A stretch of 35,970 bases of DNA from Methanosphaera stadtmanae. GTDB lineage: Archaea > Methanobacteriota > Methanobacteria > Methanobacteriales > Methanobacteriaceae. The stretch spans positions 1 to 35,970 of the forward strand of contig SUTP01000005.1 of the NCBI GenBank assembly GCA_015062815.1, given 5' to 3'. The notes below the pieces were generated by a model. That model was not told the origin of the DNA. It did no database searches and was given only the letters and a program-made list of their open reading frames with translations. Below are positions 1-35,970 of this stretch, one piece after another; within the stretch, counting starts at the first letter, position 1; each line of letters starts with the position of its first letter. The translations under genes were made by a program, and so were the position numbers.

Positions 1-26
1 ATTATTCGATTTCATACGAACTAGAT

Positions 27-39
27 AAAAATATAAATA
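27..39 (+). promoter_or_regulatory. Putative TATA box of hdrA
   Basis: An A/T run reading AAAAATATAAATA matches an archaeal TATA element about 110 bases before the hdrA start. If transcription starts about 25 bases downstream, the leader is about 85 nt. A second candidate TATA (TTTATGAAA, from about 46) lies closer to the gene, so the exact start is uncertain. Called by eye only. Confidence 0.4.
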
Positions 40-147
40 CTATGTTTATGAAACTTTTTATCATAGGATATAATTTGTTGAATTTTTAATAGTTAACAAA
101 ATTTTAAAAATTTGAATTTGAACATCGTAGTCTTATAAGGTGATTTA

Positions 148-2094
148 ATGGCAGAAGAAATACGTATGGGAGTATATGTATGTCATTGTGGAGTTAACAT
201 TGGTGGAGTAGTAGACTGTGCTTCAGTTGCAGAATATGCAAACTCTCTTCCGGATGTTGTAGTAGCACGTGAATACAAATATACTTGTTCAGACCCAGGA
301 CAAGAAATGATACAAGAAGATATTAAAGAATTAAACTTAAACAGAGTAGTTGTAGCAGCATGTAGTCCTCGTTTACACGAACCTACATTCAGAAGATGTG
401 TACAAGAAGCAGGATTAAACCCTTACTTATTTGAATTTGTAAACTTAAGAGAACAAGATTCATGGGTACACGGAGACAACCCTGCAGAAGCAACCAGTAA
501 AGCAAAAGATTTAGTACGTATGGGTATAGCTAAAGCAAGATTATTAAATGCTTTAACCGCACAAACTGTAGATGTTAAAAAAACAGCTATGGTTATTGGT
601 GGTGGAATTGCAGGTATTCAAACCGCTCTTGACTTAGGTGACATGGGATTCAAAACTTACTTAGTTGAAAGAAGACCAACCTTAAGTGGAAGAATGGGAC
701 AATTAGATAAAACTTTCCCTACTCTTGACTGTTCAATGTGTATTTTAGCACCTAAAATGGTAGATGCTGGTAAACACGAAAACATTGAATTATTAGCATA
801 CTCTGAAGTTAAAGATGTAGACGGTTACATAGGTAACTTCACAGTAACAGTAGAGAAAAAAGCAAGATATGTAGATGCTGATGCATGTACCGGTTGTGGA
901 TTATGTCAAGAAGCTTGTCCAATTGAAATAGAAAACTACTTCGATGAAGGAGTAGGTATGGTAAAAGCAGCTTACATTCCATTCCCTCAAGCAGTACCTC
1001 TCGTAGCAACTATTGATAAAGAATACTGTATTGAATGTCACAAATGTGATGAAGCATGTACTATTGGTGCAATTCATCATGATCAAAAACCTGAAGAAAT
1101 TGAACTTGAAATCGGTACAATTGTAGTAGCTACAGGTTACGATCCATTTGACCCAACAGAAAAAGAAGAATACATCTTCGATCAAGCTGAAAACGTAATT
1201 ACAGGTCTCCAAATCGAAAGATACATAAACGCATCAGGACCAACCCAAGGTCACGTAATCCAACCTTCCTCTGGTGAAACACCTAAACGTATAGCATTCA
1301 TCCAATGTGTAGGTTCTCGTGATGAAAAAGTTGGTAACCCATACTGTTCCAGAGTATGTTGTATGTACGCAATGAAAAACGCACAATTATGTATCGACCA
1401 CGAACCAGATACCGAAGTAACAATTTACTACATCGATATCCGTTCATTCGGTAAAGGATACGAAGAATTCTACAGACAATCACAAGAAAAATACGGAATT
1501 AGATTCATCAGAGGTAAAGCAGCTCAACTTATCGAAAACCCTGATAAAACAATCACCGTACGTGCAGAAGATACCTTATTAGGTAAAGCAACTGCATTTA
1601 CTTATGATTTAGTAGTATTATCTGTAGGTTTAGTACCTCCTGAAGGATCTGAAGATTTAAGACAAACTTTAAGTTTATCTAAAAGTGCTGACGGATTCTA
1701 CATGGAAGCTCACCCTAAACTCAGACCTGTTGACACAATGACTGACGGAGTATTCCTTGCTGGAGTAGCACAAGGACCTAAAGATATTCCTGATACAGTA
1801 GCTCAAGCTTCTGGTGCAGCAGCTAGAGCAGCTATTCCTATGATTAAAGGAGAAGTAGAAATCGAACCTATTACTGCAGAAGTTGACAAAGATGTCTGTG
1901 GTGGATGTGAAATTTGTGTTGAATTATGTCCATTCGGAGCAATCACAATGGTTGACGGAAAATCTGACATAAACATAGCATTATGTAAAGGATGTGGAAC
2001 TTGTGTAGGAGCATGTCCAACAGGTGCTTTAAACCAAGCTCACTTCAAAACAGAACAAATCCTTGCTCAAATCGAAGCAGCTTTAGGAAAATAA
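148..2094 (+). CDS. hdrA: CoB-CoM heterodisulfide reductase subunit A (HdrA)
   Basis: Cytoplasmic FAD and iron-sulfur subunit of heterodisulfide reductase, where electrons are bifurcated between ferredoxin and the CoM-S-S-CoB heterodisulfide (family knowledge). The 648-residue protein shows an N-terminal Cys-rich segment (C12, C14), an FAD-binding GGGIAG at about 151-156, the HdrA signature TLDCSMC at about 192-198, two internal ferredoxin motifs (about 247-258 and 294-304; the second lacks the usual Pro after its last Cys) and two C-terminal CxxCxxCxxxCP motifs near 586-625. Length is normal for the family. All visible cluster positions are Cys and no in-frame TGA suggests selenocysteine. 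The start ATG follows GGTGAT with a 3-nt spacer. hdrB, hdrC and mvh genes are not adjacent, and the gene appears monocistronic, with its own leader and a hairpin after the stop. Confidence 0.97.
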
Positions 2095-2114
2095 TACCAT
2101 TTGTTCATGGTTAG

Positions 2115-2136
2115 TAATGAGGGATTTCCCTCATTA
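2115..2136 (+). terminator. Hairpin terminator after hdrA
   Basis: Perfect 9-bp inverted repeat TAATGAGGG / CCCTCATTA with a 4-nt ATTT loop, starting 20 bases after the hdrA stop and followed by T-rich sequence. It is much more GC-rich than its surroundings, which supports function. The T-tract is short, so it could be an mRNA 3'-end stabiliser rather than a true terminator. Confidence 0.6.
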
Positions 2137-2243
2137 TTTACTCTTTAAATCATCACCAACTATTTTTAAAAAATTTTTATCATAATTATTTTTGAAATAT
2201 TTTCGTATAATAATACAATAAAGTAATTATAACATTAAAAATA

Positions 2244-2258
2244 AAACTTATAATATAA
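2244..2258 (+). promoter_or_regulatory. Putative glyA TATA box
   Basis: AAACTTATAATATAA lies about 80 bases before the chosen glyA start. The whole 2137-2334 gap is nearly pure A/T, so several other TATA-like stretches exist. I see no RNA gene or ORF in this gap. Confidence 0.3.
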
Positions 2259-2334
2259 TAAGATATTTTTTAATATCACGATTATTTTAATCATTAAAAT
2301 AAATACATTGAATCTTATCGTGGAGGATTTAGAT

Positions 2335-3603
2335 TTGTCTAATTTAGAACAAGCACAAGAAATTAAAAATTTAACGAAGGAACACCATAAATGGATGAAA
2401 GATAGTTTAAATTTAATTGCTAGTGAAAATATAACTAGTAGAGCTGTACGTGAAGCAGTAGCATCTGATTTATCACATAGATATGCAGAAGGTTTACCTG
2501 GTGAAAGATTATATGAAGGATGCACCTATATTGATGCTATTGAAGAAAAAACCATTGAATTATCAAAACAATTATTTGGTGCAGAACATGTAAATGTACA
2601 ACCAACTTCTGGTGTAACAGCAAATCTTGCAGCATTCTTTTGTGTAGCAGATCCAGGAGATAGAATTTTATCAATTAATGTACCTGAAGGAGGACACATT
2701 AGCCATGCTAGTGTAAGTGCAGCAGGTATTCGTGGATTAAAAATATCCTCTGTTCCTATGAATCAAGATGAAATGAATGTGGATATGGATAAACTTGCAG
2801 CAAAAATAAGAGAAAAAGAACCTAAAGCAGTAGTTCTTGGTGGAAGTTTATTCTTATTCCCTCATCCAGTAAAAGAAACTGTAGAAGTTGCTAAAGAGGT
2901 AGGTGCAAGAGTTATTTATGATGGAGCTCACGTTTTAGGATTAAATGCTGGAAAACAATTCCAAGATCCTGTAGCTGAAGGTGCTGATGTTGTAACTGGT
3001 AGTACTCATAAAACATTCCCTGGACCACAAGGTGGTATAATACTTTGTAAAGAAGAATTAGGAAGAAGAATGGATCACAGAGTATTCCCTGGTGTAGTAA
3101 GTAACCATCATCTTCATCACATGGCTGGTTTAGGTATTGCTACTGCTGAAATGTTAGAATTTGGTGAAGATTATGCTGCACAGACTGTTAAAAATGCTAA
3201 AGCTTTAGCAGAAAGCTTATGTGAATTAGGATTCAATGTACTTTGTGAAGATTTAGGATTTACAGAATCTCATCAAGTTGTTATGGATGTATCAAACTTA
3301 GGTGACGTAGCTAAAATGACAAAAACATTACAAAGTAACAATATTATCTTAAACAAAAACTTACTTCCATGGGATGATGTGAATAATAGTGCAGATCCAT
3401 CTGGTATTAGAATGGGTTCACAGGAATTAACACATCGTGGATTCAAAGAAGACAACATGAAAGATGTTGCAAACTTCATAAAACAAGTATTAATGGATGG
3501 CAAAGATGTAACTCAAGATGTTATTGATTACATGCAAGATTATACTACTGTTCATTATGCATTTGATGACGGACTTGAAGGTTATGATTATATAGAATTT
3601 TAA
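2335..3603 (+). CDS. glyA: Serine hydroxymethyltransferase (GlyA)
   Basis: PLP enzyme interconverting serine and glycine with transfer of a one-carbon unit, in methanogens to tetrahydromethanopterin (family knowledge). The PLP lysine lies in the STHKT motif (about residue 226), followed by a FPGPQGG loop. The N-terminal SLNLIASEN and [15 protein letters not shown] motifs are typical. I choose the TTG at 2335 because GGAGGATT sits 6 bases upstream, giving 422 residues in line with archaeal GlyA; an in-frame TTG at 2308 would add nine residues but lacks a ribosome site. A T-run follows the stop near 3628. The next gene starts 70 bases later with unrelated function. Confidence 0.95.
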
Positions 3604-3673
3604 TTTAGATATAATTCTATATTAATTCTTTTTTTGATTATTATCTTCTATTTTTTTAGTCTCAGGTAGAAAA

Positions 3674-5800
3674 ATGAGTAATATAAAACAATATGCAATA
3701 ACAATACTAAAAACGGTGTTATTATTTATTTTAGAAATAAATATTGTTTATGTAGTTACTTATTACCTTGGAGGACTTGTTAATGCCGATTATGCAACTG
3801 TATCATTAATTGTACTTTTTTTAGCTTTAGTTAATGCATTATTATGGCCTGTTATTTCTTATTTTTCACTCAGATTCATAGTATTCACATTGGGATTAGG
3901 TACGTTTTTGATTGATGGTTTGTTCCTAGTGTTATTAAGTAATTATGTACCTGGTTTGGTTATAGAGGGATGGGGTATTTTTTCAGTCCCTTTACTTATA
4001 GGTGTTGTTGATTCTATTCTTTTAATAATTTTAGGAATGGATAATAAGAATTATTACTTCATGTATCTTCTTAAAAAGATTTTAAATAATCAAAATAAGG
4101 ATGTATCTGATAAACCGGGATTTATTTTCTTAGAGATTGATGGTTTATCAAAAGATATTTTAGAAAAAGCATTAAAAAATGGTGATATGCCTACTTTGAA
4201 TAAATGGATTAAAAATGGTTCTCATAACTTAACTGGCTGGGAGACTGATTTATCATCTCAAACAAGTGCATCTCAAGCTGGAATTTTACATGGGAATAAT
4301 GATAATATTCCTGCTTTTAGATGGGTTGAAAAAGAAAATGGTAATAAAATAGTTTCATCTAATTCTGGTGGTGATGCAAGTAGGATTGAATCAAATATAT
4401 CTGATGGTAATGGTTTATTAAGTTATCATGGTGCTAGTAGAGCTAATCTATTTTCAGGTGATGCAGAAGATACTATCTTGACATTTAGTGATTTTAATTC
4501 ATTGTATAAATTATATAGTCCGTCATGGTATTATTTCTTCTTTACTCCATTTATAACTGCTAAAATTATGGTATTGGTGCTTTGGGATTTTTTATTAGAG
4601 TTTATTTCACGGATAAGGCATTTAGTACTTAATATTAAACCAAGATTAACTTTCAGAGGTTTATCTTATTATGTATCAAGGGCAGGAGCAAATGTTGTAG
4701 TAAGGGAAATGACTACTATTTCACTTATTGGGGATATTTATTCAGGTCAGTTTGATACAATATATGCAACATACATGGGTTATGATGAAATTGCCCATCA
4801 TTCAGGAATTGATGATTATGATGCTTTTTATAGCCTTAAGCAGATAGATAAACAGTTTGGTGATATCGAAAATGCTATAAATGAGTCTAAAAGGGATTAT
4901 AATATCATTATTCTTTCTGATCATGGTCAATCTAATGGTCCTACATTCAAACAAAAGTATGGTTTAACTTTAAATGATTTGGTTGAAGATAATTTACCTG
5001 ACAATATAACTGTTCACAGCATATTACATTCTAATGATGATCATTTTACTAACACCATTCTATTTAAACCTTCTGTTGATTATGGAAGAGATACATATAA
5101 CACTGCTAGGGGTCATCTTAGAGAAGTCTCTTCTAAATTTAAAGATGCTTTACCTTTAGATAATATTGATGATAAACGTGAATTGCTGAATAATAAAATA
5201 AAATTTAGTGATAGATTAAATAATTTATTTGAAAAATATGACTTGGACTTAAAACTTTCAGATAATGAAATAGTTACTGATGAAATGGCTCAAACTATTG
5301 TTTTGGCTTCAGGTAATCTGGGTTTAATTTATTTTACGGACTGGTCAAATAGATTAACCTATGAACAAATAGAAGATGCCTTTCCAGATTTAATTACTAG
5401 TTTAGCTAATCATCCAGGTATAGGTTTTATAATGGTAAATTCTTATATTTATGGTACTATGGTAATGTCAGGGGACAATGTTTATTATCTGGATGATGAT
5501 ACATTGGAAGGTGAGCCATTTTTAGATAAGTTTGGTAAAAATGTGGTTGAACATTTAAAACGTACTGACAAATTTAATCACGTACCGGACATATTAGTAA
5601 GCAGTGATTATGATGAAGAAAATGATGAAGTTTATGCTTTTGAAGAATTAATAGGTAGTCATGGGGGAGTCGGTGGAACTCAGCAAAAACCATTCATACT
5701 CTACCCAAGCGATTGGTCATTAAATGAGCAATTGATTGGTTCTATTCAGGTACATAAATTCTTTAAAAAAGAGTTATTGAATGCATGGAATAAGAATTAA
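3674..5800 (+). CDS. Membrane-anchored type I phosphodiesterase / alkaline-phosphatase superfamily protein with holin-like N-terminus
   Basis: The 708-residue protein begins with about four hydrophobic helices (roughly 7-35, 44-62, 68-92, 103-122) resembling the 4-TM phage-holin superfamily IV domain found fused to enzymes in many prokaryotes. From about 148 it resembles the nucleotide pyrophosphatase/phosphodiesterase fold. Probable metal and catalytic residues are D156 in FLEIDG, T197 in SSQTSAS, D371/H375 in YDEIAHH, D416/H417 in LSDHG and H663 in GSHGG. A further hydrophobic stretch at about 284-310 interrupts the catalytic domain and may dip into the membrane. The substrate is unknown; a phosphodiester of the envelope, such as a lipid or polyprenyl phosphate, is only an inference. 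Its stop overlaps the stop of the convergent minus-strand gene. Confidence 0.75.
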   Translation: MSNIKQYAITILKTVLLFILEINIVYVVTYYLGGLVNADYATVSLIVLFLALVNALLWPVISYFSLRFIVFTLGLGTFLIDGLFLVLLSNYVPGLVIEGWGIFSVPLLIGVVDSILLIILGMDNKNYYFMYLLKKILNNQNKDVSDKPGFIFLEIDGLSKDILEKALKNGDMPTLNKWIKNGSHNLTGWETDLSSQTSASQAGILHGNNDNIPAFRWVEKENGNKIVSSNSGGDASRIESNISDGNGLLSYHGASRANLFSGDAEDTILTFSDFNSLYKLYSPSWYYFFFTPFITAKIMVLVLWDFLLEFISRIRHLVLNIKPRLTFRGLSYYVSRAGANVVVREMTTISLIGDIYSGQFDTIYATYMGYDEIAHHSGIDDYDAFYSLKQIDKQFGDIENAINESKRDYNIIILSDHGQSNGPTFKQKYGLTLNDLVEDNLPDNITVHSILHSNDDHFTNTILFKPSVDYGRDTYNTARGHLREVSSKFKDALPLDNIDDKRELLNNKIKFSDRLNNLFEKYDLDLKLSDNEIVTDEMAQTIVLASGNLGLIYFTDWSNRLTYEQIEDAFPDLITSLANHPGIGFIMVNSYIYGTMVMSGDNVYYLDDDTLEGEPFLDKFGKNVVEHLKRTDKFNHVPDILVSSDYDEENDEVYAFEELIGSHGGVGGTQQKPFILYPSDWSLNEQLIGSIQVHKFFKKELLNAWNKN

Positions 5801-6501
5801 TTCTCATTCTTTATTTTTTCTTTAAGTTCGTTGATTGAATAAACTGTTGTTATATTTTCAATTGAATCTAATTTTTTTGTATTTTCAACGTCTATGTGTC
5901 TGATGTATAATGATATTTCTTTATCAGTTATAACTGCATCATATTTACATGTATCTTCACATTTTTTACATCCAATACATAGTTTGGTATCAATGTTAGG
6001 TGGATTTATAGCATCTGTTGGACAGTTTATTTTTGCATAACATATTTCACATAGTTGACATAATCTTTTATCAATATATGGGGGTAAATGTGTAATAGTT
6101 TTTCCTTCTTTTTTATCTGTTGGTAAAATTAATACGGGTATTTCACCTTTACCTGCCTGTGCCACAACATTTGTTATAAGTGTATCTGCAATTCCATGAA
6201 CAATTTTTGCAACAGTATTGGCAGTAGTTGGAGCTATAACAATCAAATCATATTTTTGATGTGTTAACTTACCACTTAAAGGGTATGAATAAGCTTCATC
6301 TTCATCATAAACAATTTTATTATGTGAATTTTTCTTAACTATTGATTGTATCCAATTATTATAACCATATAATTGTATTACTTCACGACCTGATCTGGAA
6401 AAGATAATAGTAACTTTATTATCTGATGAAATTCTTTCTAGTTCTTCAATACTTTCTTTTAGTAAATCTCCAGCTCCGGTTATGCCCCACATTATTTTCA
6501 T
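5797..6501 (-). CDS. DmrX-like flavoprotein (probable dihydromethanopterin reductase, acceptor) with 2x[4Fe-4S]
   Basis: Resembles the archaeal MJ0208/DmrX flavoprotein family, whose characterised member reduces dihydromethanopterin to tetrahydromethanopterin, the last step in making the C1 carrier. Residues 1-130 form a flavodoxin/flavoprotein-type Rossmann domain (GITGAG at about 6-11, IAPTTANT at about 89-96, a pattern of FMN-binding flavoproteins). Residues 148-190 hold two ferredoxin motifs: C148, C151, C154, C160 (last spacing five rather than three) and C175, C178, C181, C185. It is last in a minus-strand operon after a metallophosphoesterase (4-base gap) and a DUF192 gene. The start ATG has only a weak AGGTTTG upstream and probably relies on coupling. 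Exact substrate is inferred from family. Confidence 0.75.
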   Translation of the reverse strand: MKIMWGITGAGDLLKESIEELERISSDNKVTIIFSRSGREVIQLYGYNNWIQSIVKKNSHNKIVYDEDEAYSYPLSGKLTHQKYDLIVIAPTTANTVAKIVHGIADTLITNVVAQAGKGEIPVLILPTDKKEGKTITHLPPYIDKRLCQLCEICYAKINCPTDAINPPNIDTKLCIGCKKCEDTCKYDAVITDKEISLYIRHIDVENTKKLDSIENITTVYSINELKEKIKNEN

Positions 6502-6505
6502 TTTT

Positions 6506-7378
6506 TCAAACCTTTTTTAATTTTATTTCAGTTATTTCGGGTGGACAATTAATCCTATACCAAAAAGCATTAGTTCCTATACCTCTATTTGTATATTGTA
6601 TCATATTATTTACTTTATAAGCTCCTGAAGGATATTTCAGGAAGTTTTTTCCTCTAATAGGTGAACCTAATTTAGGTATTGTTAGCTGACCACCATGACT
6701 GTGTCCGGACAACTGTAATATGAATGGATAATACTTTGAGGTAGTATCAGCAAAATCTGGTTCATGAGCAAGCATAATAGCTGGAAAATCATTATCAATT
6801 TTTTTAAGAACTTTATTTATATCATCTTGTCCAACAGTTATACTGTCTACACCAGCTATTTGAAGCTTATCTTCATTTTTTTCAATAGTATATACATCAT
6901 TATTAAGGTTAACTATACCAACGTTTTCCATTACTTTTGAAATTTCTTTTGGCATAGTCCAATGATCATGATTTCCAAGTACGGAGAATATTCCATCTGC
7001 TGATTGTAATTTACCAAGACATTCACTTAATTCATCTAAATATTTTTTTGCCTCATAGGATACATAATCTCCTGTTAATGCAATAATATCAGGATTAAGA
7101 TTATTTATAAGAGAAACTACGCCATCCAGTTTATTTTTGTTAATCCATTGACCTAAATGAATATCACTTACTTGAACAATTTTATAATTATCAAAAGAGT
7201 CTCCAATCATATTGGTTTTAAGAATAATTGGCACTATTTCATATTCATCTTCTTTAAAATTTCCACGATGAAGTTTGTCCCGGGTATTGTTCATAATATT
7301 TTGTATTTTACTTTTTGCAACAATTGAATTAGGGGCTTGTTTACTATATTCCTTGCCATCATCAGAATTTTCTTTCAT
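6506..7378 (-). CDS. Calcineurin-like metallophosphoesterase (YaeI/YkuE-like)
   Basis: A dinuclear-metal phosphoesterase, with all metal motifs present in order: VSDIHLG (about residue 70), TGDYVS (about 102), GNHDHW (about 135), AHEPDF (about 204) and GHSHGG (about 225). It resembles YaeI/YkuE-type phosphodiesterases, but has a hydrophilic N-terminus instead of the usual membrane anchor, so it is probably cytoplasmic. I choose the ATG at 7378 because GTGAT lies 4 bases upstream, matching the spacing at other genes here; GTG at 7387 and ATG at 7384 are alternatives. With this start it overlaps the upstream DUF192 gene by 17 bases, so translation is probably coupled. The substrate cannot be deduced. 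Confidence 0.85.
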   Translation of the reverse strand: MKENSDDGKEYSKQAPNSIVAKSKIQNIMNNTRDKLHRGNFKEDEYEIVPIILKTNMIGDSFDNYKIVQVSDIHLGQWINKNKLDGVVSLINNLNPDIIALTGDYVSYEAKKYLDELSECLGKLQSADGIFSVLGNHDHWTMPKEISKVMENVGIVNLNNDVYTIEKNEDKLQIAGVDSITVGQDDINKVLKKIDNDFPAIMLAHEPDFADTTSKYYPFILQLSGHSHGGQLTIPKLGSPIRGKNFLKYPSGAYKVNNMIQYTNRGIGTNAFWYRINCPPEITEIKLKKV

Positions 7379-7736
7379 GTCCATCACTTATTGATATTTT
7401 TGTATTTAATGATATATCATACTTATTTATACTACCTTCAGGTAATTCAATAATGTATTTTATATTTCCTTTTTTTGGTAAATATATTTTCCATGGTTTT
7501 AAAGTAGTAATTTCCTGTACACACATATTTTTATTAATGTAAATTAAGTCAATAGTTTTTCTCATAAAACACGTGTGTATAGAAGATAAATATTTATTGG
7601 CATATTTCTGTTTGAATAATAGGCCATTGAATTGTTTTTGACCCATTAAACCTATTAATTTTTTTAGAAAACTTGATGCACATTCAAGTTTTATGAATTT
7701 TTCATTTTGTTTATAATAAAAAGTAATTTTATACAT
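7362..7736 (-). CDS. DUF192 family protein
   Basis: A 124-residue protein with DUF192 hallmarks: LIGLMG near residue 28, SIHTCFMRKTIDLIYIN near 52-68, LKPWK near 80 and IELPEGSI near 95. The family's function is unknown. No signal peptide or membrane anchor is visible, although many bacterial members are exported. It is first in the minus-strand operon with the metallophosphoesterase and the DmrX-like gene. There is no ribosome-binding site before the ATG, and a TATA box lies about 29 bases upstream, so the transcript may be leaderless. Confidence 0.85.
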   Translation of the reverse strand: MYKITFYYKQNEKFIKLECASSFLKKLIGLMGQKQFNGLLFKQKYANKYLSSIHTCFMRKTIDLIYINKNMCVQEITTLKPWKIYLPKKGNIKYIIELPEGSINKYDISLNTKISISDGHERKF

Positions 7737-7759
7737 AACTGTTTAGTATTATTTATAAT

Positions 7760-7769
7760 CTTTATAAAT
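7760..7769 (-). promoter_or_regulatory. TATA box of the DUF192-metallophosphoesterase-DmrX operon
   Basis: Read on the minus strand as ATTTATAAAG, centred about 29 bases before the DUF192 ATG. That distance would put the transcription start within a few bases of the start codon. Confidence 0.45.
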
Positions 7770-7881
7770 ATTATTTTTTTTGATTAGAATTATCTATCTT
7801 ATTTTCAAAATGATTTATACTTAATTAATTGTTTCCTACCCAAACTATTAAAAAAAAATATTAAATATTTGGCTACAAATA

Positions 7882-7901
7882 TATAATATAGCTATATTAT
7901 A
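7882..7901. repeat. 20-bp perfect palindrome upstream of mat promoter
   Basis: TATAATATAGCTATATTATA is self-complementary over all 20 bases. It lies 14 bases before the mat TATA box within the 290-base divergent region 7737-8026. A dimeric repressor or activator operator is plausible, but A/T-rich DNA gives weak palindromes easily. Apart from promoters I see nothing else in this gap. Confidence 0.45.
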
Positions 7902-7915
7902 AATAAAAAATCATA

Positions 7916-7943
7916 TTTATAAAATTTTTAATAGGATATAATT
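7916..7943 (+). promoter_or_regulatory. mat promoter (TATA box plus conserved downstream element)
   Basis: TTTATAAAA at 7916-7924 is followed by ATAGGATATAATT at 7931-7943, which would cover the expected transcription start region. The same 13-mer occurs at 63-75 in front of hdrA. The leader to the mat start would be about 80 nt. Confidence 0.5.
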
Positions 7944-8026
7944 ATTTTAAAATTATTTCAAAAATGAGGATTATTTTTAATAAATTCATAATCATTTTTT
8001 TAATATAAATTTTAAGAGGTGTTACA

Positions 8027-9250
8027 ATGAGAAATATAAGAATAGAAAAAGCATTACAAAGACCAGTCGAACAAGATGAATTAGAAGTAGTCGAAAGAAA
8101 AGGATTGGGTCATCCAGACAGTATAAGTGATGGAATTGGGGAATCTGTAAGTAGAGCTCTATCAAAAGCATACAAAGAAGAAGTAGGTCATGTATTACAC
8201 CACAATACTGATGAAATACAAATAACTGCGGGAGAATCAGATCCAAAATTTGGTGGTGGACAAATAATCAAACCTATACAAATATTATTAACTGGAAGAG
8301 CAGCAACAGAATTCAAATTACCAAATGGTAAATCACAAAAAATAGGTGTGGACAGTATTGCAATAAAAGCTGCAAAAGAATATTTAAGAGATACAATAAT
8401 AAACTTGGATGTTGATTATGGTACAGTAGTTGAATGTAAAATAGGACAAGGATCTGCTGACTTAACAGATGTATTTGACAGAGAAACAACAGTTCCTTCA
8501 TCAAATGATACCTCATTTGGTGTAGGTTTTGCACCATTTACACAAACAGAAAAATTAGTTCTTGAAACAGAACATTTACTAAATTCAAAAGACTTCAAGA
8601 AAAAATACCCTATGGTAGGTGAAGATATTAAAGTAATGGGATTAAGAGAAAATGATCAAGTTACTTTAACTGTAGCAATGGCTTTTGTTTCAAAATATGT
8701 CAATGACAGAGACGAATACCTCAATTTAAAAGATGAATTCAAAAATATCATAGCAGATAATGCACCAAACTACACAGATATGGGCGTAGATGTATTAATT
8801 AACACAGCTGATGACGAAAGCGTAAAAGATGAATCAGGATACTACTTAACTGTAACAGGAACAAGTGCAGAAATGGGGGATGATGGTTCAGTAGGAAGAG
8901 GAAATAGATCCAATGGTTTAATAACACCAAACAGACCAATGTCCATGGAAGCAACTTCTGGTAAAAATCCAATTAATCACGTTGGTAAAATCTACAATTT
9001 ATTATCCAACCAAATAACTCAGGAAATAGCACAGGATGTTGAAGGAGTAAGAAACGTTGAAATGATTATATTAAGTCAAATAGGTAAACCTATTGATCAG
9101 CCAAGAACCGCAACAGCACGTATACAAACACAAGAAGGATACAAAATAGAAGACGTAGAACAAGATGTAAGTAGAATCATTGATAAATGGTTAGAAAACA
9201 TCACAGATATTCAAGATTTCTTACTTGAAGAAAAAATAAGAACATTTTAG
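8027..9250 (+). CDS. mat: Archaeal S-adenosylmethionine synthetase
   Basis: Makes S-adenosylmethionine from methionine and ATP, supplying the methyl donor for the corrin and other methyltransferases in the window. The protein belongs to the distinct archaeal MAT family (AdoMet_Synthase), recognisable from [17 protein letters not shown] near the N-terminus, a central [11 protein letters not shown], and [20 protein letters not shown] near 285-304. At 407 residues it is of normal family length. The ATG follows GAGGTG with a 5-nt spacer. It is transcribed alone: a palindrome and TATA box lie upstream and a strong hairpin covers the stop codon. Confidence 0.97.
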
Positions 9251-9274
9251 GGTAAAACCCCTAACTTTTTTTTT
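9247..9274 (+). terminator. Hairpin plus U-tract terminator of mat
   Basis: TTAGGG / CCCTAA arms (9247-9252, 9259-9264) with a 6-nt loop, followed by C and nine T residues. The left arm contains the mat stop codon TAG. It looks like a bacterial-style intrinsic terminator and ends at the stop of the convergent gene. Confidence 0.75.
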
Positions 9275-10043
9275 ATTGAGTATTTTTACTCATCATAGTT
9301 GAGAGTATTTTATAGAACAGTTTGAATAATACTCTTTTAAATAGGTTACATTTGATTTTTGGATAGAATTCATGATTAATCAAATCATTTTCAACCCAAT
9401 AGTCATAATCTCTTTTTACATGAGCATTTTTTGCCACAGCTCTCCAAAGATTATAATAAAACATGGCTTTTATGCCGGGACTAAATAACTTCTTGCTTTT
9501 TATACTATTATAAAAGTTTAAAGATTCTCTGTCGATTTTTTCTTTGGTCTTAAGTGGTAAATATCCTGAAGGGTCATGTGAATTCACAAAACATAACTTA
9601 ATTCTTTCATTATAACCCATATTACGTAATGTTTCATCAATATAATTTCCTACTTTTTTATGTCCGGCACCAGCTGTAGTTACAACAACAAGAGCTTTTT
9701 TCTCAAAAAAATAGGGTCTATGATAAAAATAAGCCAGATGATCAATAAAATTCTTTAGTAATCCAGTAGTGTTTAATGCATATACTGGACAGGATATAAT
9801 AAGTCCATCAGCATCAATCATTTTATTCACTATGGGCTGTATGATACTTGCATGAGGACATGTTTCTTCGCCATTGATAAAACAGTTGTAACATCCAGTA
9901 CAAAAAGGAATATTTTCTTCAATCAAATTTACTTCATTAAATTCAATGTCTTCATTTTGGTTATTTAATTTTTCTTTGATTCTTTCTATAATTTTCCAAG
10001 TATTAACACGTCTTGGACTACCATTTATAATTAAAAACTTCAT
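9273..10043 (-). CDS. Iron-sulfur flavoprotein (NADPH-dependent FMN reductase family)
   Basis: Flavodoxin-like protein of 256 residues with the FMN phosphate loop NGSPRR at about 7-12 and a compact Cys motif C48, C51, C54, C62 (CxxCxxCx7C), the pattern of methanogen iron-sulfur flavoprotein Isf. Members carry FMN and one [4Fe-4S] cluster and accept ferredoxin electrons; some reduce O2 or peroxide. SCPVYALNTTGLLKNFIDH near 84-103 is also typical of the family. The C-terminal 70 or so residues are basic and aromatic-rich and longer than in the minimal family. A good AGGGAG ribosome site precedes the ATG. It is a single gene, convergent with mat and divergent from ileS. Specific substrate unknown. 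Confidence 0.85.
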   Translation of the reverse strand: MKFLIINGSPRRVNTWKIIERIKEKLNNQNEDIEFNEVNLIEENIPFCTGCYNCFINGEETCPHASIIQPIVNKMIDADGLIISCPVYALNTTGLLKNFIDHLAYFYHRPYFFEKKALVVVTTAGAGHKKVGNYIDETLRNMGYNERIKLCFVNSHDPSGYLPLKTKEKIDRESLNFYNSIKSKKLFSPGIKAMFYYNLWRAVAKNAHVKRDYDYWVENDLINHEFYPKIKCNLFKRVLFKLFYKILSTMMSKNTQ

Positions 10044-10175
10044 ATAACTCCCTAAACTCTAATTAATTATATATACGTATTTATCTTTTTATCTATTAAA
10101 AAATTTTTTCAAATGAAAATTCTTAAAAATTACTATAACTATTATTGTTACAAAAAACAAATATAAAAATGAATA

Positions 10176-10204
10176 AAATGTTATCTTATCTAACATTTAT
10201 AAAA
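10176..10204 (+). promoter_or_regulatory. ileS promoter with inverted repeat overlapping the TATA box
   Basis: Arms AAATGTTA (10176-10183) and TAACATTT (10191-10198) form an 8-bp perfect inverted repeat with a 7-base spacer. The right arm runs into TTTATAAAA (10196-10204), the best TATA box for ileS. A protein bound here would block TBP. This lies in the 240-base divergent gap 10044-10283, where a minus-strand TATA-like stretch near 10060-10071 could serve the flavoprotein gene. Nothing else is visible. Confidence 0.45.
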
Positions 10205-10283
10205 AAGGGAATATTCTAGTTTAAACCATAAACTCAATAAAAACTGAATTCAATCCCACAAATAAATTAAAAGGAGATAATGT

Positions 10284-13200
10284 ATGGCAATACATGGAGT
10301 TGAACAGGGATATAATAAAGACCTGGAAAAAAAAATACAAGATTTCTGGGTTAAACAAGATATATATAATAAAACAAATAAATTACGAGAAAATAGACCT
10401 AAATACTCATTTTTAGATGGACCACCTTATTGTAGTGGTAGAATACATTTAGGTACTGCATGGAATAAAGTAATTAAAGATGCTTTACTTAGATACAAAA
10501 GTATGAATGGTTTCAGCTTAAGACGTCAAGCTGGATGGGATACACATGGATTACCTATTGAACACAAAGTAGAAGAGTTACTAGAAATTAACAGTAAACA
10601 AGAAATTGAAGAAAAATATGGAATCGATAACTTTGTAGAAAAATGTAAAGAATTTGCTATAAAAAACAAAGAAGACATGACAAAACAGTTCCAAGATATA
10701 GGAATATGGATGGATTGGGAAAATCCTTACGTAACCTATGATAATGGATATATGGAATCCTGTTGGTGGACACTTCAAAGAGCAGATGAAAAAGGTTTAC
10801 TCATACAAGATAAACGTGTAATCACATGGTGTCCTCATTGTCAAACAGCACTTGCTAATGCAGAAATTGAATATGGTGAATTTGATGATCCTTCAATTTA
10901 TGTAAAATTTGAAGTTAAAAACCAGGAATATGATGATGCAAAAACATACATCTTAATCTGGACAACAACACCTTGGACAATACCTGCAAACTTAGCTGTA
11001 AGTATTCACCCTGAATTTGACTATAGTTATGTTAAATTAACAAACAAAGAAACAGGTAATGATGAAATATTCATTATGGCAAAAGAATTAATTGATTCGG
11101 TATTTGGTGATGAAGAAAGAACTATTCTAAAAACAGTTAAAGGTACTGAACTTGAAGGAGTAGAATATTATCATCCATTAACTAATCATATACCTGCACA
11201 AGAAGAATTTAATCATAAAATAATTCTTGGTACTCATGTAACTCTCGAAGATGGTACTGGTTGTGTACATACCGCACCAGGTCATGGTCCTGAGGATTAT
11301 GAAGTAGGTATTAAAAATGGATTACCACCATTTTGTCCAGTAGGTGAAGATGGACATTACACCTCTGAAGCTGGTAAATATGAAGGAAAAGAAATCAGAT
11401 CTACAAATCCTGAAGTAATGGAAGATTTAGCAGCATCTGGTAATTTATTAGTAAGTAGTGTGATAAACCACAGAATTGGGTACTGTTGGAGATGTAAAAC
11501 ACCTATCATGTATAGGGCTACAAAACAATGGTTCATCAAAGTAACAGAAATCAAAGATCAGATGCTTGAACAATTGGATCAAGTAGAATGGGTGCCTGAA
11601 TGGGCTGGTGGAAGCAGGTTCAGAAATTGGGTTGAAAACGCTCGTGATTGGACTATATCCAGACAAAGATATTGGGGTATACCATTACCTATATGGATTT
11701 GTCCTGATTGTGGAGAAAAAGTAGTTGTCGGTTCTAAAAAAGAACTTAAAGAATTATCTGGTGATGACACATTATCGGGTGATTTTGTACACAGACCTCA
11801 TGTTGACAACATTACAATACCATGTAAATGTGGTCATGAGATGAAAAGAGTACCTGATGTGCTTGATGTATGGATAGATTCTGGTGTGGCAGGATGGGCT
11901 ACATTACATTACCCACAGGATCCAACAGATAATTTTGATGAATTATTCCCATATGACTTTATTACAGAAGGACATGATCAGACAAGAGGATGGTTCTATT
12001 CTCTATTGGGTTTAGGCGTAGTAACCTTTGGAAAATCACCATATAAAAAAGTATTAATGCATGGATTTACTCTTGATGATAAAGGTAAAAAAATGAGTAA
12101 ATCTGCAGGTAATGTTGTATCTCCGGAAGAGGTAATTGAAAAATATGGGGCAGATGTACTTAGATTCTATTTATTAGATGCAAATAAACCATGGGATGAC
12201 CTAAAATTCCACTGGGATGAAGTAAGTAATTCTTCAAAATTATTCAACATACTCTGGAATATTTACTACTTTGCAACAACATATATGAGTCTTGATAATT
12301 TCAATCCAACATTACATAATAAGGAAGATTTAACTTTCAGAGAAGAAGACTTATGGATAAGATCTCGTGTAAACACTCTAATTAAAGAAGTGGGTGGAGA
12401 TATTGAATCCATGGTATTCAACAGAGCAACAGAAAAAATCACTGATTTCATCCTTGAAGACTTAAGCAGATGGTATGTAAGATTAATCCGTGGAAGAACA
12501 TGGGTAGAAAGTGATGATCCTGATAAATTAGGAGCTTACTATACATTATACTACACATTAAAAGATTTAATTACTACACTTGCACCAATAGCACCTCATG
12601 TAACAGAAGAAATATATCAAAATCTTGTCAGGTCTGTTGAAGAAGATGCACCTGAAAGTGTACACATGTTAGATTGGAATTATGATGAAGATGAAATTGA
12701 TGTTAATTTAGAACAGAATATGACTCAAATACGTCAAATTCTTGAAGCAAGTGCACATGCACGTGATGTAGCAAGATTTAAACTTAGATGGCCTGTTCAA
12801 AATATAACTGTTGTAACTGAAAATGAAGAAGTTAAAACAGCTATTGAATCACTTGAAAATGTATTACTTGAACAAGCTAATACTAAAAAGGTTACTATTG
12901 ACACAAAACTTGATAATGCTATAATCGTTGCAAAACCTAACATGGCAATACTTGGTCCAAAACTAAGATCTGACTTAGGACGGGTTAAAAAATACTTTGA
13001 ACAGGATGATGTTGACGGAGCACAAATACAAAATGAAGTATCAGCAAATGGTAATTACACAATTTCTTTTGATGATAAGGATATAGTATTAACTGAAGAA
13101 GAAATACTCTTTGAAAAAGAAGTTCCTGAAAACCTTGTAAGCTGCGACTTTGAAAATGGAAGTGTTTATGTAGATACTGAAGTAACTCCTGAAATATATT

Positions 13201-13454
13201 CTGAAGCAATGTCAAGGGAATTAATTCGTCGTATACAGGATATGCGTAAAGATATGGATTTAAATGTAGAAGCTAATATTCATGTAACAGTTGAATGTAG
13301 TGATGAATTTAAAAATGCAGTTTTACCTCATCAAGAATACATATCCAATGAAGTACGTACTGAACAATTAATTTTTGGTACTGTTAATGATGAAGGATAT
13401 GTCAAAGAATGGAATATTGAAGAAGAACAACTTAAAATAATGATAAAAGAATAA
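10284..13454 (+). CDS. ileS: Isoleucyl-tRNA synthetase
   Basis: Class I aminoacyl-tRNA synthetase charging tRNA-Ile. The HIGH-type ATP motif reads HLGT at about 55-58 and the second is KMSKS at about 603-607. The editing (CP1) domain contains [11 protein letters not shown] and the [12 protein letters not shown] loop. Zinc-type CxxC pairs occur near 398-401 and 472-475 (CWRC, CPDC). At 1056 residues it has normal archaeal/eukaryal-type length. AGGAGAT precedes the ATG. It leads an operon with purL and an M50 protease, with gaps under 30 bases. An inverted repeat overlaps its TATA box. Confidence 0.98.
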
Positions 13455-13480
13455 AATAATTTTATAGGTTGTATGAGTTT

Positions 13481-15649
13481 ATGGTTTTAACTGATGATGA
13501 AACAATATATATTAAGGAAGTATTAGGTCGTGAACCTAATGAATTGGAACTGGGAATGATGGATGTAATGTTCTCTGAACATTGTTCCTATAAAAGTAGT
13601 AGACCCATTCTTAGAAATTTCCCAACAGATGGGCCTGATGTAATATTAGGTCCGGGAGATGATGCAGGAATTGTAAATTTAACAGATAAATATGCATTAG
13701 CAATTGGTATGGAAAGTCATAATCATCCATCTGCTGTTGAACCTTATGGTGGTGCTGGAACAGGTATTGGTGGTATTGTACGTGATATAATTAGTATGGG
13801 TGCAAGACCAGTAGTACTTTTAGATGCACTTAGATTTGGACATATGAGTCATCAAAGATCAAAATACATATTTGATTATGTGGTAAAAGGAATCTCTGAT
13901 TATGGTAACAGAATTGGAGTACCAACAGTTGGTGGGGAAATAGAATTTGATGATAATTTCCAATTCAATCCAATGGTCAATGTAGTATGTGCAGGGCTTG
14001 TTGAAAAAGATAAAATAGTTTATGGAAAAGCACCTATTGTGGGGGATGTATACTTACTTATGGGTGGAACAACAGGTCGTGACGGAATTCATGGTGTAAC
14101 ATTTGCTTCAGAAGAATTAACAAGTGATTCTGAAATTGAAGACAGACCTGCAGTTCAGGTAGCAGATCCATTCACTAAAAAACGAGTAATGGAAGCTACT
14201 TATGAATTACTTGAAACATTAGATATTCATGGAGTCAAAGATTTAGGTGGTGGAGGATTAACATGTTGTTTATCTGAAATGGCTGATAAAGGTGGAAACG
14301 GTTCAAGCATAGACTTAAACAGCATTCCATTAAGAGAAGAAAACATGACTCCATATGAAATCATGTTATCTGAATCTCAGGAACGTATGGTCTTTGCTAT
14401 TTCACCTGATGATGTTGAAAAAGCATTTGAAATATGTCAAAAACATGATCTTTCACATTCTATTATCGGTACAATTATAGATAAACGGGAATTTGTTATC
14501 AAAGATGGTGATGAAGAAATCTGTCACTTACCAAATATCTTATTAACAGATGCTCCAATAATCGAAAGAGAAGCTAAACCTATTGATAAAATAATTCAGG
14601 ATGTTGAATTAAGTCCTGTAGAACCACAAGAAGCATTACTAAAATTATTATCTTCAGAAAATATAACCAGCAAAGAATGGGTATACAGACAATATGACTA
14701 TGATGTACAGGTTAGAACTGTTGTTGAACCTGGGGATGATGCAGCAGTATGTAAAGTAGATGAAGACACATCATTTACTATTGGAACTGACTGTAACAGT
14801 ACTCATGTATTACTTGACCCATATAATGGTGCAGGTGCAGCAGTATTAGAATCAATCAATAATTCAATAAGTATGGGAGCAAGACCAATAGCTCTTGTTG
14901 ACTGTTTAAACTTCGGAAATCCTGAAAAACCTGAAGTATTCTGGCAATTCAAAGAAGCAGTTCAAGGAATGGCTGATGTGGCAAGTAAATTTAATGTAGC
15001 ATTTATTAGTGGAAATGTTAGTTTCTATAATGAAACTGAAGGTGTCACAGTAGACCCATCTCCAGTAGTCGGTACTGTTGGATTAGTAAGTAATGATAAT
15101 ATTAAAACAATGCCATTTAAACAGGATGATGATTTAATAATGGTAATTGGAAATACTTATCCGGAACTTGATGGATCACAATACTATAAAACAATTTATA
15201 ATCTTGTTCAGGGATATCCTCCTTTAATAAGGATTGATGAAAATTATAATGTGTCTTTAACAATGCAAAATTTAATCAAAGAATTCCCAACAATATCTGC
15301 TGTACATGATATTTCTAAAGGTGGTCTAGCAGTAGCATTATCACTTATGAGTATAAAATCAGGTAAAGGAGTATCTGTGGATATTACAACAATTCCAAGT
15401 ACAGAAGAATTAAACACTGAAGAAAAATTATTCTCTGAATCCAATGGAAGATTTATCATAACAATTCCTGGTGACATAAAAGATGAAGTATCTAAATTCT
15501 TAGATCAAAACAATGTAAACTATGGAATTATTGGTAAAGTTACATCTGATAACTTTATCATAACGGAAAATGAAGTAGAACTTATTAATGAAACTATTCC
15601 TGAATTAGTTAAAGAAAATACAACAACTATTGAAACTCAAATGACTTAA
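13481..15649 (+). CDS. purL: Phosphoribosylformylglycinamidine synthase subunit PurL
   Basis: ATP-dependent amidation of FGAR to FGAM in purine synthesis, acting with PurS and PurQ (not in this window). Small-PurL type, 722 residues, with [13 protein letters not shown] near the N-terminus, [19 protein letters not shown] near 84-102 and two AIRS-like halves: GGGGLTCC in the first, and [10 protein letters not shown] as the equivalent of this region in the second. I choose ATG at 13481, preceded by AGGTTG at a 9-base spacer, because family members begin MVLTDxE; an in-frame TTG at 13469 would add four residues. It lies 26 bases after ileS, so it is co-transcribed. Confidence 0.96.
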
Positions 15650-15663
15650 TTGAAGGTATTTAT

Positions 15664-16953
15664 ATGAATGTTTTATGGTATTATCTTATTGGATTTATCA
15701 TAGTATGGGTTTTAGCATTCTTACTTAAGGATAAATTCAATATTACTATTGATGGTATAGTATTAATGCTTAAAACAGATAAATTATATAATTTAATTGA
15801 CAGAATAGCTAATTTATGTCCTAGAGTATGGACATTCATTATGAATATAGGTATTCCTGTGGGAATATTTTTCATGATAATAATGGTTGTTTCACTGATA
15901 TTATCTTTACAGTTAATGTTTGAAACACCTACTGTTTCATTAATATTACCTGGAGTTGATATTCCAGGTTCTCCATTATATATTCCATTTGGAACGGGAT
16001 TAATTGCTTTAGCAACAGTTTTAGTAATTCATGAAGGTGGTCATGGAATAATTGCAAGAGTTGAAGGAGTTTCTATCAAGTCTGTTGGTTTATTACTCAT
16101 GGTAATAATTCCAGGGGCATTTGTAGAGCCTGATGAGGATGAAATTCAAAAACTAAATACAATAAGTAAACTGAGAATATACAGTGCAGGACCTGTATTT
16201 AATATTATGCTGTGTATAATTTCATTGGTATTGGCTATGCTTATTGGTGGATTTATAGCTTCAGAAGGGGTTTATACAACTGATGGTATGGAAATAGTCA
16301 GTGTTGTTCCAGCTAGTCCTGCAGAAGGAATATTAACTCAAGGCTCTGTAATTACTGGTGTAAATAATCATGCAGTACATGATTATAATTCTTATATTGA
16401 TTCAATGAAAGGTCTTAAAGTGGGAGATGTTGTATCAATTAAAACAGAATCGGGAACACATGATATAAAGACGTCTTCTAATCCAAATAATGCTTCACTT
16501 GCATATATTGGAATAAGGGCTAATCAGCATGTTGTAGTTACTGATAGTTTTGCTTCAAAATATGGTACATTCATTCCATGGTTACTGTCTGAATTGAGGG
16601 AATTATTCAATTTAATGTTCTTATTAAACTTTGCTGTAGGTACTTTTAATTTATTACCAATGAAACCATTAGATGGTGGATTAATATTTGAGGAATTATT
16701 AAAGGCAGACATAACACTTAACAGGCGTGTAGAATTTAACAGTACATTTAATAAATTTACTAAGATATTTCCTATGAAGATAAGATGTTTCTTAAGCAGA
16801 AGATTTAATTCAATACTCAATTTCTTATCAAACCATAAAATACCTGAAAAACTAGCAGATAATATAGTAAGATACACGAGTACAATTTTCATATTCATTC
16901 TTGTAGTATTAATTGTATATGGAATGCTTCCAGGAATTATAAAAATGTTTTAA
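15664..16953 (+). CDS. M50 family membrane zinc metalloprotease (site-2 protease type) with PDZ domain
   Basis: Multi-pass intramembrane protease of the S2P/RseP class. The zinc motif HEGGH lies at about residues 123-127 inside a hydrophobic segment, and the second motif NLLPMKPLDGG supplies the third ligand (Asp near 337). Between them is a PDZ-like region (about 205-275, with VVPASPAEG). Hydrophobic helices occur near 1-20, 55-80, 110-122, 175-200, 305-330 and 400-428. The likely role is regulated cleavage of membrane proteins; the substrate is unknown. It is third in the ileS-purL operon, 14 bases after purL, with AAGGTA before its ATG. T-rich runs after the stop (16970-16990) probably end the transcript. 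Confidence 0.9.
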   Translation: MNVLWYYLIGFIIVWVLAFLLKDKFNITIDGIVLMLKTDKLYNLIDRIANLCPRVWTFIMNIGIPVGIFFMIIMVVSLILSLQLMFETPTVSLILPGVDIPGSPLYIPFGTGLIALATVLVIHEGGHGIIARVEGVSIKSVGLLLMVIIPGAFVEPDEDEIQKLNTISKLRIYSAGPVFNIMLCIISLVLAMLIGGFIASEGVYTTDGMEIVSVVPASPAEGILTQGSVITGVNNHAVHDYNSYIDSMKGLKVGDVVSIKTESGTHDIKTSSNPNNASLAYIGIRANQHVVVTDSFASKYGTFIPWLLSELRELFNLMFLLNFAVGTFNLLPMKPLDGGLIFEELLKADITLNRRVEFNSTFNKFTKIFPMKIRCFLSRRFNSILNFLSNHKIPEKLADNIVRYTSTIFIFILVVLIVYGMLPGIIKMF

Positions 16954-17062
16954 TTCCTTAAATTTCTTTTTTTTGTGAATTTTTTTTGTTAAAAAACTTT
17001 TTCATTATTTTTATTGTCTACTCTTTTTGACTAAAAATCAACAGGTTTTAATTCATAATCAC

Positions 17063-17115
17063 AAAGACTATTTTAATGAATATACAAACATATTATAGAG
17101 TAAATAGTCTTTTTT
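17063..17115 (+). promoter_or_regulatory. Leader hairpin with U-tract upstream of cbiE (possible attenuator)
   Basis: An 11-bp perfect inverted repeat, AAAGACTATTT (17063-17073) and AAATAGTCTTT (17102-17112), encloses 28 bases containing a smaller AATAT/ATATT repeat. The right arm runs into six T residues. It stands about 110 bases after the protease gene and 37 before cbiE. It could be a late terminator for the upstream operon, an attenuator or an operator. I could not match it to a cobalamin riboswitch. The rest of 16954-17151 is T-rich with nothing else clear. Confidence 0.45.
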
Positions 17116-17151
17116 AGATAGTTTAGATAAATAATTTTAGAAGGTATTGTT

Positions 17152-17778
17152 ATGAGTAAAAAAATGAACATTGTAGGAATTGGTCCTGGAGCTAAAGAAT
17201 ATTTAACATTAAAAGCAATAGATATCATAGAACATTCTGATGTATTGGTGGGAAGTAAAAGATCATTAGAATTATTTGATTATGTATCAGCAGAATTTGT
17301 AGTACTTCAGCCTAGGGATATTCCTCAAACAGTTAAAACAGCAGTAGATTATTTAAATGATGGAATGGAAGTGACAATATTATCTACAGGAGACCCCGGA
17401 TTTTCAGGAATGTTAAAAACTGTTCAAAAAATATCTCCTGAAACACCATTAAATGTAGTTCCGGGCATAAGTTCTGTACAATTAACCTCTGCAAAAGTGC
17501 AGATACCATGGGATACAGCAAATTTAATGACAATTCATGGTGGAAAAGCACCATCAGATGATGTAGTGGATATGATAGATAAAACAAGAGATAATATTAT
17601 ACTACCTAATCGTCATATAAGTGAACTGGCTGAATACTTAATAGATCATGGATTTGATCCAAAACACGATATAACAATTTGTGAAAAATTAAGTTATCCT
17701 GATGAAAGAATAGTAAAAACTACATTGGAAGAAGCAAAAGAAATGGACTTTGGCTATATGTGTGTAGTTGTACTTTAA
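17152..17778 (+). CDS. cbiE: Cobalt-precorrin-7 (C5)-methyltransferase CbiE
   Basis: SAM-dependent tetrapyrrole methyltransferase of anaerobic cobamide synthesis, methylating C5 of cobalt-precorrin-7. The 208-residue protein has the family's N-terminal glycine motif VGIGPGAKEYLT (about 8-19), the central STGDPGFSG (about 79-87) and VVPGISSVQLTSAKV (about 102-116), all typical of CbiE rather than other corrin methyltransferases. CbiT, often fused or adjacent, is not in the window. AAGGTATTG precedes the ATG. A T-run after the stop separates it from ychF. Confidence 0.92.
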   Translation: MSKKMNIVGIGPGAKEYLTLKAIDIIEHSDVLVGSKRSLELFDYVSAEFVVLQPRDIPQTVKTAVDYLNDGMEVTILSTGDPGFSGMLKTVQKISPETPLNVVPGISSVQLTSAKVQIPWDTANLMTIHGGKAPSDDVVDMIDKTRDNIILPNRHISELAEYLIDHGFDPKHDITICEKLSYPDERIVKTTLEEAKEMDFGYMCVVVL

Positions 17779-17828
17779 TACTTTAATTTTTTTTGTCATA
17801 GTTATATTTTTTAGATTAAAATAAGATA

Positions 17829-17840
17829 TATTATATAAAG
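17829..17840 (+). promoter_or_regulatory. Putative TATA box of the ychF-cfbD operon
   Basis: TATTATATAAAG lies about 80 bases before the ychF start, implying a leader of about 55 nt. The gap 17779-17919 otherwise shows only T-runs. Confidence 0.4.
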
Positions 17841-17919
17841 ATGACTTTTTTATTTTTTTCCAATATTAAATTCATTATTTCTAATTTATTAATTTTTAAC
17901 AAACTATAGGAGATTTGAT

Positions 17920-19113
17920 ATGTTACAAATAGCAGTAACCGGTAAACCAAATGTAGGAAAATCCTCATTTTTCAGTGCAGCAACATTATCTGAAGCTGAA
18001 ATAGCCAATTACCCCTTCACAACAATTGATGCAAATAAAGCCATAGCTTATATTACAGCTAACTGTCCATGTAAAGAACTTAATGTGACATGTAATCCAA
18101 GAACCAGTAAATGTGAAGATGGGATAAGATACATACCTGTGGAATTAATTGATGTTGCAGGATTAGTTCCTGGAGCTTATGAAGGAAAAGGTTTAGGTAA
18201 TCAATTTTTAGATGATTTAGGTCAGGCAAGAGCATTATTGCATGTTATTGATGCATCAGGGTCTACTGATGAAGAAGGTAATCCCGGAGACCCTGGCTCA
18301 CATGATCCATTGGAGGATGTCGATTTTTTAAAACATGAAGTAACCATGTGGGTATACTCAATACTTGAAAGAAACTGGTCAAGACTCATCCGAAAAGTAA
18401 TGTCCGAACATTTAAATTTTGCAAAAGTAATTTCAGAACAATTAAGTGGAACTGGAGTTATGATTGATGATGTATTAGAGGCAGAACGTAGATATCCTAA
18501 TAAAGAATATGATAAATGGGAACAAGAAGATATTTTAGATTTCCTGGAAATATTACTTTCAATAGCAAAACCCATCATAATAGTTGCAAATAAAATAGAC
18601 ACACCACAGGCTGAAGAAAATATTAAACGTTTAAAAGAAAAATATGAACGAGTAATTCCAACAAGTGCTCAATCAGAACTTGCACTGGTAAACGCAGCAA
18701 ATGCAGGTTTAATAAAATATAAATCTGGTGATGACCATTTTGAAATTCTAAAAGAGGATAAATTATCAAGTAAACAAAAAATGGCTTTAGAGTATATTGA
18801 TAAAGAAGTTCTAAAAAAATATGGATCTACAGGAGTTCAAGAAACATTAAATATGGCAGTTTATGATGTACTTGATCAAATAGTAGTATATCCTGTAGAA
18901 GATGAACATAAATATTCTGATCAAAAAGGTAATATTTTGCCTGATGCATTACTGATACCAAAAGGCTCTAATCCAAGAGATTTGGCTTATTGTATTCATA
19001 CAGATATTGGTGAAGGATTTACTCATGCAATAGATGCAAGAAAAAATATGAGAATTGCAAGTGACCATGAACTTGAACAATCAGATATTATCAGTATAAT
19101 ATCAAATAAATAG
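17920..19113 (+). CDS. ychF: YchF/Obg-family GTPase (archaeal YchF)
   Basis: TRAFAC-class P-loop NTPase of the Obg/YchF family, thought to act on ribosomes or in stress responses. Residues 8-15 form the P-loop (GKPNVGKS), YPFTTIDAN near 31-39 is the G2 region, DVAGLVPGA is G3 and ANKID is G4. A canonical NKxD suggests GTP, unlike the NMxE of bacterial YchF/OLA1. A TGS domain occupies the C-terminus (about 340-397). An insertion with four Cys within 17 residues (C49, C51, C58, C65) is notable. AGGAGAT precedes the ATG. The next gene starts 10 bases after the stop, so it is co-transcribed with the pseudo-dehydrogenase and cfbD. Confidence 0.93.
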
Positions 19114-19122
19114 GGTGTAACT

Positions 19123-20289
19123 ATGAAAACAGTCATATATCCAGATAAGGATACAGATCTTTCAAAATATGAATATATAAATTCTGAAATAATAATATAT
19201 GATAAAACAGGTAGTATCGACACTACTTTTAATAAAACTGATTCTGAGGACATATTTTCTAGTGTTGAAAATATTATTTTAACACAAAACTGTATAAAAG
19301 ATGGAGCATATGATATTAAAGCATTAAAAGAAGCATGTGGTAACATTTCGGATAAAATAAGAGGTGATGCTCTTATAGTTTTTGATACATTAGTTCCACC
19401 AAGAACAGTTTTTAAAATGTCAAAAGTAATAGATGAATATGATTTGATGCCTGAATTAAATATTGCTTATACATCTCTTATAAAAGAAGATACTCGTGTA
19501 ATTGCAGGTATTAATGAATCCAGTTTAGATAAAGTAAGACAATTATATGAAAATCAGAATGAAGATATTAAGGAAGTAAAACATATACAAACAGCTGAAA
19601 TAATTCCTATATTACAAAATACTTATAAAGATACATTAATAGCATTATCTAATCAAATAGCAATTCTATCAGAAGCATTAACTGTTGATTTAATTGAAGC
19701 TATAGATTTAGCTAATTTAAAAGAGGATATTCATTTATTAAATCCACAACCTGTATTAAATCAGGAAATAATAAGAGATTCAAATGAAATAGTAGATTTA
19801 GCAAATGAATATGGTGAAGCTTCACAATTATCTGAAACAACACGTAGTACTAATAACTATGTACCTTATCACATGGCTTACATGGCTGAAAAAGAATTAT
19901 TCTTAAAGGAACATTTAGCAATGTTTGAAACAACAGTAGCAATACTTGGAGTAACAAATGATGATGAACTCATAACACAATCAGATAATGCCTCTTTAAT
20001 ATTAATTGATGATTTTGTACAAAGAGATGTTGAAGTAGGGGTTCATGATGATAAAGTAACTAAAGAAATTATTGAAAGTCACGGAGCAAAAAAAATAACA
20101 ATGGAAGAAGCATATGATGCAGACTGTATTATAGTAATGACTGATACAGAGGAATATCGTAACATAGATCCTGAAAAAGTACAAAAAGTCATAATAACAG
20201 CTCTTCCAATTTTAGACCCTGAAAAATTTAAAGATGTAGAATTTAGTAGTGTAGGACAATATAGACTAAAAGAAGGTGAAATGTTATGA
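19123..20289 (+). CDS. Degenerate UDP-glucose/nucleotide-sugar dehydrogenase-like protein (probably non-catalytic), coupled to cfbD
   Basis: A 388-residue protein whose middle and end follow the UDP-sugar dehydrogenase plan: DTLVPPRTV (about 88-96, matching STVPPGTT), [19 protein letters not shown] (125-143), [20 protein letters not shown] (158-177) before a SEAL helix, and a C-terminal domain starting TVAILGV (271-277). Several catalytic features seem lost: the N-terminal Rossmann domain is short with no GxGxxG, the EaxKxxxN lysine is replaced (EIIPILQN), and the GGxCxPxD cysteine loop reads [11 protein letters not shown]. It probably binds a ligand or partner rather than oxidising a sugar. 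It follows ychF by 9 bases (SD GGTG) and overlaps cfbD by 4 bases (ATGA). A role in F430 synthesis is inferred from coupling only. Confidence 0.65.
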
Positions 20290-21353
20290 TACATCCAAGA
20301 CCCAGTCCAATAGCTGCAGCATTATATACGCTAAGAGATATGGAAGTTGATGTTATAGTAATGCATGGACCTGCTGGATGTTGTTTTAGAACGGGTAGAT
20401 TATTAGAGGATGAAGGTATACGTGTCATTACAACAGCTATGGGTGAAAATGATTATATCTTCGGAGCTGCACAAAAATTAACTGATGCAATTATAGAAGC
20501 AGATGAAAAATTTCATCCTAAAAATATAGGTGTTGTAGGAACATGTGCAAGTATGATAATTGGTGAAAACATGCATGATGCTGCACGTGATGCTGGTGTT
20601 GGGGCAAATATAATTGTGGTAGAATCTCACGCAGGATATGCTGATGGAGATAATACTGCTGGAGCAATACTTGCATTAAATGCAGCAAAGGAATCTGGAA
20701 TAATTGATGATGAAGAAGTAGAAAGACAAACAGTAATGTTAGAAAAAGCAACCGAACTTGAAAAATCAAGGGGTATGGCTAAAGGTGAATACATTCAACC
20801 TGATTATGGTGATAATAAAGTTAAAATTGCAAAAATAATTCTAGATGCACTAGAAAATGGTAAAAAAGTTTCAATTGTATTAAATGCTAAAAAAGAAACT
20901 AGCTATTTATTTGCAGATATTATGAAAATACCCTGGAGTAAATATTATCCAGATAATACACCAGTGTTCATTGGAAATTTGGATGAAAATATAGGTTTAC
21001 CTTATATAAAACATCATGCTATAGTAGTAAACGAAAGTGTAGATAAAAAAATGGATTATATAACTGGTGGACTAGATGAATATCCTGTTACAGGAGATAA
21101 AGCACTAGAAATCTTAAAGGATTTAGAATCTGATTTAGTAATAGTTCTTGGTGTACCTCACGCTGTTGATGTAAGTCAACTTGATACGACAACAATTGCC
21201 CTTACTGATGGTCCGAGATTAGTAAAACCATTAAGAGATATGGGTTTTACATATGTGGTAACTGAATTGGATGCCCATTCAAAGACTTTGGGTGCTAAAG
21301 GGATAGTTGCTTCCGAATTTGCAGAAACATTAAGAGGTTTACTAGAATCCTAA
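20286..21353 (+). CDS. cfbD: Ni-sirohydrochlorin a,c-diamide reductive cyclase, catalytic subunit CfbD
   Basis: NifD-like subunit that, with the NifH-like CfbC, carries out the reductive cyclisation of nickel-sirohydrochlorin a,c-diamide on the way to coenzyme F430, the cofactor of methyl-CoM reductase. It begins with the family's HPRPSPIAA and has [13 protein letters not shown] (C32, C33) and [12 protein letters not shown] (C87), likely iron-sulfur ligands. At 355 residues it is shorter than nitrogenase NifD, as expected for this group. cfbC, cfbA, cfbB and cfbE are not in the window. The ATG overlaps the preceding gene's stop as ATGA, pointing to coupled translation. A T-rich stretch near 21387 follows. 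Confidence 0.93.
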
Positions 21354-21433
21354 AAAAATTTTTAATTTAAAAATATTTATAAATTTATTTTTTTAGTAAT
21401 TTTTCAATTAAATCAATAATAACTAAATATTGT

Positions 21434-21451
21434 AAAAAATATATATAATAA
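21434..21451 (+). promoter_or_regulatory. Putative TATA box of the Glu-tailed oxidoreductase gene
   Basis: An AAAAAATATATATAATAA stretch lies about 40-50 bases before the GTG start. The gap is A/T-rich throughout, so assignment is approximate. Confidence 0.35.
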
Positions 21452-21487
21452 TTAATAAACTGAATTTATTTTAACTGGGTGAAATAA

Positions 21488-23281
21488 GTGAATATAGTAG
21501 TTATAGGTGCAGGAGCAGCGGGAATGACTGCAGCTTCCAACATCAGAAAATTCGATGAGCAATCACAAATAATAGTATTTACAACACAGAAAAATGTAGC
21601 ATATTCTCCATGTGCAATTCCTTATGTAATTGGTGGACACATAGACAGTTTTGATGATATCATAATGCATAAACCAGAAGACTATTTACGTAAAAACATA
21701 AGGGTCTTAACTGAAACAACTGTGACAAACATAGATAATGATGTTACAGAAGTAGAATATGAAGATAAAAACGGTAATAAACAAGTCATAAAATATGATA
21801 AATTAGTCATAGCAACTGGTGGAAAACCATTAATACCACCAATACCTGGAAAAGATCTTGAAGGAGTATTCAAAGTTAGAACAGTAGAAGATGGAGAAAA
21901 AATCCTAGCTTATGCTGAAAAATCTAAAAATGTAATTCTCGTAGGTGGGGGAGCTATTGGTTTAGAACTTGGTTCTGAATTATCAAATAAGGGGCTTTAT
22001 GTTACAATAGCAGAAATGATGCCACAATTATTCCCACGTTCATTTGATCAAGAAATGTCTGATAAATTCCAGGAACATCTTGAAGCCAATGGAATAAAAG
22101 TATTAACAAGTTCGGCAGTAGAATCAATTAATGGTGATACAAAAGTAGAATCAGTTACAATTGATGGTAAAGAACAAGCTGCTGACATGGTTATATTATC
22201 TACTGGTGTAAGATCACAAATAGAATTAGCAGAAAGTATAGGCTGTGAATTAGGACAATTTGCAATCAAAGTAAATGATCATATGGAAACTTCTGTTGAA
22301 AATGTTTATGCGGCAGGAGATTGTGTAGAAGTAGTTGATGCAATTACTGGTAATATAACTCTTTCACCATTAGGTACAACTGCTGTAAGACAAGGTATTG
22401 TAATTGCTAAAAACATAACTGGACATGATGTTTCATTTAAACCTGTATTAAATTCAACTGTATCACAAATAGGAGATATGGAAATGGGTGCAGTTGGTCT
22501 TACACAACAAGCTGCAGAACAACAAGGACTTGAAATAGTAACAGCAAGTATAGAAGCTTCCTCAAGAGCAAGATATTATCCTGGAAGTAAACCAGTATTC
22601 TTAAAACTAGTTGCTAAATTAGATGGAACAATCATCGGTTGTCAAATATTTGGAAAAGAAGCAGTAGCTGAAAGAGTAGATACTTTAACCGCAATTATTT
22701 CACAAGGACTAAATGTTGATGAAGTAGTAAGCATGGAATTCTCATATGCTCCACCAGTTTCTAGTGTAATTGATCCTATAGCAATTGCAGCTGAACTTTG
22801 TCTTGAAAAATTATATGAAATAAATCCAGATTTATACACAATAACTGAAGAAGAGGCTACTGAAGATGTTGATGAGAAAATTAGTGAAGAGAATACTGAA
22901 AAGGTATCTGAAGAAACTACTGAAGAGAAAACTCCAGAAGATGAACATCCTGTAGATGAATCACCTGCAGAAGAATCTTCTGAAAATGAAACTGAAGAAA
23001 AATCTGAAGACACTCCAGAAAAATCTCCTGCTGAAGAAGTTCCTAAGGAAGAAGTTATCGAGGAAAAAGCTACTGAAGATGAACCTACTAAAGAAGATGC
23101 TCCTATAGAAGAGGTTGCTGAAGATAAATCTGAATCACCAGAAGCTACTCCTGAAGAAGATGTAGTTGAAGATAAAGATACTCAAAAAGATCAGGAAAAT
23201 AAAGAATCTGAAGAATCTGATGATGATTCTGAGGGTGAATCTTTCACAAGTCAATTAAGAAAAGAAGGACTTATAAAATAG
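21488..23281 (+). CDS. FAD-dependent pyridine nucleotide-disulfide oxidoreductase (CoA-disulfide reductase/NADH oxidase type) with Glu-rich tail
   Basis: Residues 1 to about 448 match the CoA-disulfide reductase/NADH oxidase/peroxidase group: FAD motif GAGAAGMTAA (about 7-16), the single redox cysteine C42 in YSPCAIPYV, an NAD(P) motif VGGGAIGLELGSEL, an AAGDC motif and a C-terminal dimerisation domain with YPGSKP. It probably reduces a low-molecular disulfide, sulfur species or O2 with NAD(P)H; the substrate is not determined. From about 450 to 597 the chain is unlike the family: a low-complexity tail rich in Glu, Ser, Thr, Pro and Lys, ending in a basic SFTSQLRKEGLIK. The start is GTG with GGGTGA four bases upstream. 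It is transcribed alone, with a hairpin terminator over its stop codon. Confidence 0.85.
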   Translation: MNIVVIGAGAAGMTAASNIRKFDEQSQIIVFTTQKNVAYSPCAIPYVIGGHIDSFDDIIMHKPEDYLRKNIRVLTETTVTNIDNDVTEVEYEDKNGNKQVIKYDKLVIATGGKPLIPPIPGKDLEGVFKVRTVEDGEKILAYAEKSKNVILVGGGAIGLELGSELSNKGLYVTIAEMMPQLFPRSFDQEMSDKFQEHLEANGIKVLTSSAVESINGDTKVESVTIDGKEQAADMVILSTGVRSQIELAESIGCELGQFAIKVNDHMETSVENVYAAGDCVEVVDAITGNITLSPLGTTAVRQGIVIAKNITGHDVSFKPVLNSTVSQIGDMEMGAVGLTQQAAEQQGLEIVTASIEASSRARYYPGSKPVFLKLVAKLDGTIIGCQIFGKEAVAERVDTLTAIISQGLNVDEVVSMEFSYAPPVSSVIDPIAIAAELCLEKLYEINPDLYTITEEEATEDVDEKISEENTEKVSEETTEEKTPEDEHPVDESPAEESSENETEEKSEDTPEKSPAEEVPKEEVIEEKATEDEPTKEDAPIEEVAEDKSESPEATPEEDVVEDKDTQKDQENKESEESDDDSEGESFTSQLRKEGLIK

Positions 23282-23304
23282 ATAATTAATCTATTTCTTT
23301 TTTT
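23276..23304 (+). terminator. Hairpin plus U-tract terminator after the Glu-tailed oxidoreductase
   Basis: AAATAGAT / ATCTATTT arms (23276-23283, 23289-23296) with a 5-nt loop, followed by C and seven T residues. The left arm contains the stop codon TAG. Confidence 0.7.
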
Positions 23305-23355
23305 AAAACTTTTTTTTAAGCTATATTTTTTACAAAAACTTATTACGTGATATTC

Positions 23356-24807
23356 ATGTTTGATGATTTAAATATAGATGATTATGATTACATAGATTTT
23401 GGATGTTCTAATGGGAATAGTATCCGTTTTGGTGTGGACAAATTCAATGGAATAAGGGGTATTGGTGTTGATATAGATCCAAAAAAGATTGCTAATGCTA
23501 ATGAACGATTAAAAGATACACAAGCTCATCGTGGGGAACATATTGCTATTAATTATGATGTATTAAATTTAGATGATGATAGTTTTTATAAGAAATTCCG
23601 ATTCACTACTTGTATTCACTTTTTAGAACATTTGTTTGGTTTTGTTGATGCAAAAAAAGCTATTGAAACAGCAATTAAATTCAGTAAGGAATTTGTTTTT
23701 ATCACACAACCTTTTGCAGATAAGGATGTTGAGTTATTTAATCAAAACTTAAAAACATATTATAGTGATTGGACAGGTCATACTAATCTGATGACATCAT
23801 ATGATTTTTATAGAATATTAAGAGATTTCCAAAATAATGGGCTTATTAAAGAGTTCATAATTTTTGCCAATACTCCCATTTTAGATAGTTCTTCTCCGTT
23901 TATTCATCCATTATCAGCACCATATAATAAACATGAATATAATGAAGAATTACCTCCTAAAGACACTTCCATTAAATTTGAGGGATTATATAAGGATATA
24001 GGTGCCTTTTTAATAATTGATGAGGATATTCCTATTGATAAATATTATAAAAATGTAACGGGTGATAAAAAAATTCTTTATGATTCTAGAAAACCAGTAT
24101 CTTATGATTATCTTGACTTTGGTTCTGGTAAAGGTGATAGTGTAAGGTATGGTTCTGATAAATTTGGTGGACATCAGGGTTTAGGTATTGAAATAAATCC
24201 TAAACTTGTTGAATTTGCTAATAAATCGTTACGTGAAAAATTCGGTAAAAAGTATGCTGTTAGAAAAGGAGATGTTTTTAATTTAGATAATTCTAAGTTT
24301 AATAAGTCCTATCGTTTTACAACAGCTATTCACTTTTTAGAAGTTTTAAATGATGAATTAAATGTTAAATTAGCAATTAATTATGCTATTAATTTTAGTA
24401 AGGATTTTGTTTATCTTGCTCAGCATAATATGGATCAGAATCCTGAACTTAATAAGATGGGTTTAAAATATTTCTATGCTGATGGAAATTTTAATTTGAA
24501 GACATCTGAAGAATTTAAAAACATGTTTGAGATTTTCAAGGAAAATAATATCATTAAGGATTTTGTTATTTTTAATTCTAATCTAATTCCAGATAGTTCA
24601 TCTATATTTGTAATTCCATCTTCATCTACTCTTGATAAACCATATGATGTGGAAAAATTCCCTCCTAAGGATATGGATATTAGTTTTGATGGAATTTATG
24701 AAAATCTTGGAATATTCTTAATTCTTAAGGATAATGTTGCTGTTGATAAATATATCAGTAATGTTAAGGGTGAAAAGAAAATAATTTATGATTCCCGAAA
24801 AAATTAG
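23356..24807 (+). CDS. Tandemly duplicated SAM-methyltransferase-like protein, function unknown
   Basis: A 483-residue protein made of two related halves of about 240 residues. Each has a class I methyltransferase-like start (DYDYIDFGCSNGNSIRFG; SYDYLDFGSGKGDSVRYG), an acidic strand end (GIGVDIDPKK; GLGIEINPKL), a FTTxIHFLE segment, a PPKD...F.G.Y...G.FLI block and an ending YDSRK. The second half has the more canonical glycine loop (GSGKG). I choose the ATG at 23356, with GTGAT four bases upstream, over an in-frame GTG at 23347. No signal peptide or membrane segment is visible. It is flanked by its own terminators, so context gives no function. Possible substrates such as a glycan or a small molecule are unproven. 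Confidence 0.6.
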   Translation: MFDDLNIDDYDYIDFGCSNGNSIRFGVDKFNGIRGIGVDIDPKKIANANERLKDTQAHRGEHIAINYDVLNLDDDSFYKKFRFTTCIHFLEHLFGFVDAKKAIETAIKFSKEFVFITQPFADKDVELFNQNLKTYYSDWTGHTNLMTSYDFYRILRDFQNNGLIKEFIIFANTPILDSSSPFIHPLSAPYNKHEYNEELPPKDTSIKFEGLYKDIGAFLIIDEDIPIDKYYKNVTGDKKILYDSRKPVSYDYLDFGSGKGDSVRYGSDKFGGHQGLGIEINPKLVEFANKSLREKFGKKYAVRKGDVFNLDNSKFNKSYRFTTAIHFLEVLNDELNVKLAINYAINFSKDFVYLAQHNMDQNPELNKMGLKYFYADGNFNLKTSEEFKNMFEIFKENNIIKDFVIFNSNLIPDSSSIFVIPSSSTLDKPYDVEKFPPKDMDISFDGIYENLGIFLILKDNVAVDKYISNVKGEKKIIYDSRKN

Positions 24808-24831
24808 TTTTTAATAAAAAAAAGGGAGTTT

Positions 24832-24857
24832 AAGAGAATAATTCTATTTATTCTTTT
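24832..24857. terminator. Bidirectional terminator between the duplicated methyltransferase gene and argG
   Basis: AGAATAA / TTATTCT arms (24835-24841, 24848-24854), extendable with A/T and wobble pairs, overlap the argG stop. T residues follow on the plus strand, and on the minus strand the hairpin is followed by an eight-base T run (complement of the A run near 24816-24823), so it may serve both convergent genes. Confidence 0.55.
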
Positions 24858-26029
24858 TTCCATACTTTGGAGTATTCTGCTCCTTGTAGGTCATGGTATT
24901 TTACCATACCAATCATTTCTGTCTGGTCCATATCTTTGTCTTCAAATGATACTTCTTTTTGGTTGTATATGGCATTTGGTGATTCTCTTGTAACGATTTT
25001 CATTGAACCTTTATGTAATTTGACTTCCACTATACCGTTTACTCTTTCTTGCATGTGGTCGTTTATAGCATCTAAATCTTCTCTTAATGGTTCATTCCAG
25101 TAACCGTCATATACTAATTCTGCATATTTTTGAGCTAAATATTCGGCAAATACTATTTCTTTTCTACTGAATATTAGTTTTTCTAATGCTTGGTGTGCGG
25201 TTATTAATAGAAGTGCGCCTGGTGTTTCATAGTTTTCTCTTGATTTAAGACCAATAATTCTGTCTTCGATTATGTCTACTCTACCTACTCCATGTTCACC
25301 AGCAATTGCATTTGCTTTTCTAATTAATGCTACAGGATCTAATGCTTCGTCATTAATTTTTACAGGTTCTCCTTTTACAAATTCAATTTTGATGATTTCT
25401 GCTTTGTCTGGTGCATCTTCAGTTGATTTTGTCCATTCAAATATATCTTCAGGAGATGGTGTTTTCGGATCTTCTAATATTCCACCTTCAATTGATCTTC
25501 CCCAGATGTTTTCATCAATACTGTATATTTTTTCTGATGGGAGTGGTATGCCATTTTCTCTTGCATATGCTTGTTCTTCTGTTCTTGTAAGGTTGTAATC
25601 TCTTATAGGAGCTACAATTTCTACATCTGATTCTGATCTGATTGTTGCTTCAAATCTGAATTGGTCGTTTCCTTTTCCTGTACATCCATGTGCTATTGCT
25701 GTTGCATTTTCTTTTTCTGCAATTTCAACAATTTTTTTACCGATAAGTGGTCTTGCAAATGCTGTACTTAAAGGATATCCTTCATATAATGCATTGGTTT
25801 TAATACATCTGAAACAGTAATCTTTTGCAAATTCATCTTTTGCATCAATTGTATAATGTTTTGTTACTCCGATTTCATCTGCTTTTTCTGCAGGTTTGTT
25901 TATTTCATCTTCTGGTTGTCCGACATCAACACATGCAGTGATAACTTCATAATCATATCTTTCTTCTAATAATTTGATACATACTGATGTGTCTAATCCA
26001 CCACTAAAAGCTAGTACTACTTTTTCCAT
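24848..26029 (-). CDS. argG: Argininosuccinate synthase
   Basis: Joins citrulline and aspartate with ATP in arginine biosynthesis. The 393-residue protein starts with the PP-loop ATP motif [10 protein letters not shown] (about 7-16) and shows [15 protein letters not shown] (about 113-127), [10 protein letters not shown] and [18 protein letters not shown], all conserved in the family. Length is normal. AGGTGA precedes the ATG by five bases. It is transcribed alone; other arginine genes are not in the window. The divergent gap 26030-26231 is A/T-rich and contains TATA-like stretches for both directions, with no ORF or RNA gene seen. Confidence 0.98.
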
Positions 26030-26172
26030 TTTTTCACCTGTTTATTTGATTAATAAAATTTATATAATTAATTAAAAAATTATACATTATATATTATTTA
26101 TTACTTTAATTTTTTATTAACTTTTTGTTTTTATTCTAATATTTTATTTTATTTTCTTTTAATTGTCAACGC

Positions 26173-26184
26173 ATATATTTAAAA
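26173..26184 (+). promoter_or_regulatory. Putative TATA box of the M14-DUF457 gene pair
   Basis: ATATATTTAAAA sits about 50 bases before the start of the M14-family gene. It gives a short leader with AAGGCGAT as ribosome site. Confidence 0.4.
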
Positions 26185-26231
26185 GTTAAATACTCTTAGT
26201 TACATAAATTATTTTAAATTAAGGCGATAGT

Positions 26232-26972
26232 ATGATTAATGATTTCCAATTAACTCTAATCAATTCAGATACTAAGGGTAAAATTTTTGCTAATCATAAT
26301 TTGAATAGATATTTAATTAATCAGGGTATACGTAAAAATCAAATTGTTCATGATTATATCAATAAATCTGAAGAAGGTTCTGTTGTTTTTTCGGTTGGTG
26401 AAGGTAAAAATTTGCTTTTGGTTGGTGGAGTCCATGGGGATGAATTACCTCCTCAGGCGGCATTACTTAGGTTATTGGCTAATATTTTAGAAGGAAATTT
26501 AAGTCTTAATTCTCGTTTACATATAATTCCATTTTTAATTCCTAAATCAACTATGGAAAATACAAGGTATTATAATGATAAGGATATGAATAGATTTGCA
26601 AATAGTGATGGTATTACAAAATCAATTATTGATTATGCAGAGGATTCTAATGTTCTTGCATTATGTGATTGTCATTCTACTGATCCAAGCAGGAATCCAG
26701 GTATTAAAAGTGTTTTTTGTTCACTTAAACCTCAGATTGAAAGTATCAGAATAGCTAAATTCATAAGTCAAAAAACTAATTCTAAGATTTTACCTACAAG
26801 TTTAGCCGGTTCTACTATTCATGGTGCTGTTGAGGATGAGTCTAATTTAAGAGGTATTCCTGCTGTAACATGTGAATGTGTTTCACCAGTACAGTTAATT
26901 GAAAAAAATGCTGTTGATGAATCTTATGAACAAATATTAAGTTTTTTAAATTATTTTAATGCAATAAATTGA
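26232..26972 (+). CDS. M14-family succinylglutamate desuccinylase/aspartoacylase-like hydrolase
   Basis: Zinc amidohydrolase-type protein of 246 residues. GGVHGDEL (about 67-74) gives the zinc-binding HxxE pair, DMNRFA (about 118-123) matches the NxxR substrate motif of the AstE/AspA family, CDCHST (about 144-149) gives the third zinc ligand, and TCECVS near 211 may supply the catalytic Glu. It is predicted to hydrolyse an N-acyl amino acid or related amide; the actual substrate is unknown. It precedes a DUF457 membrane gene by 16 bases and is probably co-transcribed. Confidence 0.8.
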   Translation: MINDFQLTLINSDTKGKIFANHNLNRYLINQGIRKNQIVHDYINKSEEGSVVFSVGEGKNLLLVGGVHGDELPPQAALLRLLANILEGNLSLNSRLHIIPFLIPKSTMENTRYYNDKDMNRFANSDGITKSIIDYAEDSNVLALCDCHSTDPSRNPGIKSVFCSLKPQIESIRIAKFISQKTNSKILPTSLAGSTIHGAVEDESNLRGIPAVTCECVSPVQLIEKNAVDESYEQILSFLNYFNAIN

Positions 26973-26988
26973 TATATTGGTGATTGTC

Positions 26989-27720
26989 ATGTCTTCATAT
27001 AAGAATCATGCTATTTTTGGGATTTTATTAGCATTACCTTTAATACCTGATCCTCTTTATTTGTTTTTTGCTCTTTTAGGGGCGTCTATTCCTGATTTAG
27101 ATCATGAAAATAATACGAATAAAGTTCTGGACATGTTTATGGTGGGTGTTGTATTATCCGTGCTTCTCTTCTTTTTTAATGGCTTTCATTTAGGGGGCTT
27201 GTTACTTGTACTGGTTGCCCTTATATTTTATGTTTCAAAGCATAGGAGTTTTACACATACATTAGTTGGGATATTAATGTTATCTTCAATTTTTACATTG
27301 ATGATAATGGGGTTTATACCTACTGTAACATATTTTGGTGTTTTTATGGGTTTGTCTCTTCCAAGTAATATGGTTTTGTTTATTGCTTTGGCTATTGTTG
27401 GTTATTTTGTTGTCAGTAGGAAAATTCTTTTAATGTATTTGCTTGTATTGGGTTTATATCTTATAATATTTCCTAAGAATTATCTTATGCTTAATTGGAC
27501 TTTTGTAGGCGTTATGTTTATGACAGGTGCTTTAAGTCATTTAATTTTGGATTTATGGACACCACAGGGTCTTAAATTATTTTTACCGGTAAGTGAAAAA
27601 ACTTATCATAAAAAAATAGCATTATTATTGCTTTCTTTATGGATTGTATGTTGTATATATCTTGTATTAGTAAATGGTTCCTTGTTCAGTAATTTAATCC
27701 ACATTTTTACGTATACCTAA
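26989..27720 (+). CDS. DUF457/YdjM-family membrane-bound metal-dependent hydrolase
   Basis: A multi-pass membrane protein of 243 residues with the family's His/Asp motifs: SYKNHAIFG near the start, GASIPDLDHE at about 30-39, SKHRSFTHTL at about 84-93 and GALSHLILDLWTPQG at about 180-194. These conserved residues could bind a metal, but the reaction is unknown. I choose ATG at 26989, with GGTGAT four bases upstream; TTG at 26977 and GTG at 26980 are in frame but lack a site. It follows the M14-type gene. A T-run follows the stop. Confidence 0.85.
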   Translation: MSSYKNHAIFGILLALPLIPDPLYLFFALLGASIPDLDHENNTNKVLDMFMVGVVLSVLLFFFNGFHLGGLLLVLVALIFYVSKHRSFTHTLVGILMLSSIFTLMIMGFIPTVTYFGVFMGLSLPSNMVLFIALAIVGYFVVSRKILLMYLLVLGLYLIIFPKNYLMLNWTFVGVMFMTGALSHLILDLWTPQGLKLFLPVSEKTYHKKIALLLLSLWIVCCIYLVLVNGSLFSNLIHIFTYT

Positions 27721-27752
27721 ACTTTTTTTCATAAGTCTTATATATTTCGGTC

Positions 27753-27768
27753 TTTAAATATATAAATC
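27753..27768 (+). promoter_or_regulatory. ehb operon promoter (TATA box)
   Basis: TTTAAATATATAAATC is the best TATA box before ehbA, implying a start near 27790 and a leader of about 75 nt. The leader has three copies of GGAGTTT (27788, 27812, 27854), the last acting as the ehbA ribosome site. Confidence 0.5.
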
Positions 27769-27865
27769 ATACTATATACTTGAATTTGGAGTTTTTTTCT
27801 TTTTTGAGTATGGAGTTTTTATAGCTAATTAATTTAAATTTTATAATAAAAACGGAGTTTAATTT

Positions 27866-28177
27866 ATGTTTTTAACTAGAATAATTTACGGAATAGTATA
27901 TTTCGTAATATTAGTAGTCGAAATAATTAAAGCAGTACTTTCTACGAGTGCTTGCTGTCTTAAAGGGAATGTTGATCCTATAGTTGTTAAGATCAAACCA
28001 GACCTTGAAAGACCTGTTTCTTTGGCCGTTCTAGCTAATAGTATCACATTAACACCGGGTACTCTTACAATAGAAATGAACCAAGATGAAGGTTATTTAA
28101 TTGTATCTGCTTTGACACCACGTTCAACTGAAGATATAATTCCTTTTGAGCCATATATTAAAAAAATGTTAGAATGA
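27866..28177 (+). CDS. ehbA: Energy-converting hydrogenase B subunit A (MnhE/MrpE-like)
   Basis: First gene of the ehb operon. The 103-residue protein has one N-terminal hydrophobic helix (about 5-25) and a soluble domain with TLTPGTLTIEM, typical of MrpE/MnhE antiporter subunits. In Ehb it belongs to the membrane ion-translocating module. Its position before MnhF-, MnhG-, MnhC- and MnhD-like genes and the hydrogenase genes identifies it as EhbA rather than a stand-alone antiporter subunit. The ATG follows GGAG. Confidence 0.88.
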   Translation: MFLTRIIYGIVYFVILVVEIIKAVLSTSACCLKGNVDPIVVKIKPDLERPVSLAVLANSITLTPGTLTIEMNQDEGYLIVSALTPRSTEDIIPFEPYIKKMLE

Positions 28178-28192
28178 ACATAGGGTGATGAG

Positions 28193-28456
28193 ATGGATTT
28201 TATAACAATATCTGAATTATTCCTAATGTTATGTCTAATAATCTATATGTTGGCTAGTGTGAAAATCGCAGCTAGACGAACAGTAGCATCAGCTCTAGCA
28301 GGAGTAAGTGGATTCACAATTGCTTTAGCAGTTGTTTTAACATTTATGAGTGTTATTGCTGGAATTGATTTTTGTAGAGATATAGCATTTGCAATAATTA
28401 TATTAAGTCCTGTAGGAACTATAGCATTAGCAAATGTACTTGGAAGGGGGCAATAA
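28193..28456 (+). CDS. ehbB: Energy-converting hydrogenase B subunit B (MnhF/MrpF-like)
   Basis: A small membrane protein of 87 residues with about three hydrophobic helices and an RRTVASALAGVSG loop, as expected for an MrpF/MnhF-like subunit. It lies 15 bases after ehbA with GGGTGATG before the ATG. It forms part of the ion-translocating membrane arm. The letter is assigned by order in the operon. Confidence 0.85.
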   Translation: MDFITISELFLMLCLIIYMLASVKIAARRTVASALAGVSGFTIALAVVLTFMSVIAGIDFCRDIAFAIIILSPVGTIALANVLGRGQ

Positions 28457-28458
28457 TT

Positions 28459-28761
28459 ATGGCTTCATTTTCTGTAGGTTTTTCAACAGATTTGGTAGGA
28501 TTAATATTAGGAATAGTTTTCATAATTTGTGGTATTCTTGTACTATCTGCAGCTTATGGATTATTATCTAATACTGACGATAATATCAAAAATATCCTAT
28601 TTGGACGATTACAAATTTTAGGTATAGTTGATATGATAAGTGTTCTTGTTCTTGTATTGATTGGTCAACCAGCATTAGGACTTGCATACTTTGTATTAGC
28701 ACCTTTTGTAACTCATTCAATTGCAAATGGACATTTCCATGGAGAACAAGGAGAGCATTAA
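28459..28761 (+). CDS. ehbC: Energy-converting hydrogenase B subunit C (MnhG/MrpG-like)
   Basis: A 100-residue membrane protein with three hydrophobic helices and a [11 protein letters not shown] segment, typical of MrpG/MnhG-like subunits. It starts 2 bases after the ehbB stop with AGGGGG as ribosome site. A His-containing tail (HFHGEQGEH) follows the last helix; its role is unclear. The letter is assigned by order. Confidence 0.85.
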
Positions 28762-28762
28762 T

Positions 28763-29044
28763 ATGGTGGATATAACTTTATTAGTTCAAAACGCAATACC
28801 TTGGATTTTATTTATATTTGCAATATTAGGAGCAATAATTTGTTTAATACAGAAGGATTTATTAAAAATGGCTGTATTAACAAGTGTAACAGGTTTTGTA
28901 ATAGCAGCAATTTATCAATTATTGTTAGCTCCAGATGTAGCTTTAACACAAGCTGTAGTAGGAGCAGCTATCATACCAGCATTTGTAGCTCTTGCAATAT
29001 TAAAAACAAGGGAACCTATAAACGATGATGAAGGTGGTTCATAA
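28763..29044 (+). CDS. ehbD: Energy-converting hydrogenase B subunit D (DUF4040/MrpA C-terminal-like)
   Basis: A 93-residue membrane protein related to the MbhD/DUF4040 part of MrpA, with [32 protein letters not shown] as its conserved stretch, seen here from about 38 to 70. The ATG at 28763 follows GGAGAG just after the ehbC stop; an in-frame ATG at 28721 would overlap ehbC and lacks a site. Its stop overlaps the ehbE start by one base (TAATG). Confidence 0.85.
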
Positions 29045-29436
29045 TGGTATTTAGCGCAGTACAATGTGGATCATTAGTAACATCAGCACTTTTAATGATC
29101 ATAGGTTTAGTAGCATTAGTTTACTTTGATAATATAATTAAAAAGATTATTGGGGCAGCATTTATTGGAGATGGTGTAAACCTTTTATTAATTTCATTAG
29201 GTTACAAAGCTAACGGAATTCCTTATATTTTCTTACAAAATATGGAAGTTAACAATTTCTTAGGACAGGCATCATACCCATTACCATTTGCTTTAGTACT
29301 CACTAGTATTGTAATTGGAGCAAGTACACTTGCTGTAATGCTCGCAATATCTATAGTATTATATAAAAGGCATGGAACACTTAGTTCATCCGCTCTTTTA
29401 AACGATAAAAGATTAGGAGAGGATAATAATGAATAA
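29044..29436 (+). CDS. ehbE: Energy-converting hydrogenase B subunit E (MnhC/NuoK-like)
   Basis: A 130-residue three-helix membrane protein with the MrpC/NuoK pattern: GAAFIGDGVNLLLISLG at about 38-54, and FALVLTSIVIGASTLAVMLA at about 80-99, where the LTxIVIG segment is typical. It belongs to the antiporter-like ion channel module. Its end overlaps a 13-codon ORF that bridges to ehbF. Confidence 0.87.
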   Translation: MVFSAVQCGSLVTSALLMIIGLVALVYFDNIIKKIIGAAFIGDGVNLLLISLGYKANGIPYIFLQNMEVNNFLGQASYPLPFALVLTSIVIGASTLAVMLAISIVLYKRHGTLSSSALLNDKRLGEDNNE

Positions 29437-29470
29437 TTCTATAGCTACAATCAGTGGAGGTAGATTATAA
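29429..29470 (+). CDS. Possible 13-residue leader peptide between ehbE and ehbF
   Basis: An ATG at 29429 with GGAGAGG six bases upstream opens a frame encoding MNNSIATISGGRL that ends TAA at 29468-29470. It overlaps the ehbE stop by 8 bases and shares one base with the ehbF ATG (TAATG). It could relay ribosomes from ehbE to ehbF, or be chance. There is no evidence that the peptide itself has a function. Confidence 0.3.
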   Translation: MNNSIATISGGRL

Positions 29471-30984
29471 TGGATGGATCTATATTTCTGCCGTTAATGG
29501 TAATTATACCAATTATCTGTGCAATCTTAGTGAACTTAATTCACGGTTCAGAAAAAACAACAAAGGTAATAGCAGTAATAGCTGCAATATGTTTACCAAT
29601 AGTACCATTAATTACAACATACAGTTATCACTTCTTCGGTGGATATCAACCTTTAAGTAATGGTGGTATAACTGCACAAATACCTGCAGCACTACAAGGT
29701 GCAATACAAGGATCTTTAGTCCAATATTTCCATCCTGCAATTACATATGCATTTGGACCTGGACAACAAGTCATATTATTCGTATTAGGTTTAGTTGCAA
29801 TGTGTGCAGTATTCGTATCAATTGCAGAAACTAAAAAAACATCTGGTGTATACTTATACATGTTATTCATGCTCACAGCAGCTTTAATGGCATTTATATT
29901 AACAGATGATATCTTCAATTTATACGTATTCTTCGAAATTGCAGCACTTGTACAAGTAGGTTTAATACTTGTATCAAGAGTAAGAGGAAATTATGAAACT
30001 GGTTTAAAATATATGTTACTTGGGGAAATAGGCGGTTCCTTCTTACTTTTAGGTATTGGTTTATTACTCGGTTTAACAGGTAACGTAAACATATCAGATA
30101 TAGTATTAGCTATACACACTGGTGCAGTAGATCCTACTAACCCTGTATTATTATTTGCTGCTGGTATGTTGATTTATGGTTGGTTATACGCAACGGGATT
30201 ACCACCATTCAACGCAATAAAATCAGAAATTTATAGTAAAGGATTACCAAGCGGATCTATGATATTACAATCATTCTCTGTAATCGGTTGTATAGCAGTA
30301 GGTTTAACAATTATAAGAGTGTTCGGATACTTACCAGTTACACAAATGGCTATGTTAGCAGTGTCTGTAATAGCTATGATATTAGGTATCTCTATGGCAA
30401 TGGTACAAGATGATTACAAACGTATCATCGCTTATCTTGCAGTTGGAGAATTAGGTTACATTGGTGTAGGTCTTGGATTAGGTACAGCTTACAGTATAAC
30501 TGCAGGTTTATTCCAAGCAGTAAATGAATTAGTTGTTACTTCATTCATGTTTATAGGATTTGGATTAGTATTATACAAAACCAGAACCAGTAAACTTAGC
30601 AACCTTGGTGGATTATTAGAAAGTATGCCAATTCCAGCATTACTCACAATCTTAGCTGGATTTGCTATGGCTGGAGTACCTCCATTTAATGTATTCCAAA
30701 GTAAATACATGTTAGTTCAAGCAGCTTTAGATTCAGGTCTTCCTGAACTTGCTATAATCATGATTATACTAAGTGTAGTTACATTCTTAGCATTCTTAAA
30801 AATTACATACGCAATATTCCTCAAACCTAAACCAGATGATTTAGAAATTGTATCAGACTCACTTCCAGCAACAACTGTTGCTGTAATGTTCTTATTCTTC
30901 GTCATTTGTTTAGTAATAGGTCTATATCCTGATATTGTAGTTGGTAATCTTGGCATATATGCTTTATCAGTATTAATGGTGTAA
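29470..30984 (+). CDS. ehbF: Energy-converting hydrogenase B subunit F (MnhD/NuoN-like antiporter subunit)
   Basis: A large polytopic membrane protein of 504 residues, about 14 helices, of the proton-conducting membrane-transporter family (NuoL/M/N, MrpD). Conserved features include FFEIAALVQVGLILVSRVRG near 154-173 (Glu in helix 5), the broken-helix region around YGWLYATGLPPFNAIKSEIYSKG near 235-257, and YKRIIAYLAVGELGYIGVGLG near 317-337. It probably couples H+ or Na+ movement to ferredoxin reduction. GTGGAGG precedes the ATG at 29470. Confidence 0.93.
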   Translation: MDGSIFLPLMVIIPIICAILVNLIHGSEKTTKVIAVIAAICLPIVPLITTYSYHFFGGYQPLSNGGITAQIPAALQGAIQGSLVQYFHPAITYAFGPGQQVILFVLGLVAMCAVFVSIAETKKTSGVYLYMLFMLTAALMAFILTDDIFNLYVFFEIAALVQVGLILVSRVRGNYETGLKYMLLGEIGGSFLLLGIGLLLGLTGNVNISDIVLAIHTGAVDPTNPVLLFAAGMLIYGWLYATGLPPFNAIKSEIYSKGLPSGSMILQSFSVIGCIAVGLTIIRVFGYLPVTQMAMLAVSVIAMILGISMAMVQDDYKRIIAYLAVGELGYIGVGLGLGTAYSITAGLFQAVNELVVTSFMFIGFGLVLYKTRTSKLSNLGGLLESMPIPALLTILAGFAMAGVPPFNVFQSKYMLVQAALDSGLPELAIIMIILSVVTFLAFLKITYAIFLKPKPDDLEIVSDSLPATTVAVMFLFFVICLVIGLYPDIVVGNLGIYALSVLMV

Positions 30985-30994
30985 GGTGATTTAT

Positions 30995-31327
30995 ATGAAT
31001 TTATACGAAAAATTTGTAGAAACATTAAAAAGTGCATTTGGTGCAGATCCTGAAAAAACATTAGTTACTGGAGCAAATGTTTCATCAGTTTTATCAGCTG
31101 AAATAGTATTAATAGCATCAATATTAATTGCAGCAATAACTATTAGAATTGTTAGCCCTGCATTAATGTTATTCACAGTAATTGCTTTAATATTATTATA
31201 TGCTTATGCAGGACCTATAATGCCTAGATTATATAAGGAACATAGTGATGATTTAGGTAATATGATGTATTATGCAGTCATAGCATTAGCAATCATAGCA
31301 TTTATATTTTACTGGGGTGTATTTTAA
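30995..31327 (+). CDS. ehbG: Energy-converting hydrogenase B subunit G
   Basis: A 110-residue membrane protein with about three hydrophobic helices between a short amphipathic N-terminus and the C-terminal FIFYWGVF. It has no catalytic motif and is recognised mainly by position in the ehb order. I choose ATG at 30995 because AGGTGAT lies four bases upstream; a GTG at 30986 sits inside that site. Confidence 0.75.
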   Translation: MNLYEKFVETLKSAFGADPEKTLVTGANVSSVLSAEIVLIASILIAAITIRIVSPALMLFTVIALILLYAYAGPIMPRLYKEHSDDLGNMMYYAVIALAIIAFIFYWGVF

Positions 31328-31612
31328 ATGGATTTAATAAAAAGAGTAGTATTAGCTGTTTCATTAATAATGTTTTCAGCAATCTTCTTAAATACAATAT
31401 TAGAATTCAGTCACTTAATATATCCGGGTATAAACTATGTTTATCAAGGACTTGGAGTATCAATTGCACCAAACTTAGTAACTAATATAGTATTTGATTT
31501 CAGAGGATTCGATACATTAGGTGAAGCATTAATTTTAGTTAGTGCAGTTGTAACAACAATGCTTGTATTCGGAAGAGGTAAAGCAAACCTTGGAGGCGAC
31601 GACGATGAGTGA
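31328..31612 (+). CDS. ehbH: Energy-converting hydrogenase B subunit H (MnhB N-terminal-like)
   Basis: A 94-residue membrane protein with two hydrophobic helices around NIVFDFRGFDTLGEALILVSAVV (about 55-77), the pattern of MbhE/MrpB-like subunits. It abuts the ehbG stop and overlaps the next gene by 8 bases, with GGGGTG about 8 bases upstream as ribosome site. Confidence 0.82.
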   Translation: MDLIKRVVLAVSLIMFSAIFLNTILEFSHLIYPGINYVYQGLGVSIAPNLVTNIVFDFRGFDTLGEALILVSAVVTTMLVFGRGKANLGGDDDE

Positions 31613-32090
31613 TCTTCTTAAATTAATAGGATATCCAGTATCATTCATATTGATAGGTTATGGAGCAATGACCATACTTGGTGGACACATTACACCTGGG
31701 GGAGGTTTCCAGGGTGGAGCTATGATGGCTTCAGGAGCAATTCTTAGTGTTATTACTTATGGTTTAAAAGATAATCCATTCAATTTTTCACACGAAAGAA
31801 TGTCTGTAATTGAAAGTCTCGGTGCTTTAAGTTACGTATTCTTAGGATTATGTGGTTTATTACTTGGTGGATCTTTCCTTTATAATAGTGGAACTGATTT
31901 ATACGGTAAATTACCAGCAGGTATTTCAACATTGTTCAATTATCCTGATGCATTACATGCTGGAATAATTCCATACTTGAATATTGTTGTAGGTTTAAAA
32001 GTATTCATTGGGTTAACAACTATAGTATTACTTTTCTATGGTGTTACTAAACTCAGTAGTGATTACATAGATGATGAGGAAATTGACTAG
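31605..32090 (+). CDS. ehbI: Energy-converting hydrogenase B subunit I (MnhB-like)
   Basis: A 161-residue membrane protein of the MrpB/MnhB type, with TPGGGFQGGAMMASGAIL at about 27-44 as the family signature. The ATG at 31605 has GGAGG five bases upstream and overlaps ehbH by 8 bases; an in-frame ATG at 31563 lies deep inside ehbH and is unlikely. Together with ehbA-F this completes most of an Mrp-like module within the hydrogenase. Confidence 0.88.
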   Translation: MSDLLKLIGYPVSFILIGYGAMTILGGHITPGGGFQGGAMMASGAILSVITYGLKDNPFNFSHERMSVIESLGALSYVFLGLCGLLLGGSFLYNSGTDLYGKLPAGISTLFNYPDALHAGIIPYLNIVVGLKVFIGLTTIVLLFYGVTKLSSDYIDDEEID

Positions 32091-32101
32091 GAGGAGTGGT
32101 T

Positions 32102-32416
32102 ATGGTTTTAGAAAATACAATACCATTTTTACAATCTACAGCACCTAATATATTAGGTATGTTGTACAGTGGACCAACAATATGTGGTTTTATAATAGGA
32201 TTCTTAGTAGGAATAATCATGCACAAAACTCCAACTAAGGGAATTAAATTAACAACTTCCTCTTGGGCTGCAATAATAATTGCAGGTATCATTGTAGCAT
32301 ACTGGTTCGGTACTTTCCCATATTATCAAGGATTACCTTTAGGACCTGGATTTGTAATGGCAATAATTGGTGCTATTGTAGGAAGAGGACTATTTGGAAC
32401 AAAAGCTAAAGCTTAA
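32102..32416 (+). CDS. ehbJ: Energy-converting hydrogenase B subunit J
   Basis: A 104-residue membrane protein with three hydrophobic helices and a conserved-looking TFPYYQGLPLGPGFVMAIIG region spelled here from about 68. There is no known catalytic motif; it is identified by position. I choose ATG at 32102, behind GGAGGAGTGG, over an in-frame GTG at 32096 inside that site. Confidence 0.75.
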   Translation: MVLENTIPFLQSTAPNILGMLYSGPTICGFIIGFLVGIIMHKTPTKGIKLTTSSWAAIIIAGIIVAYWFGTFPYYQGLPLGPGFVMAIIGAIVGRGLFGTKAKA

Positions 32417-32430
32417 GTGGGGTAATAAAA

Positions 32431-32574
32431 ATGTTTTTATTAAATATGGTAAAAAGCTCAGATAATTGTGTAGATGCTTGCCCTACTGAAACTATAGTTA
32501 AAGAAGGCAAATTATTCAATCACAATGTCTGTGATTATAATAGAAATATAATGAGCGTAGGGGTGCAACTATGA
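32431..32574 (+). CDS. 47-residue ferredoxin-remnant-like ORF in the ehbK position
   Basis: An ORF of 47 residues between ehbJ and ehbL, with GTGGGGT about 8 bases before its ATG and a 4-base ATGA overlap with ehbL. It holds DNCVDACPTETI (C13, C17) and a further Cys (C34, in HNVCDYN), like the last half of a [4Fe-4S] motif, but lacks the first two CxxC ligands. It occupies the position of EhbK, which I recall as a polyferredoxin in other methanogens. Counting 16 genes A to P makes this slot K. It may be a shrunken EhbK, a coupling peptide, or the remnant of a deleted gene. In-frame ribosome site and overlap support translation. Confidence 0.5.
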   Translation: MFLLNMVKSSDNCVDACPTETIVKEGKLFNHNVCDYNRNIMSVGVQL

Positions 32575-32981
32575 GCTTAGGAAAAATTTTGATTGATGGG
32601 ATATATACAAACCTCAAAAGAATACTCTTTGCTAGTGACCGTGTAACTGATATGGAAATACGTAATGCAGCTTTAACTGGAACTGTAGCACCACCTATAT
32701 TAACAGAAAAAGATGCATGTATTGGTTGTAGTGTATGTGCAATGACATGTCCAACAAAATGTATTACAATGGCTCCACTTGATCCGCCAGTTCAGATTAC
32801 TGAAACAATGGTCAAAAAAGCTCAACCGGAAATCGATGAAACAATGTGTGTACATTGTTACTACTGCCATGATGCATGCCCTGTATTTAAAACACATGGT
32901 GTACCAGCTCCTATTCACCCTAATAGTGTGGGTGTAAAATGTGATACAGATTTAGCTGGATTATATGGTGGAAAAAAATAA
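32571..32981 (+). CDS. ehbL: Energy-converting hydrogenase B subunit L (2x[4Fe-4S] ferredoxin)
   Basis: A 136-residue NuoI-like ferredoxin subunit passing electrons from the NiFe site to soluble ferredoxin. Two canonical motifs: C50, C53, C56, C60 (CIGCSVCAMTCPTKC, with an extra C64) and C93, C96, C99, C103 (CVHCYYCHDACP). GGGGTG precedes the ATG, which overlaps the small upstream ORF by 4 bases. Confidence 0.88.
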   Translation: MSLGKILIDGIYTNLKRILFASDRVTDMEIRNAALTGTVAPPILTEKDACIGCSVCAMTCPTKCITMAPLDPPVQITETMVKKAQPEIDETMCVHCYYCHDACPVFKTHGVPAPIHPNSVGVKCDTDLAGLYGGKK

Positions 32982-32993
32982 GGAGGTAAGAAC

Positions 32994-33443
32994 ATGGGAA
33001 TTAAAGCAACTTCACGTAAAAAGGCCATACATATTATGTTAGTTTACACTGGAGGATGTAATGGTTGTGATATAGAAATTGTTAACACAGTTTTATCTCC
33101 AAAATTCGATATTGAACAGTATAATGTATACTTAACATGGAACCCTAGGGAAGCAGATATTCTTGTAGTTACTGGACCAGTAACACATTGGACCAAAAAA
33201 CCTTTACAAAAAATATATGAGGCAATACCTAATCCTAAATTAGTTGTTGCTGCAGGTGCATGTGCTCTTACTGGTGGAGTTTATAAAAACATCCATGGGG
33301 AAATTCCATCCGAAGAAATCGAAGGACCTGTTGAAAACGTAATTCCTGTAGATGCAAAATTACCAGGTTGTGCTGTAAGGCCACAAGATGTAATTGCAGG
33401 AGTAGTTTCAGCATTACCTTTATTAGCTGAGTTAGATAAATAG
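32994..33443 (+). CDS. ehbM: Energy-converting hydrogenase B small subunit EhbM (NuoB-like)
   Basis: The small [NiFe]-hydrogenase subunit, 149 residues, carrying the proximal [4Fe-4S] cluster. Likely ligands are C22 and C25 (GGCNGCDIE), C90 (AGACALTGG) and C126 (LPGCAVRP), the NuoB/EchC arrangement. AGGAGG precedes the ATG by seven bases. It sits directly before the large subunit gene. Confidence 0.95.
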
Positions 33444-33457
33444 ATAGGAGTAATAAT

Positions 33458-34609
33458 ATGGTTACTAAAATAGATGGAGCAACAACTTGTAATGATGTAG
33501 AAAGACAAGTTTTTGAAACAGAAATTAACATGGGAACAGTACACCCAGCAGCTTTAGAACCTTACCGTGTAAGACTATTTATCGAAGACGAAATAGTTAA
33601 AGATGCTGAGATTACTGTTGGTCTTAATCATAGAGGAATTGAAAGAATTATGGAAGGTTTGCCTGTAGAAAAAGCAAATTCATTAACTGAAAAAGTTTGT
33701 GGAATTTGTTCTAATGGACATATATTTAATTCATGTCGTGCAGGTGAAGGAGCTATTGGAATAGATATACCTGAAAGAGCTGTATATTTACGTGTTATAG
33801 CAGAAGAACTCGAAAGACTACACAGTCACATGCTTTACTTAGGTCACGGATCTGAAGTAGTAGGACATGAAACATTATGTATGAGAATCTTTTACATAAG
33901 GGAATCTGTAATGCAATTGTTATTCATGATGGGTGGTAACAGAGTTCAATATGGTATACCTATTCTTGGTGGAGTCAGACCTAGAGCTGACTTAAGTGAA
34001 ATGGAAAAACAAAAAGTGCTTGAAACAATGGATTACATTGATGATAAAGTAGGCGTATTTGCTGAAAGATTTGTTAGTGATCCAGCAGTAATGCACCGTA
34101 TCACTGGTACTGGTGAATTATCACAGAAACAAGCATTAAAATTAGCAGTAACAGGACCAAGTTTAAGGGCTACTGGTTACGAATATGATTACAGAACTAA
34201 AATGCCTGAATATGATTCTATTGAGTTTGATATAATCACTCAAGATGGCGGGGATGTTAGAGCAAATATCCTTATGAGGGCTACTGAAATTTTCGAATCA
34301 ACTAAAATAATCAGACAAGCTATAAGAGATATGCCTGAAGGACCTGTAGTTAACAGAGATTGGGAAATGGTAGATTCACCAGTATACAAAAGTTACATAG
34401 AAGTACCTCGTGGTGTATGTTACCATTCATATGGTCTTGAAGATGGTAAAGTAAGACATAGTGTAATCAGAACACCTTCAATGTCTAATATTGGAGCTAT
34501 GCAAGAATCATGTATTGGTCATCCAGTACAGGATGCACAACTTGCTATTGTATCTTGTGATCCATGTTTTACATGTACTGACAGAGCAATTCAAATAATT
34601 AAATTATAG
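33458..34609 (+). CDS. ehbN: Energy-converting hydrogenase B large subunit EhbN ([NiFe] catalytic subunit)
   Basis: Catalytic subunit, 383 residues, oxidising H2. All four Ni-Fe cysteines are visible: C81 and C84 in [10 protein letters not shown] and C370 and C373 in CDPCFTC near the end, so it is a true hydrogenase and not a NuoD-like relative. [10 protein letters not shown] near 58-67 is typical of the group. About ten residues follow the last Cys; whether a peptide is cleaved during maturation is unclear. ATAGGAG precedes the ATG. Confidence 0.96.
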
Positions 34610-34620
34610 GAGATTTGACA

Positions 34621-35658
34621 ATGTACGAATTAACAGCAATTGGATCTATAATTCTTACTTTTATTATAGCTGGATTAGTCTGTTTATGGTTACCAGGTAT
34701 AGAAAAGAAAGTTGAAGCTCGTGTACAACAAAGGATTGGTCCAAATCTTTCTAGTCCAGGTATATATATGACTTTAAAGTTCTTCTTTAAAGAAGTATTA
34801 TCACCTAATGCAAGAATGCCTAGAGTATATAATGCATTACCATTTGTAATCTTATTGATTGTGAGTGTAATCCTTATAATTTTAACACCTGATGTAGCTA
34901 TTTATGTCGGAGGAGCAGCAACAAGTTTAGTAGCATTAGTAGGTTTACTCAAAGTAGAAGAAATTGTATATCTTTTCATGAGTTCATTTTCACAATCTAT
35001 AATGTCTAAAACAATGCCTTTCCCTGACCAATCAAAAGGTGGAAAACATTTAGATGCAAAACAATCTTTCATAGAACAAGTAAGTGCAAGCAGATCCTTA
35101 AGACTTATATCATTTGGTAGTTTACCATTTTATATAGCATTATTCATACCTGCAATCATGACTGGTAGTATAGACTTCTTTGATATAACTCTTTATCAAC
35201 TATTATATGGACCTATACTATTCACATTACCAGGTATACTTGCTACTATTGCATTCTTTGTAGGATTCTTAGTCATCATCAATGAAAATCCATTTTCATA
35301 CATGATGGGTCACAGTGATGTAATCCAAGGTCCTTTATTCGAATATGTGGCAAAATACAGAGCTATTTACACAATGGGTCACGCTTTATTAATATTTGTA
35401 GGCGGATGTATTTTCTCAACATTATTCTTAGGAGTAGCACCTTATGTAGACTTAGGTATGCTTAGTTTAGGTTGGATAGGAGTTATAAGTATTTTAATAC
35501 ATATTCTTGTACCGATTATATGTTCTATAATATTAGCAGCAGCAGCATCAGTAGTAAGTGCATTCTCACCATTATACACTAACCGTGAAATATTACCTAC
35601 AATTTTAGGTACTAGTGTAGTGGGTGTACTTGCACTTGTAGTCGCTGTTTTCATATAA
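34621..35658 (+). CDS. ehbO: Energy-converting hydrogenase B subunit O (NuoH-like membrane anchor)
   Basis: A 345-residue, about eight-helix membrane protein of the NuoH/EchB/HycD family, anchoring the hydrogenase module to the ion-pumping arm. EARVQQRIGPNLSSPGIYM near 33-51, with the conserved RxGP, is the clearest signature. I choose ATG at 34621, behind AGGAGAT; a TTG at 34615 is also in frame. Confidence 0.93.
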   Translation: MYELTAIGSIILTFIIAGLVCLWLPGIEKKVEARVQQRIGPNLSSPGIYMTLKFFFKEVLSPNARMPRVYNALPFVILLIVSVILIILTPDVAIYVGGAATSLVALVGLLKVEEIVYLFMSSFSQSIMSKTMPFPDQSKGGKHLDAKQSFIEQVSASRSLRLISFGSLPFYIALFIPAIMTGSIDFFDITLYQLLYGPILFTLPGILATIAFFVGFLVIINENPFSYMMGHSDVIQGPLFEYVAKYRAIYTMGHALLIFVGGCIFSTLFLGVAPYVDLGMLSLGWIGVISILIHILVPIICSIILAAAASVVSAFSPLYTNREILPTILGTSVVGVLALVVAVFI

Positions 35659-35671
35659 ATAAGGTGATTTG

Positions 35672-35947
35672 ATGAAAATTGTATTAAGAGAACATCATAT
35701 AATAAGTTTAGCAGGATATATTGTAGAACTTAATGTATCTTTCAGAAACTTAATTGTAGTGAATCATTCTGATGAACCTATAAAACTAGAAGTTCCTGTT
35801 CTATATGAAGGATGGGTTCAAGATCATAGAGATTTAGGTTTGGAAGTCATACCAGTTTTTGATGGTGATAACTATCTTGAGAAGTTCCAAGCAGCTAAAC
35901 ATAAATTAAATGAAGAATTAGAAAATTCAGAGGAAAGTGAAGAATAA
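35672..35947 (+). CDS. ehbP: Energy-converting hydrogenase B subunit P
   Basis: A soluble 91-residue protein ending in an acidic tail (EELENSEESEE), with no motif I recognise; identified as EhbP by being sixteenth and last in the operon. AGGTGAT precedes the ATG at 35672 by three bases (TTG at 35669 also in frame). A hairpin with U-tract covers its stop, so the transcript probably ends here; any ehbQ would be separate and outside the window. Confidence 0.75.
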   Translation: MKIVLREHHIISLAGYIVELNVSFRNLIVVNHSDEPIKLEVPVLYEGWVQDHRDLGLEVIPVFDGDNYLEKFQAAKHKLNEELENSEESEE

Positions 35948-35969
35948 GTTCACTTTCTTCTTTTTTTTT
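35933..35969 (+). terminator. Terminator of the ehb operon
   Basis: Perfect 9-bp arms GAAAGTGAA (35933-35941) and TTCACTTTC (35949-35957) with a 7-base loop containing the ehbP stop TAA, followed by TTC and a nine-base T tract at the window edge. Confidence 0.75.
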
Positions 35970-35970
35970 A

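Follow-up and report, generated by a model that had tools for sequence, protein, structure and literature searches.

The protein DHX, encoded immediately upstream of cfbD in Methanosphaera stadtmanae, is on the sequence evidence a pseudoenzyme of the UDP-sugar dehydrogenase superfamily maintained under purifying selection, and not the product of a decaying pseudogene. We consider it likely that DHX represents a genus-specific, non-catalytic and probably dimeric binding protein placed in the ychF-cfbD gene cluster of Methanosphaera, a genus of gut Archaea comprising human and ruminant methanogens. In full-text literature searches, neither the DHX gene nor any pseudoenzyme among UDP-sugar dehydrogenases was found to have been described. 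An initial annotation had taken the protein for a repurposed, catalytically dead dehydrogenase relative, and this part of its proposal is supported, the gene being retained under selection and located in one tight cluster with cfbD.

Results

Gene order and junctions

Within the window, i.e. the entire stretch of 35,970 nucleotides analysed, the cluster starts with ychF (17920-19113, + strand), which encodes a YchF-type, Obg-related GTPase consisting of a G domain and a TGS domain (PF08438, PF01926, PF02824) and scoring 599.5 bits with NF007171 (cut-off 387). A gap of 9 bases (tagGGTGTAACTatg; 19114-19122, + strand) containing a GGTG stretch resembling a ribosome-binding site leads to the ATG-started DHX reading frame of 388 codons (19123-20289, + strand). 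It is followed by cfbD (20286-21353, + strand) for the 355-residue catalytic subunit of Ni-sirohydrochlorin a,c-diamide reductive cyclase, which TIGR03282 identifies unambiguously (544.5 bits; cut-off 268.4). Length of the protein, coordinates, ATGA overlap and the identity of cfbD had all been given correctly in the initial annotation.

The DHX gene ends in GGTGAAATGTTATGA, with the ATG of cfbD located inside the stop overlap such that ATGA is common to both genes. Its final codons, GGT-GAA-ATG-TTA-TGA (20275-20289, + strand), can be read in two ways, namely as the C-terminus Gly-Glu-Met-Leu-stop of DHX and as the start signals of cfbD, that is, the ribosome-binding site GGTGA and the start in ATGA. 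This GEML/ATGA junction is found in 18 of the 19 Methanosphaera loci, the most divergent species having GGTGA...TAATG, and GGTGA occurs in all 19. Since the same codons constitute the ribosome-binding site of cfbD, GEML may be conserved for reasons other than the function of the protein; to judge from the sequence, conservation of the tail is in part forced by that site. The overlap is ordinary operon packing, because the 9-base gap separating ychF and cfbD where they are direct neighbours in two other genera likewise carries GGTGA. The spacing, taken on its own, suggests co-transcription of DHX with cfbD, and the two genes are probably also translationally coupled. A scan for sigma-70-type promoters, the consensus of which is not suited to an archaeon, yielded as many matches as expected from shuffled sequence.

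Further downstream, positions 21488-23281 of the window encode a flavoprotein resembling CoA-disulfide reductases and NADH oxidases, which carries at its C-terminus an acidic tail of about 150 residues that is rich in E/P/S and probably disordered; the length of this reading frame varies from 485 to 537 amino acids across Methanosphaera species. Between the flavoprotein gene and argG, positions 23347-24807 encode a 486-residue protein with two similar methyltransferase-like halves (PF13649 matched twice), a gene that was not seen at this place in the other Methanosphaera loci examined.

Domains and catalytic motifs

Pfam profiles recognize in DHX the central domain (PF00984; 42.4 bits, cut-off 25.4) and the C-terminal domain (PF03720; 34.5 bits, cut-off 30) of the superfamily, whereas the N-terminal NAD-binding domain PF03721 remains below threshold (17.9 bits, cut-off 27) with only profile positions 91-141 being matched. 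The protein can be divided into (i) a degenerate N-terminal Rossmann domain (residues 1-115; 19123-19467, + strand), delineated by the alignment, the sub-threshold PF03721 match and predicted strands and helices, (ii) a central helical domain (residues 155-263; 19585-19911, + strand), assigned from PF00984, conservation and predicted helices, and (iii) a C-terminal Rossmann-like domain (residues 271-372; 19933-20238, + strand), assigned from PF03720 and the motif columns. With TIGR03026, the model for nucleotide sugar dehydrogenases, DHX scores 102 bits (curated cut-off 189.8) and two of its orthologues score 86 and 98 bits, as compared to 433-441 bits for active relatives; NF040825, the equivalog model for UDP-N-acetyl-D-mannosamine dehydrogenase, yields 83.1 bits (cut-off 750).

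The motifs were compared in an alignment of 18 distinct DHX orthologues with 21 active WecC-like relatives, in which they are invariant. In all 18 orthologues, (i) the NAD loop GLGHIGLPTA containing GxGxxG is deleted, in the DHX of the window along with most of the first helix, (ii) the PERALP loop with its Glu-bearing PER is deleted, (iii) the Lys position of AEMVK is occupied by Pro, Thr or Cys and never by Lys (Pro in 16 of them; P162 in the DHX of the window), (iv) the Cys position of GGHC is occupied by Ile, Thr or Val and never by Cys, the stretch that once formed the Cys loop (about residues 208-221 of DHX) being rewritten, and (v) YKGNVADARE, the motif located in the UDP-binding domain, is devoid of its Arg, the C-terminal domain of DHX having neither the Arg nor the Lys of this motif. 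The loss of GxGxxG, Lys and Cys loop, previously noticed in the single protein of the window, is hence confirmed as a common property of the orthologues, and the absence of both the catalytic Cys and the catalytic Lys favours the view that DHX is catalytically dead. Other features are retained: VPPRT (P92, P93) persists in the N-terminal domain, and the positions shared with active relatives also include A158, E159, N177, N198, P208, R241, N244 and H250. Conversely, 14 positions (at high stringency) have switched and then become fixed in DHX, as exemplified by V-to-Y16, A-to-K38 and K-to-D280.

Predicted fold and nearest relatives

When the PDB is searched with DHX using phmmer, the first match is 4r16, the UDP-ManNAc dehydrogenase from Pyrococcus (E = 2.4e-15). 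AlphaFold2 provided with DHX orthologues alone yields a model with pLDDT 67.7 and pTM 0.49, in which the outer domains but not the central domain are predicted confidently, and for which Foldseek again places 4r16 first. When active relatives, which may impose their fold, are added to the alignment, pLDDT rises to 92.4 and pTM to 0.88, and the best PDB match is once more 4r16 (E = 2.7e-21; TM 0.76 by query length). With relatives in the alignment, DHX is thus predicted to adopt the three-domain fold of UDP-sugar dehydrogenases, as its initial classification in this superfamily implies. In the model, the central domain features predicted helices at residues 155-186 and 235-263, while the strand-helix-strand unit with which the NAD domain opens has shrunk to strand 2-6, helix 13-16 and strand 22-26, which is consistent with a loss of NAD binding.

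In a maximum-likelihood tree, DHX forms a single clade (100/100), the stem of which measures 1.96 substitutions per site. The clade joins the methanobacterial WecC-like enzymes, and the TuaD-like enzyme and two other dehydrogenases of the genome are excluded (100/100); weakly supported (83/61) is the branching order that would tell whether the WecC-like copies of Methanosphaera or those of other genera are nearer. DHX shares about 30-36% identity with full-length methanobacterial homologues, compared with 18-19% for the TuaD-like enzyme of its own genome. 'WecC-like' is to be understood as a best-match label, as the methanobacterial enzymes satisfy TIGR03026 but do not reach the equivalog cut-off for UDP-ManNAc dehydrogenase (NF040825; 364-390 bits, cut-off 750). 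The UDP-glucose dehydrogenase outline initially ascribed to DHX therefore holds with respect to the superfamily fold, but its nearest relatives are WecC-like enzymes and not UDP-glucose dehydrogenases.

Conservation and distribution

The DHX reading frame is open over its 388 codons in every genome carrying it. The Methanosphaera orthologues share 52-73% identity, and 84 positions are invariant across the 18 distinct sequences. Median pairwise dN/dS (NG86; approximate, as dS is high) is 0.142 for DHX, 0.104 for cfbD and 0.056 for ychF. Conservation peaks in the pair of long helices of the central domain, where the commonest residue reaches a frequency of 0.84-0.88, and in the C-terminal tail, while the C-terminal domain is conserved as well.

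A profile search over 152 Methanobacteriota genomes (20 from Methanosphaera and 132 others) detected DHX in 19 of the 20 Methanosphaera genomes (577-727 bits); the remaining one is 77% complete, and cfbD was likewise not found in it. None of the 132 other genomes yielded an orthologue, the top score outside Methanosphaera being 211 bits, and the matches there being mostly full-length dehydrogenases of about 410-465 residues. The order YchF-DHX-CfbD is preserved in all 19 Methanosphaera loci, so that the linkage of DHX to YchF is no less strict than that to CfbD. The expected adjacency to cfbD thus holds in Methanosphaera but in no other genus searched. In addition to the two genera with the 9-base gap, ychF and cfbD are adjacent with longer gaps in two more lineages. 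That the two genes are already neighbours in sister genera suggests, as the simplest reading, that DHX was inserted into a ychF-cfbD cluster already in place.

In none of the 19 Methanosphaera loci was a sugar-nucleotide gene seen near DHX, and neither cfbC nor cfbE was seen beside cfbD in the loci examined. Downstream of cfbD, Methanothermobacter-type genomes carry a sugar-1-phosphate nucleotidyltransferase/cupin gene, hisH and an AIR-synthase-like gene, which makes the neighbours of cfbD a poor guide to F430 function. The fused nucleotidyltransferase/cupin gene followed by hisH recurs after cfbD as a conserved arrangement in several Methanobacteriota other than Methanosphaera (L088:7123-8733; corresponding positions in L081, L082, L084, L089 and L090).

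Discussion

The sequences compared here show that an ancestral archaeal WecC-like gene, or a copy of it, became placed between ychF and cfbD prior to the divergence of the Methanosphaera species sampled. Its product lost the ability to bind NAD, every catalytic residue and the main ligands of the sugar nucleotide, and has been under purifying selection ever since. The central helical domain is the dimer-forming part of UDP-sugar dehydrogenases. Because the three-domain fold and this central dimer core are retained, DHX probably works as a non-catalytic dimer binding either another protein or a ligand, and its presumable co-transcription and translational coupling with cfbD would simply follow from its position in the cluster. 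As to the nature of the partner, we see about an even chance that it lies outside both nucleotide-sugar and F430 metabolism; that it is another nucleotide-sugar enzyme, or that DHX serves in sensing nucleotide-sugar metabolism, is possible though not favoured, and CfbD or the late F430 steps appear an unlikely target.

By analogy with other pairs of pseudoenzyme and enzyme, DHX might be a regulatory or stabilizing subunit of an active nucleotide-sugar dehydrogenase with which it forms mixed dimers through the common central domain, although we do not regard this as likely. Its descent from this enzyme family fits such a role, as do the preservation of central-domain positions that are invariant in active relatives (R241, N244 and H250 among them) and the occurrence of a WecC-like enzyme and a TuaD-like UDP-glucose dehydrogenase in most Methanosphaera genomes. 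However, DHX never lies near a sugar-nucleotide gene in the 19 Methanosphaera loci, and it is kept in the single-contig genome G014 and in G001 and G003 (97-99% complete), in which no match for a WecC-like enzyme was found. Hence, DHX is not simply the regulator of the WecC-like enzyme, and a role tied to that enzyme only is unlikely. Other dehydrogenases are left in G014 and G003, and the TuaD-like enzyme is the only one beside DHX in G001; a role with UDP-glucose dehydrogenase is possible.

The initial annotation had proposed that DHX serves CfbC and CfbD as scaffold, carrier of a precursor or regulator, or takes part in the handling of nickel tetrapyrroles. Such a role, which might for example consist in conveying the CfbCD product to CfbE, we consider rather improbable. 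Strict adjacency to cfbD and the putative translational coupling speak in its favour, yet linkage to YchF is equally tight, and we know of no role for YchF in F430 biosynthesis. The evolutionary rates initially appear to lend further support: the Methanosphaera stem of CfbD amounts to 1.67 times half the mean outgroup distance, compared with 0.73 for YchF, 0.71 for ArgG and 0.31 for CfbC, and at sites invariant in the other outgroups CfbD has changed at 13.6%, versus 4.3% in Methanobrevibacter-like genera, with a similar excess for CfbE (26.5% versus 12.8%). When 20 gene families serve as the control, however, the median ratio is 1.30, revealing that Methanosphaera is fast overall, and CfbD (1.51) and CfbE (1.45) fall among unrelated genes at 1.43-1.60, one of which was annotated by eye as HemC-like. 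The acceleration of CfbD, strong against three controls but only fifth among the 20 families, was hence not accepted as specific evidence for a newly gained partner. A mirror-tree link between DHX and CfbD was likewise rejected: the partial correlation, 0.74 when YchF is controlled for (n = 18), is lost with more genes, and the distances of DHX co-vary most strongly with those of an M50 peptidase (0.85, versus 0.47 for CfbD; n = 8).

Moreover, DHX accompanies cfbD only in Methanosphaera, and all other genera make F430 without it, the pathway being present in all Methanobacteriota according to a 2026 survey (PMC13135261); CfbD itself is described as a homodimer (PMC12176620). Neither the proposed role for CfbCD nor that in nickel-tetrapyrrole handling is supported, given this restriction to one genus, the greater age of the YchF-CfbD pair, the equal linkage to YchF and the location of the Methanosphaera genes for CfbC (partial in G011) and CfbE elsewhere than the DHX cluster; both genes occur in 15 of 15 outgroup genomes checked, all of which are devoid of DHX. 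In G003, cfbE (G003:C2:53828-55139) appears to be split into two pieces that overlap and have stops within the matched region, pointing to either an assembly error or a frameshift. A functional link between DHX and CfbD is possible though not favoured; the specific variant in which DHX would assist the final F430 steps in Methanosphaera only, as a dimeric docking or carrier protein between the CfbCD product and CfbE that would explain the raised rates of CfbD and CfbE, is in our view improbable.

That DHX is an enzyme with a different activity, independent of NAD and Cys and relying on a remodelled pocket, is quite improbable: the 14 positions that switched and then became fixed would be in line with such remodelling, but no grouping of polar residues suggestive of a new catalytic site was recognized, and conservation is strongest in the helical dimer region. 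Finally, the notion that DHX is a decaying pseudogene or chance reading frame retained only for the ribosome-binding site of cfbD accounts for the nearly invariant final codons with their start signals, but is refuted by the selection result, in that 388 open codons, dN/dS near 0.14 and 84 invariant positions are beyond the reach of a 15-base signal.

DHX is a clean case, with a single origin, presence in an entire genus, loss of all catalytic motifs and selection intact, and thus a good subject for studying how enzymes turn into binding proteins. Should DHX in fact touch CfbD or F430, it would be a lineage-specific factor added to a pathway thought to be complete. It also calls for caution, as the tight operon and the ATGA overlap, which had suggested a link, are accounted for by the insertion of DHX into a gene pair that predates it.

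When compared with known systems, DHX is closest to archaeal UDP-N-acetyl-D-mannosamine dehydrogenases (WecC-like; NF040825, PRK11064; 4r16 from Pyrococcus horikoshii), with which it shares the closest sequences, the predicted three-domain fold and a common node in the tree, but from which it differs by its shorter chain (388 versus about 430-440 residues) and by being devoid of GxGxxG, the PER loop, the catalytic Lys and Cys, and the Arg of the UDP motif. UDP-glucose 6-dehydrogenases (TuaD-like/Ugd; human UGDH) belong to the same superfamily and have the same fold, whereas DHX forms a separate clade without the catalytic residues. To CfbC, CfbD and CfbE, DHX bears no sequence relation, the common point being the gene cluster with cfbD and its overlapping junction.
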